Position numbers and translations under genes: made by a program
Origin: a virus
IMG/VR virus record: IMGVR_UViG_3300048999_000082
Coordinates: 1-54,079 of that record
Length of the DNA stretch: 54,079 nt
Strand: one strand, 5' to 3'
Shown: positions 1 to 54,079 of the stretch, piece after piece
Position numbering within the stretch: position 1 is the first letter of the stretch
Layout: the number at the start of each line of letters is the position of its first letter
Notes under the pieces: model-generated
What the model was told of the DNA's origin: nothing
The model's database searches: none
Seen by the model: only the letters and a program-made list of their open reading frames with translations

Positions 1-127
1 GGTCACATCTACCACACCAACCGCGACATCCGGTGTGGCGGCGGCTTCCTTCATCCGCGCCCACAGCCAGTTATTGTGTTCAATGTACGGACCGACCGTG
101 CCCACACCTGTCACGCGATTAAATGAG
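1..127. repeat. Terminal direct repeat, left copy
   Basis: These 127 bases are identical to bases 53953-54079. The copies join the portal reading frame seamlessly, which shows that the sequence is circular or circularly permuted. A length of exactly 127 is a common assembler k-mer overlap, so it more probably marks contig closure than a physical terminal repeat. Confidence 0.95.
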
Positions 128-1080
128 GATCCCGGACGGACCTCAACAACGCGACCCGGACCCAAATACCACGGGACGGGATTGTCGTCGTCATCAACCG
201 GCGGATCGGCATCCGTGACGTACGTGCCCAAACCTTCAAGCGCCAACGCCAATTCTTCATCAGAGATCGACTGATTAATGGCGCCCATCAACCGTTCGAA
301 TCCGCGAATCTCGGAAGACCCAAACGGGTTTTGCGGTTCCCAAAAATTCTTCAGGTGGTACACGGGTAATTGCGTGATCTGTGGAGGCAATGCCATGACC
401 GGTTTGATGATCGTCAACGGCTTGGCCGATGGACCCTCCCAATCATCGGTTGCGTAAATCGCCTCTTCAACGGTGATGGTGTTCGTACCATCAGACTTGG
501 GAACCTTACGGTATGTCTGCCGACGAATACGCGTGTCAGACCCGACCGTGATTGTTTCGACAAGATGCACACCGATGATTTTGTCTACGTCATTGTCATC
601 GGTGATGGGGAACATCGACGCAGGATCAATGTCTTGAATGGTGATGCGCGAACCCAACGGCTTTTTTGCATCGGCGAAGATGTGCCATGCCCAGTCACCC
701 CGAATGAGGCCGTATCGTTTGGAGCCTTGGAACTTTGATTTGAATTCTTCACGAATGAACAGATCCGAAAATGCCATCGTTGCCGCTTGCACATCGGCAG
801 ACGTGACATCCGGATTGGTTTTGTTGGTCATGACCACACCGAAATCTGGTGCCGTGAATCGGTTCATCGTGTTGATGATGGTCTTGGCCGTGGGGATGTA
901 GATCGGTTTGTCGTTCGTACCGCGCTGGGTTAGTTTGAACGTGTCCGGCACCGACCAATAAATCTCCTCGTATAACTGGTACGACAAAATGCGTTGCTGA
1001 TCCAACTCGTTCGGAATCCACGACGGCTTTGTGCCGAACAGTGTCGCCCCAGTTGAATATGGCGTCATGGGTGTGGTCAA
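1..1080 (-). CDS. Portal protein, N-terminal part (continues at 53952)
   Basis: This is the first 360 codons of a portal protein of about 497 residues; the remaining codons lie at 53952-53539 once the ends are joined. The portal is the dodecameric ring at the capsid vertex through which DNA enters and leaves. The assignment rests on its place directly after the large terminase subunit and before a MuF-like head protein, its length, and features usual for such portals, including the region reading NPFGSSEIRGFERL followed by a helical stretch. A TTG at 1080 has a well-placed AAAGGA six bases upstream; the ATG at 1068 (in frame) would leave an 18-base gap, so TTG is preferred. The frame is unbroken across the joined ends. 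Confidence 0.82.
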   Translation of the reverse strand, partial: MTTPMTPYSTGATLFGTKPSWIPNELDQQRILSYQLYEEIYWSVPDTFKLTQRGTNDKPIYIPTAKTIINTMNRFTAPDFGVVMTNKTNPDVTSADVQAATMAFSDLFIREEFKSKFQGSKRYGLIRGDWAWHIFADAKKPLGSRITIQDIDPASMFPITDDNDVDKIIGVHLVETITVGSDTRIRRQTYRKVPKSDGTNTITVEEAIYATDDWEGPSAKPLTIIKPVMALPPQITQLPVYHLKNFWEPQNPFGSSEIRGFERLMGAINQSISDEELALALEGLGTYVTDADPPVDDDDNPVPWYLGPGRVVEVRPGSSFNRVTGVGTVGPYIEHNNWLWARMKEAAATPDVAVGVVDVT

Positions 1081-1092
1081 CGGAAATCCTTT

Positions 1093-2484
1093 CTACGTCA
1101 TCCGGCCAGAACGAATGCGTGTGGATTTACGCTCGCCCACAACCCCGAAATAACCTTTGAAAAAACGGCCCAATGCTTCGGGTCCGTGGTCATCTTTACT
1201 CATCGGATTCTCGGTCGCTGCCCGAATCTCCGATTTGTGTTCCGGCCAACGGTATCCTTCTCGCATTTCCCACGCCAGTTTTTCGCATGAACGATGAACG
1301 GTCAACGTAGGCACGCGTTCTGGGTGGTTGACATCGAGATGTTGCAGTTCCGGTTTGATCTTCAACGCACGGCGTATCAATGCTAACCGGATCTTCAACT
1401 CACCTCCGGTGTTGGGTCTCGATGCTATTTTCAAATACTTGCTCAACGTATGTGAATCTTCGGGTGATGCCGGGTCGGGATAAAACGCCACGCATTTACG
1501 AATCAACGCCGAATCCACAGGATCCGCCAACATCTCTTCGCAAACGTCAATAGCGTCACGTCCAGTCCACCGTCGTTCCCGAATGACACGCACGTCACCG
1601 AACGGGCCGACCTGAATCCACAGCCACACAAAAGGGTTGGTAAATCCATAGTCGATGCCCGCGTACAAAGGCCATGACGGGTCATAACCCCAATCCATGA
1701 GATGCGTTTCGTCATCCCATTCCTGCATTACCGCGCCGACCTTATCAACGAACATCGCGCCGTACTGCCGGTTGAATTCATCAACCGTCAAATCATCTTC
1801 GGCTTCCAATATCTCCGGGTCTTGCCGTCCCCCCGGAAATACGATGTTGTTCGTCCACGACGGCATACGCCACGATTGCCATTGTGTTTTGGTCGGGTCT
1901 TGCCCGCGTTGCCACAACGAGAACAATAGGGAATGATCCGAGCGCCCCTCTGGAACGCCCGTGAACAACGCCCATCCCCGTCGGTCCGACAACCCGGGAC
2001 GAATGTATTCACCCCACGTTTTACGGCGATGACGACCGGCCTCAACCATCAATACGCCGTTCAACCCGTCACCAACCAACGTCTCCGGATGTTGGGCGGA
2101 TTTACCCACCAGTTCAAACCCCCACGATGTCTTAATATGCATCGCGCCGGATTCCCGGTTGTTCACGAACTTGACCGATGATTTGTCGATGCCTTGCTTG
2201 CGCAACGAATCAAACACCAGCTTAAATTCTTTTTCCACGTCCGTGTACTGCGGCCCAACAATCCATATCAACTGCGGACCGCCCGTGATCGGGCACATGA
2301 CGAATGTGTTCGGTTCGGCTTCCCGTGCACCGAACAATGTCTTACCCCAACGCCGGCCATTCGGAATGACCTTGAATCTCTTCGGCGTGTAATGCAAGAT
2401 CTGTTGACCGGCATGCGGTCGATAACCGATGTGCTCGTAATACTTTGCCTTGCTGAATACCTTACCGCCACTGACGGTTGTCAT
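1093..2484 (-). CDS. terL: Terminase large subunit
   Basis: This is the motor ATPase and nuclease that packages DNA through the portal. The 463 residues match the usual length. The N-terminal ATPase has a Walker A-like NGRRWGKT near residue 43 and a Walker B-like GVLMVEAGR near residue 143. The C-terminal RNase H-like nuclease has acidic motifs YAGIDYGFTNP, AFYPDPASPE and SKDDHGPEALGRF. GGGAGAA lies eight bases before the ATG. It is preceded by the small subunit and an unknown small protein and followed by the portal, the standard order. The Walker B acidic pair reads V-E rather than the usual D-E. Confidence 0.93.
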   Translation of the reverse strand: MTTVSGGKVFSKAKYYEHIGYRPHAGQQILHYTPKRFKVIPNGRRWGKTLFGAREAEPNTFVMCPITGGPQLIWIVGPQYTDVEKEFKLVFDSLRKQGIDKSSVKFVNNRESGAMHIKTSWGFELVGKSAQHPETLVGDGLNGVLMVEAGRHRRKTWGEYIRPGLSDRRGWALFTGVPEGRSDHSLLFSLWQRGQDPTKTQWQSWRMPSWTNNIVFPGGRQDPEILEAEDDLTVDEFNRQYGAMFVDKVGAVMQEWDDETHLMDWGYDPSWPLYAGIDYGFTNPFVWLWIQVGPFGDVRVIRERRWTGRDAIDVCEEMLADPVDSALIRKCVAFYPDPASPEDSHTLSKYLKIASRPNTGGELKIRLALIRRALKIKPELQHLDVNHPERVPTLTVHRSCEKLAWEMREGYRWPEHKSEIRAATENPMSKDDHGPEALGRFFKGYFGVVGERKSTRIRSGRMT

Positions 2485-2510
2485 TCGTTGTTCTCCCGAC
2501 CATCCAATGA

Positions 2511-2539
2511 ATGATGAACGACCACTGTTCCTTCATCAT
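2511..2539. other. Hairpin in leader of large terminase gene
   Basis: Perfect eight-base arms, ATGATGAA and TTCATCAT, flank a 13-base loop about 27 bases upstream of the terL start. It lies in the 176-base gene-free stretch 2485-2660. There is no T-tract on either strand, so it is not an obvious terminator; a leader structure or operator is possible. No convincing promoter was found in this gap. Confidence 0.4.
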
Positions 2540-2660
2540 GCAACATGGGAACACACCAGCACCACACCGAACGGTCGTGCTGGCGCACATCAAAACGAGG
2601 TAACACATGACGCGTGATTGTGTGCCAATCTTGAACCGCGTCAATTGTCCAGCCAGGCAT

Positions 2661-2900
2661 TTAAAATGCCGGGGGACTCATCGCGCCGGGGGCCGAACCA
2701 GGACCTGCGTCCGTAGGATCGATCGCGTATATCTCGGAAATCGTTTCGGCCGGGGTCAACGTGTGCGGGTCCGGTTGGATCATCCCGGCCACCCCTCCGA
2801 ATTCCGTACCGCTGTTCGGATCGATTTTCGAAACGTTGGTATGGGACGTGACCGGCGGGATAATAATCGTGCGATCACGTCGCGGACGAATGGCAACCAT
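2661..2900 (-). CDS. Small protein between terminase subunits, unknown
   Basis: A 79-residue protein with basic N-terminus and Pro/Gly/Ala-rich C-terminus, with no recognised domain. The start ATG overlaps the stop of the small terminase gene (TAATG), indicating translational coupling in the packaging operon. It contains no cysteines or membrane segment. It could be a packaging accessory or a minor head protein; nothing in the sequence decides. Confidence 0.6.
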   Translation of the reverse strand: MVAIRPRRDRTIIIPPVTSHTNVSKIDPNSGTEFGGVAGMIQPDPHTLTPAETISEIYAIDPTDAGPGSAPGAMSPPAF

Positions 2901-3517
2901 TAATCCTCCTCTTGCATTTCGTCGAATGCCTTACCGACCAATTCCCCGTCAATGACCGGGTGTGCGTCATCGCCGTTGGGCATGACCAATGCAGCGGCCA
3001 TGATCTTTTTCAACGCGTCATCACCCGAAATATCCACGCGCTGACGCGGTTTGCCAATGACGTGTTCGATGATGAACTTGGCGGCATCCAGTTTCACACG
3101 CGGCTCGACAATGTACTTGCCGAATTCATCGCGTTCTTCGGACACCATCAATTTACGCAACACGTCGAGCGCGAATGGAACTTGACCGTCCAGTTTTTCC
3201 AGCGTCAGGTCAATGAATCGCTGGCGAATCTCCGCCATGATCGGCGATGCGAGCCAATCGGCGCGTGGCCCGGCATGGAATCGTCCGGTCACGGGGTTCT
3301 TGCATTTACCTTTAGCCAGTTCTTCGAGATCCCATTCACTGAATTGCTTTCCGTACAGCAATTCCATATCGCGAACGGACTTCACACGTTGACGGCGCAA
3401 CCGAATGCGCACGTTGTGTGGGTCGGTCTTCAATTGCCGACCCGATTGGGTAATTGGGCGACCTTCGGAATCCCTGGCCCAATGGGGTGCTGCCGTGTTG
3501 TTGGGTTGGCGGGGCAT
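2900..3517 (-). CDS. Terminase small subunit (probable)
   Basis: A 205-residue protein immediately upstream of the large terminase gene. Small subunits recognise the packaging site and regulate the large subunit. The segment around residues 140-165 (KLDAAKFIIEHVIGKPRQ) resembles the conserved helical region of actinophage small terminases, followed by an acidic C-terminus. The ATG is preceded by GGGAGGT. A terminator lies just upstream (3545-3576), so this gene probably opens the late transcription unit, though no clear promoter was found between terminator and start. The function is inferred from position and weak family resemblance. Confidence 0.72.
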   Translation of the reverse strand: MPRQPNNTAAPHWARDSEGRPITQSGRQLKTDPHNVRIRLRRQRVKSVRDMELLYGKQFSEWDLEELAKGKCKNPVTGRFHAGPRADWLASPIMAEIRQRFIDLTLEKLDGQVPFALDVLRKLMVSEERDEFGKYIVEPRVKLDAAKFIIEHVIGKPRQRVDISGDDALKKIMAAALVMPNGDDAHPVIDGELVGKAFDEMQEED

Positions 3518-3544
3518 ATGTTACCTCCCGTCCCGCGCGCATGA

Positions 3545-3576
3545 AAAAGCGCCAATGACGAATCATCGGCGCTTTT
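3545..3576. terminator. Bidirectional intrinsic terminator
   Basis: Stem arms AAAAGCGCC and GGCGCTTTT are perfectly complementary and extend through a further ATGA/TCAT pairing after one mismatch. T-runs occur on both strands. It separates the small-gene unit ending at 3661 from the terminase operon, both read leftward. The rest of 3578-3660 shows nothing recognisable. Confidence 0.8.
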
Positions 3577-3660
3577 CTGATCTTGCAGACATTAACCCGC
3601 ACTACGTGGCTTCGTCAATGGCCAACCCGGCCAGGCCGTTAGGTTAATAGTCCCCACACC

Positions 3661-3867
3661 CTACGCGTCCGAATGCTCATCGTCGATAATCGTCTGTGCT
3701 TTGTCCCGTGCCCCGGATTCCGTTGGTGTTTCCCCGGCAGCGATGGGCATTCCCGTAGACCAATTAAGGTCGTACACAGCCCATACCCACGGCAAATACG
3801 CGAGGTCATCATCCACGTTCGGTTCTGGTTTGTGTCTGATGACGGTCTTGTAATTCGCGGTGGTCAT
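3661..3867 (-). CDS. Small protein, unknown
   Basis: A 68-residue soluble protein, last of a chain of overlapping small genes. Its ATG overlaps the stop of the preceding gene (ATGA). It is rich in Trp, Asp and Glu, with a compact central segment LAYLPWVWAVYDLNW and an acidic helical C-terminus. No known domain was recognised; the form suggests a small single-domain protein. Confidence 0.6.
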   Translation of the reverse strand: MTTANYKTVIRHKPEPNVDDDLAYLPWVWAVYDLNWSTGMPIAAGETPTESGARDKAQTIIDDEHSDA

Positions 3868-4028
3868 GGGTACGTGACGGCATTCGCGGCGGCATGGGTT
3901 TCGTCTTCGGTGGCAGCGGTTCCTTCACCCACGGCCGTGAGGCCGATGCCGTCGTCCGCCCATACGGTCCACGCCCAGGTTCCGTCATCCTGTTCGGACA
4001 CCACGCGGGTAATGTTAACGTCTGGCAT
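3864..4028 (-). CDS. Small protein, unknown (54 aa)
   Basis: A short gene overlapping the next by four bases (ATGA), preceded by GGAGG-like sequence within the upstream gene (TTGGAGGAAACGAC before the ATG). The product reads as a small beta-rich domain (VNITRVVSEQDDGTWAWTV) followed by an Ala/Thr-rich helix. The pattern resembles small phage proteins adjoining 3661-3867, which also begins with a Trp-rich strand region. Function unknown. Confidence 0.6.
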   Translation of the reverse strand: MPDVNITRVVSEQDDGTWAWTVWADDGIGLTAVGEGTAATEDETHAAANAVTYP

Positions 4029-4149
4029 GTCGTTTCCTCCAAATGTATCGACTCAATGCCATGCCGGCACCGACAATAACCATAGTCACGACGAATGCTG
4101 CGAACAACCACCACGCCAACATAAAGAATAGGTCAACGCGCATAGCCAT
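4015..4149 (-). CDS. Tiny membrane protein (44 aa)
   Basis: The reading frame gives a 44-residue product with one hydrophobic segment at about residues 7-31 (LFFMLAWWLFAAFVVTMVIV) and a basic tail RYIWRKRHARR, predicting an N-out/C-in single-pass protein. It overlaps the following gene by 14 bases and sits in a run of equally small genes. Function unknown; antiholin, superinfection exclusion or an envelope role are all possible. Confidence 0.5.
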   Translation of the reverse strand: MAMRVDLFFMLAWWLFAAFVVTMVIVGAGMALSRYIWRKRHARR

Positions 4150-4156
4150 AATCAGT

Positions 4157-4339
4157 TCACCCATGAATATCTTTACTCAACAATCTCCGGTCCAGCCATA
4201 CGTCAATGGAATCTTTCACGATGAATTCTGTGCCGGTCGCACCGCATGATCGTGCCTTGGTCAACACGACAATCAGATCCCGCAATTTACGGTCAATCTC
4301 GGCAACCGTCCATCGACCAAGCACGTCATCGGTTTTCAT
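4157..4339 (-). CDS. Small helical protein, unknown
   Basis: A 60-residue soluble product, mostly helical and charged, with one internal Cys. The start ATG shares a base with the stop of the upstream gene at 4339 (TAATG-like junction), indicating coupling. The repeated L/I spacing at residues 14-30 suggests an amphipathic helix. No family recognised. Confidence 0.55.
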   Translation of the reverse strand: MKTDDVLGRWTVAEIDRKLRDLIVVLTKARSCGATGTEFIVKDSIDVWLDRRLLSKDIHG

Positions 4340-4824
4340 TACGTCACCTTATCGCAATCACAACCAGAGATCAGACAGAACACCGTGGACGAATCGTCAT
4401 CGAGCACATGCATGTCAACGTGATGGGTACACACGGCGCAAGCACGTTCAACAATGATCTTGTCATCGCCTCCACCGAGATTCTTCAGGTGGCCAACAAT
4501 GACCCCACCACCACCCAACAGAATATTGATCGGATCTATTAACGGATCCGGTGCCGGTTTTTTACTTTGGTCATTGACGACAACGGAGGTGGTTCCGGTG
4601 CGTTGACTTTCCACGCCCTGTCGTATGAGATTTCGCGCACCCGTGTTGGGTAACGCTGGGGCGTGGGATCGTTTGAGCGGCGCATCCACGAGGTGATAGC
4701 CACCACCCAGGTTTTCCAAGTATTCACACGCAGCCTCTCTGTCCAACCACACCGAATCGAATTTGCCGGTCATGGTCAACACCACATATCCCACCGAGTA
4801 CGCGTACGGTCGGCCTCCGGGCAT
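4339..4824 (-). CDS. Unknown protein with C-terminal Cys/His cluster
   Basis: A 161-residue protein starting at an ATG seven bases after AAAGGA; an upstream in-frame extension was rejected for lack of a binding site. The N-terminal third (PYAYSVGYVVLTMTGKFDSVWLD) looks like a small alpha/beta domain. The central region contains a glycine-rich stretch (ILLGGGGVIVGHLKNLGGGDD). The C-terminus carries ACAVCTHHVDMHV followed by FCLISGCDCD, which could bind zinc. No family recognised. Confidence 0.6.
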   Translation of the reverse strand: MPGGRPYAYSVGYVVLTMTGKFDSVWLDREAACEYLENLGGGYHLVDAPLKRSHAPALPNTGARNLIRQGVESQRTGTTSVVVNDQSKKPAPDPLIDPINILLGGGGVIVGHLKNLGGGDDKIIVERACAVCTHHVDMHVLDDDSSTVFCLISGCDCDKVT

Positions 4825-4838
4825 GGTGTGGTCCTTTC

Positions 4839-5054
4839 TTACATCATCCGTGCGATGCCGTAAACGACAGCCGCGACGATGGCGATAAACGGAAACAACA
4901 CCATCGCACAACCGTCGCCTTTATTCACCTGTTGCTTACGGGCTTTAACGATGAACGCCTCACGCTTGCGGTATTCTTTTTCGCTCATCCCCCGCTTTCG
5001 TCGAATCTTTTCCCGTTGGATAAACCTGTTAGTCCGTTCGCTGTAATCGTCCAT
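4839..5054 (-). CDS. Tiny membrane protein, GCA family member 3
   Basis: A 71-residue protein with a very basic N-terminal domain (residues 1-48, rich in Arg and Lys) and a single C-terminal membrane segment. The boundary reads KGDGCAMVLF. The two upstream genes have the same architecture and the same G-C-A at the boundary, which points to tandem duplication with strong divergence. The ATG overlaps the upstream stop (TTAATGG). The basic tail predicts a cytoplasmic N-terminus and extracytoplasmic C-terminus. Confidence 0.62.
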   Translation of the reverse strand: MDDYSERTNRFIQREKIRRKRGMSEKEYRKREAFIVKARKQQVNKGDGCAMVLFPFIAIVAAVVYGIARMM

Positions 5055-5239
5055 TAAGACAATACCTGAATGATCGCGTACGTTGCCGCTCCGATAGCGC
5101 CGGCGAATACCGACCCAGCGATCACCAGAATAAACGCGCAACCTTTACCCGCGTTCATGTTGTTCGATTTCTTAAATGCTTTCTGGAGGTTTTGGTTGTT
5201 CTTGGTGCGTTTGCGATCGCCCCCCGACATATTGCTCAT
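5054..5239 (-). CDS. Tiny membrane protein, GCA family member 2
   Basis: A 61-residue protein with a Lys/Asn-rich N-terminal part and one membrane segment starting AGKGCAFILVIAGSVFAG. It overlaps both neighbours by a few bases. The shared pattern with 4839-5054 and 5236-5424 (basic soluble half, glycine, GCA, hydrophobic helix, short end) marks it as a paralogue. Function unknown. Confidence 0.62.
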   Translation of the reverse strand: MSNMSGGDRKRTKNNQNLQKAFKKSNNMNAGKGCAFILVIAGSVFAGAIGAATYAIIQVLS

Positions 5240-5424
5240 GACCACACCCATGCGTCGTATGCAGCGAACAACACGAGCAGCGCCGGAATGCACAGCACAA
5301 AGATCATGATGATCGCGCAACCGCCACTTTGTTTGTCAGCCGCCTTACCAGCTTTACGGATCTCATGAACCACGGGGTGATGACCTGTGCGTTTGTTCAG
5401 CTGTCCATGCTTATACGGCATCAT
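5236..5424 (-). CDS. Tiny membrane protein, GCA family member 1
   Basis: A 62-residue protein: basic N-terminus with several His residues, then KQSGGCAIIMIFVLCIPALL as the start of its only membrane segment, ending in WVWS. Two ATG codons in tandem (5424, 5421) could start it. It overlaps the upstream two-pass membrane protein by 14 bases. The boundary motif is shared with the next two genes. Confidence 0.6.
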   Translation of the reverse strand: MMPYKHGQLNKRTGHHPVVHEIRKAGKAADKQSGGCAIIMIFVLCIPALLVLFAAYDAWVWS

Positions 5425-5656
5425 GACCCCCGCGCAAACCAACCACCAAGACAAACACCGTGATGGCGATGACAGCCACCACCGACGCACCCACGATGAC
5501 CATCGGCGCCGGGCGGATACCCGTCACGCCAAGCACCACGGAGATCATGAGTCCGATCGGCATGCCCACCGCGACCGCCTGCCACGTGCCCGTACCCACC
5601 GGTCTGCCGTCCGTGAACAACCCGCTCCGATGTTGCTTGGATTTGTTCTTTGCCAT
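5411..5656 (-). CDS. Small two-pass membrane protein
   Basis: An 81-residue protein with basic N-terminus (KNKSKQHR) and two hydrophobic segments at about residues 27-47 and 50-73, separated by a short Arg-Pro turn. AAAGGA precedes the ATG. It heads the run of tiny membrane proteins at 4.8-5.66 kb. The hairpin topology is compatible with a holin or antiholin, but the lysis genes are elsewhere (32-36 kb), so an immunity or membrane-remodelling role is equally open. Confidence 0.6.
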   Translation of the reverse strand: MAKNKSKQHRSGLFTDGRPVGTGTWQAVAVGMPIGLMISVVLGVTGIRPAPMVIVGASVVAVIAITVFVLVVGLRGGHDAV

Positions 5657-5725
5657 TGCGTATTCCTTTCATCTACACGTGATGACCGATACGCCATTGT
5701 ACCGGCCATCATTAAAGGTGTGTGG

Positions 5726-6796
5726 TTAAGACGCAGCGTCGGGCCACCGGATGTGCGAGTAACCTGATCCATCGGTTTCAATGTACAAATGCTTGATGTG
5801 GTCATGCACGAGCCGATGAATCTCATCACGTTGCACGGTGTCAAACACAAACGCGGGAATGTCCCGTGCTTCACCCGGCGACAATGGACTTCCATCGACA
5901 TCGACGAATATCTCGGGCATCGGGTCGTGCACGGGATCTGGGGTCATTGCACCCACACCGTACTGCACAGTCTGGAGCATTCGTTCATATCGGTTGACCA
6001 GTTCACACACCTCATCAACCAATGACCCAACCTCGCCGACGATCGGGTTCACAAGATCGGACGCGTCTTGATTGATTTGCATTACCTTATGACAACGTTC
6101 GGTCATCGACGCGAGTTCGTCCTCGAACCGTTTGCGTTCCCGCGCCATGTCCTCATACGTGGATTGCAGTCGACGGTGTCGATTAATAAAGTTCACAAAC
6201 CCATCGCGCAACGCCAAGTCAGACGGAAGATCGACACCGTCACCCATCTTCAAACCAACACGCAAACACGTACGGTATTTCTCGATACTTTCAAACGCAT
6301 TCTTCAACGCACGTCGAGCGTTGTTCCGTTGAGAAGTCAACACCTCCTCACGTTCAACCAATTTACGCGCGGCATCGGCCAACCCGCCGGGTACCGCCGG
6401 AATGATGTGCTCGAGTTCACTCAACAGTTTGTTGGCCTGGACCACACCCGACACCGCGTTCTCACACTGATCGGTCAACGCAGCGATACGTTCATCCCGT
6501 GTTGCGACACGTGCTTCTTGATACGCAACCGCATCACGCAACCGCGCATGTTTACCCGACACACACGTATCAGCGAATGCCGCAGTAAGATCGACAAACC
6601 CGATCGGATCGAGCGTGTATGTCGTCACGGGTGTCACGTCATCCCACACAACACTCACGTGGTGCGAATTGAACCCCCGGATCGATCCGATGCGATTTGC
6701 GACGTATACCTTGTCACCAACGGCCATCGTCGGGATGGTGAATGTGTCCCGTGGGACGTTACCCCGATCGACATACAAGAATGTACGGGTGTCCAT
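5726..6796 (-). CDS. Coiled-coil protein, unknown (356 aa)
   Basis: The N-terminal ~70 residues form a beta-rich domain (AVGDKVYVANRIGSI...VSVVWDDV) reminiscent of small SH3-like barrels. Residues ~75-260 are predominantly helical and charged with heptad-like spacing, interrupted by Pro/Gly at ~135-140 and ~183-190. The C-terminus is a small mixed domain. The start ATG immediately follows the upstream stop. No enzymatic motif was seen; a structural or scaffold-like role early in infection is possible. It is among the largest unidentified genes of the leftward early block. Confidence 0.68.
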   Translation of the reverse strand: MDTRTFLYVDRGNVPRDTFTIPTMAVGDKVYVANRIGSIRGFNSHHVSVVWDDVTPVTTYTLDPIGFVDLTAAFADTCVSGKHARLRDAVAYQEARVATRDERIAALTDQCENAVSGVVQANKLLSELEHIIPAVPGGLADAARKLVEREEVLTSQRNNARRALKNAFESIEKYRTCLRVGLKMGDGVDLPSDLALRDGFVNFINRHRRLQSTYEDMARERKRFEDELASMTERCHKVMQINQDASDLVNPIVGEVGSLVDEVCELVNRYERMLQTVQYGVGAMTPDPVHDPMPEIFVDVDGSPLSPGEARDIPAFVFDTVQRDEIHRLVHDHIKHLYIETDGSGYSHIRWPDAAS

Positions 6797-7018
6797 TTAA
6801 ACGGTCGCCTTTTCGTCGTCAACAATGCACGGTCCCAACCGGTCGCGCATCATTTTCGCGAGCACCGGCAAATCGTCGTGGTCCGCTTGTTCGGCCATCA
6901 TTCGCGCCGACGTTTTCGCATTGTCCGTCATCGCATGTTGTACGGCGTGCGGACATTTGTGCGGGGGGTTGTTCACCGCCTTGACAGGCCGTGCGTTTGA
7001 ACGGGAGCGTGTGGGCAT
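6797..7018 (-). CDS. Small basic protein, unknown
   Basis: A 73-residue product. The ATG at 7018 was chosen because AAAGGA lies seven bases upstream; the start context reads TGATCATG, repeated at several other genes here. The sequence is basic and Ala/His/Met-rich (KCPHAVQHAMTDNAKTSARMMAEQ), probably helical. The gene-free stretch 7079-7181 just upstream shows no clear promoter. Confidence 0.5.
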   Translation of the reverse strand: MPTRSRSNARPVKAVNNPPHKCPHAVQHAMTDNAKTSARMMAEQADHDDLPVLAKMMRDRLGPCIVDDEKATV

Positions 7019-7181
7019 GATCATTTCCTTTCGTCGTTCCGTTGACCGTATCGATCCAGTGTTAGTCCATCCCCGCATTCACCAAAGGCCGTCAGATCAA
7101 ATCTAAGACGTTGAAACCCCGTGTCCATGTCCCACTCACCCCCGACCCATGACAGGCCGGGAGCGTTGGGCTAAGCCATTT

Positions 7182-7472
7182 TTACGGCGTGTCTGGGGTC
7201 CATGATGCCGCATCACGGACCCGAATCACCACGGAATCGGTGTCCAACGGTTCTGAATACCGTGCCTCGATGGCGTTGATCATGTCGACCACACCTGCCG
7301 TCATCACCATCTCGGCCGGATTGGAAAACACTTCCCGCATCTGATTCATGCCATATTTGTAATTGTTAACCTGGGCAAGAAGACGGTTGATGATATCGAT
7401 CTGATTGCGGATCTGTGACTGGCGTCGTAAATCCAATTGTTGCAATTCATCAAATTGCTTTTTTGATGGCAT
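7182..7472 (-). CDS. Small coiled-coil protein, unknown
   Basis: A 96-residue protein whose first 50 residues are a Gln/Leu/Arg-rich helix likely to form a coiled coil (QLDLRRQSQIRNQIDIINRLL), followed by a second helical region and an acidic, Pro-rich end. It follows the Zn-ribbon gene by 15 bases in the same operon. Function unknown. Confidence 0.6.
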   Translation of the reverse strand: MPSKKQFDELQQLDLRRQSQIRNQIDIINRLLAQVNNYKYGMNQMREVFSNPAEMVMTAGVVDMINAIEARYSEPLDTDSVVIRVRDAASWTPDTP

Positions 7473-7487
7473 TGTTTAATCCATTCT

Positions 7488-7973
7488 TTAATCGACTTGT
7501 TGGGTCTGTCCGCGACACCATGGACACCACGACCACGTCTCGTCACAGAATCGGTTACAGCTGGAGCATTTGCGAATTAGTTGATACTGTGGACTATCTT
7601 CACCTTCTGAGCGCATAACCTTGCGCACCATTGCCCGCAACTGTCGATCCACCTTCTCCTTCAAAACTTGTGCCCGACCATCGGCAACCACACCCCCGAT
7701 CGCACCTTCAACAACTCCCCCAGCCCGAACCGCACCAGCCCGTGTCGATACCTGACCTGACGACACCCTTTCCCGAACTCCATCGCGTCCCGTCACCTTT
7801 CCGAGTTCGGCCGCCCCCACTGCTCGTCGAGCCACACCATCGGATGACCCCATCGCTGCAGCTGTGTATGCCCGCACCACAAGGTCCGAGTACATGTCCA
7901 CAAATGCTCGAGGCATCATCTCCAACAGCTCACGCTCCACACCGAACGTGACACCAACCGTTATTTTTCCCAT
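7488..7973 (-). CDS. Protein with C-terminal zinc ribbon
   Basis: A 161-residue protein. The first ~45 residues are a helical domain, the middle is a low-complexity Ala/Gly/Val/Arg stretch, and the last 35 residues hold CSSCNRFCDETWSWCPWC, two CxxC pairs expected to bind one zinc ion. It overlaps the upstream gene by 13 bases with GGAG before the ATG. Such ribbons often contact nucleic acid or protein partners; the role here is unknown. Confidence 0.62.
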   Translation of the reverse strand: MGKITVGVTFGVERELLEMMPRAFVDMYSDLVVRAYTAAAMGSSDGVARRAVGAAELGKVTGRDGVRERVSSGQVSTRAGAVRAGGVVEGAIGGVVADGRAQVLKEKVDRQLRAMVRKVMRSEGEDSPQYQLIRKCSSCNRFCDETWSWCPWCRGQTQQVD

Positions 7974-8185
7974 GTGACTTCTCCGTCAACAACATTCATC
8001 TTCACCTGTCCAGATTCCCACGCTTGCAACAACGCGGCAATTATTTTCATCCGCTCCAGTTCCTCCATCGCGATGTCACCACGATGTACCAGATCACCTT
8101 CATCGATCCCCGGGTTTAATTTAACCAGCTGTCGCACAATTTTGCTGGCGTCCTGTCGTGTCACTATTTCTTCCGACATGTACAT
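7961..8185 (-). CDS. Small protein, unknown
   Basis: A protein of about 74 residues; GTG (8188), ATG (8185) and ATG (8179) are all possible starts. The sequence EEIVTRQDASKIVRQLVKLNPGID has helix-turn-helix-like spacing, but no confident DNA-binding motif. It is the first gene after the GGTACC array at 8228-8406, so its transcript may cross or begin in that array. Confidence 0.55.
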   Translation of the reverse strand: MYMSEEIVTRQDASKIVRQLVKLNPGIDEGDLVHRGDIAMEELERMKIIAALLQAWESGQVKMNVVDGEVTWEK

Positions 8186-8227
8186 CACCCATCCACCATC
8201 CGTCCGTCATGACCATCACGACCCCGA

Positions 8228-8406
8228 TTGGTACCAACATCGGGTTGGTACCACTCATGTTCACTAATTCTCATTAACCAACACCCCCCCACATTGGTAC
8301 CAAATCGGGGTGTACGTAGTACCCCACCCCTCTTTTGGTACCAACATGGGGGTGTCAGTTGGTGCCGGTACCAAACGGTCAGTACCAACGTTGGTACCAC
8401 TTGGTA
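8228..8406. repeat. Array of GGTACC palindromes (array A)
   Basis: Six exact GGTACC sites start at 8230, 8247, 8296, 8337, 8367 and 8393. Most sit in the longer palindrome TTGGTACCAA or a close variant, and three half-matches occur near 8318, 8381 and 8401. The array fills the gap between the replication gene and its downstream neighbour. A second array lies at 32206-32361. Possible roles: replication origin iterons, repressor sites, or dispersed repeats. No tandem spacer units of constant length are present, so it is not CRISPR. Confidence 0.8.
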
Positions 8407-8444
8407 CTGACCCTGCTTTATACCTGGTTTCAACACGTTATTTC

Positions 8445-10619
8445 TCAACGAACTACTCGCTGTTTCCTTGACCGAACGTTGCTCATTTCCAACGTCCGCG
8501 CACGTGCACCACCGTCCGCGACCACAGGCATGATGTACACTCGTTCTTTACCTCGTCCCGTGGGTTTTTCCGCCACGAAACCAGCATCTACTGCTTCTTT
8601 AATACACTCCATAACCTTGGTTCGATTGGACCCCAACACACCCGCTTTTTGACATTCCCTGGCCAACGCGTTCTTATTAAAAACACCTTCATTTTCACGC
8701 ACCAATGTCTGGATAACTTCAATGGCCGAGGTGAATTTGTTCATTTCCTTACCCCCCGTGCCCAATGTCATGCGACGCGTTGCCTCATCGAAATTCAACC
8801 GCGTGGTTTCCATCCCCACACCCCGCCCGTCAACGGCCAGATACCGCAACGCACCATCGCGCGTCATGATCCACCGGGCCGATGGCCAATCGTCAACAAC
8901 GGTGGCGCCACGCGCCCGTTCAGACCCCTCGTCCATAACCGCCCGGCCGGTGTGGGTGATGACGAAACACACCGGCACGCCCGCCTGCTGTTTGATCTCG
9001 TCAATCGTGGTGAGCAAGTGCATGACCTCGCCGTTGTCATTTTCGTTCACGCCCGCCATCCGCGCGATACGGGCCAGTGAATCTATCGCCCACACCTTGA
9101 CGCCCCGTGTGGACAGCCATTCGACGGCCCATTCTTTACCTTTGTCTGATAACAGATTCATGCCGTAACCCTGTAGATTGGCAACGTACAGGTTGTCCGG
9201 TTGCTTAAATTCCGCCGGGCGGATGTAGTCGTCGACAAGTTCACGGGCCGTCATTTCACAGTTCCAGTGACCGGCAATTAACCCCCCCATACCTGACCCC
9301 GCTCGCACGTCATCGGTGATGTGTACGTCACGTTCACCTAAAAACGGCACACCGTCCGTGAGTGACCGCAGCAGATTAGAAACCACAAACGTCGTCTTAC
9401 CTGTTTTGTACTGTGCCGTCACAATGACGTTGTGATCCACACCGACGATGCCATCTATCAGATGTTTTTGTTCTGTCGGTGGATTGGCCAGCGCGTATCC
9501 CGCGTCCCACGACACATCCGCCGGGGGTGAGATGAACCGTTCGGTGGCGATAAATTGGTTCGCTTCAAAATCCGCGCGCTTGCGTTGAACTATTTTCCAC
9601 GCGTCAGACGATAAACCTGTCTCCACAACAGCTTCAAAAATCCCGTCGCCGTCAATATCTGACCCGCGTTCCGCGCCATCACCCCCGGCACCACCGTTAA
9701 ATCGCTTGGCTAAAATGCGAGCCACGTCCGCGTGTACGTCATATCCGCGCTCGTCATTTTCTTTATCCACCGCAGCAGGGAATTCGTCCATCAGGGTGTG
9801 GATCTGATCGTCGGTGAGCCCGTACTCTACAAGATCGCCTACGGCGCCATTGACCGCGTGGTATCGCTTCCCCCACCGGTCGATAGCGGCAGTGGTGGAC
9901 ATCCGTACGGTTGACCGGATGCGACCTTGACGCAGCAGATGACCTACCTTAACTTTTTTCCACGCTTTGTCCGCGCGCGTTGGTCGCACCTGCTCCGTAT
10001 GCACGTTCACCGCGTGGCCCGTGACATCCGCCAGTACCCCTGTAAGGCGCGTGAGATCCACCGTGCGGCGTGATGCCACACCCACCCGTACGTCCGTCGC
10101 CGGGGTGTGTTTGTGGTTCACCGTGCCCGGGATACGTAACAGCGCGTTGGATGACACAAGCTTTGGGTCGCCGCCCAGCCATTCGCGTAATGCTATGTTG
10201 ATTCCCCTGTGTTCGCCAGCGGTTAGTTCACGGTTGAGCTTAAAATACACGTGGTAATTACCTGTGGTGCCACTTTCAATGAGACGGGCGCCCCACGCAA
10301 TCAGCCGTTCGCGTTGGTCGTCAGTGATTGGCTTGTCTATGTCCGCCCACACCACGCGTACGTTGGTTGGGGCATTTTCTATTGACCGTTCGCGGTTGTC
10401 CCGGAGCAAGGGGCAATAAAAAACCTCGACACGTTTATCACTTGACACGACAGATTGAATGTCTGTGAGCAGCCGGCCCCGTTGGATCGGCCATTGGTAA
10501 AACCTGTGGGTCATTTTGCCGGTGTCACGGTTGAGTAGTCCCACAGCTACAAAACCCGTGTTGGTCCCGTACGCCCATCGCAAATGCTCGGCCGCTTCGG
10601 CACGATTGAATTCAGCCAT
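8445..10619 (-). CDS. Prim-pol plus RecA-like helicase replication protein
   Basis: A protein of about 724 residues with two parts. The N-terminal half resembles archaeo-eukaryotic-type primase/polymerases of phage and plasmid replicases: VWADIDKP supplies the acidic motif, followed by ESGTTGNYHVYFKL and LLRIPGTVNHK. The second half is a RepA/RecA-like ATPase with TAQYKTGKTTF as Walker A, VWAIDSLARIARMAG as Walker B, and CFVITHTGR. A helical region near the end (NKNALARECQKAGVLGSNRTKVMECI) looks like a winged helix. It probably primes and unwinds at the phage origin. ATG 10619 overlaps the upstream regulator gene; a GTG at 10649 is an alternative. Confidence 0.85.
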   Translation of the reverse strand: MAEFNRAEAAEHLRWAYGTNTGFVAVGLLNRDTGKMTHRFYQWPIQRGRLLTDIQSVVSSDKRVEVFYCPLLRDNRERSIENAPTNVRVVWADIDKPITDDQRERLIAWGARLIESGTTGNYHVYFKLNRELTAGEHRGINIALREWLGGDPKLVSSNALLRIPGTVNHKHTPATDVRVGVASRRTVDLTRLTGVLADVTGHAVNVHTEQVRPTRADKAWKKVKVGHLLRQGRIRSTVRMSTTAAIDRWGKRYHAVNGAVGDLVEYGLTDDQIHTLMDEFPAAVDKENDERGYDVHADVARILAKRFNGGAGGDGAERGSDIDGDGIFEAVVETGLSSDAWKIVQRKRADFEANQFIATERFISPPADVSWDAGYALANPPTEQKHLIDGIVGVDHNVIVTAQYKTGKTTFVVSNLLRSLTDGVPFLGERDVHITDDVRAGSGMGGLIAGHWNCEMTARELVDDYIRPAEFKQPDNLYVANLQGYGMNLLSDKGKEWAVEWLSTRGVKVWAIDSLARIARMAGVNENDNGEVMHLLTTIDEIKQQAGVPVCFVITHTGRAVMDEGSERARGATVVDDWPSARWIMTRDGALRYLAVDGRGVGMETTRLNFDEATRRMTLGTGGKEMNKFTSAIEVIQTLVRENEGVFNKNALARECQKAGVLGSNRTKVMECIKEAVDAGFVAEKPTGRGKERVYIMPVVADGGARARTLEMSNVRSRKQRVVR

Positions 10620-10887
10620 TAACTGACACCCGCGCCGGACGCTTGTCACCGTTCACATAATGTTCTGCGTATGGTCTTGACAGGACATCCGGATCAAACA
10701 GGTTAGTAATGGATTCACCCAAGATTTCGGGCAACACCTGTCGTAGATGATCGCAAGGATGAGCCCAGCCATACACACATCCGCGCATGTGCGTATACGT
10801 CACCCCGGTTTCTTCAGCCAATCGAGACACAGACCATCGTTCACCTATCATCACTTGTCTAATCGGCTGGGTTTTACCTGTAAGCAT
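10612..10887 (-). CDS. XRE-like helix-turn-helix regulator
   Basis: A 91-residue protein with a helix-turn-helix pattern near residues 18-45 (WSVSRLAEETGVTYTHMRGC), then a helical segment and a basic tail. ATG 10887 has GAAGGG upstream; ATG 10908 lies inside the predicted -10 box and lacks a binding site. It is transcribed away from the rightward replication genes and sits at the divergence point of the early operons, the usual place for a Cro- or repressor-type switch protein. No integrase accompanies it, so lysogeny control is only one possibility. Confidence 0.7.
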   Translation of the reverse strand: MLTGKTQPIRQVMIGERWSVSRLAEETGVTYTHMRGCVYGWAHPCDHLRQVLPEILGESITNLFDPDVLSRPYAEHYVNGDKRPARVSVNG

Positions 10888-10905
10888 ATGGGGGTTCCCT
10901 TCGGC

Positions 10906-10934
10906 CATATAACGTTGAATGGGCCATGGTACAA
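10906..10934 (-). promoter_or_regulatory. Candidate promoter of the HTH regulator
   Basis: TTGTAC and TATATG are separated by 17 bases, close to the vegetative consensus. The -10 overlaps an upstream in-frame ATG, which supports the shorter start at 10887. The -35 overlaps a GGTAC half-site like those in the two GGTACC arrays. The gap 10935-11019 should hold the rightward early promoter, but no single strong candidate was found. Confidence 0.5.
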
Positions 10935-11019
10935 CTGATCATGGCTCAATGACACCGCTCCCCGTTTGTCTGTCACAATGTGGACCGCACATCACCCATT
11001 TACGTTTGGAGCATTAAAA

Positions 11020-11205
11020 ATGACGACATCGATCGGCACGCCTGTGGTGGTAAAAACACTCGGGGGTAATCGGTCACCTGGCCGTGTGGTAAAAGTCGAC
11101 GATGATAAAAACCGGGTCATGATCCAGGTGGAATATCCCGGCGGAGCGACCACGCGTAAATGGTTCCCGGCCACCTCGGATAAATGGGAGGCGGTCACGG
11201 CATGA
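11020..11205 (+). CDS. Small beta-rich protein, unknown
   Basis: A 61-residue protein, first gene of the rightward operon. TTTGGAG precedes ATG 11020. The sequence (TPVVVKTLGGNRSPGRVVKVDDDKNRVMIQVEY) has alternating strands and turns of a small SH3-like barrel, often found in nucleic-acid or protein binding modules. It overlaps the next gene by ATGA. Function unknown. Confidence 0.6.
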   Translation: MTTSIGTPVVVKTLGGNRSPGRVVKVDDDKNRVMIQVEYPGGATTRKWFPATSDKWEAVTA

Positions 11206-11546
11206 TGCCGGAACTACATTGCCTGTACTGTGGTAAAAATTCATCTCGGCCGCAGGTGATGCGGTTGATCATGCGGCGGTTGCCCGCGCCCACCGGATCA
11301 TTGCCCACACCTATACTGTGGTATCAATGCCGGTCGGGAATTCTGTGTGACCAGCGCACAACTAAACGTCGGTGGGACCCAGAAACATTTTGCATTTACT
11401 GTCAAAAGCAATACGCAACTATCCACACGTTTCATCGGCACGTGCTTAACCGGCACGCCGGGTCTCTCCGTGCATGGTTGATGATGATTGACGACGAGCG
11501 ACGGGCAATTATGTCCGCGTTACGTAACCCCCAGAAAGGTTCATGA
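11202..11546 (+). CDS. Zinc-finger protein with classical C2H2 finger
   Basis: A 114-residue protein. Residues around 63-84 read FCIYCQKQYATIHTF followed by HRHVLNRH, giving exactly C-x2-C-x12-H-x4-H, the classical C2H2 spacing. A further CLYC pair near the N-terminus lies before a basic segment. C2H2 fingers usually bind DNA; one finger alone gives low specificity. The gene is the second of the early rightward operon, so a regulatory role is likely but not shown. Confidence 0.65.
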   Translation: MMPELHCLYCGKNSSRPQVMRLIMRRLPAPTGSLPTPILWYQCRSGILCDQRTTKRRWDPETFCIYCQKQYATIHTFHRHVLNRHAGSLRAWLMMIDDERRAIMSALRNPQKGS

Positions 11547-11547
11547 C

Positions 11548-11886
11548 ATGTCTGTATCCACACCCAGCGTGGCTGAAATCTGTGATACCGCCGCTGAACT
11601 GATCGTTGAAAAAGGTTGGTGGGACGGTAGGAAAATGTCGAACGGTTGTTTTTGCTTGGTCACGTCTGTGGTGACGGCAACGTCAAAACTCATGCCGTCT
11701 ATCCCCACACACACCGAACGAACTGACGCCATTGAGGTTGAATCGCTGGCCTTTAACGCGATCAAGCGGCAGGTGTGGCCAGACATCGAGCCAGTTGAAC
11801 GGGTTGGGATGTCTCTCGCTGACTGGAACGACAACCACACCGAAGCTGATGTTGTGCGTGTGTTGCGTGAGGCGGCCGCATCATGA
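11548..11886 (+). CDS. DUF6197-like protein
   Basis: A 112-residue protein. The pattern AAELIVEKGWWDG...NGCFCLVTSVVTAT followed later by SLADWNDN...EADVVRVLREAA matches the widespread actinobacterial DUF6197 family. Its biochemical role is unknown. ATG 11548 has AAAGG upstream; the gene is two bases downstream of the zinc-finger gene and overlaps the next by ATGA. Confidence 0.65.
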   Translation: MSVSTPSVAEICDTAAELIVEKGWWDGRKMSNGCFCLVTSVVTATSKLMPSIPTHTERTDAIEVESLAFNAIKRQVWPDIEPVERVGMSLADWNDNHTEADVVRVLREAAAS

Positions 11887-12158
11887 AGGTTGTCGAACAC
11901 GTATCCTTTGATCTTCAGGAATATCCCGGCGAAACCATCGTGTCGAATATCCGGCTGTCCATAGATCAGGATGGACCGATGCTGGGTAAAGCCAAATTCT
12001 ACGTCGAGATAAAAACCATCCCGTGGTTAGTCGACGATATACTTGAGAAGCCAAAACCCCGCGCACAATACGAACTGACATTCACCCGTATTGACGGGAT
12101 GTTTGAACTACGCGTATTGACCAGCTATTTCACCGCGACAAAAATTGACCCGACGTGA
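11883..12158 (+). CDS. Small beta-rich protein, unknown
   Basis: A 91-residue protein of alternating hydrophobic strands (TIVSNIRLSIDQDG, KFYVEIKTI, YELTFTRIDGMFELRVL), suggesting an all-beta fold. It overlaps both neighbours by four bases, so it is translated as part of the operon. No cysteines, membrane segment or catalytic motif were seen. Function unknown. Confidence 0.6.
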   Translation: MKVVEHVSFDLQEYPGETIVSNIRLSIDQDGPMLGKAKFYVEIKTIPWLVDDILEKPKPRAQYELTFTRIDGMFELRVLTSYFTATKIDPT

Positions 12159-12619
12159 CCGCGACGCTGATCACCCCGCCGTCTATTCACTCGCTGATGC
12201 TTGACCCGGTGTACGCCAAATTCATGAAGACAATTCCACGGCTTCCTGAATCTATCTCGCACGGCAATCCATGGCAGGTGTGGGTCCAGCGGGATAACGG
12301 TAAATGGGCCACCACACGCACCCCCACGTATCGCGACGCGTGGAGTCATTTTCGCCGGGCGTACGACAACCCAGACGCGTTCATCGACGTGGCTATCACA
12401 TCGCGTCGCCGGTTTTTCGGGCCGCCCGCACATTACGTCTGGGACGTGAATGCGTACCCGTGGTGCCCGCGTTGCCGGCGCCCTTCCGTGTTTCACGAGA
12501 CGATGGTTCACCATGCGCTTAAATTCTCATCGGTTATTTCGTCGGACGAGCCGTATCGGTGTCATTTCTGTGGGATCCGGAAAGCCATCGTGGGGACGTA
12601 CAATGCCCATCATGGCTGA
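12155..12619 (+). CDS. Zinc-binding protein, unknown
   Basis: A 154-residue protein starting at GTG (GTGA overlap). The C-terminal half holds WCPRCRRPSVFHETMVHH and YRCHFCGIRKAIVG, two CxxC pairs that could form a zinc ribbon with intervening His residues. The N-terminal half has Trp-rich strands (WQVWVQRDNGKWA). Its arrangement suits a nucleic-acid-binding accessory protein, but the family is not recognised. Confidence 0.6.
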   Translation: MTATLITPPSIHSLMLDPVYAKFMKTIPRLPESISHGNPWQVWVQRDNGKWATTRTPTYRDAWSHFRRAYDNPDAFIDVAITSRRRFFGPPAHYVWDVNAYPWCPRCRRPSVFHETMVHHALKFSSVISSDEPYRCHFCGIRKAIVGTYNAHHG

Positions 12620-12794
12620 TGACGATGTAATCGGTGAACGCGCGTCGATGGATGACCGCGTTACTCTTGTCGAGGCTCTCCACACCATCGCCGTAGAATC
12701 AGAAGAGGCCGACATCGTCCGGATAGCTATGTCCGCGCTGACCGGCACAGACATCGGTCAGGCGTATCTCCGCACCAATCCGATTAAGTATTGA
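12603..12794 (+). CDS. Small helical acidic protein, unknown
   Basis: A 63-residue protein beginning within the end of the preceding gene; ATG 12603 has GGGGA upstream, ATG 12612 is an alternative. The product is acidic and helical (MDDRVTLVEALHTIAVESEEADIVRIAM). Such small acidic helical proteins in early phage operons sometimes bind and inhibit host factors, but nothing specific is visible. Confidence 0.5.
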   Translation: MPIMADDDVIGERASMDDRVTLVEALHTIAVESEEADIVRIAMSALTGTDIGQAYLRTNPIKY

Positions 12795-12800
12795 GGTACC

Positions 12801-13013
12801 ATGCCAAAGGTAAAAGAAATTCATGAGATGGACGAAATTTGTCTCGGCATGCTGAAAATGACAGCCCAAGGAAAAACACACGTGCAGATCGCGTTTCATT
12901 TCATGGTGTCCACCCGCACCGTTCGCCGGTATCTTGACTACATCAATCGACAGTTCGGCGTACGTACCACAATCGAGGCCGTGGTATACGCAGTTAAGAA
13001 AGGATTGATATGA
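12801..13013 (+). CDS. LuxR-type helix-turn-helix protein
   Basis: A 70-residue protein made almost entirely of a LuxR/FixJ-type DNA-binding domain: LGMLKMTAQGKTHVQIAFHFMVSTRTVRRYLDYI with the usual long recognition helix, then NRQFGVRTTIEAVVYAVKKGLI, the typical dimer helix. There is no receiver domain. GAGG lies before the ATG. As a stand-alone domain in the early operon it is likely a phage transcription regulator. Confidence 0.75.
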   Translation: MPKVKEIHEMDEICLGMLKMTAQGKTHVQIAFHFMVSTRTVRRYLDYINRQFGVRTTIEAVVYAVKKGLI

Positions 13014-13315
13014 CACACAAAGACGAAGCATTTGACCGGGCCATGAAACAACTCGAACGTGTGCAGACCGAAAAGTTCCAATGGCTTTCATCATACGAAT
13101 ATCTACGTGACGCGATCATCGGATCCTTCAATCCGCCCGATGAAGACGCGGCCGAAGATTCAGTCATGAAAGACGCCATCACCCGAGCTTTTAATTTCAT
13201 TGAGACCACACCATGCGCGTGTACATGGCATGAAGAACCCAATGAAGATGTGTGCGACACCTGCAAACGATGCGAGGTATTGGGCCGCGAATTTGACGTG
13301 ATGGTCGAGCGTTGA
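13010..13315 (+). CDS. Small protein with Cys cluster, unknown
   Basis: A 101-residue protein: helical, acidic N-terminal two-thirds, then PCACTWHEEPNEDVCDTCKRC near residues 70-90, with five Cys and one His that may bind zinc. It overlaps the LuxR-type gene and the helicase gene by four bases each. Function unknown. Confidence 0.58.
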   Translation: MTHKDEAFDRAMKQLERVQTEKFQWLSSYEYLRDAIIGSFNPPDEDAAEDSVMKDAITRAFNFIETTPCACTWHEEPNEDVCDTCKRCEVLGREFDVMVER

Positions 13316-14820
13316 AATACAAGTTCCGCACCAAGCCGTATGCACACCAGGTCCGTGCATTGCGATTTCTCATCCGCCACAAAGGCGGCGCGTTGTTGAT
13401 GGAACCGCGCACCGGTAAGACAAAAACCACAGTGGACTACGCATCTATGTTAGCAACGGCCGGCCGCATTAACCGCATGGTTGTCGTGTGTCCGGCGCGC
13501 GTGATGGGGGTGTGGATTGAAGAGTTCCACCGGCATTCCCCGTTGCTGGTCAACATCATTCTGTGGGATGCCGACGCACGTCAGGCTGCAATACCAAAGC
13601 CATCGGGTCATTACGACCTACACGTGTTGTTGGTGAATTACGAGGCGTTCCAGGTACCGGGTAAAAAACTTCCGTCCGGGCGCCGGTCATCATCCACCGG
13701 CCGGTTTAAATCCCGTAAGAGATTGCGTGCATGGCTCGACGGTAAACCGGCGTTATGTGTGCTGGATGAGAGCCACAAGATCAAATCCCCGTCGTCAAAG
13801 GCCGGCACCATGCTGGTGTCCATGCGCGACGATTTTACGTACCGCATGATCTTGACCGGCACACCCCAGACAAAAGCCAAACGCGTCATTGACATCTACA
13901 TGCAATGGCAATTTCTAAACCCCGCACGGTTCGCCCACGTACCCACGTCGCAAGAATTCAAGAACCATTATGGGAACTGGGTTACTGTCGGGGGTAACGG
14001 ATTCTCATACCCAAAATGGACCGGGCCGGCGAACCTCAAAGAATTGAAACAACTCATCCATCGGGATTCATTCGCGGTCAAACGTGACGACTGTTTTGAC
14101 CTGCCCCCAAAAGATGTACGCATTGTCCACACCCCGCTCACCGATTCACGCCAAGCGTACAAGGACATGGCGAAAGAAATGGTCCACCAAATCTCCACGG
14201 GTGAGATCACCGAAGCCACCATCGCGTTAACCCAGGCGTTGCGATTGTCGCAGATCACAGGTGGTAACGCGGGCATGCAAGACATTGTGTTGGACCCGCG
14301 TACCGGCGCAGCCAAACGTAAATCGTGGTCGGTTCGTATCGGCCATGAAAAGTTGAATGCGTTGCGGGAGATGTTGGAAGACGAGATTTTTGACCGGGAT
14401 GACAAAGTCGTTATCGCTGCCCGGTTCAACCCGGATCTTGACGCCATCCGTGACCTGTGTAAAAAAATCGGTATCACGGTGTATGAGTTGCGTGGCGGTA
14501 TGAAACGCGGTGACACCGATCAAGCCATTCGGAACTTCCGGGATGACGATGGTCCGGCCGCGTTCATCATGCAACCGGGCGCCGGATCATTGGGCATTGA
14601 CCTCTCAACGGCCGCACACATGGTGTGGTACTCGATGACGGCATCATGGGTGGATTACACCCAAGCGTGCGACAGAATCGCTCTCAGCCGCCGTTCCACC
14701 ACGTTTACGTATCTCATCGCTCCTGGCACGGTGGACGAACTCCTATACGAAACATTGCAGACCGATGGTGAAGTTTCCCGCGCAATTCTCGACAAGCCCG
14801 AGCGATTGTTGTTGGATTGA
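13312..14820 (+). CDS. SNF2-type superfamily 2 helicase
   Basis: A 502-residue DNA-dependent ATPase of the SNF2-like branch. Motif Q/I region: PYAHQVRALRFL then LLMEPRTGKTKT (Walker A). Motif II is LDESHKIK, motif III ILTGTP, and the C-terminal RecA domain carries VVIAARF, LRGGM, and SLGIDLSTAAHMVWY with QACDRIALS as the arginine-finger region (motif VI). Small phage versions are common near replication genes and are thought to remodel protein-DNA complexes or help replication restart. Start is TTG within the preceding stop, a common coupling mode here. Confidence 0.88.
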   Translation: MKYKFRTKPYAHQVRALRFLIRHKGGALLMEPRTGKTKTTVDYASMLATAGRINRMVVVCPARVMGVWIEEFHRHSPLLVNIILWDADARQAAIPKPSGHYDLHVLLVNYEAFQVPGKKLPSGRRSSSTGRFKSRKRLRAWLDGKPALCVLDESHKIKSPSSKAGTMLVSMRDDFTYRMILTGTPQTKAKRVIDIYMQWQFLNPARFAHVPTSQEFKNHYGNWVTVGGNGFSYPKWTGPANLKELKQLIHRDSFAVKRDDCFDLPPKDVRIVHTPLTDSRQAYKDMAKEMVHQISTGEITEATIALTQALRLSQITGGNAGMQDIVLDPRTGAAKRKSWSVRIGHEKLNALREMLEDEIFDRDDKVVIAARFNPDLDAIRDLCKKIGITVYELRGGMKRGDTDQAIRNFRDDDGPAAFIMQPGAGSLGIDLSTAAHMVWYSMTASWVDYTQACDRIALSRRSTTFTYLIAPGTVDELLYETLQTDGEVSRAILDKPERLLLD

Positions 14821-14878
14821 CGAACCTAACACGCCATCCATAAAATGGACACGTACACGACACCCATGGAGGTTTTGC

Positions 14879-15454
14879 ATGCCCCGAAACTTGTTGATTG
14901 AAGGGCCGGACGGGTCCGGTAAATCAACGCTCATTCGGCAGTTCACCGAACGATTCCCCGTACCCGTGCATCCGCGCGCGTGCACATCAACGGGTGGACC
15001 GGTCGACAATCTGTGTGACTGGGCGATGAACGATATTGCCGAACAGGACAAAAATTCCGGTTGGCTTGGCGCTGACGGCCACACCCCAACCACCCAGTTG
15101 TACGACCGGCATCCCGGAATCTCGGAACTGGTGTACGGGCCGATCTGTCGCGACAAGGTCGCCGTGGGTTTTGACAACTGGGGAAACCGCGACGAAATTC
15201 TGCACGGTATCCAGCGCAACATGTTCATCATCTGGTGTTTGCCCCCGGCAAAGGTCGTCGCGAACAACGTCATGAAACAGGTTGATAACCACATGTCAGG
15301 TGTGGCGTCGAACATCAGCGCGATCTATTCCGCGTACCGTCTATGGACGATGATCTACCACGGCGGATCATTCGTGTACGACTACACCAACGACTCACAC
15401 GCGAAAATCATCGAAGCCATTATGGCTGCCGAACTGGGGATCCTCCATGACTGA
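14879..15454 (+). CDS. Deoxynucleoside monophosphate kinase-like P-loop enzyme
   Basis: A 191-residue kinase of the thymidylate-kinase type. IEGPDGSGKSTLI is the P-loop (residues 6-18) and LYDRHPGISELVYG carries the DR motif typical of phage nucleotide kinases. GGAGG sits seven bases before ATG 14879. It stands at the head of a nucleotide-metabolism cluster (dUTPase, two thymidylate-synthase-fold enzymes, dCMP deaminase), so it probably phosphorylates dTMP or a modified dNMP. The 58 bases upstream contain no gene or clear promoter. Confidence 0.8.
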   Translation: MPRNLLIEGPDGSGKSTLIRQFTERFPVPVHPRACTSTGGPVDNLCDWAMNDIAEQDKNSGWLGADGHTPTTQLYDRHPGISELVYGPICRDKVAVGFDNWGNRDEILHGIQRNMFIIWCLPPAKVVANNVMKQVDNHMSGVASNISAIYSAYRLWTMIYHGGSFVYDYTNDSHAKIIEAIMAAELGILHD

Positions 15455-15968
15455 CACCCGTCCCACGACTGACCGGCACGATATCTTGACGGATATCATG
15501 CGTCGGCAGCGGGAACTTCAAATGATCATCAACGGTCATGACCCCCAGTATTCGAGAGATAAAATCCAAGACATTCGCATCAATATCTTGGCCGCCATCG
15601 CCGAACTCATCGAGATGTTGGATGAAATTCCGTGGAAACCGTGGTCTGCCTCTACTGAATTTCGTCGTGACGCATTCGTGTCTGAAGGCATTGACGTAAT
15701 GCACTTCCTCGTCAACATGTTCTTGATCGCTGGTGCCACCCCCGATGAGATTCACACCAAGTACGTTGCCAAGAACGAACTGAACCGCAAACGTCAAGCC
15801 GATGGTTATGACGGGTCCAACAAATGCCCCGGGTGCCACCGCGCGTACGACGATGAAGCCGTTAAATGCGAACTGCCATCGGTTGATGACGGTGTGGATA
15901 TGCATTGGTGCGAGGCGAAAAACGATTACGTGAACCCTGACGGTTCCGTGCACGTGGATGAGCGGTGA
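15447..15968 (+). CDS. Dimeric-type dUTPase / MazG-like pyrophosphatase
   Basis: A 173-residue protein. Residues ~45-115 show the all-alpha NTP pyrophosphatase pattern: AAIAELIEMLDEIPWKPW with metal-binding Glu residues, then EGIDVMHFLVNMFLIAG with E-x3-D, and YVAKNELNRKRQADGY with the basic K/R segment of dimeric dUTPases. The last 50 residues contain CPGC and two further Cys, a likely zinc ribbon. It would hydrolyse dUTP or another dNTP to monophosphate, feeding the adjacent synthase genes. Confidence 0.8.
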   Translation: MTDTRPTTDRHDILTDIMRRQRELQMIINGHDPQYSRDKIQDIRINILAAIAELIEMLDEIPWKPWSASTEFRRDAFVSEGIDVMHFLVNMFLIAGATPDEIHTKYVAKNELNRKRQADGYDGSNKCPGCHRAYDDEAVKCELPSVDDGVDMHWCEAKNDYVNPDGSVHVDER

Positions 15969-16933
15969 TCCACGGCTTCAATTACCCATCGGCAACCGCG
16001 TTGCATGACGGCATGTGTCGCCGGTTGATGATGGGTACGAGATTTAATCGTGATTTTGACTGGGTGCACGGGACGGAGGTCGGCCTGCACAACGTGACGA
16101 CATTCGCGCCGTCATTCGAATGGGAATTCAACCTACGGAATCTGTGGATTCCCCGGTCTCGGTGGACCATGATGGTTAGGCAATACCTGAACCCCGATGA
16201 ACTAAACCCGTGGCTCGACCTCATCGAATCCCGGATGTCATCACGCAACGGTCGTGGTCTGGCCGTGCTGCGTACGAACCATGTTCAAGGCCGGGGTAAC
16301 GGCAAGCATGTACGCCGGCGCTTCGGGTCATGCATGTTGAACTTCACTTTTCGCCGCAACCCGTATCCCCAGTTGTCGATGCATTCTCGCACGACGTATT
16401 TCGGTTACCTCGCCGCGCTTGATATCACGGTGGCGTACGCATTGGCGAAGTTGGTTGCCGAACGTATCGGTATCGAACCGGCGGGGATGTCATTTCTATG
16501 GTCCATCGAACTCGCCCAATTTCACGGGTTCCGTTCGCTGGCGTGGCCGTTAATGGATGATGAGATGCGTGAGGGGTTGATCGACAACGTCACTCGGGAA
16601 ACCCGTATGGCCATCCCAGCCACACCATCACGGCCCGGCGCACGTCCGGGATACCGCAAAGCGTTGGATGGATTCGCGCGCATCCACGCGGCCGATGAGG
16701 CCGGTAAGTTGTATGGCGACGAAGCATTTTCGTCATTCAACCGTGTACGGCGCCGGTATCATACCGAGGTGTATGGCGTTGACTACGCCGAACAGTTCGC
16801 CGGGGGATTGCGTAACGTTGGGACGTTCGCACCGTTGCCTTCGGTGGACGCGACCACGTTGGAGATTTGGCCCCACCTGAACGGAGTTGAAAATGACCGC
16901 ACCGAACCCGATGAGTTTGAAGACGACGAATGA
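15965..16933 (+). CDS. Divergent thymidylate synthase-fold paralogue
   Basis: A 322-residue protein starting at GTG (GTGA overlap). The central part parallels the thymidylate synthase core of the following gene: RRRFGSCMLNFTFRR (arginine, catalytic Cys region), then QLSMHSRTTYFGYLAALDITVAYALAKLV, which aligns with the LHCFYTIRSCDFVRYLRDD region of its neighbour. The position equivalent to E. coli ThyA Asn177 is Asp in both. The classical PC(S/H) motif is SC-M here, so catalysis may be altered. It may act on dCMP or a modified nucleotide, or be a non-catalytic partner. Alignment was done by eye. Confidence 0.62.
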   Translation: MIHGFNYPSATALHDGMCRRLMMGTRFNRDFDWVHGTEVGLHNVTTFAPSFEWEFNLRNLWIPRSRWTMMVRQYLNPDELNPWLDLIESRMSSRNGRGLAVLRTNHVQGRGNGKHVRRRFGSCMLNFTFRRNPYPQLSMHSRTTYFGYLAALDITVAYALAKLVAERIGIEPAGMSFLWSIELAQFHGFRSLAWPLMDDEMREGLIDNVTRETRMAIPATPSRPGARPGYRKALDGFARIHAADEAGKLYGDEAFSSFNRVRRRYHTEVYGVDYAEQFAGGLRNVGTFAPLPSVDATTLEIWPHLNGVENDRTEPDEFEDDE

Positions 16934-17777
16934 GGCGTTGTTTTCCCCCCAAGATTTCGAACAGGTTTACCGTGCATTCGGAAAAATGTTGATCGACACC
17001 GACCCGATCAAAAACGACCGGTGGCAGTCCATCGACGTGTCCGAATCCAAAGCACACGACATGCACGAATTGTTGAACGTGAATCTTCACCTGGTGATTC
17101 CGTACAACCGGGCGAACCTTCACACACTCGTATCTCCGTCCACACCGTGGGCCGATGACCATTTCAGCGAACGGATCGGGGGTAAACCCACAAACCCAGG
17201 TGACACGTACGCATCGTGGCCGTGGTACAAAGGCGGGGTGGAAGACCATAAATCCACCGGTCAGTTCAGTCACACGTACATGGAGAGGTATTGGCCAAAA
17301 GAAGCCAATGGTGGGGGGATCGGGCCAGAAGATACCAACGCACCTTTTCCACACCAAGGGATCCGTTATGAATACGGAGATCTCAATGACGTGGTGAATC
17401 TACTCGTGTCGGACCGCAACACCCGCCAGGCGTTCTTACCGGTGTGGTTTCCCGAAGATACCGGCGCGGTTCACGGCGAACGGGTGCCGTGCTCGATCGG
17501 CTATCACTTCATCATCCGTAACAACCGGCTGCATTGTTTCTACACCATCCGGTCATGCGATTTTGTGCGGTACCTTCGCGATGACATTTACCTCACCGGA
17601 CGGTTGATGCAATGGGTGTGCACACAATACAACCGGCTCACCGATGACCCGTTCGACATTACCTCGAACCCGATGGTATCCGTTATTCACCCTGGCGAAC
17701 TGGTAATGAACATTTCCTCGCTGCATTGTTTTCGAGGCGATGACCACAAACTACGTGAGATCATCGGTGCGTCATGA
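16893..17777 (+). CDS. Thymidylate synthase family enzyme, possibly dCMP-specific
   Basis: A 294-residue protein with ThyA-type motifs: QAFLPVWFPEDTG, ERVPCSIGYHF with the catalytic Cys, and LHCFYTIRSCDFVRYLRDD. In ThyA the motif RSxD is followed by FLGLPFN, where the Asn (E. coli Asn177) reads the pyrimidine; here the same column is Asp. Asp at this place is known to favour dCMP, as in T4 dCMP hydroxymethylase. So the product may be methyl- or hydroxymethyl-dCMP, though some actinophage relatives are simply called thymidylate synthase. ATG 16893 has GGAG upstream and overlaps the previous gene by 41 bases. Confidence 0.8.
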   Translation: MTAPNPMSLKTTNEALFSPQDFEQVYRAFGKMLIDTDPIKNDRWQSIDVSESKAHDMHELLNVNLHLVIPYNRANLHTLVSPSTPWADDHFSERIGGKPTNPGDTYASWPWYKGGVEDHKSTGQFSHTYMERYWPKEANGGGIGPEDTNAPFPHQGIRYEYGDLNDVVNLLVSDRNTRQAFLPVWFPEDTGAVHGERVPCSIGYHFIIRNNRLHCFYTIRSCDFVRYLRDDIYLTGRLMQWVCTQYNRLTDDPFDITSNPMVSVIHPGELVMNISSLHCFRGDDHKLREIIGAS

Positions 17778-18259
17778 CCCGGCCAACGCAGGTTGAATCA
17801 TTGATGGAGACCGCATGGGTCTTTTCGAAACGATCCACGTGCGCACGTAAACATGTCGGTGCGGTCATCGCCCGCGAAGGGCGAATCATCGCGTCCGGAT
17901 ACAACGGCGCACCGGCCGGCCTCCCGCATTGTTTCCATTCACTCCCGGATGAGATCCTCATGCCGGGTGGTCTACCATTCATCACCCCCGAGCCATGCAC
18001 AGTCGCCACACATGCCGAAGAAAACGCGATCTTCTTTGCTGCTCGTCACGGTGTGGCTCTCGACGGCGCCACGATATTTTGCACATGCATGCCATGCCCG
18101 CGTTGCGCCCGCGCGATCATCAACGCTGGCATTACATGCGTATGGTGGGATGAGCCATTTCGGGATGTCACCGGGATGACGTTGTTAACCCAAGTCGGCA
18201 TCAAAACAATTAGTTATCAGGCGGTTGTGAATGACGCGCACGCTGTCAATTCTCCGTGA
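17774..18259 (+). CDS. dCMP deaminase
   Basis: A 161-residue zinc deaminase. HAEENAIFFAA supplies the zinc His and catalytic Glu, and CMPCPRCARAI the two zinc Cys. SGYNGAPAGLPHC is the substrate-side motif of dCMP deaminases. It converts dCMP to dUMP for thymidylate synthesis and overlaps the synthase gene by ATGA. If the neighbouring synthase uses dCMP, the two enzymes would compete for substrate, making their order and regulation interesting. Confidence in the family is high; strict dCMP specificity is inferred. Confidence 0.9.
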   Translation: MTRPTQVESLMETAWVFSKRSTCARKHVGAVIAREGRIIASGYNGAPAGLPHCFHSLPDEILMPGGLPFITPEPCTVATHAEENAIFFAARHGVALDGATIFCTCMPCPRCARAIINAGITCVWWDEPFRDVTGMTLLTQVGIKTISYQAVVNDAHAVNSP

Positions 18260-20759
18260 CGAAAACTGCGATCTGTGCCGGTTACACGCCGGGGCCGATG
18301 GCAACGATCGTTGTGTGGTTGGACGAGGACCGGTGCCGGCGAAAATCGTCGTCGTCACCAAGGTTCCGTTGAGCAAGCGTGGACAAACTGAATTGAACGA
18401 TTATCTGACCACGGCTGGCATTGACCCGTCAGTCGTGGTTTTCACCGCAGCGTTAAAATGCCGTGCATGGGGGATAGAACCCAACAAGGCCGACATGAAA
18501 GCGTGCCGGTCATACCTTGATCAAGAATTGGAAATGATCAAGCCTAAATACATCATCGCGTTGGGCAACGAGGCGTTGTATTCGACCACCGGTAAATCAG
18601 GCATCATGAAATATCGGGGGCAAAAGTTCACGCACGCATGCCGCGCCATCGTCATACCCACGATCTCTCCCGCATCTGCCGCACGTAACCCCGGACAACG
18701 CGGGGGGTTGGTTGCTGATCTGAAATTCGTCGCTGACACCATCACGGGTCGACGCGACACCATGCAATATCTCGTACCCACACCTGACACGTACGTACCG
18801 GTGATGGACCGACCGACGTTGAAACGTATGCTGGCCGTTATCCAGTCATCCGATACGGTGTCGTTCGACATAGAAACCACCATGGGCCGTGAGACCGACG
18901 CTGACGCACACATCGTGTCGATCGCGATAACCACCCGCACGGGGGCCGATGACGCGTCAGCGATCGCCTGGGCCGTTCCTTTGTACCATCCGGAATCCCC
19001 GTTCCGGTCGGCATGGGAACGTGTGCTCGACATCATCGGGCAAGCCATCACCCGGATCACGGGTACGCCCCGAATTATAGCCCAGAACGGTAAATTCGAT
19101 CTGCGCTGGTGTCGGCATTTCTCATCGGTGTGGGGCGGTATCAAACTAACCTTTGATACTATCTTGGCCGCACATCTGTTGGACGAGAACCGTCCCAAAG
19201 GATTAAAGCCATTGGCGCAACAACTTCTCGGCGCCGAACCGTGGGGAATCGACACCCGTGACCTGTTGACCACACCCATCGCTGACGTACTGTGGTACAA
19301 CGCGCTCGATACGTGGCACACGTTAAGGTTGTCGGATGTGTTGAAACGTGACCTCATTAAACGGCCGCGTATCGCACGCATCTTTAAGTTCATCATGATG
19401 CCCGCATCGGAAGCGTTGACATTTTCCGAAGCAAAAGGCATTTGGGTCGACCGTGACCAGATGGAAAAAAACTGCGCCATCGCGGCAGCGAATCAAGCCG
19501 AGATCGAAACGTTGTTGTCGGTGTGGATTCCGCCATCCGAGGAATGGCCGGAGAAGATCAAGGCGGTTAATTACAACCCCTCAAATTTTCTGCGGTGGTG
19601 GTTGTTCGACCATCTGAATTTTCCGGTTATCGCACGGGGTAAGCAAAAAGATGATGGTTCACCCGGTGACCCGTCCGTGTCGGAATCAGTCATGTTCACG
19701 TTGGCTGAATTGCCCCATGCCGACGTGCCCCAGTTGTTGATCAAGCGGTCGTGGTGGAACAAATGCCAGACGTCATTCTTCAACCCGTACGCCGAACAAC
19801 TCGACGATGACGGATACATCCACACCAACTTCAAGTTGAACGGGACGACCACGGGCCGGTTGTCATCGGGTAAAGCCGACGAAGACAAATTGACCGCACG
19901 CAAACAAGAACGGGGAATGAACGCACAGCAAGTACCGCGTGACATTTTTGTGCGGGGTATCTTCGGTGCGCCACCGGGACGTAAATTCGTACAGGCGGAT
20001 TATTCACAGGTTGAATTGCGTACGGTGGCATTCGTCGCCCAAGAACGAAACATGCTGCACCATTACAACACCGGCCAGGATTTGCACATGGCTATGGCTA
20101 TGCGCATGACCGGAAAACCCCGTGAGAAAATCACCAAGGAAGAACGTAAGGCGGCCAAGCCGGTGAACTTCGGATTCCTGTATGGCATGAACTGGGCGAA
20201 ATTCATTGAGACCGCGTGGACGCAATATCAAGTGCATTTCACGGAGGAACAAGCCAAGGCAGCCAAACGGGCATTCTTTGAAATGTGGTCGGATCTCCCC
20301 GCGTGGCACAACAAACAACGCCGACTGGTCCGTAAATACGCACGGGTCGAATCGCCCATCGGCCGTATCCGTCACCTCCCCGATATCCGTTCGGCCGATG
20401 AAGGAGTACGGGCGGAAGCCGAACGGCAAGCCATCAACTCACCCATTCAATCGTTCGCGTCTGACATGGCGTTGCTGGCATTGACCATTTTGCATGACCT
20501 GTTCATCACCCACGATATCGACGGTCATATCGTGGGTACGGTGCATGACGCGATCAACTTTGATATCGCTGACCACGATCTCGCCCGTGCGCTACCGTTG
20601 ATCAAGGACACCATGGAGAATCTCCCACTCCGCCGTTTGTTTGGCGTCAATCTCACGGTCCCGATTGTCGCGGATGTATCCGTGGGTACACGATGGGGCG
20701 GCGCACGCGAATTGACACCCGCTGAAGTTTACGATTACCGAGGAGAAATGGCCGCATGA
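18231..20759 (+). CDS. DNA polymerase I fused to UDG-like domain
   Basis: An 842-residue family A polymerase with an extra N-terminal domain. Residues 1-180 resemble family 4 uracil-DNA glycosylases: CDLC, ALKCRAWG and KACRSYLDQELEMIKP supply four Fe-S cysteines, but the GExPG motif is VTKVP and the HP motif is SP, so glycosylase activity is probably lost. Residues ~205-370 are a 3'-5' exonuclease (DIET, NGKFDLRW, YNALD). The polymerase domain has motif A DYSQVELR (~590), motif B RKAAKPVNFGFLYG (~640) and motif C VHDAI (~770). It is the phage replicative polymerase. Confidence 0.92.
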   Translation: MTRTLSILRDENCDLCRLHAGADGNDRCVVGRGPVPAKIVVVTKVPLSKRGQTELNDYLTTAGIDPSVVVFTAALKCRAWGIEPNKADMKACRSYLDQELEMIKPKYIIALGNEALYSTTGKSGIMKYRGQKFTHACRAIVIPTISPASAARNPGQRGGLVADLKFVADTITGRRDTMQYLVPTPDTYVPVMDRPTLKRMLAVIQSSDTVSFDIETTMGRETDADAHIVSIAITTRTGADDASAIAWAVPLYHPESPFRSAWERVLDIIGQAITRITGTPRIIAQNGKFDLRWCRHFSSVWGGIKLTFDTILAAHLLDENRPKGLKPLAQQLLGAEPWGIDTRDLLTTPIADVLWYNALDTWHTLRLSDVLKRDLIKRPRIARIFKFIMMPASEALTFSEAKGIWVDRDQMEKNCAIAAANQAEIETLLSVWIPPSEEWPEKIKAVNYNPSNFLRWWLFDHLNFPVIARGKQKDDGSPGDPSVSESVMFTLAELPHADVPQLLIKRSWWNKCQTSFFNPYAEQLDDDGYIHTNFKLNGTTTGRLSSGKADEDKLTARKQERGMNAQQVPRDIFVRGIFGAPPGRKFVQADYSQVELRTVAFVAQERNMLHHYNTGQDLHMAMAMRMTGKPREKITKEERKAAKPVNFGFLYGMNWAKFIETAWTQYQVHFTEEQAKAAKRAFFEMWSDLPAWHNKQRRLVRKYARVESPIGRIRHLPDIRSADEGVRAEAERQAINSPIQSFASDMALLALTILHDLFITHDIDGHIVGTVHDAINFDIADHDLARALPLIKDTMENLPLRRLFGVNLTVPIVADVSVGTRWGGARELTPAEVYDYRGEMAA

Positions 20760-21223
20760 AGATCGTACCGTCCGGGGTAGAGGGTATGCCCCTTGAAGGA
20801 ATTCACGGCCGAGATTGTGTGGTGTGTGACGAGTTTCGGAAAGCCGCAAGATATCTACGTTGTCCCGCCTGTGGAAGGTTGTTGAGCATGACCGATACAC
20901 CCGTCAGCGATCGCGTCGATGATCTGGTAAAAGCATTCAACATCGCCATCGAAAAGGTACGAGAAAACATTCAATCCTTCGGTGAGTCCGTGACCAATGC
21001 GACCCCCCGCCAAACGCCGGTAGATCCGATCAATCACCCATGGCCAGCCGATGACGCAGGTTTTGGCGTCACACTCCCCAATGGCGGATACAAAACGTAC
21101 GGGTCAGTGTATGAGATGGCAGCCGACATCCAGCGGTTGGAAGCGTTGGTTGACGACATGGACGATCATCTCGACCGCATCCGTCATATGGTCGACAATT
21201 CATCCGCGCGAATTGCCACCTGA
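20756..21223 (+). CDS. Zinc-ribbon and coiled-coil protein, unknown
   Basis: A 155-residue protein: the first 45 residues contain CVVC and CPAC, a zinc ribbon; the middle is a charged helix (DDLVKAFNIAIEKVREN), and the last 50 residues form a likely coiled coil (DIQRLEALVDDMDDHLDRIRHMV). It overlaps the polymerase gene by ATGA. Position suggests a replication accessory protein, but no family was recognised. Confidence 0.6.
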   Translation: MKIVPSGVEGMPLEGIHGRDCVVCDEFRKAARYLRCPACGRLLSMTDTPVSDRVDDLVKAFNIAIEKVRENIQSFGESVTNATPRQTPVDPINHPWPADDAGFGVTLPNGGYKTYGSVYEMAADIQRLEALVDDMDDHLDRIRHMVDNSSARIAT

Positions 21224-21226
21224 CCC

Positions 21227-22279
21227 ATGGCTCTTTACGAAACCGATGACGGCGCACCGGTCACAACGAACTCAATGATCAAATCGTTTCGTAGGTGTCC
21301 CAAGCAGGCACAGTACAAATACGCCGAGCGGTTGAAGCCTCGGATGGAAACATCCGCGCCGTTGAAACGTGGTGTGTGGATGCACGAGTTGTTGGAGGCG
21401 TATTACAAGGGAGAGGATTGGAAAGCGATCCACACCCACAATACCGCTCGGTACGCAAACCTGTTCGATGAAGAAAAAGAAAAATTGGGCGATCTTCCGC
21501 GTGAATGCATGACGTTGATGCGGTCATACCTGTGGCATTACGGCGCCAACGCCGATGACCCGTACCACGGGTGGAAAATTCACGAGGTTGAATTGACGTT
21601 GGAAGCCGCATTGCCCAACGGCCACGTGCTCCGGGGTCGCATGGATTTGCTGATTGAAGACGAGTACGGGTTGTGGATCGAGGACCACAAAACCCACAAG
21701 GTGTTACCCGATTTCAATTCACGGTTACTCGATTCACAGTCGGCAATTTACCTATGGCTAGCGTGGAAAAATAAGATCCCGGTACAAGGATTCATCTGGA
21801 ATTATCTTCGGACCAAACCACCGGCAAAGCCAACGTTGTTGAAGGATGGTTCGCGGTTGTCCAAGGTTGCCGTCGAAACAGATTACCCGACGTATTACCG
21901 TGCGTTGAAGGAATACGGTTTGCTGGGTGACGAACGGTATGCCGGCAAATTGCAAGCGTTGAAAGAACAACGGTGGGAACACGGCAAGATTCAGTCATCC
22001 CCATTTTTCCAGCGACACGTTTTGGAAAAGCATCCGGACATGGTCAAGCGCGTTGTGCGTGAAGCAATGAACACGTCCGAGCGAATGCACGGCTATGATT
22101 TTTCAGACCATAATCGGGTTGAACGTGTGCCCGATCGATCATGCCGCTGGATGTGTTCGTACAACCAGTTGTGTGAGGTCGAATTGTTCGACGGAAATGC
22201 AGCCAGCATTCGTCGTCAACAATTCAAGGTCGGGGACCCGTTGGACTATTACGGCGAACCAAAAGAGGTGACTGAATGA
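21227..22279 (+). CDS. Cas4/RecB-like PD-(D/E)XK exonuclease
   Basis: A 350-residue nuclease. GVWMHELLEAYY gives the conserved His, GRMDLLIEDEYGLWIEDHKTHK gives the D...ExK core, and DSQSAIYLWLA the downstream QxxxY motif. The first Cys (FRRCPKQ) and the C-terminal set SCRWMCSYNQLC form the likely 4Fe-4S ligands seen in Cas4 and AddB-type nucleases. It probably resects DNA ends for the single-strand annealing system encoded by the following genes. Start ATG 21227 follows the upstream stop by three bases. Confidence 0.87.
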   Translation: MALYETDDGAPVTTNSMIKSFRRCPKQAQYKYAERLKPRMETSAPLKRGVWMHELLEAYYKGEDWKAIHTHNTARYANLFDEEKEKLGDLPRECMTLMRSYLWHYGANADDPYHGWKIHEVELTLEAALPNGHVLRGRMDLLIEDEYGLWIEDHKTHKVLPDFNSRLLDSQSAIYLWLAWKNKIPVQGFIWNYLRTKPPAKPTLLKDGSRLSKVAVETDYPTYYRALKEYGLLGDERYAGKLQALKEQRWEHGKIQSSPFFQRHVLEKHPDMVKRVVREAMNTSERMHGYDFSDHNRVERVPDRSCRWMCSYNQLCEVELFDGNAASIRRQQFKVGDPLDYYGEPKEVTE

Positions 22280-22587
22280 CCGAGCCAGACCCCGCAAACA
22301 ACCCGCTGACCCGCGAACAATGGGCAGCCATCCGTCCGGACATGGAACGACTGGCACCAATAGACGATGAAACCCAGTTCATCAAGCATCCGCAGTTCGC
22401 GACCACACCGAAGCACGATGACCCAGACGGGTCGCTGGCGGACACACGAGGCCGTACAACGGTCCGATCCAACCGCCCGGTACATGGTGAACCGGTGGCG
22501 TCCGTTGGTGTGGTGTGGTTCGTTTCAGGCACCATCTTTGGTGCGTTCATCATGCTCGCGGGGGTGGTGGTTGCGCATTTCATGTGA
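22276..22587 (+). CDS. Tail-anchored membrane protein, unknown
   Basis: A 103-residue protein with an acidic, hydrophilic N-terminal 75 residues and one C-terminal membrane helix (VGVVWFVSGTIFGAFIMLAGVVVAHF) ending two residues before the stop. It overlaps the nuclease gene by ATGA. A membrane anchor inside a recombination operon is unexpected; it might tether recombination or replication proteins to the envelope. No family recognised. Confidence 0.62.
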   Translation: MTEPDPANNPLTREQWAAIRPDMERLAPIDDETQFIKHPQFATTPKHDDPDGSLADTRGRTTVRSNRPVHGEPVASVGVVWFVSGTIFGAFIMLAGVVVAHFM

Positions 22588-22622
22588 CCGACGGATGATG
22601 ATCAACCCGCGAGAGGAGTCGA

Positions 22623-23432
22623 ATGGCAGTAAAAGACTACATGGCGATTGCCAAGGCAAAAATCCATCGCCCGTCATCGGTCACGCGTCCGCCCCGCATC
22701 TTAGTTTATGCGCGGAACAAAAAGGGTAAGACGCAATTCTGTACCACACCCGGCAAGGGTAAAGTGTTGATTATCGATCCGGAGAACGGCACGGACTCGA
22801 TGAAAAAACTCGATCCGCATGTGTGGGCAATTGACCGGTGGGAAGAGATGGACGATATCTTGAAATACCTGCGCACCGGAAAACACCCGTACGAGTGGGT
22901 GGCGGTTGACGGTATGACCAAGATTGCCAACATGGCTCTCAAGTGGGTGATGGGCCAAGCTGAAAAAACCGATCTCGATCGGAAACCCGGAATGGTCCAG
23001 TTGAAGGATTATGGTAAATCAGGAGAAATCCTAAAGACCATGATTCATCAATTCCGGATGTTGCCCATCGGCGTTATCTTCACGTCCCAAGAAAGGGCGA
23101 TGGACGCACCCGCCTCCGGAGATGATGACGAAGATTCGGAAGACGCGGCCATCGCGTATGTTCCGGATTTGCCGAAGGGCGCACGGGGGGAATTGAATTC
23201 AGCGGTGGACGTGATTGGCCGGTTGTACACAGTCAAGATTGTCAAGAAATTCCGTCACCCGATCACAAAAAAGGTTGTCGAGAAGGAGGTATTGCAACGG
23301 CGTTTGTGGTTGGAGCCCAACATTATGTACGACACGGGTTATCGTTCCGATTACCGATTGCCCGCGTACATGGAGGATCCGACCGTACCAAGTTTGGTTC
23401 AATTGATCAATGAAGGAAAGGTTACCAAGTAA
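22623..23432 (+). CDS. Sak4-like RecA-fold ATPase
   Basis: A 269-residue single RecA-fold ATPase. ILVYARNKKGKTQFC is a Walker A near residues 26-40, VLIIDPENG an early strand, and YEWVAVDGMTKIANM the Walker B region; IGVIFTSQE follows. The pattern fits the Sak4 group of phage recombinases that assist single-strand annealing. GAGAGGAG is placed before the ATG. It lies between a resection nuclease and a DUF669-like ssDNA binder, the typical partners of this group. Confidence 0.82.
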   Translation: MAVKDYMAIAKAKIHRPSSVTRPPRILVYARNKKGKTQFCTTPGKGKVLIIDPENGTDSMKKLDPHVWAIDRWEEMDDILKYLRTGKHPYEWVAVDGMTKIANMALKWVMGQAEKTDLDRKPGMVQLKDYGKSGEILKTMIHQFRMLPIGVIFTSQERAMDAPASGDDDEDSEDAAIAYVPDLPKGARGELNSAVDVIGRLYTVKIVKKFRHPITKKVVEKEVLQRRLWLEPNIMYDTGYRSDYRLPAYMEDPTVPSLVQLINEGKVTK

Positions 23433-24025
23433 TGGCAACACGTGCCCGTACCACAACCGCCGCACGCAAACCGGCCGCCAAGGCAGCGCCGGCAGCCACA
23501 CCGAAGAACGGTGCGACGAAAAAGCCGTTGGATTTTACCAACGTTAAGGAAGCCGGTAATTTCTCACCGAAACACAAGACCGAGGGCGATTACCTCGGCA
23601 AGATTGTCAAGGTCGAGGATTCCGAATCCAAGGCCGGAAATGCGATGTGGGTATTCACCATCGTGCTCGCGTCCGACGCTCGGGCGACGTACCCGTACTA
23701 TTGCACGCTAGATGAAAAGTCGTTGTGGAAGGTTCGCGCACTGATCGAGGCCACCGGAAAGCCGGTCCCGAAAAAGCGCATCATGGTCGACCCCAATGGC
23801 CTCGTCGGAAAAGAAATCGGCGTGGCCCTCGAGGACGACGAATACGAGGACAAGGTCCGTTCCAAGGTCCAAGCCACATTCCCCACCGATGAACTCTCCG
23901 GTGACGAGCCCGATGACGCGGGCGATGATGACGAAGATCCGGTCGATGACGAAGATCCCATCGATGATGACGAAGAAGTCGACGGGGACGACGATCTCGA
24001 AGAAATGGAACTGGACGATCTGTAA
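23432..24025 (+). CDS. DUF669-like single-stranded DNA-binding protein
   Basis: A 197-residue protein with three zones: a Lys/Ala-rich N-terminus (1-35), a beta-rich core at ~40-145 (GDYLGKIVKVEDSESKAGNAMWVFTIVLAS) like DUF669 proteins that replace SSB in phages, and a long Asp/Glu tail. Acidic tails of SSB proteins recruit partner enzymes. It begins at the stop of the Sak4-like gene (TAATG) and is the last gene before a strong promoter. Confidence 0.78.
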   Translation: MATRARTTTAARKPAAKAAPAATPKNGATKKPLDFTNVKEAGNFSPKHKTEGDYLGKIVKVEDSESKAGNAMWVFTIVLASDARATYPYYCTLDEKSLWKVRALIEATGKPVPKKRIMVDPNGLVGKEIGVALEDDEYEDKVRSKVQATFPTDELSGDEPDDAGDDDEDPVDDEDPIDDDEEVDGDDDLEEMELDDL

Positions 24026-24054
24026 TTGACATCGTCCCACGTGTCACATATATT
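24026..24054 (+). promoter_or_regulatory. Strong vegetative-type promoter
   Basis: TTGACA (24026-24031) and TATATT (24049-24054) are separated by exactly 17 bases, matching the consensus in 11 of 12 positions. Transcription would begin near 24061. It immediately follows the stop of the DUF669-like gene and lies inside an inverted repeat (24036-24069). Confidence 0.78.
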
Positions 24055-24069
24055 GGGTGAACACGTGGG
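24036..24069. promoter_or_regulatory. Inverted repeat flanking the -10 box, probable operator
   Basis: Perfect nine-base arms CCCACGTGT (24036-24044) and ACACGTGGG (24061-24069) surround the -10 element. Each arm contains the palindrome CACGTG. The geometry suits a dimeric or tetrameric repressor blocking RNA polymerase. A hairpin in the upstream gene's transcript is an alternative reading. Confidence 0.65.
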
Positions 24070-24083
24070 TGCGTGTGCCGGTG

Positions 24084-24141
24084 AAAAGACCCGGTCGGTC
24101 GGGGTCCTCTGTTTCCTTTCCCCCGATCGGCTGGGTCTTTT
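24084..24141 (+). ncRNA. Long hairpin downstream of promoter; attenuator or small RNA
   Basis: Bases 24084-24104 pair with 24121-24141 over 21 positions, 18 Watson-Crick and three G-U on this strand, closing a 16-base loop. The stem starts AAAAGACCC and ends GGGTCTTTT. It begins about 23 bases after the predicted transcription start, giving a short RNA of about 80 bases if it terminates. It may be an intrinsic terminator/attenuator ahead of 24162-24413 or a discrete small RNA. No tRNA or known RNA fold was recognised. Confidence 0.55.
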
Positions 24142-24161
24142 CCGTACCCATTGGAGAATTA

Positions 24162-24413
24162 ATGCCCGCCACACCCCATGAAATGCCCGTGCCGCGAGAC
24201 ATCGGTCCGGTGTTCGAGATTGTGTTCAAGACTGAATGCGCCGATTGCATGTTGACCCTGTGGCCCGGTCAACCGGCGCGATACGTCGATGGCGACATCT
24301 GCTGTATCGGGTGCGTGAATGACACGGCAACAATCGCCCGACCCGCCCGTACGTGCCCCACGTGTTTTCAGACATACTCCACAACCGGCGTATGCGGATG
24401 TGATCCATCGTGA
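24162..24413 (+). CDS. Zinc-binding small protein
   Basis: An 83-residue protein with three Cys pairs: CADCML near residue 27, ICCIGC near 47, and TCPTCFQTYSTTGVCGC at the end. The arrangement suggests two zinc sites. The ATG at 24162 has GGAGAATTA upstream; a longer frame starting at 24057 would read through the hairpin and was rejected. It lies under the strong promoter and precedes a VRR-NUC nuclease gene with a four-base overlap. Confidence 0.65.
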   Translation: MPATPHEMPVPRDIGPVFEIVFKTECADCMLTLWPGQPARYVDGDICCIGCVNDTATIARPARTCPTCFQTYSTTGVCGCDPS

Positions 24414-24712
24414 CCAGCCAACCGGAATCACGGCTGTCACGGTCCATCATGGACGCTCTCACGGCACGGGGGGCATTCGTATGGAAAAACCACGGCAGCG
24501 CGTTCATGATGGCTGGGTTGCCGGATATCGTCGGGGTGTACCGGGGTCGGTTCCTGGCCATTGAAACCAAGATGCCGGGTGGTCAACCATCCATCGTACA
24601 GGTACGCGTGATGGGTAAGATTCGATATGCGGGGGGTGCGGTCATGGTCGCCCAATCCATCAAAGAAGCCATGACGATTATTGACGAGATCGACGCGTTA
24701 ATTTCGGGCTAA
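24410..24712 (+). CDS. VRR-NUC domain nuclease
   Basis: A 100-residue protein that is a stand-alone VRR-NUC module of the PD-(D/E)XK superfamily: LPDIVGVYRGRFLAIETKMPGG contains the catalytic D...E-x-K, and QVRVMGKIRYAGGAVMVAQS the following helix and strand. Phage members are often proposed to cut branched DNA such as Holliday junctions during recombination and replication. Start is GTG in a GTGA overlap. It ends the rightward operon, four bases before a terminator. Confidence 0.85.
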   Translation: MTSQPESRLSRSIMDALTARGAFVWKNHGSAFMMAGLPDIVGVYRGRFLAIETKMPGGQPSIVQVRVMGKIRYAGGAVMVAQSIKEAMTIIDEIDALISG

Positions 24713-24715
24713 ACA

Positions 24716-24764
24716 AAACCCCCGTCGCAACCAATACGGATTCCACTCCGCGCGACGGGGGTTT
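24716..24764. terminator. Bidirectional terminator between convergent operons
   Basis: Perfect 13-base arms AAACCCCCGTCGC and GCGACGGGGGTTT with a 23-base loop. It sits between the rightward VRR-NUC gene and the leftward gene ending at 24852. The same CCCCCGTCG core recurs in the terminator at 32150-32193. Bases 24765-24851 show nothing else. Confidence 0.85.
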
Positions 24765-24851
24765 CGTTCGAACATTTAACCCGAGGATCGTTTTCCCTTG
24801 CCCACCCCGGAACATTCGATTTTTTCACTCGCACTGCGATGATATCAAACG

Positions 24852-25079
24852 TCATGGCCTCCGGAAATATTTGACCGGAGCGGTGACCGTCTTGCCCCCG
24901 CCACCGGCACCCGATGACAGTTTTGGGATTCCCGGGATGCGGGTAATGGTTGAAGACACCCCCGTGATGACCGTGCGGTTTTTGTTGGTCCGGATAGCCG
25001 TGATGAGGTAAAGCACATCGCCCGGACCGATGACGTTTTCTCCGACAGCGAACGGTTTGGGCGCGACCGGAACAGCCAT
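24852..25079 (-). CDS. Small beta-rich protein, unknown
   Basis: A 75-residue protein: VGENVIGPGDVLYLITAIRTNKNRTVITGV suggests a small beta barrel, followed by a Gly-rich basic C-terminus (SSGAGGGGKTVTAPVKYFRR). It follows the TM2-domain gene by one base. It is last in the leftward accessory operon. No family recognised. Confidence 0.58.
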   Translation of the reverse strand: MAVPVAPKPFAVGENVIGPGDVLYLITAIRTNKNRTVITGVSSTITRIPGIPKLSSGAGGGGKTVTAPVKYFRRP

Positions 25080-25080
25080 G

Positions 25081-25467
25081 TTAACCTCCAGCGTTGTACG
25101 TACGGACCATTCCCGGGATCAGGAATGCGTCCACGATGAGCCACACCAACGTAACCGGATATCCCACGAGAGACAACGTGCACAGCAGCATCGCGATTCC
25201 TGTGCCTGTCTTTCCCAGGTAGAACCGGTGAATTCCGAGAGCCGACAGGAAAAACCACAGTACATACGCGATGGCGATCTCTTTCGGCGGCTGCGTCCGC
25301 AGAACAAGGTGAGTCCCAGCGGACACCGGCCCGCTCATGTGATACACGGGCTCTTCGTGGAAATGACGGTTCGGAAACTCGTCGGTGTGGACACGAGGAT
25401 CCGGGAAACGGGTTGAGTAGGTCCACCCACCAAATCCGTCACGGTTGGGGACGTTGGGTACGGTCAT
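25081..25467 (-). CDS. TM2-domain membrane protein
   Basis: A 128-residue protein with hydrophilic N-terminal 60 residues and a TM2 domain: YVLWFFLSALGIHRFYLGKT, then a second helix TGIAMLLCTLSLVGYPVTLVW. The G-x-HRFYLG turn is diagnostic of the family, which is common in actinobacteria and of unclear function. The hydrophilic leader is rich in His and Pro. The start overlaps the upstream stop (TGATG). A phage copy may alter the host envelope. Confidence 0.8.
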   Translation of the reverse strand: MTVPNVPNRDGFGGWTYSTRFPDPRVHTDEFPNRHFHEEPVYHMSGPVSAGTHLVLRTQPPKEIAIAYVLWFFLSALGIHRFYLGKTGTGIAMLLCTLSLVGYPVTLVWLIVDAFLIPGMVRTYNAGG

Positions 25468-26042
25468 CACGGTTCCTTTGTTTCGAAGGTGTTGGTACGG
25501 TGACCCGCGACCAACTCAATGTGTGCTTTGACATCCCTGATGGTAATCCACACCGATGATGCTTGTGGCTTATGCCATGCGCGCAATTCCATGGTCTTCG
25601 GCCCGGTGACCTTTCCCCGCAATGCAACGAACGACTCACCACGCCGGGTACTGCCGGCCTTGACGATACGTATGAGGTATTCATTGCCGGCTTCGTTGCC
25701 GTCAGGATTGGGTGTGAATTCCACAGACATCCCGCCAATGTCCCAGGCGGTACGAACGTACGGAACCATCCGCGCCGGAACGTCGGTCAGGTCGGCATCG
25801 GACGCCAACCGGCGCATTTTACCGGCTGTCGTGGCCGTAGCCCGACGTTTACGCCCCACCGGTTCCGTTACCACGGTGTGCGTGTCCGTCGTCTTACGGG
25901 CCGGCTGACGGGCCTTTGTACCACCCGAGGTCACGGCCATGGCCCGTTCGGCATTCGGCTGCGTTCCCCCGCCCGCCTTCCGGCACGCCGCACGACCCGC
26001 AGGTGTGGCCGGGTGATTGTGTCCTGCATGGCTCATGACCAT
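25467..26042 (-). CDS. Basic protein, unknown
   Basis: A 191-residue protein. The N-terminal 80 residues are basic and low-complexity (Ala, Thr, Lys, Arg); the remainder reads as an alpha/beta domain (SVEFTPNPDGNEAGNEYLIRIVKAG...SVWITIRDVKAHIELVAG). Start context AAGGAAATTGATCATG. The basic tail could bind DNA. Base composition is GC-richer than in the structural genes. No family recognised. Confidence 0.58.
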   Translation of the reverse strand: MVMSHAGHNHPATPAGRAACRKAGGGTQPNAERAMAVTSGGTKARQPARKTTDTHTVVTEPVGRKRRATATTAGKMRRLASDADLTDVPARMVPYVRTAWDIGGMSVEFTPNPDGNEAGNEYLIRIVKAGSTRRGESFVALRGKVTGPKTMELRAWHKPQASSVWITIRDVKAHIELVAGHRTNTFETKEP

Positions 26043-26044
26043 GA

Positions 26045-26320
26045 TCAATTTCCTTCCGTGTAATCGGGTGATGCGGGAAAGTTCGCGAGCCGTTCCCGTG
26101 CACGTGCGGCGGCCGGCATAGCCGCGAACCGTGCCGTGTTCAATACCTTCACCAATGCCTCCGTCTGGTCCGGGGTCAACGCCATCGGCGCGATGACCAC
26201 ACCCCCGTCAGGCAATCCGCCATCAAATGACGGACCCGTCACCGTGAGGGTGATGGACCCGGCCAGCAATACGGCGACCTCAATGGACCCAGCCACCCCC
26301 GTAATCGTTTCGCGGTACAT
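26045..26320 (-). CDS. Small protein, unknown
   Basis: A 91-residue protein. Residues 1-50 are beta-rich (ETITGVAGSIEVAVLLAGSITLTVTG) and the rest is Ala-rich helix (TPDQTEALVKVLNTARFAAMPAAARARERL). AAAGGAAAATGATC precedes the ATG; two bases separate it from the next gene. It may be a small domain-swap dimer, but no family is recognised. Confidence 0.6.
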   Translation of the reverse strand: MYRETITGVAGSIEVAVLLAGSITLTVTGPSFDGGLPDGGVVIAPMALTPDQTEALVKVLNTARFAAMPAAARARERLANFPASPDYTEGN

Positions 26321-26322
26321 GA

Positions 26323-26721
26323 TCATTTTCCTTTCGGTGCGCGGGGGCGGGATTTTTTGACCGGCAGGTCCATCGGGTACGCGTCCAGGTTGCGGTAATA
26401 CACGCCAGTCACGGTCACCGATGCGCGACACCGTTCGCGATCGCGCGGCGTGGCCAGGTGCAGGTGATCCGCGTGGCGGGTGTACGTTTTCGCAACCGTG
26501 TCGGTGTGGCCAACCACGATGTCTTCCGCCGGGTTGGACCCGATGCACACCAGGCACGCGTCCCGGTCCGGATGAACGGCCGGCAACGCATCGTGACCCT
26601 GGTCCGAATGGGCATTTTCCCAACCCGCGTAATCGAAACACGGGTCGCACAGGTCGGAATTCAAACCGGCCGCACGAGACGGTCGCCGGGCGCCACAGGC
26701 GACGCACATTTTGCGAGCCAT
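26323..26721 (-). CDS. Zinc-ribbon protein, unknown
   Basis: A 132-residue protein. MCVACGARRPS and CDPCFDYAGW form an N-terminal zinc ribbon; ACLVCIGSNP adds another pair near residue 57, followed by His-rich sequence (TRHADHLHLATPRDRERC). The cluster may be a small nucleic-acid-binding module. Its start lies in a TGATCATG context and it ends two bases from the next gene. The C-terminus is strongly basic. Confidence 0.6.
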   Translation of the reverse strand: MARKMCVACGARRPSRAAGLNSDLCDPCFDYAGWENAHSDQGHDALPAVHPDRDACLVCIGSNPAEDIVVGHTDTVAKTYTRHADHLHLATPRDRERCRASVTVTGVYYRNLDAYPMDLPVKKSRPRAPKGK

Positions 26722-26723
26722 GA

Positions 26724-27032
26724 TCAACGCACCCCGCGAACACGCCGCACAACGGTGACGGTGGACCGGTTGCAGCACACGGTGACAGCGTCCGAGGTTG
26801 TCAGCGCGGGAACGTACAGGGGCGGGGCCACCAACCCGCATGACGGGCATTCGATGATCGACAGGGCCGACCCGGTCGCCGCGCGCATCGCAACCCGTCC
26901 GGCGACGTAATGCGGGTTGTCAGCCAGGGTGCGGGTCGGATTTTCCGTGGACCACGCGGCGGTCCGGATCGATGCCGCCAAGGCGGCCGCAATGTCCGGC
27001 GTGATCGGTTCGAGGGTGCGCGCAACGGTCAT
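26724..27032 (-). CDS. Small protein with Cys pair, unknown
   Basis: A 102-residue protein with Ala-rich helical N-terminus (TPDIAAALAASIRTAAW), a CPSC motif near residue 75 and CC near residue 90, and a basic C-terminus. The ATG at 27032 follows GAGAACTGATC. A four-Cys zinc site is plausible. No family recognised. Confidence 0.58.
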   Translation of the reverse strand: MTVARTLEPITPDIAAALAASIRTAAWSTENPTRTLADNPHYVAGRVAMRAATGSALSIIECPSCGLVAPPLYVPALTTSDAVTVCCNRSTVTVVRRVRGVR

Positions 27033-27034
27033 GA

Positions 27035-27226
27035 TCAGTTCTCCACGGTCATCGTGTCGGTGGGGCGGACCAACATGTCCGCGCCGTTGTCTTGAAATTT
27101 GATCCGCAGCCGGCCGACCATAGCCGGTTCGGTGTCGTACACGTACCGCCCGGTCACCAGGTCGCCGGATTTGAGGGAGTACGCCGGAACGGTGAACCCG
27201 GTCGGTGCGGTGCGTGTCGTGGTCAT
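27035..27226 (-). CDS. Small beta-rich protein, leaderless mRNA likely
   Basis: A 63-residue protein with strands YSLKSGDLVTGRYVYDTEPA...GRLRIKFQDNGADMLVRP, resembling a small SH3-like or OB-like barrel. A promoter (27233-27262) places the transcription start at or next to the ATG, so translation probably begins on a leaderless message, common in actinobacteria. It heads the operon running down to 24852. Confidence 0.62.
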   Translation of the reverse strand: MTTTRTAPTGFTVPAYSLKSGDLVTGRYVYDTEPAMVGRLRIKFQDNGADMLVRPTDTMTVEN

Positions 27227-27232
27227 GGGACC

Positions 27233-27262
27233 ATCGTACGGTCAAACCTCGATCAATGTCAA
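27233..27262 (-). promoter_or_regulatory. Promoter of leaderless gene 27226
   Basis: TTGACA (27262-27257) and TACGAT (27238-27233) are 18 bases apart. The -10 ends six bases before the ATG, so the message should start at the start codon. A 20-base element, TTGGACAATTTATCGAGGTT at 27281-27300, lies upstream and is repeated near 27723. Confidence 0.7.
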
Positions 27263-27280
27263 GGTTTTCACCTCATCCGT

Positions 27281-27300
27281 TTGGACAATTTATCGAGGTT
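27281..27300. repeat. 20-base repeated element, copy 1
   Basis: This element matches 27723-27742 in 17 of 20 positions. Its CGAGG end also pairs with CCTCGAT at 27247-27253, so it may be an operator half-site. Both copies lie upstream of leftward genes with leaderless-looking starts. Confidence 0.55.
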
Positions 27301-27311
27301 TCCGGTCACAC

Positions 27312-27338
27312 AAAAACCCCCGCCCGGTTGGACGAGGG
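27312..27338 (-). terminator. Intrinsic terminator of gene 27356-27703
   Basis: Read on the minus strand, CCCTCGTCC pairs with GGGCGGGGG (two G-T-type wobbles) across a four-base AACC loop and is followed by TTTTTG. It ends the single-gene unit 27703-27356 before the next promoter. Confidence 0.65.
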
Positions 27339-27355
27339 TTAAGGTGTATGTCCGA

Positions 27356-27703
27356 TTACGGTAGGTACGAGGTAACAACGTCGATGTCCATGATCAATTC
27401 GTCCCGGTCATCATCGGTGGCGCCATCCAGGAACATCCGGCCGCACCGTACGTACATGGCCGCATCCAATTTGGCAACCGCCAATTTGTACCCGGTCGCG
27501 ATGCCGTCCGCAATGTCGGTGGCCAACCCACCGGGGGTGACGGTACGCGGCAGGAACCGGGCCACGTGATGGGCGTACGCGAGGATGGCCATTACGTACG
27601 GGTGGTCATCACAGGTCAACGTGTCGTTACGGTCGGGGTCCGATGCCATGCGGGAGGCGTTGGCCGTGATGATGTCCGATGCGGTGTTTCCAGTGTGGGT
27701 CAT
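27356..27703 (-). CDS. Small protein, unknown, own transcription unit
   Basis: A 115-residue helical protein (MASDPDRNDTLTCDDHPYVMAILAYAHHVARFL...). It has its own terminator downstream and a TAGGAT box ending six bases before the ATG, the same spacing as gene 27226, implying a leaderless message. It contains two Cys and several His but no recognised motif. Function unknown. Confidence 0.62.
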   Translation of the reverse strand: MTHTGNTASDIITANASRMASDPDRNDTLTCDDHPYVMAILAYAHHVARFLPRTVTPGGLATDIADGIATGYKLAVAKLDAAMYVRCGRMFLDGATDDDRDELIMDIDVVTSYLP

Positions 27704-27709
27704 GGGTTA

Positions 27710-27742
27710 ATCCTACCCTCGATTGGACGGTTTTTCGAGGTT
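27710..27742 (-). promoter_or_regulatory. Candidate -10 box with 20-base repeat copy 2
   Basis: TAGGAT (27715-27710) ends six bases before the ATG of the leftward gene. The repeat TTGGACGGTTTTTCGAGGTT at 27723-27742 overlaps where the -35 should be, and CCTCGA/TCGAGG arms (27717-27740) form an inverted repeat. No good -35 hexamer is present, suggesting an activator or repressor site. Confidence 0.5.
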
Positions 27743-27757
27743 TTGGACCTCAACCTT

Positions 27758-27964
27758 TCAGACAATTTTGATGATGTACCGTCGCGGACGTTCCCAATCT
27801 GAAGCCACCAACTCACCCGTCATGACCAACCGGTCCAACCGGGCCTGTATGGCCTGACGTGTCACCACACCATGTAGGTGTCGGGTGACCATCTCGGCCG
27901 TAGCAGGTTCGAAACGACGAACGGCGGCTATCAATTGATCATCCGATACCACCTGTTCGCTCAT
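27758..27964 (-). CDS. Winged-helix-like DNA-binding protein
   Basis: A 68-residue protein: DDQLIAAVRRFEPATAEMVTRHLHGVVTRQAIQARLDRLVMTGELVAS follows a winged helix layout with helix-turn-helix and a closing strand, then a basic end. GGGAGG lies eight bases before the ATG, which overlaps the upstream stop (ATGA). It may regulate the adjacent promoters at 27.2-27.7 kb. Confidence 0.65.
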   Translation of the reverse strand: MSEQVVSDDQLIAAVRRFEPATAEMVTRHLHGVVTRQAIQARLDRLVMTGELVASDWERPRRYIIKIV

Positions 27965-28446
27965 ACCGCAACCTCCCGGTTGTACGCACCTCGACCAGGG
28001 CGCGCATCGTTGCGCCAATCATCCACCCCGTCAACCTGGGAAACGTGGCGTCCACGTTCCCGCAACCGTGCCTCCAACCGTGCCACGCGCTCCGCAGCGG
28101 CCTGTCGTAACGTTGGGGTCATCGGGGGAACGACGACCGGCCCCAACCCGGCAGCGGCGCGCTGTGCGTCTTCCTCGGCCCATACATCGGCATCAATTTC
28201 CGCCCGGGTACGCGGTGTGGCATCGACCGTCTTCACGGATGTTTTTCCCGATGGTTTAATCGACACCTTTTTTCCATCGATCCACGCGGTGAACAGTTTT
28301 TTGACGGTCGGGATATCCGATGGCTGAAAATCGTACCGGCCGCCCGATCCGACATTGCGATATGACGGGTCCGCCCGCAGGAAACGGCGAAGGGTTTTCG
28401 CGTCGGTTCCAATTTCCCGAGCCACGTCCGATGAGGTCATGGTCAT
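27961..28446 (-). CDS. Helix-turn-helix protein, unknown family
   Basis: A 161-residue protein. TSSDVAREIGTDAKTLRRFLR near the N-terminus is a helix-turn-helix, followed by GSGGRYDFQPSDIPTVKKLFTAW. The pattern of a hinge with GGRY-F recurs in the AT-hook protein (GSGRYSFKGENDPMVKKVI), so the two may share a DNA-binding fold. The C-terminal half is a basic helix (RQAAAERVARLEARLRERG). It probably binds DNA. Confidence 0.65.
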   Translation of the reverse strand: MTMTSSDVAREIGTDAKTLRRFLRADPSYRNVGSGGRYDFQPSDIPTVKKLFTAWIDGKKVSIKPSGKTSVKTVDATPRTRAEIDADVWAEEDAQRAAAGLGPVVVPPMTPTLRQAAAERVARLEARLRERGRHVSQVDGVDDWRNDARPGRGAYNREVAV

Positions 28447-28550
28447 CACACACCCGCCGTTTCCGGACGGTGGCGGCCGACATACGCAACGGGGCGGTTT
28501 TCGTTGGGCCACACCCAACGGGAGATGCGGGTCCAATTTCGGGTGATCAT
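28446..28550 (-). CDS. Tiny basic protein (34 aa)
   Basis: A 34-residue product, MITRNWTRISRWVWPNENRP and onward, rich in Arg and Trp. AAAGG lies nine bases before the ATG, and the stop overlaps the next gene's ATG (TGATG). Gene spacing supports it, but proof of translation is lacking. Confidence 0.45.
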   Translation of the reverse strand: MITRNWTRISRWVWPNENRPVAYVGRHRPETAGV

Positions 28551-28636
28551 GTTTTGGTGCCTTTCGGGGTGCGTGCGTTGACGGGGCATCACCCGACCCG
28601 TACGCCCATTAGCAGCACGGGCCGGATGATTCCTGA

Positions 28637-28708
28637 TCACGGCAAGTAATACGCGAGAACGGCGGCAACGGTGAGCCAGCCAATGACCCACACCAATACG
28701 CGAAGCAT
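28637..28708 (-). CDS. Tiny membrane peptide (23 aa)
   Basis: A frame of 23 residues, MLRVLVWVIGWLTVAAVLAYYLP, almost entirely one hydrophobic helix. It begins six bases after the stop of the upstream gene with no clear binding site, so translation would rely on coupling. The following 86 bases to 28551 show no gene. Confidence 0.4.
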   Translation of the reverse strand: MLRVLVWVIGWLTVAAVLAYYLP

Positions 28709-28714
28709 GGCGGG

Positions 28715-29008
28715 TCAGTCGTTGTAAAAGTCGTATGCGCGAACGTCTTCGGTGACGTATTCCGGGTAGTCCGGCATGCAGGTGTAATGCATGTGGACGA
28801 TGTCCAGCGCGTTGTTCCAGCCCCATTTATCGACGATCACGCCGATAGCCCGAAGGTACGGGAGGGTGTGGCGGTCCGCCTCCGTGGAATCACGCAACAC
28901 GCACAATGCGTGGCGGGGGAGGCCGGAACCATCGGCCGCGAATACCGGGACCTGATTGTCCGGGATAACGTGCGAACATGATGGGCAGATAACGATAGTG
29001 TACGTCAT
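28715..29008 (-). CDS. Small protein with Cys pair, unknown
   Basis: A 97-residue protein. VICPSCSHVIPDNQVPVF at the start resembles half of a zinc ribbon; HMHYTCMPDYPEYV near residue 80 could complete it. GGAGATGATC precedes the ATG. A promoter (29047-29076) lies about 30 bases upstream. Function unknown. Confidence 0.6.
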   Translation of the reverse strand: MTYTIVICPSCSHVIPDNQVPVFAADGSGLPRHALCVLRDSTEADRHTLPYLRAIGVIVDKWGWNNALDIVHMHYTCMPDYPEYVTEDVRAYDFYND

Positions 29009-29046
29009 GATCATCTCCGTGGGTGCGGGATGGCGCGGATCACAAA

Positions 29047-29103
29047 ACCCTAACATACCCTTAATGGGTTGGTCAACCCCCAAACGTAATCCGGGGGTTG
29101 ACC
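29047..29103 (-). promoter_or_regulatory. Promoter with overlapping perfect inverted repeat
   Basis: TTGACC (29076-29071) and TAGGGT (29052-29047) are 18 bases apart. The inverted repeat GGTCAACCCCC / GGGGGTTGACC has 11-base arms at 29071-29081 and 29093-29103; one arm covers the -35. It could be an operator, or a terminator for the upstream gene ending at 29116, although no T-run follows. Confidence 0.55.
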
Positions 29104-29115
29104 ACGGCAAACGTA

Positions 29116-29448
29116 TTACCAACCGTGAGATTCATGCATTTTGCCAGAACACACCGGTCCGATGCCGTTGCGGATCGAATCGGGGTCGGTCAACGTCCGG
29201 CCGCACACACCGCAAGCGCCAAGTTGTTTTCCATACATGACAGATGCGGTTTTCGGGTCAACGGCGATAGCCCGCAACACGTCGAACCGGTCAGCCGAAT
29301 AAATCCGGATCAAATCATCCCCGGCCTGGCGCCGGACAAACGTACGACCCGCGTATGTGCCTTCGGTTGGACGGTCCACCTTGTAAAAATTCCATGTGCC
29401 GTCCGTCGAAATAGCATATCGGCCAGCCGGCACGTCCGGTGTGGTCAT
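29116..29448 (-). CDS. DUF6011-like zinc protein
   Basis: A 110-residue protein. The C-terminal segment GACGVCGRTLTDPDSIRNGI followed by GPVC is the motif of DUF6011-type proteins found widely in actinobacteria and their phages, where it probably binds one zinc. The N-terminal half is a beta-rich domain (GRYAISTDGTWNFYKVDRPTEG). Role unknown. Confidence 0.7.
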   Translation of the reverse strand: MTTPDVPAGRYAISTDGTWNFYKVDRPTEGTYAGRTFVRRQAGDDLIRIYSADRFDVLRAIAVDPKTASVMYGKQLGACGVCGRTLTDPDSIRNGIGPVCSGKMHESHGW

Positions 29449-29494
29449 GGCACGGACAGCAATCGTATCCGCGACGTGTGACGTGTGGGTGGGT

Positions 29495-29974
29495 TCAACA
29501 GTCGGTGCCTGGTTGTATCCGGTGGCGTCCCCGGTGTGCCTTCAACCGGTCAATGGCGTCCGATGCCGCCGCACGGGTCAACGAACGACCGATGAACCAC
29601 GGCAACGCCACGCCGCGCACGTCCGCCGGAACCTGATCAAGCAACCGGATGATGTACGCGCGTTGTTTGTCGGTCATCATGCCGTCCGCAGGCGGACCGG
29701 ACACCGGGCGCGATGACAGGGCGGTTTCGACCACGGTCCGTACGGCGGGGCCGCCGTGGTCCGGGCACACCGGGGCGTTGGTCACCGGGTGGAAACCGGT
29801 GGCCCCGGCACCACACCATTGGTCGGTTGGCCATGACCCGGTCACGTGGAAGCATTTGACCGGCACGTTTGCCGCCGGACGGTGCAGATTACGGCCGTGT
29901 TGTTCGAGAACAGCCGGGTTGTCGAGGGGCCGGTTTCCGTGTGATCCGGCGATCTGTGCGACGCGTGGATTCAT
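29495..29974 (-). CDS. Unknown protein with Cys/His-rich start
   Basis: A 159-residue protein. Residues 40-75 carry Cys and His spaced like a zinc site (KCFHVTG, QWCGAGATGFHP, VCPDH). Residues ~98-150 (MTDKQRAYIIRLLDQVPADV... LTRAAASDAIDRLKAHRG) fit a small helical domain found at the end of many actinophage proteins. AAGGAG precedes the ATG. It is probably DNA-associated, but this is a guess. Confidence 0.6.
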   Translation of the reverse strand: MNPRVAQIAGSHGNRPLDNPAVLEQHGRNLHRPAANVPVKCFHVTGSWPTDQWCGAGATGFHPVTNAPVCPDHGGPAVRTVVETALSSRPVSGPPADGMMTDKQRAYIIRLLDQVPADVRGVALPWFIGRSLTRAAASDAIDRLKAHRGRHRIQPGTDC

Positions 29975-30022
29975 GATCCACTCCTTCGGGTGCGGGGCGG
30001 GTGCGGGCGGAACAACACCAAC

Positions 30023-30361
30023 CTAACCTTGGGCGTCCATCGTGTCAACAGGTATAACGGTCGGACTTTCCCCGACCCATCGGCCGTACACCTTCGCCTG
30101 GGGCACGGGTCGTGTGATATCCAGGTCCCCCGCCGGACGCCACACCCGTGAGGTGAATTCGTACGGGTGTTGATCGTCGTACGGATGACCGTTGTATCTC
30201 TTACGCAACCGCAGTACGACCTGACGGGCCGCTTTGGGGTTGGCATGGATTGACAATTCAGCCCATACACCGGGCTGCATTTTTAGTTTCAAGATGTCAT
30301 CGTGTCGGTGTGGGTTTGAGGTTTTGTGCGATCGTCCATTCGGCAAATCAACCCAGTTCAT
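30023..30361 (-). CDS. Small protein, unknown
   Basis: A 112-residue basic protein with beta-rich middle (GVWAELSIHANPKAARQVVLRLRKRYNG) and a Pro-rich C-terminus. It starts after the terminator of the AT-hook gene, so it needs its own promoter; TAATAT near 30386 could be a -10, but no -35 is evident. Function unknown. Confidence 0.6.
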   Translation of the reverse strand: MNWVDLPNGRSHKTSNPHRHDDILKLKMQPGVWAELSIHANPKAARQVVLRLRKRYNGHPYDDQHPYEFTSRVWRPAGDLDITRPVPQAKVYGRWVGESPTVIPVDTMDAQG

Positions 30362-30404
30362 TCAAACTCCGTTCGTCACCCCGCATATTAACGGACACGG
30401 AAAA

Positions 30405-30430
30405 GGCGCCCGGTACGTACACCAGGCGCC
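30405..30430 (-). terminator. Terminator of the AT-hook gene
   Basis: GGCGCC arms, extended by GG/CC, flank a loop around TACGTA; on the minus strand TTTT follows directly. It lies 19 bases after the stop of the AT-hook gene. Confidence 0.65.
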
Positions 30431-30448
30431 ATCCGTTTTTGTGTGTTG

Positions 30449-31147
30449 TTACGCGGTGGTCTTGCGTGGCCGACCACGGCGAGTCGGAGTTGCGGCGGCC
30501 TTGGCCGGTGCCGCCTTCTTGGCCGGGGCACGCTTGACCGGTGTGGCGGCTTTCGCGGGGGCCGGCTTGGCGACCGGTGCGGCCTTTTCCTTCGGAGCGG
30601 GGGCGGCCTTGGCCGCACGAATCACCTTTTTGACCATCGGATCATTCTCGCCCTTGAACGAATACCGACCCGAACCCTGACCAACCGAACGGCCGTACAA
30701 ACCGTCACGGGACATCTTCCGCAGCACGCCACGAATTCCTGACGGAGTGAAGTCCGTGCCGATGGCCTCATTGACCACATCGGCCAGCCACGCCGAACCG
30801 AACTCGATGGACGACTCACGTGGAGCGGCTGGCTTTTTCGCCGCAGCCGGTGCGGCCTTTTTCGCGGCGCCAGCCGGGCGACCCCGCTTTTTCGGTGCGG
30901 GGGCAACCTCTTCCTCGTCGTCCTCAACAACCGGTGCGACGGCCTTACGCGGACGGCCCCGACGCTTCACGGGCGCCGGATCGGGCTCCGGCTCTTCCTC
31001 GTCCAATTCGTCGTCAACCTCGTCAACGAGTTCGTCGTCATCGTCGGTGTCCTCGACGAGTTCGTCATCATCGAGTTCGAGATCGTCAACGTCCGAGAAA
31101 ACGTCCTCCTCGACCGGGGCCGGCTTGGTTGCGGTGCGACGGGGCAT
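30449..31147 (-). CDS. AT-hook, acidic and lysine/alanine-rich DNA-binding protein
   Basis: A 232-residue protein: acidic segment (~15-55), two AT-hook-like motifs (KRRGRPRKA ~66, KKRGRPAG ~90), a folded domain at ~110-175 (WLADVVNEAIGTDFTPSGIR, then GSGRYSFKGENDPMVKKVI), a Lys/Ala/Pro tail like histone H1, and a final RRGRPRKT AT-hook. AT-hooks bind the minor groove of AT-rich DNA, and such tails compact DNA, so this may be a phage nucleoid-associated protein. AAGGA is seven bases before ATG 31147. It has its own promoter and terminator. Confidence 0.78.
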   Translation of the reverse strand: MPRRTATKPAPVEEDVFSDVDDLELDDDELVEDTDDDDELVDEVDDELDEEEPEPDPAPVKRRGRPRKAVAPVVEDDEEEVAPAPKKRGRPAGAAKKAAPAAAKKPAAPRESSIEFGSAWLADVVNEAIGTDFTPSGIRGVLRKMSRDGLYGRSVGQGSGRYSFKGENDPMVKKVIRAAKAAPAPKEKAAPVAKPAPAKAATPVKRAPAKKAAPAKAAATPTRRGRPRKTTA

Positions 31148-31209
31148 GGTAAATCCTTCCAACGGGGTGGATGTTGTGTCCCGGAATCTGTTCCAGGTTG
31201 ATGCAACGG

Positions 31210-31238
31210 ACTTTATCGACGGGCTGGGCTGGCGTCAA
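31210..31238 (-). promoter_or_regulatory. Promoter of the AT-hook gene
   Basis: On the minus strand TTGACG (31238-31233) and TAAAGT (31215-31210) are separated by 17 bases. The message would have a leader of about 55 bases before ATG 31147. On the other strand TAGGGT lies eight bases before ATG 31259 and may give a nearly leaderless message for that gene. Confidence 0.68.
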
Positions 31239-31258
31239 ACGGCGTAGGGTCCAGCCCC

Positions 31259-31837
31259 ATGATCACGTATCTGCCGTACCCGGATTACGTCATGTCCGCC
31301 CGCGCACTCGGTCCGGTGGCGCTCGAACAATCGCTCGATGACGCCATCACCATCCTCAACGTGTTGACCACACCTGCCATGGCCAACACGCCGCAATCCA
31401 ACAACCCAGCCGTACGCATGTGGACGGGGTACGTGCCGGCATTGGCCGCGTACGCAAACACCATGGCCCGTGCCATGCCCGTAAAAATGCGTCAGCCCAA
31501 CGCAGAGGCGTTTATCGGGTCCCGATGGTCCGATGACCCCGAAACATGGGTTGCGTTGATCTCCGAACGGCTGACGGCCGAAACGTTGCCGTGGTGGTTC
31601 GGTTGGCCGGACCTTCACCAGTCGCACCGTGCGATGTTGCTCCGTGAATCTCCGCTGCATTACCGTCAGGTGTTCCCATCGCTTTTTGAATCGTCGGTAG
31701 CGAATGCGGGACCGGACCTGTGGCCACACCAACTGATGGGTCAATACCGAACACACGAAACTGGCCGACATGGTGTGTGGTCTGAATGGATGTTCACCGA
31801 TTATCGGGTAGACAAGGAGATGACGTGCCGTACGTAG
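31259..31837 (+). CDS. MSMEG_6728-like, T4 endonuclease V-type protein
   Basis: A 192-residue protein. MITYLPYPDYVMSARALGP at the start, NPAVRMWTGYVPALAAYA in the middle, and SHRAMLLRESPLHYRQVFP towards the end follow the MSMEG_6728 family, which is related to pyrimidine-dimer DNA glycosylases such as T4 endonuclease V. A DNA repair role against UV damage is possible but not proven for this family. The N-terminal Thr/Tyr differs from the catalytic Thr2 arrangement of the T4 enzyme and would need checking. It is divergent from the AT-hook gene. Confidence 0.72.
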   Translation: MITYLPYPDYVMSARALGPVALEQSLDDAITILNVLTTPAMANTPQSNNPAVRMWTGYVPALAAYANTMARAMPVKMRQPNAEAFIGSRWSDDPETWVALISERLTAETLPWWFGWPDLHQSHRAMLLRESPLHYRQVFPSLFESSVANAGPDLWPHQLMGQYRTHETGRHGVWSEWMFTDYRVDKEMTCRT

Positions 31838-32145
31838 TCGTGGTGTACGTGACCACCACCGCACAGGTCCAACAATTGGCCAACAGATATATCGGGGATC
31901 AAGACGCCGGCCGTACCGTCGGGATTTATCAGGTTCCGCCAAAAGGTGAACATTGCAGGTGCATCCGCAACTCAAAATCCGGATGGACCCGCAGCGCAAC
32001 CAAAGGTTACATGGTGTGCGCCGGATGCAACAAGCCAACCAGCATGCAACGGTCAGGTATAGGTGAAAGATTGTTTCACGCACTCGGCCGTAACCTTTTC
32101 AGACAAGCACCACGGTTGTTCAAGTCCGGGTACGCTGGAAACTAA
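31825..32145 (+). CDS. Small zinc-binding protein, unknown
   Basis: A 106-residue protein starting at GTG 31825, with AAGGAG five bases upstream; it overlaps the preceding gene by 13 bases. The N-terminus (YVVVVYVTTTAQVQQLANRYIG) is a beta-alpha unit. CRCIRNSKSGWTRSATKGYM followed by VCAGC forms a zinc ribbon with the expected spacing. A basic C-terminus follows. It ends just before the terminator at 32150. Confidence 0.62.
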   Translation: MPYVVVVYVTTTAQVQQLANRYIGDQDAGRTVGIYQVPPKGEHCRCIRNSKSGWTRSATKGYMVCAGCNKPTSMQRSGIGERLFHALGRNLFRQAPRLFKSGYAGN

Positions 32146-32149
32146 AAAA

Positions 32150-32193
32150 GACCCCCGTCGAGCGTGGCATTGAAACCACACCCGACGGGGGTC
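32150..32193 (-). terminator. Terminator between convergent late and rightward genes
   Basis: Perfect 11-base arms GACCCCCGTCG and CGACGGGGGTC with a 22-base loop. On the minus strand TTTTTT follows, so it chiefly stops the long leftward late transcript. The core is shared with the terminator at 24716-24764. Confidence 0.85.
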
Positions 32194-32205
32194 ATCGTTC
32201 GTTTT

Positions 32206-32361
32206 GGTACCAACCGGGGTTGGGATCGCTTTTACCTTCGCGCAACCGAATGGTGGTACTTGGTCCCACCCCCCCATAGGGGGATGGTACCAGTGGTACC
32301 ACACCGATTCGGGGTGATACCAAATTGCTTTGGTACTGACTTGGTATCGCTTGGTACTACA
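32206..32361. repeat. Array of GGTACC palindromes and variants (array B)
   Basis: Exact GGTACC sites start at 32206, 32286 and 32295; variants GGTACT, GATACC and GGTATC occur near 32255, 32318, 32331, 32343 and 32353. It lies between the holin stop and the terminator, in the late transcript's 3' end. Phrases such as ACCAAAT and TCGGGGTG are shared with array A, pointing to a common origin. Confidence 0.72.
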
Positions 32362-32716
32362 GGCCCGGTGGGGCCGCTGTAACTGCCTTCGGAACGTACC
32401 CCACATTGGGCACCACCACCACGCCACCTGCGGCCAAAACAGCGATGATAAACTGTACCGTTTCGGGTCCGGTCCACATGCCGTCAGACAAAATCACACC
32501 AAGTACGGGGAGCGACCCGGCCGCGACCATCGCGATAAATTTGGCTACGTCGGTGGCCGTGGTATTCGGGAACCTCCACACCGCGACGGTGCCAACCAAA
32601 ATCATGCCGGTAGAGATCCAGTCAGCCACCGACATGTTGCCGTCCGCGACGAACGACCCAACACCCATGAGCACGGTCATGACGACACCGAGCCATGTTT
32701 TGAGATAAGCCGCCAT
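32357..32716 (-). CDS. Holin-like membrane protein
   Basis: A 119-residue protein with about four hydrophobic segments: WLGVVMTVLMGVGSFV, WISTGMILVGTVAVWRF, FIAMVAAGSLPVLGVIL, and FIIAVLAAGGVVVVPNVGYV. Size, topology and position directly after the lysin gene fit an actinophage holin. GAAAGGGG is eight bases before ATG 32716. It is the last gene of the leftward late operon. Confidence 0.78.
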   Translation of the reverse strand: MAAYLKTWLGVVMTVLMGVGSFVADGNMSVADWISTGMILVGTVAVWRFPNTTATDVAKFIAMVAAGSLPVLGVILSDGMWTGPETVQFIIAVLAAGGVVVVPNVGYVPKAVTAAPPGL

Positions 32717-32739
32717 GATGACGACCCCTTTCTGGGTTG

Positions 32740-33711
32740 TTAAGCCACCAATCCCTGTTTGACTGGCGCCCAATCTTTCACGCGCCCATCTTTCATGACG
32801 TATTTACGCCACGGCCGACCGGCAGGAATAACCTTTCCATCCGCGCCTTTTACGTCACGGTTCCCGCGCGTCATCAACATGATGGTGCGATCAGGCTTTA
32901 CCGTGATGCACGGGGTATCTCCCGCCTGTCCACCCATCGGCTGTGCGCGGTAGCCGGCGGACGGGGTTTTTGGTGTGGGGATGTGCAGCATGTAAATCTC
33001 GCGGGTAGACGCGAGTGCACATGACGCCACGAGGTAATCCCCGTCAAACGAGTCCACGGAAATTCCCCCCGCGAACTTGACGGCTGTGTTAATGACCGTC
33101 CAATCGTCGCCATCGTTGTACGAGATCACGGGGTGGCCCAACACGTCGATAGCAAACGTCACCGTGGTTTTGTCATCCGCGAGAGTCAATGTGTTCATGT
33201 GAGATTCAACCTCCACTGCCGCTTGGCCTTTGTTACGGAACCATGCGACAACCGGCGGCCGGCCGGCTTTCTTCCACGCCTGGTAATCCTGAATGAACGT
33301 GCACCGCAGTCCCATGGAGTTCGTGCACGAGATGTGTAGATGTCCCGCATCATCTCCGCCGTCCTGCATTTGCAGATTGTGTGGGGCGCGACGGTCCCAC
33401 AGATGCATGTCCGTGAGCATGTATTTGAACCACGGGTAAAATGACGCGTCGGCCTTGAGGATAGGCAACAAGAATTTCGTCGCACAGTCCACCGGATCAA
33501 ACACACCAGTTTTAGCCATCACATCAAATGCGGTTATCCACCCCGCGTGACCCGAGCATGGTTTAGAAATATGGTCACCACACCCCAACCAATGCGAATC
33601 ATCACCCAGGCCATACACGGTCAACCCGATATCGGCCCCCGCTGTCATTCCATCAATGACCGGCTGCGAATACTTCCATGCGTACCCATGGGAAAACCCA
33701 GAGGTAATCAC
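32740..33711 (-). CDS. Endolysin, M15-like peptidase with C-terminal domain
   Basis: A 323-residue protein. The N-terminal half carries the metal-binding pattern of M15-like cell-wall peptidases: DDSHWLGCGDHISKPCSGHAG and WITAFDV (His and Asp ligands), then DDAGHLHIS near residue 118 with the H-x-H pair. The C-terminal half (from ~165) is a beta-rich domain with repeated short strands, perhaps cell-wall binding or a small propeller. There is no signal peptide, consistent with holin-dependent release. Start is GTG in an overlap with the upstream gene. Cleavage specificity cannot be read from the sequence. Confidence 0.72.
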   Translation of the reverse strand: MITSGFSHGYAWKYSQPVIDGMTAGADIGLTVYGLGDDSHWLGCGDHISKPCSGHAGWITAFDVMAKTGVFDPVDCATKFLLPILKADASFYPWFKYMLTDMHLWDRRAPHNLQMQDGGDDAGHLHISCTNSMGLRCTFIQDYQAWKKAGRPPVVAWFRNKGQAAVEVESHMNTLTLADDKTTVTFAIDVLGHPVISYNDGDDWTVINTAVKFAGGISVDSFDGDYLVASCALASTREIYMLHIPTPKTPSAGYRAQPMGGQAGDTPCITVKPDRTIMLMTRGNRDVKGADGKVIPAGRPWRKYVMKDGRVKDWAPVKQGLVA

Positions 33712-33887
33712 GCGTCATCCTCGACGTGTTCCACGGGGGCCATCAACGGCCGTGCCGGCCATACGTCGGGCTCAATCACCGGGTCATCGTCATCAGCTTC
33801 ACGACGGGTACCGGCCGGCAATGCGGGACACGGGGCCACCGGTTCATCATCGGTGTGGTCATCCAGATGAATGTCTTCATCAGTCAT
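33708..33887 (-). CDS. Small acidic protein, unknown
   Basis: A 59-residue Asp/Glu- and Pro-rich protein (TDEDIHLDDHTDDEPVAPCP...). It overlaps both neighbours by four bases within the lysis region. Strong acidity and likely disorder suggest a binding or regulatory partner; no family recognised. Confidence 0.6.
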   Translation of the reverse strand: MTDEDIHLDDHTDDEPVAPCPALPAGTRREADDDDPVIEPDVWPARPLMAPVEHVEDDA

Positions 33888-34891
33888 AGCGTGTTTCCAA
33901 TCCGATCGATAAGCGTAAACATGATCGCGTTTACAGCCCAACCCCCTGGGTCGGTGCTCGCGTCATTTGCCGCAATGGCTGCCGCCGCACGTCCGATCAA
34001 CTGATCCGCGAACGAATATTGACCGGTTGGTGTACCTGCTGGGGCGAATGCTTCCGGATGCTGGCTCATCAATGCCAACGCCCCAGCCATGTAATTGCTT
34101 TCCGACGTACCTGCTGTTGGCGCCGCATCACCCGGTGTGTATCCGGCTGTCATCTGCGTACGCAATGGCGCAGCACCACCGTCAAGCCACGGAGACATCG
34201 TGGCACACAACCAGTTATGAGAACCATCTTGACGAACGGTGCGGTTCACACCTTGATAACCCCAGCCGCCGAAATTCACGGCCTTGTTCATGGACCATTT
34301 GATGGAATCTTTCCAGTCCACGCCTTTGTTCAAACAATCCGTCTGCGCGGCTACCACGGAATGTTTGGTGCGGTTGTACAGCAAAAATGTAGCCATGGCC
34401 GCGACGATGTTCCACACCCGTTCTTTGGTGTGTTCAACCGTCGTGCCACCGGTCGCGGTTGCTGAATAATCCGGCAGTGCCCATGGCACACCGGAGTACG
34501 TAAACGTTGGCCAGTTCCGTACGCAATCTAATAGCGCATCAAAATCAGATTGCGCTACCAGCCCATGGTCATATGCTGCTGCGATGTGTGGCCCGACGAA
34601 ACATGACGTGGTGATTGCGTAGATCGCGTCAGCGGGGTTGCCGTTGTACGCCACACCAAGGCCGTACCCACCGAACGGTGATCGAACCGCGAACACCGGG
34701 GCCAGTAGTCCCGGAATTCGGGAATCCGTCCATCCGTAATATTCACCGATGGCACGAGACATCGCGGCGAATACCGGACCGTTTTTATTCAGCGTTGGGT
34801 CTGGATCGTTGATGTATAACTCCAACTTGGCTATACAATCATCGGCAAGTTTTCTCCACCAACCCTGTGCGATCGATGCTGGAATCGTCAT
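33884..34891 (-). CDS. Unknown secreted-type or lysis-region protein (335 aa)
   Basis: A Trp-, Gly- and Ala-rich protein with GGAGGG before ATG 34891. Segments such as WRKLADDCIAKLELYINDPD, MSRAIGEYYGWTDSRIPGLL, YSFADQLIGRAAAAIAAND suggest an all-helical fold, perhaps an alpha/alpha-barrel like those of polysaccharide-active enzymes. No catalytic motif could be named. Position between a collagen-like protein and the endolysin points to cell-surface or wall breakdown, but this is inference. Confidence 0.65.
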   Translation of the reverse strand: MTIPASIAQGWWRKLADDCIAKLELYINDPDPTLNKNGPVFAAMSRAIGEYYGWTDSRIPGLLAPVFAVRSPFGGYGLGVAYNGNPADAIYAITTSCFVGPHIAAAYDHGLVAQSDFDALLDCVRNWPTFTYSGVPWALPDYSATATGGTTVEHTKERVWNIVAAMATFLLYNRTKHSVVAAQTDCLNKGVDWKDSIKWSMNKAVNFGGWGYQGVNRTVRQDGSHNWLCATMSPWLDGGAAPLRTQMTAGYTPGDAAPTAGTSESNYMAGALALMSQHPEAFAPAGTPTGQYSFADQLIGRAAAAIAANDASTDPGGWAVNAIMFTLIDRIGNTL

Positions 34892-35652
34892 GTGTTTTCC
34901 CTCCGTCGTAATGCCCATGACCAAACGAATCCCCCGATGAGCATGACACATCCGCCCCCAGCCGTCCACAGCACGGACGGCGATACGTCGGGGGTCACCG
35001 ATGTGTACGACAACGGTTTGATGGCGGGAGACGGGCTCTCATCCACCGTCTTGACGCACACCAGCCACGTTTCCCCATTGGGTTGATCCCGTGGTTGCCG
35101 GGTATAACCGTCCGGACATGGTGGGCCGGGTGGACCCGTAGGTCCAGGTACCACGGAATCCGCACCGTCTTTCCCGTTTTGACCGTCAGCGCCGTTGTTG
35201 CCATTGGTGCCATTCACCCCCGGTGCGCCCGATGGACCAATCGGTCCCGATGGACCAGCCGAACCATTGAGTCCGTTAATCCCCGGTTGCCCGTTAATAC
35301 CGGGTTCACCAGTCGGTCCAGGAACTACAATGGGTGTGGGCAGGGTTTGCGGATTAACCGCGCATTCACGTCCCAACGTTTTTATCTGGTTGCACAATGT
35401 CTCGGCTGCAGATTTGTTGGTATTCGCAGCTCCCGCGTTTTGCGATGCCTGAACTTGTGCTTGAACTTTTTCTTGGCCATTTTTGTCTGCCGTGGCTGAT
35501 CGATTGAAAAATGAGATCAACACAAACGCCATCAACAGCCCAATTGCGAGTGCGCCCACACCGACAACAACCAGCCGCGTTTTATCTTTGCGTTGTTTTT
35601 CACGCACCAATTGATGGAGCGGGGTTGTGTCGTCGTCAGGGAGAATTCCCAC
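34888..35652 (-). CDS. Collagen-like membrane protein with two TM segments
   Basis: A 254-residue protein: short cytoplasmic lead, first membrane helix at ~29-51 (LVVVGVGALAIGLLMAFVLI), a Gln/Ala-rich helical part, about 20 Gly-X-Y triplets at ~105-180 (GPTGEPGINGQPGINGLNG...) with several GP/GA units, a Cys-containing linker, and a C-terminal membrane helix (LWTAGGGCVMLIGGFVWSWAL) with Arg-rich end. GTG 35652 has GGGGAGG eight bases upstream. It resembles phage collagen-like fibre segments, but the two membrane helices suggest a trimeric envelope protein, possibly a spanin-like or holin-associated element. Confidence 0.72.
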   Translation of the reverse strand: MGILPDDDTTPLHQLVREKQRKDKTRLVVVGVGALAIGLLMAFVLISFFNRSATADKNGQEKVQAQVQASQNAGAANTNKSAAETLCNQIKTLGRECAVNPQTLPTPIVVPGPTGEPGINGQPGINGLNGSAGPSGPIGPSGAPGVNGTNGNNGADGQNGKDGADSVVPGPTGPPGPPCPDGYTRQPRDQPNGETWLVCVKTVDESPSPAIKPLSYTSVTPDVSPSVLWTAGGGCVMLIGGFVWSWALRRRENT

Positions 35653-35935
35653 CCGGCGCACCTCCCCTCTGCAAATCGAAAATCAATCGATCTTTTTCGC
35701 GGATGGTTTGAAGATACGCATCTTCCTTTATCCGGAATTTATCTCGTAGATCGTCAATAACACTTTGGGCTTTACGGTATTCATCCATCGCGTTATTAAC
35801 CCGTTTTTCTGATGCCTCTTCTGCTGCACGGTAATCTTTACGGTCAACCCGGTTACCGTTAATCAGATAGATGATAACGAATCCGAGAATACCGAATACG
35901 CCGCTGCCCGCAAGAATGGTGGGAAGTTCACCCAT
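35636..35935 (-). CDS. Holin-like protein with TM helix and coiled coil
   Basis: A 99-residue protein: an N-terminal membrane helix (PTILAGSGVFGILGFVIIYL) followed by a charged coiled coil (residues 35-90). This matches the general layout of small actinophage holin-class proteins located upstream of lysins. AGAGG precedes the ATG at 35935. With 32357-32716 and 35928-36335 it gives three membrane candidates for lysis control. Confidence 0.65.
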   Translation of the reverse strand: MGELPTILAGSGVFGILGFVIIYLINGNRVDRKDYRAAEEASEKRVNNAMDEYRKAQSVIDDLRDKFRIKEDAYLQTIREKDRLIFDLQRGGAPGGNSP

Positions 35936-36335
35936 GATCACCTCTGCCACGTTTTCTGTAATGCATGGACAGGATCAAGTGCCCAAACAACAGTGACATA
36001 ACCGAGAAGGGAGCCCCCACCGAAATTAATCCGGTGATTGCAGCCGACACGATGACACCCGTCCACGCGGCCCACAAGCAACCGGCGATAAGATGGGAGA
36101 TGTTTTGCAGTTTATGCACAACCAACGTCGCCAACACCAAAGCGCCGGCGACCATAAAAAACCATCCCCACAGGGTTAAAGGCAACACCAATGTTGCTGC
36201 ACGCAACGCACCAGATGTTGCCCTGTCGGGGATAAAAGCGTATGACAGTCCGATCAGCATAGCGACCACACCGTACAGAAATGAAAACAATTCAGCCAGG
36301 GTGTGGAAAACGCGCTTGGTGTCATCACTTGACAT
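35928..36335 (-). CDS. Four-pass membrane protein
   Basis: A 135-residue protein with four hydrophobic helices: LFSFLYGVVAMLIGLSYAF, AATLVLPLTLWGWFFMVAGA, LIAGCLWAAWTGVIVSAAIT, and FSVMSLLFGHLILSM, and a basic end (HYRKRGRG). GGAG precedes ATG 36335. It overlaps the coiled-coil holin-like gene by eight bases. It may be a second holin or antiholin, or a tail-fibre operon membrane protein. Confidence 0.66.
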   Translation of the reverse strand: MSSDDTKRVFHTLAELFSFLYGVVAMLIGLSYAFIPDRATSGALRAATLVLPLTLWGWFFMVAGALVLATLVVHKLQNISHLIAGCLWAAWTGVIVSAAITGLISVGAPFSVMSLLFGHLILSMHYRKRGRGDHG

Positions 36336-37095
36336 ACGTGATCTCCAAAATTGGAGGTGTTGTTGTCGTAACCCCATACCCCCATCCATTCACTCCGACC
36401 CCGTCGCCACCGGCAACCAGCAAACCGAATGCGGCTGAATCACGGAACTCTTCGCCGACCCATGAAGGCAGCGATGTCCATCCCGCCTCGGACGGGCCGT
36501 ACCAACGGTCAGCGATGGGGTAATCCACCACGGATTGCCACACTGCCGGCTGGGTTGGGTTGTTGTGCGTCCCCCAATAGGTGTGGATACCCGCTGGCTG
36601 GTTGGCGTACGCATTGCTGTAATATACCCGCACCCCGGTAATTTCAGCGCCGACGAGTTGGGTTTGAATATCAGCCCAATCAAAACCAATCAACGCCGCG
36701 TTATTTCCCAGGATCCCGACGTAATTACCGATCCACAACCGTTCTGGATAATCTGCACGGGCCGATCCGTCATCTTGATATGACTGTGACCAGTTCGCCA
36801 CCCATTGATTCCGTAGTGTTGTACCGCCCGAGGGACGAACAGGTTTCGGTGTTCCGGATGTACCCGATCCCGGCACGGCCACCGCTGCCCATTCTTTGAT
36901 GGTTCCGTCATATAGACGAACTCGCAAACGCCCATCGGCGAATACCCAGATGTTCCCCGGTTGGGTGGGGTCGGGGTCCGTATCCAAGATAGGCACCACG
37001 GTTTGTTTTTGCAGTAACGCATTAACCTGTTGACGTAACAACGTAAGTTCCGTCGTCAATTTGTCATTGGGGTCTTTACGAAAGCCGCCGGTCAT
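36325..37095 (-). CDS. Minor tail / fibre-type protein
   Basis: A 256-residue protein: a short coiled coil (residues 10-32, DKLTTELTLLRQQVNALLQKQ), a PGNIWVFADGRLRVRLYDGTIKEW motif frequent in tail fibre linkers, a Pro/Gly-rich linker, and a beta-rich C-terminal domain (ITGVRVYYSNAYANQPAGIHTYWGTHN) that looks like a carbohydrate-binding or receptor-binding jelly roll. It follows the baseplate genes, so it is a likely receptor-binding component. Confidence 0.7.
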   Translation of the reverse strand: MTGGFRKDPNDKLTTELTLLRQQVNALLQKQTVVPILDTDPDPTQPGNIWVFADGRLRVRLYDGTIKEWAAVAVPGSGTSGTPKPVRPSGGTTLRNQWVANWSQSYQDDGSARADYPERLWIGNYVGILGNNAALIGFDWADIQTQLVGAEITGVRVYYSNAYANQPAGIHTYWGTHNNPTQPAVWQSVVDYPIADRWYGPSEAGWTSLPSWVGEEFRDSAAFGLLVAGGDGVGVNGWGYGVTTTTPPILEITYVK

Positions 37096-38234
37096 GACAC
37101 TGCATCCGCATCAGGCAATTTCAGGTCAGACAGGTCAACCGTGATGGACATGGATTCCCCATGCGTACGGAAGAACGGCGAGATAGACCGATCGACAATA
37201 CGCGCTGAAGGAACATCAATGTCCAGCCACAAATCCTTGATGACAATTCGAGCACGGTCACCAGACCCATATGCCCATGTCGCCGGGTTATCAGGTTTAA
37301 CCGCCAACGTAATCTGATCAAACGGCTCGGCCAATACCAAACGTTCGGCCTGGGCATGATCATGCAACGTCAGCGGATTGGTGACCGATGAATAACTCGA
37401 TGATTTCTCGGTCAACAACCGCTGGTTGGCCAATACCATCGGATCGGTATCCACGGACGCTGCTTGATCGGGGGGAGAACCAGCCCCGGTTGCCCACACC
37501 CGTGTTCGCCGGTCCGCGATGTTCGCCGCCGGGTTACCGAAGTTCAAGATATTTCCACCCCCCGCCGGGTCGAATTCGAAATACAGGTTTGTCGCGTCGG
37601 TCTTCCGTTCCGGGTACCAGTACCGGGCGAACAGATACACTGGCAATCCATCAACGTTCCGGGGTTCTATCGTCCAATCAAAACCTTTCGATCGATTGGA
37701 CATTGTGTCGATAAGATCCCCGGCGTATTTGAAATCAAACCCCTGTACGTTCAGATCCCGCAACACACCAGTGACCAACGCGGTCGCCGCCTGAAACGTC
37801 AATTCCGCACCAGGCCCACCCGTCGCATACGCCATCAGTTGTGTGGCAATAATCGTTTGTTCAATCTGCGACCAACTGTACGTGACATCCGTGATGTTTC
37901 CGGATGCGACACCGTTGGGGCGAAGAAACAAATTGTAGATGTAAGATTTCACGTGGGTATATGCGAGATCCAACGTGGACGATGTAGAATCCCACGACCA
38001 TGACGAAGGCAACCCCGCCCACACCGGTTGGTCATCCGCCCGTACAACGATGATTGTTTTTTCTTGATCAACGCATGCACGGACCGTGTCAAGATTTGAC
38101 GTCTTGACAATAACCTTGCCTTTCAATGCACCGACACCTTCCACCGGATCATTGAAAGTCACGTCAAACAATTCGGCGTTTCCCACCGTCGCCATGGTCA
38201 GCGCATCGTGGAATGTGTAGGTGTAATTGGCCAT
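37092..38234 (-). CDS. Tail protein, ReqiPepy6 Gp37-like baseplate component
   Basis: A 380-residue protein. The N-terminal part (TVGNAELFDVTFNDPVEGVGALKGKVI) and the long DIADRRTRVWATGAG-like region fit the minor tail proteins of actinophages called Gp37-like, which form the baseplate hub next to the Dit ring. It overlaps both neighbours by a few bases. A peptidoglycan-cleaving motif was not seen. The exact place in the tail tip is inferred. Confidence 0.72.
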   Translation of the reverse strand: MANYTYTFHDALTMATVGNAELFDVTFNDPVEGVGALKGKVIVKTSNLDTVRACVDQEKTIIVVRADDQPVWAGLPSSWSWDSTSSTLDLAYTHVKSYIYNLFLRPNGVASGNITDVTYSWSQIEQTIIATQLMAYATGGPGAELTFQAATALVTGVLRDLNVQGFDFKYAGDLIDTMSNRSKGFDWTIEPRNVDGLPVYLFARYWYPERKTDATNLYFEFDPAGGGNILNFGNPAANIADRRTRVWATGAGSPPDQAASVDTDPMVLANQRLLTEKSSSYSSVTNPLTLHDHAQAERLVLAEPFDQITLAVKPDNPATWAYGSGDRARIVIKDLWLDIDVPSARIVDRSISPFFRTHGESMSITVDLSDLKLPDADAVS

Positions 38235-39364
38235 TACTTGATCCGCACCCCAGTGATCTTGGTGGCGTATCCCTGGTTACCCGCGACACCGTCACCACCG
38301 GCCGCCGTTGATGCCCAGTTACGTTGCCAGAATGTAGCGGTCGCACCGGACGTGAATCCGCGAACGGTCAGGTATTGAATCGTGGCAATGTCGTACGCCA
38401 TCGACGCACCCGACCCGTCAGATTCACCCGACGTGGCACCCGCCCCACCCACTGACGCGATGGCCCCGGACGATGATGCGAACTGTGCGATAGCCCGGCA
38501 CAACCCCCCGTTCGCCACCGTGGTATTTGACCACCGGGACGAGATGAAGAATTGCCAATACCCCGCCACACCAACACCGGGGGTGAGTCGGTTGGAGGAT
38601 GTGATTGACCAGTTCGCGTCCGATGTTGCCGATACGATGGTCAACCCAGCCGCCGTTGCTCCGGTGTTTGTCGATGTAAAATCTGCGTTGATAAACGCCT
38701 CGACATAACCGCCGGCCTGATATGACACCCATGCAGTGCCATTCCAGTAATAGATTTTATTTGTGTCTTTCGCGTATCCGAACGTTCCCACTTCAAGGCT
38801 CGTGGTGGGCAATGCTGCCAGGTTCACCGCAGCCAACGGTTTACCCGGCGCCAACGCGAACGTACGCGTCATGGTGATGTTTGCCGGGTTAACTGTGACA
38901 TCGCCTACGTTGATACGGACGTTGGCAATACGAATCCACCCGCCTGGCCGGAATACCGCATTGATGTCTGAATCCGTGGGTGCAGTCGGGGAACCGGAAG
39001 GTGTACCCGCAATGATGATCCACTGCGCACCTTCAGCCAAGGCCGACGAGCCGTATTGCTTATCAACAATCTGCAAAATCAACGCGTCAATACGCGCCGA
39101 TGCAGACGGCCCAGGCCACGACAACACCTCGGTGGCTGGAGAATAAACGTAATATCCGCCTTGAGAAACATTTTCCTTGCCCAACACATACGCCGCACCG
39201 GCTGCGATATTCACGGTCAACCCAGTACCAGGGGTGACGTTGAAATCTGCCTGTTTGACCACACCTTGGCGGTCAAACAATGTCTTGACCAACCAACGGT
39301 CATTTTCTACGGGTGTCAGGTATCCGGCCGATCCGATGTAGTTCGGCGCGAGTTGCAGTGCCAT
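38234..39364 (-). CDS. Minor tail protein, baseplate or receptor-binding
   Basis: A 376-residue protein. The N-terminal ~180 residues match the upper-baseplate-type domain common after Dit genes (ALQLAPNYIGSAGYLTPVEND... FNVTPGTGLTVNIAAGAAYVLG). An FGYAKDTNKIYYWNGTAWVS motif links to a Ser/Gly/Ala-rich C-terminal beta domain (ANWSITSSNRLTPGVG...) that probably contacts the receptor. Overlap with 37092-38234 indicates coupling. Confidence 0.7.
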   Translation of the reverse strand: MALQLAPNYIGSAGYLTPVENDRWLVKTLFDRQGVVKQADFNVTPGTGLTVNIAAGAAYVLGKENVSQGGYYVYSPATEVLSWPGPSASARIDALILQIVDKQYGSSALAEGAQWIIIAGTPSGSPTAPTDSDINAVFRPGGWIRIANVRINVGDVTVNPANITMTRTFALAPGKPLAAVNLAALPTTSLEVGTFGYAKDTNKIYYWNGTAWVSYQAGGYVEAFINADFTSTNTGATAAGLTIVSATSDANWSITSSNRLTPGVGVAGYWQFFISSRWSNTTVANGGLCRAIAQFASSSGAIASVGGAGATSGESDGSGASMAYDIATIQYLTVRGFTSGATATFWQRNWASTAAGGDGVAGNQGYATKITGVRIK

Positions 39365-39368
39365 TATT

Positions 39369-40223
39369 TTACCTCCATGCCGATACGGCCGTGATGGTGA
39401 ATTGCGCGGTGGGTGTGGGCTCTGTTACCGATAGAATAATGTTGTTGATCCCCGGTTCAAGATCCCACCACACCCCGCGTTTCGTCGCTACGACATTCGC
39501 ACCGGACACGACGGCAGTGTGGTTTTTGTGGTCGATCTCCAATACCTGACCATCGAGCAATGACACGTCAAAAGACAACCGTTCGCCTGTCGTGTCATTG
39601 TTCAATGACCAACCCGTGGTGATCGGCCCGATGATGCGGCTCAATGGCGCGGAGGATACCGTACCGATGTTGTTGATCGTAACCGTGCCCGATCCGGTGT
39701 CCGCCGTCCCCACGTATTGCAGCGGGTACGTACGGGGGTATGAACGGCCCCCATTCGATTTACCCGTGGACGCGGTCCCGGTGGCTGACGTAATGTCCAA
39801 CCCGTATTTGTTTGGGTCTTCGGCCACCACGACACAGGCGAACCGGAATCCTTCCATGACGGGTTGATCGAATGTGATCGGTCCGGACAGTTTCACGGTC
39901 ATCTGCTTCGGCACGGGTTCGTACCGAATCAATGTCAATTCCTGATTGATGGTGATGCACCGGACGATGTAATCCATCACCGCTTCAGCCGAGGGACGGT
40001 CATCGGTAATGTAATACCCGCCGATATTGATGTACTTTTCCTTGGCCGGAAAACGCGGCCCCCACACCGCGCCATCCGATATCCCCTGTTCGGTGATGAT
40101 GACCGATAGATCAGATGTGTTTTTCCACCCGTCAAGAATATCACATTTGATCGGGTACTGACCTGTCGAATGATTCATGATCAGGTCACCGATGGTGACG
40201 GGGTCTGCGTAAATGGTCGGCAT
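39369..40223 (-). CDS. Distal tail protein (Dit-like)
   Basis: A 284-residue protein right after the tape measure gene, the usual place for Dit, which forms the hexameric ring at the tail tip. The middle includes YPLQYVGTADTGSGTVTINNIGTVSSAPLSRIIGP, characteristic of the galectin-like second half of siphophage Dit proteins, and WWDLEPGINNIILS near the end. Its start shares a base with the tape-measure stop. A fit to the classical fold would need structure prediction. Confidence 0.8.
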   Translation of the reverse strand: MPTIYADPVTIGDLIMNHSTGQYPIKCDILDGWKNTSDLSVIITEQGISDGAVWGPRFPAKEKYINIGGYYITDDRPSAEAVMDYIVRCITINQELTLIRYEPVPKQMTVKLSGPITFDQPVMEGFRFACVVVAEDPNKYGLDITSATGTASTGKSNGGRSYPRTYPLQYVGTADTGSGTVTINNIGTVSSAPLSRIIGPITTGWSLNNDTTGERLSFDVSLLDGQVLEIDHKNHTAVVSGANVVATKRGVWWDLEPGINNIILSVTEPTPTAQFTITAVSAWR

Positions 40224-43200
40224 TAAACCGTCACCCCCGGGATATTCGGAACCGTCGCACCGGACGACAGTTTGTATGAAATTTGCCGGGCGACCTGATC
40301 AGCCACCTGTCCGGGAGACATATTCTGCGGAGCGTTCACCGTGATTGAACCGGCTTCAAACGTCGGACCGATATTCCCGGTCGATCCCAACCCAGAGCCA
40401 GGTGTGGTCCGTACCGGAGCCAACCCAGCCGCGACAACCGACGGCGACACCGCACCAGCGATATCAAATGTCAGCCCATTCAACCGACCGAGTACCGAAG
40501 GGATCATCGAATCAAAGCCATTGATCAATGACTGCATGATCGCGACACCGGCAGATTGCAACAACACCTTGTCTTTTTCCGGTGGACCCTTGGCCTGTTG
40601 AATCAATGACGTCAGATGATTCAACATGCCTGTGACTTCATTGATCTTTGACTGGATACCGTTGATCAAACCCTTGATGATCGATGCACCCGCGTTGTAC
40701 AACAGTGAACCAAGGTTACCCAGTGCGGCCGTGACCTTTCCGGGGATTCCCTTGACGAATCCAATGATTCCCGTAATACCAGACGACACCGCAGTTTTTG
40801 CCGAGTTGAACGCGTTACGGAACGGTGCCGGTAGGGTAGATACAATCCCGTTAACCGTTGAGATGATGTTGTTAATCCATCCGCGTACGGTCGACACGAT
40901 GCCGTTGACAATTCCCGTGATGAAATTCTTCACCGCGTTGAACGCAGTTCGTGTTGCTACGACAACGATGTTCCAGCCGGCAGATATAACCGTACCGATT
41001 CCGGAGATGATAGATCCGATGAAGGTAAATACCGCCTGGAATGCACCCACAACCTGCTGGAACGTTTGAACAACAATCCGTATAGCCAAACCCACTAACG
41101 CGGCAAATAGATTGAACAACGCCACAATGAGGTTAATTTCAGGTTGCAAGAATGTCACCACGGCGTTTACCGCAGCCATGAACCCGTTAAACCCGGCTTG
41201 AACCCCCGGCACCAATGTTCCGGTAATGAAGTTGATCACCGATGAGAACCCGGAGATCAAGAACGTAATGAACCGAACAATAGGCGGTAGCACCACACCG
41301 ATGATGAATGACGCGATCGCGCCCAACACCGTGATGAGTGCCGAGATTATGACCGCCGCTACCTGAATGGCGGGTACCAACGAACTGATAAATAACGTCG
41401 CTAATTGCGCGGCAACCTGAATGGCGATGATAAATGACGCGACAAACGCCCCACCCAACGCCGCGACAACCGGTTGCAATGCGGTCCACAGTTGTTTCAA
41501 TGCGGGTAGCAATTGTGCTTGGAATACTTGCCACGCTTGACGCAATGCCGGAACCAACTGTGTTTGAATCGTATTCCACAGTTCGATCAATGCCGGCTTC
41601 AATTGCGTCTGCCAGGCATTCACAACCTGTGCCCACGCCGCACCGAACGCGTTTTGAATCTGTGCCTTGGCCTGATTCAATACCGGGACAACCTGGCTGT
41701 TCCACACCCCGACCATGGTTTGCCAGATCGAGTATACAAACCGCGCCGCTGCACCTATTGCGGTGAATACCCGCTCAATACCGGACCCGGACGCCTGGCC
41801 ATTGGTGAACCCGGTCGTGATATCCGCGAGTCGTTGTTTCGCCACAGCCAACGCCGTATTGAAACCGGACTGAATATTCGCACCGATCTGGTTAATCAGG
41901 TTGTGGAACGGTACGAAGTTGTTGTACGCGAACACCGCAGCGCCCGCCAACAACAAAATGATTCCGACAGCGATCCCGATTGGCCCCGTTACGGCCGCCC
42001 AGACCGCCGTAGCCGCACGACCGGCCGCGATACCGGCAATGGTGAACACATTCAACGCACCGGCCCCGATGAGCGTTGAGGACCCAAAGCGGATCATTGC
42101 CAACCGCGCGGCCAACAGTGATGCGTTCGCCGCCCCGGCCCGTGCGATCATCACCCCCATAGCCGTGTTGAAAATCGCGATGGCGGTAGCAACCGTGCGA
42201 ATAGCTGTGACCATGATGATGATGCCGCGTGTCAGTAAAATTACCGCAGCGATCCCGGCCGTAATACGCGCCGTCCATGACAGCATGTTGATGATGACGG
42301 CCTGTTGTGCCGGGGTCAGCGCACCGAAACGGTTGATCAATCCGGTGACCGCATCTACCATTTTACGAACCTGGGGAATTAGTGCGGTACCGATGATGAT
42401 GGCCGCCGTTTGGGCCGACCCCTTCATCTGTTCAATGGAACCCTTTAAGGTATCCATCCGCTTCGCTGCAACTTGCGCAGCGGTAATCTTGTTCATCTGC
42501 GCGGCGAGGTTATTGAATCCGGCCGCACCTTGATTGGCGATAATCGCTGCCGCACGAATGGCGTCCGAGCCGAACAGTGTCTGTAGTGTGGCCAATTTCT
42601 GTTCTTGTGTCTGGCCACGCAACGCGTTCTGCAATACCTGTGATACTTGTGCCATTGATTTGATCTTGCCGGTGGCGTCGAAGAATCGGTTGGCGCCGTC
42701 AGATGTGATGATGCCCAGTTCGGACATCGCAGTGGATGCCTTTTTTGTGGTCGGCTGTAGATTCTGCAAGAACGTCTTTAGCGACGTACCGGCATCGGAA
42801 CCCTTGATACCGGCATTGCCCATCGCAGTGATAGCCAACGCGGTGTCTTGAAACGAGAATCCGGCCAGGTGTGCGACCGCACCGACTTGCTGCAATGAAT
42901 GACCGAAGTCCGACACATCGATAGCTGATGCATTCGCAGCGCCAGCGATCAAGTCAGCGATCTTCGGCAACTGCTGGGCTTTCAACGCGAACTGGTTCAT
43001 CGCGTTTGCAGCAATGGTTGCGGCCTGGGGCAAATCAATGCCGCCCGCCGCCGCCAACGCAACCGTTGCGTCCGCCGCGCCGTTCAACACGTCCGATACA
43101 GAGAGACCGGCCTTGACCAATTCCTCCATGGCGGATGCGGCATCGGTGGCGCTGAATACGGTATCCGCACCCAGTTTTAATGCCTTTTGCCGCAATTGCT

Positions 43201-43399
43201 CCATCTGGGCAGCTGATGCATTCGACACCGCACCGACGTTCGCAATGCCTTGCTCAAAATCGGCCGCTGACTTTACGGCCACACCCAACCCGGTGATTGC
43301 CGCCGCACCGATGACGCTGAATGCCTTGGTGATGTCACTCAAACCGTTGAACGCTTGGTTAACGATGATCCGGCCAGTAGCAGTGCCGAGATCAACCAT
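40223..43399 (-). CDS. Tape measure protein
   Basis: A 1058-residue protein. The N-terminal ~330 residues match the phage tail tape-measure core (DFEQGIANVGAVSNASAAQM, FSATDAASAMEELVKAGLS, GSLQ-like helices). The centre has long hydrophobic segments (PIGIAVGIILLLAGAAVFAYN and others), as tape measures insert into the membrane at DNA release, and Gln/Trp repeats. The C-terminus is a small domain. Length predicts a tail of roughly 150-160 nm at 1.5 angstroms per residue. No lysozyme or peptidase domain was recognised. Confidence 0.92.
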   Translation of the reverse strand: MVDLGTATGRIIVNQAFNGLSDITKAFSVIGAAAITGLGVAVKSAADFEQGIANVGAVSNASAAQMEQLRQKALKLGADTVFSATDAASAMEELVKAGLSVSDVLNGAADATVALAAAGGIDLPQAATIAANAMNQFALKAQQLPKIADLIAGAANASAIDVSDFGHSLQQVGAVAHLAGFSFQDTALAITAMGNAGIKGSDAGTSLKTFLQNLQPTTKKASTAMSELGIITSDGANRFFDATGKIKSMAQVSQVLQNALRGQTQEQKLATLQTLFGSDAIRAAAIIANQGAAGFNNLAAQMNKITAAQVAAKRMDTLKGSIEQMKGSAQTAAIIIGTALIPQVRKMVDAVTGLINRFGALTPAQQAVIINMLSWTARITAGIAAVILLTRGIIIMVTAIRTVATAIAIFNTAMGVMIARAGAANASLLAARLAMIRFGSSTLIGAGALNVFTIAGIAAGRAATAVWAAVTGPIGIAVGIILLLAGAAVFAYNNFVPFHNLINQIGANIQSGFNTALAVAKQRLADITTGFTNGQASGSGIERVFTAIGAAARFVYSIWQTMVGVWNSQVVPVLNQAKAQIQNAFGAAWAQVVNAWQTQLKPALIELWNTIQTQLVPALRQAWQVFQAQLLPALKQLWTALQPVVAALGGAFVASFIIAIQVAAQLATLFISSLVPAIQVAAVIISALITVLGAIASFIIGVVLPPIVRFITFLISGFSSVINFITGTLVPGVQAGFNGFMAAVNAVVTFLQPEINLIVALFNLFAALVGLAIRIVVQTFQQVVGAFQAVFTFIGSIISGIGTVISAGWNIVVVATRTAFNAVKNFITGIVNGIVSTVRGWINNIISTVNGIVSTLPAPFRNAFNSAKTAVSSGITGIIGFVKGIPGKVTAALGNLGSLLYNAGASIIKGLINGIQSKINEVTGMLNHLTSLIQQAKGPPEKDKVLLQSAGVAIMQSLINGFDSMIPSVLGRLNGLTFDIAGAVSPSVVAAGLAPVRTTPGSGLGSTGNIGPTFEAGSITVNAPQNMSPGQVADQVARQISYKLSSGATVPNIPGVTV

Positions 43400-43405
43400 G
43401 CCGGA

Positions 43406-44141
43406 TCACCCCTTTTTCATTCGGTCCGCCGGGTCGGCGAACTTGGGTTTTTCTCCCAGCCATTTTGCAAGGATTAACATCCGTTTGTGTTCCCCTTGCT
43501 CTTTGGTTTTCGATTCGACAGATTCAAGTTCATCACGCAATGCGCCACCGAACACCACGACAGCGCGGTCAAAACAAAACGCAAGCCATTCGTCATGAAC
43601 GCCATACAGTTCAGACGGACGAATCCCCATCGTCTGTGACAGATTGAACGCTTGCCATGTATTCTTCGGATTCGACACGAAATCGTTCGAGATCCGCTGA
43701 TCCACCCATCGCCCACTGGAAAATGAACGACTTATCTCCATCGTCGATATCGTCGGTGTACACGATCTCGTCATCCCGGTCTTCATCCGGAATGTCTTCC
43801 CACTCACCATCAACCTCAACGCGGTGGTATCGCACGACGGGCTCAATAACGCACTTTGCCGCAATGCGATCTGTCGCGTCCATGATCTCAAGCAACACCG
43901 ACGAATTACTGTCGATTGTTTCTTGAATCTTGGATGGCGGTAATGCCTTGCCTTTTTGGATGGATTCGTTGATGATGGGCATTAGCGAATCGGGGAGATA
44001 CCCCGTCGCAAGCAGATTCTGGACTCCGGGGCGTCGGGCCTTCACGACGTTTCCACTCGGCAGTTCCAGTTGAATTCCCTGACTGGCTTTTTTCCACGCC
44101 TTGGCGCTGGTAACCTTTTTGGGAGATTGCGAGGTTGTCAT
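43406..44141 (-). CDS. Tail assembly chaperone, long frameshifted form
   Basis: The downstream frame (43406 up to about 43696) has no plausible start or binding site and reads sensibly only as an extension of the upstream chaperone: NLSQTMGIRPSELYGVHDEW and onward, ending KFADPADRMKKG. Its frame is +1 (equal to -2) from the first. Candidate slip sites are GGG-G at 43628-43625 and TTT-C at 43682-43679, both allowing the P-site tRNA to re-pair after +1. The product would be about 243-244 residues. In siphophages this long form joins the short form to chaperone the tape measure. Confidence 0.75.
43611..44141 (-). CDS. Tail assembly chaperone, short form
   Basis: A 176-residue protein between the major tail protein and tape measure genes, the invariant place of the G-type chaperone. 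It has an acidic middle (EDIPDEDRDDEIVYTDDIDDG) and ends LERFRVESEEYMASVQSVTD. It is needed to keep the tape measure soluble and start tube polymerisation. It ends only a few codons after the candidate slip sites, as usual. Confidence 0.85.
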   Translation of the reverse strand: MTTSQSPKKVTSAKAWKKASQGIQLELPSGNVVKARRPGVQNLLATGYLPDSLMPIINESIQKGKALPPSKIQETIDSNSSVLLEIMDATDRIAAKCVIEPVVRYHRVEVDGEWEDIPDEDRDDEIVYTDDIDDGDKSFIFQWAMGGSADLERFRVESEEYMASVQSVTDDGDSSV

Positions 44142-44159
44142 CCGTGTGATCCTCTCGAA

Positions 44160-44714
44160 TTACGAAATTGCTACTGCGGTCTCGTTGCCAACGAAGTCGT
44201 AGATCTTGTCAGCGTTGGTCGCGTCCGTGCTCGGAACCGCAATCGCGGTACCCGAACAGTTGGTCAACCAGAACGAGCCATTCTCCATCGAACCCTTCAA
44301 AGAATCCGACGCCTTGCACCGATACAGCACGGTGTGGAAATCCCCGCCGGATTCAGACATTGCCTGACCCTCGGCCTTGAATTCCGGCCGCGAATCTGTT
44401 GCCTTTTTGCTGTATAGAATCTTGACGGCTGGTGTAGTCCCGGACGAAGTAATCGTTCCGCCCGCCACGATTTTGTACGCGGCCAATGAGATGCCGCCGC
44501 CTTCCAGTTCCCACGACACCGACGCGCCTTTACCCCGCGACGCTACGGTCTTGTCGTCACCTTCCAACGTTTCGAAATCTTCCGACTCCTCGAATGAAAA
44601 CGTCCGAGCCGCCGGAAGATCCACGATGGTGCCGTACGTACCGTCAACCGCCCGCGCTGCCAGTTTCACATCGCGGAGGCCGAACGGCAGTACGCCAGTC
44701 GCGTCATATACCAT
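44160..44714 (-). CDS. Major tail (tube) protein
   Basis: A 184-residue protein with the strand pattern of siphophage tube proteins: LPFGLRDVKLAARAVDGTYG, EDFETLEGDDKTVASRGKGA, SVSWELEGGGISLAAYKIVAG. It is followed by the chaperone pair and tape measure, and preceded by the tail terminator with two small genes between. It forms hexameric rings stacking into the tail tube. Confidence 0.88.
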   Translation of the reverse strand: MVYDATGVLPFGLRDVKLAARAVDGTYGTIVDLPAARTFSFEESEDFETLEGDDKTVASRGKGASVSWELEGGGISLAAYKIVAGGTITSSGTTPAVKILYSKKATDSRPEFKAEGQAMSESGGDFHTVLYRCKASDSLKGSMENGSFWLTNCSGTAIAVPSTDATNADKIYDFVGNETAVAIS

Positions 44715-44907
44715 GCGTCACCCCTTTTCGATATGCCGGATCCTTAAACCGCTTGGTCTCAATAATCCGGCCGGTGTGTATGTCAAAGCGGTGGATGACC
44801 ACCACTCCTGTTGCGGCTCCGCAGCGATTGGACCGGCATTTTACGTCCAGCAACCCGTCAATCACGCGGCCGAACAAAATGTGGTTATCGCAGCGGAGTT
44901 CAATCAC
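44704..44907 (-). CDS. Com-like small zinc protein
   Basis: A 67-residue protein: IELRCDNHILFGRVIDGLLD then VKCRSNRCGA, which resembles the Mu Com family (RC..CxxLL..G.I..IKCPRCG), though the first CxxC is reduced to one Cys. Com of Mu activates translation of a downstream gene. Here it lies between tail terminator and tube genes, overlapping the tube gene by 11 bases, so a similar translational role on the tube or neighbour message is possible but unproven. Confidence 0.5.
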   Translation of the reverse strand: MIELRCDNHILFGRVIDGLLDVKCRSNRCGAATGVVVIHRFDIHTGRIIETKRFKDPAYRKGVTHGI

Positions 44908-45152
44908 GACCGGGTGACCTTGAAATCCGGGTCGGATTCCAGGTACGCCAGTTCCCCGGCCGAAAAATCATCGGTGATCGATCGACCGGCGTTGTCCCAG
45001 TCACCCGTCCATCGGCGAAGTTTGCCATCTTCCACACCAATGGCTTTCCATTCGGCTGCGGTGATCTGGCGAATATCCACCACACCAAGCATGCCGACGT
45101 ACTTAACGGTCGTCTTTCCACTGGTTGCGGTTTCCGCAGTGTTACCAGCCAT
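44904..45152 (-). CDS. Small tail-region protein, unknown
   Basis: An 82-residue protein with alternating strands and a helix (TTVKYVGMLGVVDIRQITAAEWKAIGV). It lies between the tail terminator and the Com-like gene, with overlaps to both. Its place suggests a tail component or a neck accessory. No family recognised. Confidence 0.6.
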   Translation of the reverse strand: MAGNTAETATSGKTTVKYVGMLGVVDIRQITAAEWKAIGVEDGKLRRWTGDWDNAGRSITDDFSAGELAYLESDPDFKVTRS

Positions 45153-45561
45153 TGCCCACCACCTCAAAAATCGTTCCGGCTGCGTTTGTCAATGTGTCTT
45201 GATCGAACATATCCGGTGAGTCGTTTTCCCAGATCGCCTCCATCATGTACACGGTCGACCCGTCATCTCGCGTCCGCGAAATATCTTTGGCCGTCAACAA
45301 TTTTTTGCGGACCAACCGCACGGTGGCATCAATATCAACGAACGACCCACGGTCGCGGTGTACCCACACCTCCAATCGTGCAGTGCGAATACCTGATCCG
45401 TCGGCGCGGGTGATACCCCTCAAAAATCCCCCGAACCTGATGACGCCATATGGACGTTCCGGTGTATTCAACAACGCAGATCCCTGTACCCATCGTTCGG
45501 GCGGAATGGCTGCGGTGATATCCGGATCTGATGTCAAAAGTTCGTAAATCAATGTCCTCAT
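45142..45561 (-). CDS. Tail terminator
   Basis: A 139-residue protein beginning LIYELLTSDPDITAAIPPERWV and ending in beta-rich sequence (YMMEAIWENDSPDMFDQDTL). This is typical of tail terminator (gpU/gp17-type) proteins that cap the tube and join it to the head. It follows an HK97 gp10-like gene and overlaps it. The family pattern is moderate rather than strong. Confidence 0.72.
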   Translation of the reverse strand: MRTLIYELLTSDPDITAAIPPERWVQGSALLNTPERPYGVIRFGGFLRGITRADGSGIRTARLEVWVHRDRGSFVDIDATVRLVRKKLLTAKDISRTRDDGSTVYMMEAIWENDSPDMFDQDTLTNAAGTIFEVVGNGW

Positions 45562-45947
45562 GCGCCGAATCCTCCCCGGTCCAAAATCCCGGACAGGTGA
45601 TTCATGACATCCGGACCCATTGCTGCGATTGTTGGCTCAATGATTGCGTACCGTCCACCCCACCGAGTTTCAAGAAAAATGCCGTACGACACCTGGTGGT
45701 ACAAGACGATTGTGTTTTCCAACCCACTACTGATGCGTTGCGCAGCCAATCCCCGGCGCGCGTCACCCGTGCGATCAGTCCACGGTGCGTTTTGCTTCAT
45801 GTAGTTTTCCAGTCGTACGGCAGATGCCTGCATCGACCGGCCAACCCATGAATTCAACCGCGCAGGCAGTGTACGCAGACCCACACCCAGCGTTCCTTCA
45901 TTGAACTCGATGCGGTTGTTGCCGACGCGAATAATAGAATTAGCCAC
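45558..45947 (-). CDS. HK97 gp10-like tail completion protein
   Basis: A 129-residue protein with the helical pattern RLNSWVGRSMQASAVRLENYMKQNAPWTDRTGDARRGL and a following strand pair VSYGIFLETRWGGRYAI, characteristic of HK97 gp10-like neck proteins. It overlaps both neighbours in the connector cluster. It helps join or complete the tail at the head. Confidence 0.85.
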   Translation of the reverse strand: MANSIIRVGNNRIEFNEGTLGVGLRTLPARLNSWVGRSMQASAVRLENYMKQNAPWTDRTGDARRGLAAQRISSGLENTIVLYHQVSYGIFLETRWGGRYAIIEPTIAAMGPDVMNHLSGILDRGGFGA

Positions 45948-46305
45948 GTAACACCGCCTCGGCTTTCATGTCGTAATGATGGGTCCGGCGCTGCACCGCA
46001 CGGATGCGATATTCTTCACCGTTGAATGAGAACCAATCATCTTTTTGGATGTCAGCATCGTACAGACCCATCACCATAAATTTTACCTGTTCTTGGTCCC
46101 CGTCATTCGACATACCGATCGGTGTTTTATCGGCTTGGGGAATCAACCGGAACACCTGGTTGGTGACGTTCCCCGACACCATGGTGAACCCACCCGCACC
46201 GTCATTCACCTTAGTTGTTCGCGCCAACAAAATTGTCTCGGCATCGGCATTGATGAACGCCACGGTAATCTTGCGTTGTATTTCCAGTTCAAGCGCGGTG
46301 ATCAC
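45940..46305 (-). CDS. Head-tail connector (stopper type)
   Basis: A 121-residue protein starting at GTG in a GTGA overlap with the phosphatase gene. Its beta-rich sequence with QEQVKFMVMGLYDADIQKDDWFSFNGEEYRIRAVQRR matches the stopper-type neck proteins (gp16/FII type) that have a small barrel. It sits two genes after the gp6-type adaptor, separated by the unusual phosphatase and 173-residue genes. Confidence 0.7.
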   Translation of the reverse strand: MITALELEIQRKITVAFINADAETILLARTTKVNDGAGGFTMVSGNVTNQVFRLIPQADKTPIGMSNDGDQEQVKFMVMGLYDADIQKDDWFSFNGEEYRIRAVQRRTHHYDMKAEAVLRG

Positions 46306-48365
46306 GGTGCCACCCCCAACGCCGAAACAGCTACTTCTAACGTTCCGTTCCACACCGTGAACGCAGCGGACACTTCCACCGTGCCGTTATACACGGCTGC
46401 CGTTGTCGTACCGGCGACCGCGAACGTTTTGGTGCCGGTCACCCGTTCGACCATGTCATCGGCCGTAAATCCGTGATAGTCCACCTTGATTGTCGACCCG
46501 TTGTCTGTAACGTCTAACCGTACGAACTGGTGCTGATCCGCAACCGCATTCGCAGCCGGATAGATTCCCCCGGAATATACGCCGTTGCCGTGGTATGAAT
46601 CTTGGTGAATAGGTGAACACACGGCAACCGGGATGTTGAACGGTGTGTTAACACCACTGTCCCACCCGAGACAATGCAGGTCACCGTGAATAATTTGCAC
46701 ATTTTTACCGGCGAACATCGCACCGATCAACCCGCGCGCGGTCGCGTACGCTTCCATGGTGTCGTCACCCGCGAATGTCTGTGCTGTATTGTCTCCCCCG
46801 GTGTGTGGCCCATTCGACCACGCGCCGTCAAACGTGATGAGGTATAGCGCAGCATCATTCAATGCCAACGTGTCGGACAGCCACGTCATTTGTGTGGTGC
46901 CGAGTTTCGTTTTTGAGCTGTCATCCGTCGCTGCGATCGCAGAAGATTTCGATCGCGTATCAAGATGGATAACCCGTACGCGGCCAATCTTGTACGTCGT
47001 GTTCGCCGTGTCGGTTGCAGGCAATGTGTAGTTCGGAAAGTATTTCCGGTACGCCGAATGCCAGCCGATCGCTGCGGTACCGATCGAAACAGAATCACCG
47101 TTCGACGTGTTGAAGTCGTGGTCGGATGGCTGATAATCCAAAGGCACCGTGCGATACCACGCGTTTTGCTTCGGATAAGACAACGCGTTCATCCACGCGG
47201 ACAGATACAACGTTTCATCATTCGCCGCTGTACGCGTGTCATACTCCAGGTCACCAAGCATGAAATTACGCAACGGCCGGCGACCACCCACATACGTGGA
47301 TGCAGCGTGTGTGGACATCACGTCAAACGTACTGGCGTTGGAATTCACCTTTGCACACGACACCGGGATGATTGAGAACGATGCCGCAACGTCTACCGTG
47401 GGGTCGGTGTGGAATCGACCGATGGGGCCGGTCAATACCCCGCCAAGTTCCAGTTGGTACCAGTAGTCCGTGTCAGCCGTCAGTCCGGTTGCGTCGATCA
47501 TGCCCAATCCGTACGCGTCCGGGGTGGATGGCGCCCCAAAATACACCGGAGAGGTCATTGAGGACGACGTAGACACGCCAACCCGTACGGCGGTTGTTCC
47601 GTACACGTGATATCGAATCCGAGCCGCCACAGGCGTTATACGGCCCGATGTCATTGAGATTGTCCGCGCCACAAACGGCCCCGGCAACGTCGCCGTGTCG
47701 GTCATGACAAAATCGTCAATGTCCATTGTCGTGCTAATTGATCCAGTGATACCCGCACCAATAAATACGTAATCATCGGAGGCGCCAGTGGTGACATTCG
47801 CCGTGTGCACGTATGAGTTTGTTGGTGTAGTCGCATCCGCCGTGGCAAAATAATATGTCTCGATGGTTTGCGTAGTGCCGGCACCAAGGGTGATGTGTAT
47901 GTCAAATCTCACAATGGTGTTGAGAGGAACAATCGCTCCCGTATCCATTGACACACCTTGTACAGCACCGCCTTGGAACGTTCGAATGGTTCGAGACGTA
48001 TTCAAAGCCAATCGATACAACACATTAAAGGATGCATCGGTTACTGAAAAGACATCGGTTATCCCCCCGGGGTTAGCCGGTACAGACACATAAACCGAAT
48101 ACGTACGCTCATTGCCTGTTGGAGACCAACGGGGGTCAATTTTATTCACCCGAAGGTAATTATTATCAGCTGGACTACCATATACAAGACGCATCGTGGT
48201 AGAACCCTTGTGCGGAAGAGTTGTATCGAATTTTCGACTAAACCCAGTTTTTCCCGCAGTATTCAAGGTATTAACAAATGAGCCGGGCACCCCTCCGAAG
48301 CAAGTGTTGAGTTCTGAAATATCAACCCCACCCACACCTTGAAACCCATTCCACCACGTGGTCAC
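46302..48365 (-). CDS. PhoD-like phosphatase with N-terminal lectin-like domain
   Basis: A 687-residue protein. Residues ~1-225 are a beta-sandwich like LamG/concanavalin domains (YSVYVSVPANPGGITDVFSV). Residues ~226-330 resemble the Fn3-like N-domain of PhoD (GRITPVAARIRYHVYG...DYWYQLELGGVLTGPIGRFHT). The phosphatase core has LGDLEYD, PSDHDFNTSNG, HLDTRSKSS, LGTTQMTWL and IIHGDLHCLGW, the PhoD metal-ligand motifs. PhoD enzymes are metal-dependent phosphodiesterases acting on phosphate and teichoic acid esters. Its place among neck genes suggests a virion protein that degrades phosphate-containing surface polymers. Activity is unproven. Confidence 0.78.
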   Translation of the reverse strand: MTTWWNGFQGVGGVDISELNTCFGGVPGSFVNTLNTAGKTGFSRKFDTTLPHKGSTTMRLVYGSPADNNYLRVNKIDPRWSPTGNERTYSVYVSVPANPGGITDVFSVTDASFNVLYRLALNTSRTIRTFQGGAVQGVSMDTGAIVPLNTIVRFDIHITLGAGTTQTIETYYFATADATTPTNSYVHTANVTTGASDDYVFIGAGITGSISTTMDIDDFVMTDTATLPGPFVARTISMTSGRITPVAARIRYHVYGTTAVRVGVSTSSSMTSPVYFGAPSTPDAYGLGMIDATGLTADTDYWYQLELGGVLTGPIGRFHTDPTVDVAASFSIIPVSCAKVNSNASTFDVMSTHAASTYVGGRRPLRNFMLGDLEYDTRTAANDETLYLSAWMNALSYPKQNAWYRTVPLDYQPSDHDFNTSNGDSVSIGTAAIGWHSAYRKYFPNYTLPATDTANTTYKIGRVRVIHLDTRSKSSAIAATDDSSKTKLGTTQMTWLSDTLALNDAALYLITFDGAWSNGPHTGGDNTAQTFAGDDTMEAYATARGLIGAMFAGKNVQIIHGDLHCLGWDSGVNTPFNIPVAVCSPIHQDSYHGNGVYSGGIYPAANAVADQHQFVRLDVTDNGSTIKVDYHGFTADDMVERVTGTKTFAVAGTTTAAVYNGTVEVSAAFTVWNGTLEVAVSALGVAP

Positions 48366-48367
48366 GA

Positions 48368-48889
48368 TTACGCTCCATAAACAGTCGATCGGGCGATGAG
48401 CGTTCCCGATGGTGTGCCGCCTGGTACGGATGCGGTCGGTCCGAGACCCAAAATGCGCGGGATATTCACCTGCGTTGCGGCCAAATGCGCGGCAATGGCA
48501 TCGGCCACACCCGACACCGTTGCGTACATGGTGATGGGAGGTCCCGGTACAGCTGGGGTGAGCGACGAAAGGTCAACCGTGGGGAGCAAAGACGTGGGAA
48601 GAAGAATCGAGTATGTAGACCCGCCCGTGAAATTTTCCTTCACAGCGTACGCCAACCCCGATGACGGGGTGATGTCCGGGTCATCAGTGACCGGGAGAGC
48701 CACGGAGAAGTGCCCGGACCCGTCCAACGTCGCGGATATGACCGTGGGAATAACAATCACGTCACCGGTCGCGTCAACGGCACGCAGGTTGAGCGTAAAA
48801 TCAACGGTGCCGGATATCGCCGCACCCACCAGGTTTTTGTACGTACCAGTCAACGTGATAGTTGACCATTCAGGCGTTGGTGCGGGCAT
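48368..48889 (-). CDS. Virion-associated beta-rich protein, unknown
   Basis: A 173-residue protein: residues 1-85 look like an Ig/carboxypeptidase-regulatory-like domain (STITLTGTYKNLVGAAISGTVDF, SATLDGSGHFSVALPVTDD), followed by Pro-rich linker and GGTPSGTLIARSTVYG, a repeat-like end seen in fibre adaptors. It is two bases upstream of the phosphatase gene; the two may form one fibre or appendage. Placement inside the connector block is unusual. Confidence 0.65.
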   Translation of the reverse strand: MPAPTPEWSTITLTGTYKNLVGAAISGTVDFTLNLRAVDATGDVIVIPTVISATLDGSGHFSVALPVTDDPDITPSSGLAYAVKENFTGGSTYSILLPTSLLPTVDLSSLTPAVPGPPITMYATVSGVADAIAAHLAATQVNIPRILGLGPTASVPGGTPSGTLIARSTVYGA

Positions 48890-48891
48890 TA

Positions 48892-49209
48892 TTACAACCT
48901 CTCAATTGCACGGGTGCGTGACGGCCGGGAGTATGGCGGGTTTTCCCCGCCCCCGTCACCAGATTGACCGGCCATAGCGAGCGCATTTTTGTATAGGTCT
49001 GACAACGCGCGAGACGATCCGGATTCAGACGTGGTGACAAGCGACGAATATTTGGCCGCTTTCCACAACCACACCTGACGTGCGACGAGGTCAAGGTCGC
49101 CGTCCTTTTCGTCAATCAATGTCATCAGTTGCAAATCCGAATAGGAAGAAGATCCGACCGGCTCATCCGTCCGATTCCGAATTTCGGTTACTTGATCAGG
49201 TGTGGCCAT
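48892..49209 (-). CDS. Head-tail adaptor (gp6-like)
   Basis: A 105-residue helical protein (TPDQVTEIRNRTDEPVGSSS, SDLQLMTLIDEKDGDLDLVARQVWLWKAAKY) matching the gp6/gp15-type adaptors that bind beneath the portal. It lies between the capsid cluster and the unusual appendage genes. The C-terminal 30 residues are Ser/Gly/Arg-rich and probably disordered. Confidence 0.78.
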   Translation of the reverse strand: MATPDQVTEIRNRTDEPVGSSSYSDLQLMTLIDEKDGDLDLVARQVWLWKAAKYSSLVTTSESGSSRALSDLYKNALAMAGQSGDGGGENPPYSRPSRTRAIERL

Positions 49210-49230
49210 GCCGAATCCCTTCCCACGGTA

Positions 49231-49533
49231 TTACGCGTCCGGATTGGTCGCGGCCTCTTCAGCGTCATTCGCGTCGAGTAGTGCGGCCAGATCGGCTTTC
49301 TTCGCCTTGGCGTCGAATTCGATCTCACGCGCGGCCAATTCTTCCTGCAACTGCGCGACGGTCCACTTGGAATATTCCGGAACCTCGTCGGTGTCATCGA
49401 CTGGCGCCGGCTCATCCGACGTGCGACCGTACGCGGCAACAACCGCATCGGCCTGGTACTTCATTCCACGTTCCACGAGATACGAATAATCGTCGTCGGA
49501 AAGCGGGGCCTGCATGTCAACAAAATGACCCAC
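49231..49533 (-). CDS. HeH/SAP-like domain head protein
   Basis: A 100-residue protein starting at GTG 49533, with AAAGG seven bases upstream. The last 45 residues (YSKWTVAQLQEELAAREIEFDAKAKKADLAALL) are a HeH/SAP-like helix-extended-loop-helix, a nucleic-acid binding motif seen in phage head-region proteins. The acidic middle has Pro/Asp. It lies between capsid and adaptor. Confidence 0.68.
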   Translation of the reverse strand: MGHFVDMQAPLSDDDYSYLVERGMKYQADAVVAAYGRTSDEPAPVDDTDEVPEYSKWTVAQLQEELAAREIEFDAKAKKADLAALLDANDAEEAATNPDA

Positions 49534-49624
49534 GGTTTTACCTTTCTCGATTGAATGAAAAGGTCCGGCCGATGACCTGCCGCTGCGTTTCCACACCCAG
49601 CCACCGACCGAACCAATTCAGTGA

Positions 49625-50905
49625 TTACACGTATTCCGCAGGCGGCGCGTAAACGTCACCCGACGGACCGGCCGTGATCTTCATGACGACACCAGCACCG
49701 CGCTGACGGATACCGGTACCGAACCCACGACCCCAGTAAGAATCGATCAGCGGGTAATCCGCGTTACGACCCTTGATCAGCTTCAGCCCACGGAGCGACG
49801 CGTTGGCGTGCTCGCGGAAACCGATCGGGTTGGTCAGCCGATCCGGACCACCGGTAGCGAATCCAGCAAGGAAGCCCGGAGGTACGTAGTCGTCCGACAC
49901 AATCAGCCAGTCGCCGTACGAACCAACAACGTCGAGACCCTGGTACTTGTTGGCCGGCTGATTCACGCCCACACCAACAACCGGCGACGGGAGCAGAATG
50001 CCCGGCTGACCGACCGCAGGAATGAAGTCGTACGTAGCGACGGAGCCGTTGTACGTGGTCCCCGCCTTCCACGTGCGAATGCCCGCATTTTCCACCGGGT
50101 TTGTCAGCAGAACGAGCTGGTACCCATTGGTCCGCGAGTATCCGTGGTGGGTCAGCTGCAGCTGCATTCCCTCGATGTCAGCCGGCGCAAGCGCACCGTT
50201 CGACGCCATGTAGTGGTTGTGCGTTCCGTCGAACACGTTGGATTTGTACGACGGAGGAACCGTGCCATCGTTGTTGTAAAACTTATACACGGTGTACGGC
50301 TGCTTTTTGATGTTCGCGGTCAGGTTGGTGTTGTTGAACAGGGTTTTCATAACCTGCTTGAACACCAGACGGTTATCGGCATTGAGTGCCGAGTTCGCGA
50401 CCTGGTTGATCTGTCGAACATCAGCGTCCGCGAGGTATTGCCACGTGTAGCGACCCGCGAGGTCGTACCACTTGAACGTGTACGCCATCTGGAAGTAGTT
50501 CAGCGACGGACGGACGGACTGGGGAACGCCGAATTCCGACGCTTCCTCAAATTCATCCGAATCGCCCTGCGGAACTTCCTCGGTCGGGTCCGTCACGGAA
50601 TACGTGAGCAGATTGACGAGGGCATCCCGTTCGGCATTTTGCACCGCAGCGACCTGCTGCAGGGTAGCCCACAGTTCGTTCAGATCCCGACCATCAGTGG
50701 TCTGTGTGACGAGATCGGAATCCGAACTGATACCCTTGGCGCCACCCGCGACGTTCGGAATGAATCCAAGATCAGCCGGATTGACCAGCTCCATGAACGG
50801 GTGAGCCGCCTTGCGAGCGACGGGACCGTAGAAAACGTCCACGCCGAAAGCATCCCGCATCGCACGCCGCGTAAGGCGGGCCTGCAATTCCAATTGCTTT
50901 GACAT
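49625..50905 (-). CDS. Major capsid protein
   Basis: A 426-residue protein with GGAGGG well before ATG 50905; an apparent N-terminal extension to 51097 lacks a binding site and was rejected. It follows the decoration protein and scaffold and has HK97-fold features such as QLELQARLTRRAMRDAFGVDVF, long strands, and the SLRGLKLIKGRNADYPLID region. It is the abundant shell protein. An Asp/Glu segment at ~90-105 may mark the E-loop region. Confidence 0.85.
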   Translation of the reverse strand: MSKQLELQARLTRRAMRDAFGVDVFYGPVARKAAHPFMELVNPADLGFIPNVAGGAKGISSDSDLVTQTTDGRDLNELWATLQQVAAVQNAERDALVNLLTYSVTDPTEEVPQGDSDEFEEASEFGVPQSVRPSLNYFQMAYTFKWYDLAGRYTWQYLADADVRQINQVANSALNADNRLVFKQVMKTLFNNTNLTANIKKQPYTVYKFYNNDGTVPPSYKSNVFDGTHNHYMASNGALAPADIEGMQLQLTHHGYSRTNGYQLVLLTNPVENAGIRTWKAGTTYNGSVATYDFIPAVGQPGILLPSPVVGVGVNQPANKYQGLDVVGSYGDWLIVSDDYVPPGFLAGFATGGPDRLTNPIGFREHANASLRGLKLIKGRNADYPLIDSYWGRGFGTGIRQRGAGVVMKITAGPSGDVYAPPAEYV

Positions 50906-50918
50906 TGTTGACCCTCCT

Positions 50919-51350
50919 TTACGTGGTTGGTGTGGTAGCGCGGTCCAGACGCACGACAAGACGCGTGGCCTCAACCGTGAATCCAAGCGGCGTTCCCGTT
51001 GCAGTGGTAGAGAAGGTTCCGTCTGCAGCCACACCGAAATACCGGGTGCCTGCAGCCGCAGCAGATTGATTCTGCAGTGTGAAGTTGGCGATTTCACCGG
51101 AAGTCATAACGTCGATGATGTCACCCGCCGCCTGTGCCTGGGTCGGAACAAACACGCCAATGATTCCGGTAACACCGGCACCCTTGACCACGCGACCCGA
51201 AGAGTTCAGGCCGACCGCCCACACCTTACCCACGTCATTTCCGGCTTGTTCAACACCGGCCACCGGAGCGACATACGCCCAAGCGATGTTTGACGGGGCA
51301 CGGAAACCTCCAGTAAGTGGACCGTACTTATCATATCGAGCTGCACCCAC
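50919..51350 (-). CDS. Capsid decoration protein (DUF2190-like)
   Basis: A 143-residue beta-rich protein (SNIAWAYVAPVAGVEQAGNDVGKVWAVGLNSSGRVVKGAGVTGI, GDIIDVMTSGEIANF) in the position and form of DUF2190/lambda gpD-like decoration proteins placed before the capsid gene. The C-terminus ends in Ala/Thr-rich sequence. It would bind the capsid surface after expansion. Confidence 0.75.
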   Translation of the reverse strand: MGAARYDKYGPLTGGFRAPSNIAWAYVAPVAGVEQAGNDVGKVWAVGLNSSGRVVKGAGVTGIIGVFVPTQAQAAGDIIDVMTSGEIANFTLQNQSAAAAGTRYFGVAADGTFSTTATGTPLGFTVEATRLVVRLDRATTPTT

Positions 51351-51371
51351 GGGTTTTCACCCCTCCCTTTC

Positions 51372-51725
51372 TTAGCTGAATTGCGAACAGATGGCCACCA
51401 TGTACAACGTGTAAATGTGGCCAGCCTGCAATCCAGTAAATGAAATGCGGCCAGTGTCACCATCTACTCGTGACTTGGTAAACGAGGCGCCCAGGCCAAA
51501 TACATCAACGAGTGACGTATTAGTTGGGCAGTCGACATCGTTTGTTCGCGTTGTTCCCATCTGATTGGGGTCATCCCCGACCATTGCAGTTACCGATACC
51601 ACGGACATCGAAGCATTTGAAACTTCAGTCCCGGTGTAGGTTGCCGCAAAAGCAATGGAAGCTCCAGTCACAAGCATAACAACAGCCGAACCAACGATTA
51701 TCGCAAATCGTTTACTTAAACCCAT
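51372..51725 (-). CDS. Secreted-type protein with signal peptide in capsid operon
   Basis: A 117-residue protein whose start MGLSKRFAIIVGSAVVMLVT and IAFAATYTG is a textbook Sec signal peptide with a cleavage site near AFA-A. The mature part (~88 residues) is an Ig/Fn3-like beta domain (GRISFTGLQAGHIYTLYMVAIC) with two Cys. Among head assembly genes, secretion is unexpected; it may be exported to act at the surface (adhesion, superinfection exclusion) or be an unusual decoration. Its membership of the operon is clear from spacing of about 20-50 bases. Confidence 0.65.
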   Translation of the reverse strand: MGLSKRFAIIVGSAVVMLVTGASIAFAATYTGTEVSNASMSVVSVTAMVGDDPNQMGTTRTNDVDCPTNTSLVDVFGLGASFTKSRVDGDTGRISFTGLQAGHIYTLYMVAICSQFS

Positions 51726-51775
51726 GTCTCACCTCCTCCCCGACATTCGACATGAATGGATGTGGTGATCTCCCG

Positions 51776-52513
51776 TTATCGCCTACCCAATGCGGGGAAA
51801 TCTTTGGCGAGCGCGGCGCGGTCGGGTTTCGTATTCCCGTCATCGCCCTTGCGCTTGCCATTCACGCTTGATCCACTCGCCGCTGTCGAGGAATCGGTTT
51901 CTTTAACGAGGTATTTCTTCGCGGCGGCCAACTTCTTGATGGCATTGGCCATGCCGCTGATTTTTCCCTCGTCATCTATTTCCAGATCCGACTTGTCCAT
52001 CAACGCGAATGCATCCGCTGGATCATTCCACGTGACAGACGTGTCGTTCAGGAAAGCATTTTGTAGCCGCGTTGACCGCAGCGATTCGAGCAGATCGGCG
52101 TGGGCCTTTTTCGCTTCGGCCGCTTCGTCGGTCGCCCGCTGTAGATCAGTCTTGTCCTTGTCGGCAATCGCCTTCAATTGCTTTTCAAGATCCGACGCAC
52201 GCTTGTCCGCTGCCCGCATGCGATTACGCACACGTTCCAGTTCGGAATCATCGTCGGTCTTTTTACCTTTGTCGTCACCGTCTTTATCACCATCATCGTC
52301 GGTGCCGTCTTTGTCGGCATCGCCATCACCGGTACCGCCAGTACCGGGGGGCGGATTTGCCGGGTCGCCACCAACCGGGGGCACCGAATCATCATCGGAC
52401 GCACCGGCAACCGGCCAGATGGGCAGGCCGCGCTTGGTGAATCCAAGTGCCACACCATACGTCGGGTGAACGGGGAGCGTTACGTCATCCACGGAATGAC
52501 CTTTCTTTTTCAT
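51776..52513 (-). CDS. Capsid scaffolding protein
   Basis: A 245-residue protein: Pro/Gly/Asp-rich acidic N-terminal half, coiled-coil helix at ~90-150 (ELERVRNRMRAADKRASDLEKQLKAIADKDKTDLQRATDE), then a second helical part and basic end (GKRKGDDGN). This architecture and the position between MuF-like and capsid genes fit phage scaffolds, which guide shell assembly and are expelled or cleaved. It overlaps the MuF-like gene by four bases. Confidence 0.78.
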   Translation of the reverse strand: MKKKGHSVDDVTLPVHPTYGVALGFTKRGLPIWPVAGASDDDSVPPVGGDPANPPPGTGGTGDGDADKDGTDDDGDKDGDDKGKKTDDDSELERVRNRMRAADKRASDLEKQLKAIADKDKTDLQRATDEAAEAKKAHADLLESLRSTRLQNAFLNDTSVTWNDPADAFALMDKSDLEIDDEGKISGMANAIKKLAAAKKYLVKETDSSTAASGSSVNGKRKGDDGNTKPDRAALAKDFPALGRR

Positions 52514-53283
52514 GCCACTGACATGGGGTCCGCGACAAAGATTTCATCCAAGGTGCATAAGCACAATGGGTGTGGTTTATCCGGCACGTTCGACAGTTTG
52601 AACGTCCGGCCTGCATAATCGTTGCACGCGTCCGGGTGCGAATGTGATCCGCTCAATACCCAACGCATACCTTTAACCCACGGCCGTGATTGAGCCGCAA
52701 TTATCTGTGCATCGTGAAACGCATTACCCATCTCTGTTCTTGCCAACCGCAATGCAGCCGCCGACGCGCCACCGGGAGCGGTGGGGGAGATGAATTGATA
52801 CACAGATTTAGTCATTGTCTGCACCGATGAACCCCGGATGATGTGCGACCGGATCAACGCATCCAGTTTCCCGGACATCAGTGCATCGTTTTTGTAGATT
52901 CGTGATGACAGTTCACGAGGTAACGCGTTTGTCGCCACCGTACGTATACGGGCCTGTGCGGCCGTTTGCAGCGTCCGTACCCGTGCGGGGGTGGTTCGAC
53001 CCCATACCGCGCCGTCCAACGTGCGAGCGGACGCCTCCGCCGCTGTAGCCGCCGCTTGTCGACCCCGCACCATGGCGTCACGTACGCCAGATGACCACAG
53101 ATCGTGCTGTGATGATTTAATCGCTGCAATCGTGGACCGTAACCGCGCGACGCGCACCCGATCAGCCGTATCACCCAGTCTCCGTAGTTCACGACGTGCA
53201 TCCCGCGCGGTTTTTTCAAGGATCCGATTCAATTCAACGTCAGATTGCCGCTGAATTTTGAGGTAATCCGTAAGCGCGGTCAT
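52510..53283 (-). CDS. MuF-like head morphogenesis protein
   Basis: A 257-residue protein. The N-terminal half is helical and Arg-rich; the C-terminal half has the MuF pattern LRLARTEMGNAFHDAQI... SGSHSHPDACNDYAGRTFKLSNVPDKPHPLCLCTLDEI, with the conserved H-x-D-x-C/D and HPxCxC motif. MuF proteins are minor head proteins encoded after the portal. The gene starts in an ATGA overlap. No toxin fusion domain is present. Confidence 0.88.
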   Translation of the reverse strand: MTALTDYLKIQRQSDVELNRILEKTARDARRELRRLGDTADRVRVARLRSTIAAIKSSQHDLWSSGVRDAMVRGRQAAATAAEASARTLDGAVWGRTTPARVRTLQTAAQARIRTVATNALPRELSSRIYKNDALMSGKLDALIRSHIIRGSSVQTMTKSVYQFISPTAPGGASAAALRLARTEMGNAFHDAQIIAAQSRPWVKGMRWVLSGSHSHPDACNDYAGRTFKLSNVPDKPHPLCLCTLDEIFVADPMSVA

Positions 53284-53549
53284 CCGTCATCGTCACCATC
53301 CCGTAACCGCTTGGACGTATACTCGGACAACCCGAGCAATGAATGCCACGATGATGTTTCTTTACCCATGAAACCGTAATTCGTGATCTTCTGCCCGTCA
53401 TCAGCGTATCGAATAGCCGCGATCGAACACAGCCAATCAATGGTAACCGAATCACCTGGTACGATATGACACACACGGGCGTAATTCTGAATCGCATCGT
53501 GTAATTGTTCTTCGGCTGCGGTTTCTTCCGGTGTTTGTTTATCCGCCAT
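53280..53549 (-). CDS. Small protein between portal and MuF-like gene
   Basis: An 89-residue protein: acidic helical start (EETAAEEQLHDAIQNYARVC), then IVPGDSVTIDWLCSIAAIRYADDGQKITNYGFMGKETSSW. It overlaps the portal end by 11 bases and the MuF-like gene by four. Small genes here are common in actinophages and mostly unknown. Confidence 0.65.
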   Translation of the reverse strand: MADKQTPEETAAEEQLHDAIQNYARVCHIVPGDSVTIDWLCSIAAIRYADDGQKITNYGFMGKETSSWHSLLGLSEYTSKRLRDGDDDG

Positions 53550-54079
53550 TAGCGGTACCACCCGTCACGTCGGCCGCCGTACGTACCGCGAATGGATCTG
53601 CCGCACCGGCAAGCGCCGTTTGTTCTGCAGCGATCTGTGAATCCATGTCATCAGGAAACACATAACCCAATTTACGGGCTTCGCTACGATAATACGCGGC
53701 TGAAATAACGTGCCCTGCCAGCATGGTGTCCAGTTCGGCGAATTTAGCCGTCCGGTCAACAGGTACGGGGTCACCAATGGTCGGTGTGGCCACCACGTCA
53801 GTGAATGTAGTCTGTTCGTACGCCGGATACCAACCGTTGAGCAAATCGTAAAACATCTGCGCATGCTTTTCGATGATAATCTCGTTCTTTTCACCAGCCG
53901 CCGCATTGATGGGCGACAATTGAAGGGCCAACGCGATACCAGATTGAGCGAGGGTCACATCTACCACACCAACCGCGACATCCGGTGTGGCGGCGGCTTC
54001 CTTCATCCGCGCCCACAGCCAGTTATTGTGTTCAATGTACGGACCGACCGTGCCCACACCTGTCACGCGATTAAATGAG
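53539..54079 (-). CDS. Portal protein, C-terminal part (joins 1-1080)
   Basis: This is the 3' portion of the portal gene, read leftward from the right edge; bases 53953-54079 repeat 1-127 so 53952 joins directly to base 1. The unique part encodes 137 residues starting LAQSGIALALQLSPINAAAGEKNEIIIEKH, a helical portal-stem pattern, and ending Gly/Ala/Thr-rich (DVTGGTANGG). The full-length product is about 497 residues. Confidence 0.82.
   Translation of the reverse strand, partial: SFNRVTGVGTVGPYIEHNNWLWARMKEAAATPDVAVGVVDVTLAQSGIALALQLSPINAAAGEKNEIIIEKHAQMFYDLLNGWYPAYEQTTFTDVVATPTIGDPVPVDRTAKFAELDTMLAGHVISAAYYRSEARKLGYVFPDDMDSQIAAEQTALAGAADPFAVRTAADVTGGTANGG
53953..54079. repeat. Terminal direct repeat, right copy
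   Basis: Identical to bases 1-127 (see left copy). The duplicated bases lie entirely within the portal gene. Confidence 0.95.

Follow-up and report, generated by a model that had tools for sequence, protein, structure and literature searches.

A conserved phage gene pair of the thymidylate synthase superfamily with a predicted role in making C5-modified dCMP

The window analysed here is the whole of IMG/VR virus record IMGVR_UViG_3300048999_000082, a stretch of 54,079 nucleotides. It begins and ends with an exact 127-bp direct repeat (positions 1-127 and 53953-54079), and probably represents the complete genome of a phage, 53,952 bp long and circular or terminally redundant. With a GC content of 55.5%, this genome encodes terminase, portal, capsid, scaffold, tape measure and tail genes, and a 687-residue PhoD-like phosphatase/phosphodiesterase-type protein is coded within the structural genes (46302-48365, minus strand). 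On the plus strand, a replication block codes in order for an SNF2-type helicase, a kinase, a dUTPase_2, the two proteins called here gene 1 and gene 2, a dCMP deaminase, a family A DNA polymerase, a PD-(D/E)XK nuclease and a Sak4-like protein. Its central part comprises the following genes.

14765-15454, plus strand: P-loop dNMP-kinase-like protein (PHROG 761 thymidylate kinase, 2.2e-13; in Pfam, generic P-loop only)
15447-15968, plus strand: dUTPase_2/MazG-like nucleotide pyrophosphatase (PF08761, 1.8e-14)
15965-16933, plus strand: gene 1, GTG start, 322 residues, PHROG 13667, divergent protein with a predicted thymidylate synthase (TS) fold
16893-17777, plus strand: gene 2, ATG start with an in-frame TTG at 16887, TS-superfamily protein with dCMP as its predicted substrate
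17774-18259, plus strand: dCMP deaminase (PF00383, 4.3e-21; PHROG 174, 2.2e-45)
18231-20759, plus strand: family A DNA polymerase, part of the conserved block (PF00476, PF01612, PF03167)

The ORFs of genes 1 and 2 overlap by about 40 nt. A sequence-only reading of this DNA had placed both ORFs at these positions, next to genes for a kinase, a dUTPase and a dCMP deaminase, and this description was borne out. The true start of the kinase gene may be the ATG at 14879. The N-terminal domain of the DNA polymerase belongs to the uracil-DNA-glycosylase superfamily (PF03167, 1.5e-12). Among the genome proteins scanned, with a minority of the small ORFs included, neither a glycosyltransferase nor any other enzyme of a later step was recognised; a C5-cytosine methyltransferase and ThyX were likewise not found in this genome.

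Gene 2 harbours by sequence and model the features of the TS superfamily, namely the nucleophilic Cys, R166, S167 and the TS fold. Its motifs read PCSIGYHF...IRSCDFVRYLRDD, in which D233 (numbered from the TTG) falls in the N177 column of EcThyA. The residues discussed below are located as follows, with their TS equivalents.

17424-17429, plus strand: gene 2 Arg180-Gln181, R126 retained and R127 replaced by Gln, as in 57/57 homologues
17490-17495, plus strand: gene 2 Cys202-Ser203, nucleophile C146 and position 147, the latter Thr/Ser rather than His
17550-17561, plus strand: gene 2 Arg222-Ser223-Cys-Asp225, equivalents of R166, S167 and D169
17583-17585, plus strand: gene 2 Asp233, equivalent of N177 and putative pyrimidine reader, Asp in 57/57 homologues

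We aligned 57 non-redundant homologues of gene 2 with EcThyA, T4 gp42, RB69 ORF048c and the Pamexvirus TS in a multi-family MAFFT alignment. Y94, R126, C146, R166 and H207 are retained in all 57 sequences, which also share Asp177, Gln127 and Thr/Ser147; D169 is present in 56/57 and S167 in 53/57 of them. Thus, the assignment of gene 2 as a TS-like protein with Asp in the N177 column, made earlier from the single sequence, holds across the whole family, and this Asp is likewise found in 56/56 gene 2 sequences of loci collected with gene 1 as the anchor. The residues at 143 and 173 are those of neither TS nor T4 gp42, Phe replaces Tyr209, and the tail that follows H207 has a median length of 16 residues, as compared with 14 in the hydroxylase family, 28 in T4 gp42-like proteins and 57 in ThyA. 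Gene 2 is approximately 35-57% identical to its homologues in IMG/VR contigs. It matches PHROG 160 ('thymidylate synthase') at 1.6e-26 and scores 21.8 bits against PF00303, below the 24.3-bit cut-off that some of its relatives exceed. Judged from Asp177, this sub-cut-off score and the short C-terminal tail, gene 2 is not a canonical ThyA. In relatives, it is usually annotated as 'thymidylate synthase' and gene 1 as 'hypothetical protein'.

Over its N-terminal third, gene 2 is poorly alignable with known TS enzymes. Residues upstream of Y94 in the multi-family alignment were discarded, since this region is misaligned: E58 was read there as Phe in the hydroxylases, yet their invariant AExFW motif fits E58-W61. 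The likely position of the catalytic Glu (T4 E60, EcThyA E58), in this ambiguous N-terminal alignment, harbours Glu or Asp in 52 of the 56 readable gene 2 sequences. Because of the R127 to Gln replacement and of this poor N-terminal alignment, we treat gene 2 as a putative rather than an established catalyst. In a tree of the core region, gene 2 forms a clade of its own (support 98/95) outside both the T4 gp42 and the hydroxylase clades, in a topology with several uncertain deep joins between long branches.

In TS, dCMP hydroxymethylase and MilA, residue 177 decides between cytosine and uracil, and residues 126 and 167 between deoxyribose and ribose (PMC5175136, PMC6400193). Arg126 and Ser167 of gene 2 correspond to the pair found in deoxy-specific enzymes (residues of PMC5175136), and by these specificity rules, Asp177, Arg126 and Ser167 lead us to expect dCMP, which is the likely substrate. 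In environmental phage contigs selected for modified cytosine, positions 177 and 147 are the two of TS with the strongest association, with mostly Asp at 177, and TS is found together with dCMP deaminase and a nucleotide pyrophosphohydrolase domain (PMC8670742). Gene 2 fits this pattern with its Asp177 and a residue other than His at position 147. The original idea that the Asp in the N177 column of both proteins points to cytosine over uracil is upheld. The carbamoyltransferase PF02543, also tied to modified cytosine (PMC8670742), was absent from all 44 records searched.

Neighbouring genes had also been taken as a sign of modified dCMP, but the deaminase and dUTPase by themselves give no such indication, since both also supply dUMP, and the set formed by the kinase, the dUTPase and the dCMP deaminase is also compatible with plain dTMP supply. 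Gene 2 might methylate dCMP and the deaminase convert 5-methyl-dCMP to dTMP, leaving virion cytosine unmodified. T-even dCMP deaminases do accept 5-substituted dCMP, a dCMP deaminase profile matched in almost all loci searched (62), directly adjoining gene 2 in several of them, and the kinase of relatives is annotated as a thymidylate kinase. However, ThyX is already encoded in 16/57 records, including the contig of the closest relative, and Microbacterium phage Triscuit carries a canonical N177 ThyA adjoining the pair, so that plain thymidylate supply is unlikely to be what the pair serves for in those phages. Methylation of dCMP for thymine supply would moreover leave gene 1 without a role. 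We consider it unlikely that the pair is present just for thymidylate, and this specific route with unmodified virion cytosine appears improbable. From the residues described above, virion DNA may plausibly contain a modified cytosine. No data on the DNA chemistry of this phage or of its paired relatives were found.

Gene 1 yielded no useful match in Pfam or by sequence in the PDB, where hits to citrate synthase and similar proteins were dismissed as chance. Its three key residues are as follows.

16331-16333, plus strand: gene 1 Cys123, putative equivalent of the TS nucleophile C146, invariant
16388-16390, plus strand: gene 1 Arg142, putative equivalent of TS R166, invariant
16421-16423, plus strand: gene 1 Asp153, putative equivalent of TS N177, Asp here, invariant, profile-aligned to the Asp of 5-hydroxy-dCMP synthases

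Among 36 homologues, which are 12-55% identical to the copy of this phage, C123, R142 and D153 are the sole invariant columns, and they are also kept in 57/57 gene-1-anchored loci, a set that overlaps the 36. The spacing of 11 from Arg to Asp is the same as that between R166 and N177. The equivalents of D169, H207/Y209 and R126 are not conserved. We built an AlphaFold2 model of gene 1 from these 36 homologues (mean pLDDT of 89.6). Structure prediction had been proposed as a check of the paralogy, and all 50 PDB matches listed by Foldseek for this model belong to the TS superfamily; among them, MilA ranks first (E 6.7e-6) and the HY126 dCMP hydroxylase third, with modest TM-scores (target-normalised up to 0.54). 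In profile-profile comparisons, gene 1 matched the 5-hydroxy-dCMP synthases with a score of 45.7 (E 1.3e-5, 171 columns), its sole clear match to a TS-family profile, the second-best being that of the Pamexvirus TS (29.9). Chance was rejected as the source of this match, because decoys consisting of unrelated operon families, reversed profiles and shuffled profiles scored at most 18.4.

By its predicted fold and its profile match, gene 1 is thus a member of the TS superfamily, and the earlier by-eye alignment of gene 1 to the TS core proved correct. In the profile alignment, C123, R142 and D153 face the Cys, Arg and Asp of the synthases, and these residues most probably occupy the C146, R166 and N177 columns of TS. 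That strict conservation is limited to the putative nucleophile, the Arg of the phosphate/Cys site and the pyrimidine reader speaks for a functional nucleotide-binding active site and against a degenerate copy. PHROG 13667 is matched by gene 1 and Muddy gp47, and PHROG 34294 by more distant members of the family. PHROGs assign no function to either group, and a few GenBank records name their members 'pyrimidine hmase synthase'. Gene 1 is the new element of the module.

Next to gene 1, gene 2 was found downstream in 56/56 testable loci of a gene-1-anchored search. A search anchored on gene 2 revealed gene 1 close upstream in 46 of the 57 loci with enough sequence, including 41 pairs identified by script, three at approximately 2 kb and two with larger overlaps, in a set that counts one contig twice (L002 and L041). 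Gene 2 occurs without gene 1 in the other 11 loci, which include a divergent gene 2 group (L030-L035 and L037). Since gene 1 was never found alone and gene 2 sometimes was, the dependence appears to be that of gene 1 on gene 2 and not the reverse.

Other enzymes adjoin gene 2 in four of the 11 contigs devoid of gene 1. An amino-methyltransferase is coded just upstream of gene 2 in L013, L014 and L022, and a C5-cytosine methyltransferase-like protein with GHPECG replacing the usual PPCQ upstream of gene 2 in L014 and L015; an asparagine-synthase-like amidotransferase is also present in L013-L015. The later steps of modification may thus follow a different pathway in these four loci.

The tight adjacency of the two genes, which frequently overlap by at least 1 nt, and the constant presence of gene 2 beside gene 1 would also fit a TS-like dimer of the two proteins with active sites shared between subunits. 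In line with this arrangement, which is compatible with either of the chemistries discussed below, R126, a residue that crosses the dimer interface in TS, is kept throughout the gene 2 family and varies in gene 1. The sequence-only reading had raised such a heteromer, but co-divergence lends it no support (partial correlation of -0.33 between the divergences of gene 1 and gene 2 over 23 loci, with other operon genes controlled for), and the 11/57 loci with gene 2 alone indicate that gene 1 is not always needed. We regard a shared dimer as rather unlikely.

Near-identical gene orders are found in the phages Muddy (Mycobacterium), Zuko (Streptomyces), P744 (Yersinia), Serbin (Serratia), BillDoor (Gordonia) and Triscuit (Microbacterium), as well as in Brevundimonas phage Polewnik, in which no deaminase is annotated adjoining the pair. 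In a collection of bacterial and archaeal genomes covering 84,980 species, gene 1 was present in a single contig, QHXS01000048.1 (L322), and the family therefore looks essentially viral. This 60.9-kb contig of an Acidobacteria MAG is probably a phage contig binned with its host. In the Manatee Spring phages ctuI7215 and ctfzr933 (L059 and L069), a ThyX gene lies within the gene 1/gene 2 cluster, which in ctfzr933 also harbours an ATP-dependent DNA ligase gene, a domain class tied to modified-cytosine contigs (PMC8670742).

Taken together, we favour, with moderate confidence, the reading that the pair constitutes a conserved module by which phages make a C5-modified dCMP for their DNA. Gene 2 would be the primary enzyme, with its Cys attacking C6 of dCMP and its Asp holding and protonating the cytosine ring, after which C5 would be substituted with a hydroxyl, as by the RB69-type 5-hydroxy-dCMP synthase, or with a folate-derived hydroxymethyl or methyl group. 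The neighbouring kinase would probably then phosphorylate the modified dCMP, which would enter the DNA in replacement of some or all cytosine. Because gene 1 has kept the same Cys, Arg and Asp, it would bind and activate a cytosine nucleotide in the manner of gene 2; never occurring without gene 2, which can occur alone, it would most likely act downstream on the product of gene 2, or as a dependent partner subunit. More speculatively, and rather unlikely in our estimation, gene 1 might have a new activity, acting as a further TS-fold enzyme on the modified dCMP, which it would re-activate through the same type of Cys-C6 adduct before converting its substituent further; the result would be an undescribed hypermodified cytosine, assembled at the nucleotide stage by phages of Actinobacteria and Proteobacteria.

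Modification of phage DNA blocks restriction and CRISPR nucleases. If the favoured reading is true, at least 85 sequenced phage records, mostly from Gordonia and otherwise from Mycobacterium, Streptomyces, Microbacterium and Curtobacterium, and including mycobacteriophage Muddy and M. abscessus-isolated phages, carry an unrecognised cytosine-modification module, PHROGs 13667 and 34294 gain a function, and the TS superfamily gains a branch with two divergent paralogues built on the same Cys-Arg-Asp core. Nothing usable on the restriction resistance of the paired phages was present in PMC7775415, PMC8951688 or PMC10070969.

As for the group installed by the module, the sequence-only reading had proposed a methyl or a hydroxymethyl. 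Modified dCMP stands as the expected product, and the restriction to these two groups was too narrow: Mosigvirus (RB69-like) phages make 5-hydroxy-dCMP for DNA with a TS-superfamily enzyme (PMC13390438), whose family is the one that both genes match best by profile. Gene 2 might be a flavin-dependent dCMP hydroxylase of the RB69 ORF048c/HY126 AfhB type, making 5-hydroxy-dCMP, with gene 1 assisting or modifying the product. The titles of PDB entries 9iqu and 9iqc describe a phage dCMP hydroxylase and a flavin-dependent monooxygenase with dCMP, and we considered RB69 ORF048c as a 5-hydroxy-dCMP synthase on the basis of its identity to the 9iqu core and of PMC13390438. Like gene 2, the RB69-type synthases (RB69 ORF048c; HY126 AfhB, 9iqu and 9iqc) harbour the TS fold, Asp177, Phe209, a short C-terminus and Thr147, the latter replaced by Ser in some gene 2 homologues. 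Gene 2 scores highest against their profile (109.7, E 1.6e-15, 197 columns), and 9iqu, which is also a short chain, has the top target-normalised TM-score among the matches listed for both genes. However, the Pamexvirus TS core scores nearly as high (102.1), the hydroxylases have Asn169 in an RSQN motif in place of the RSCD motif and Asp169 of gene 2, and they retain R127 and form a separate clade. No gene 1 is annotated in the RB69 genome stretch examined.

Alternatively, gene 2 might be the folate-dependent dCMP hydroxymethylase or methylase of the original proposal. The TS-fold enzymes with Asp177, T4 gp42 and MilA, add a hydroxymethyl group. N177D-type mutants of TS add a methyl (PMC8670742). 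Gene 2 retains D169, a folate-site residue, and its Asp177 is also found in the TS of Pamexvirus AAT-1; another Pamexvirus, AXL1, is related to the 5-methylcytosine phage Xp12 (PMC9206674). The short tail of gene 2, the replacement of Tyr209 by Phe and the divergence at positions 143 and 173 argue against a folate enzyme. With the hydroxylase profile, Phe209 and the short tail on one side and the retained D169 on the other, hydroxyl and folate-derived groups appear about equally likely, and we hold each of the two enzyme types as a tentative possibility within the favoured reading of a module for C5-modified dCMP.

Among other known systems, Pamexvirus AAT-1 gp46 is a TS with Asp177 encoded near a dCMP deaminase and a nucleotide pyrophosphohydrolase. 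It differs from gene 2 by a full ThyA-like tail, Pro147 and a distinct clade, and no gene 1 was recognised in the stretch examined. Pseudomonas phage AAT-1 (L065) and Achromobacter phage 83-24 (L066) share this separate Asp177 TS lineage, with its ThyA-like full tail, Pro147 and nearby dCMP deaminase, and these proteins of Pamexvirus and Steinhofvirus are candidate dCMP methylases or hydroxymethylases. The CMP 5-hydroxymethylase MilA (5b6d, 5jnh) is the top PDB match of gene 2 by both profile sequence search and Foldseek, and that of gene 1 by fold. At the positions of Ser and Arg in gene 2, a combination of the deoxy type (PMC5175136), it carries Ala and Lys. The dCMP hydroxymethylase T4 gp42 resembles gene 2 by its TS fold, Asp177, Thr147, Asp169 and deoxy-type R126 and S167, and differs from it by Tyr209, a longer tail, the retained R127, Gly173 and a weaker profile match to gene 2 (71.9, next to 71.3 for ThyA), well below that of the hydroxylases.
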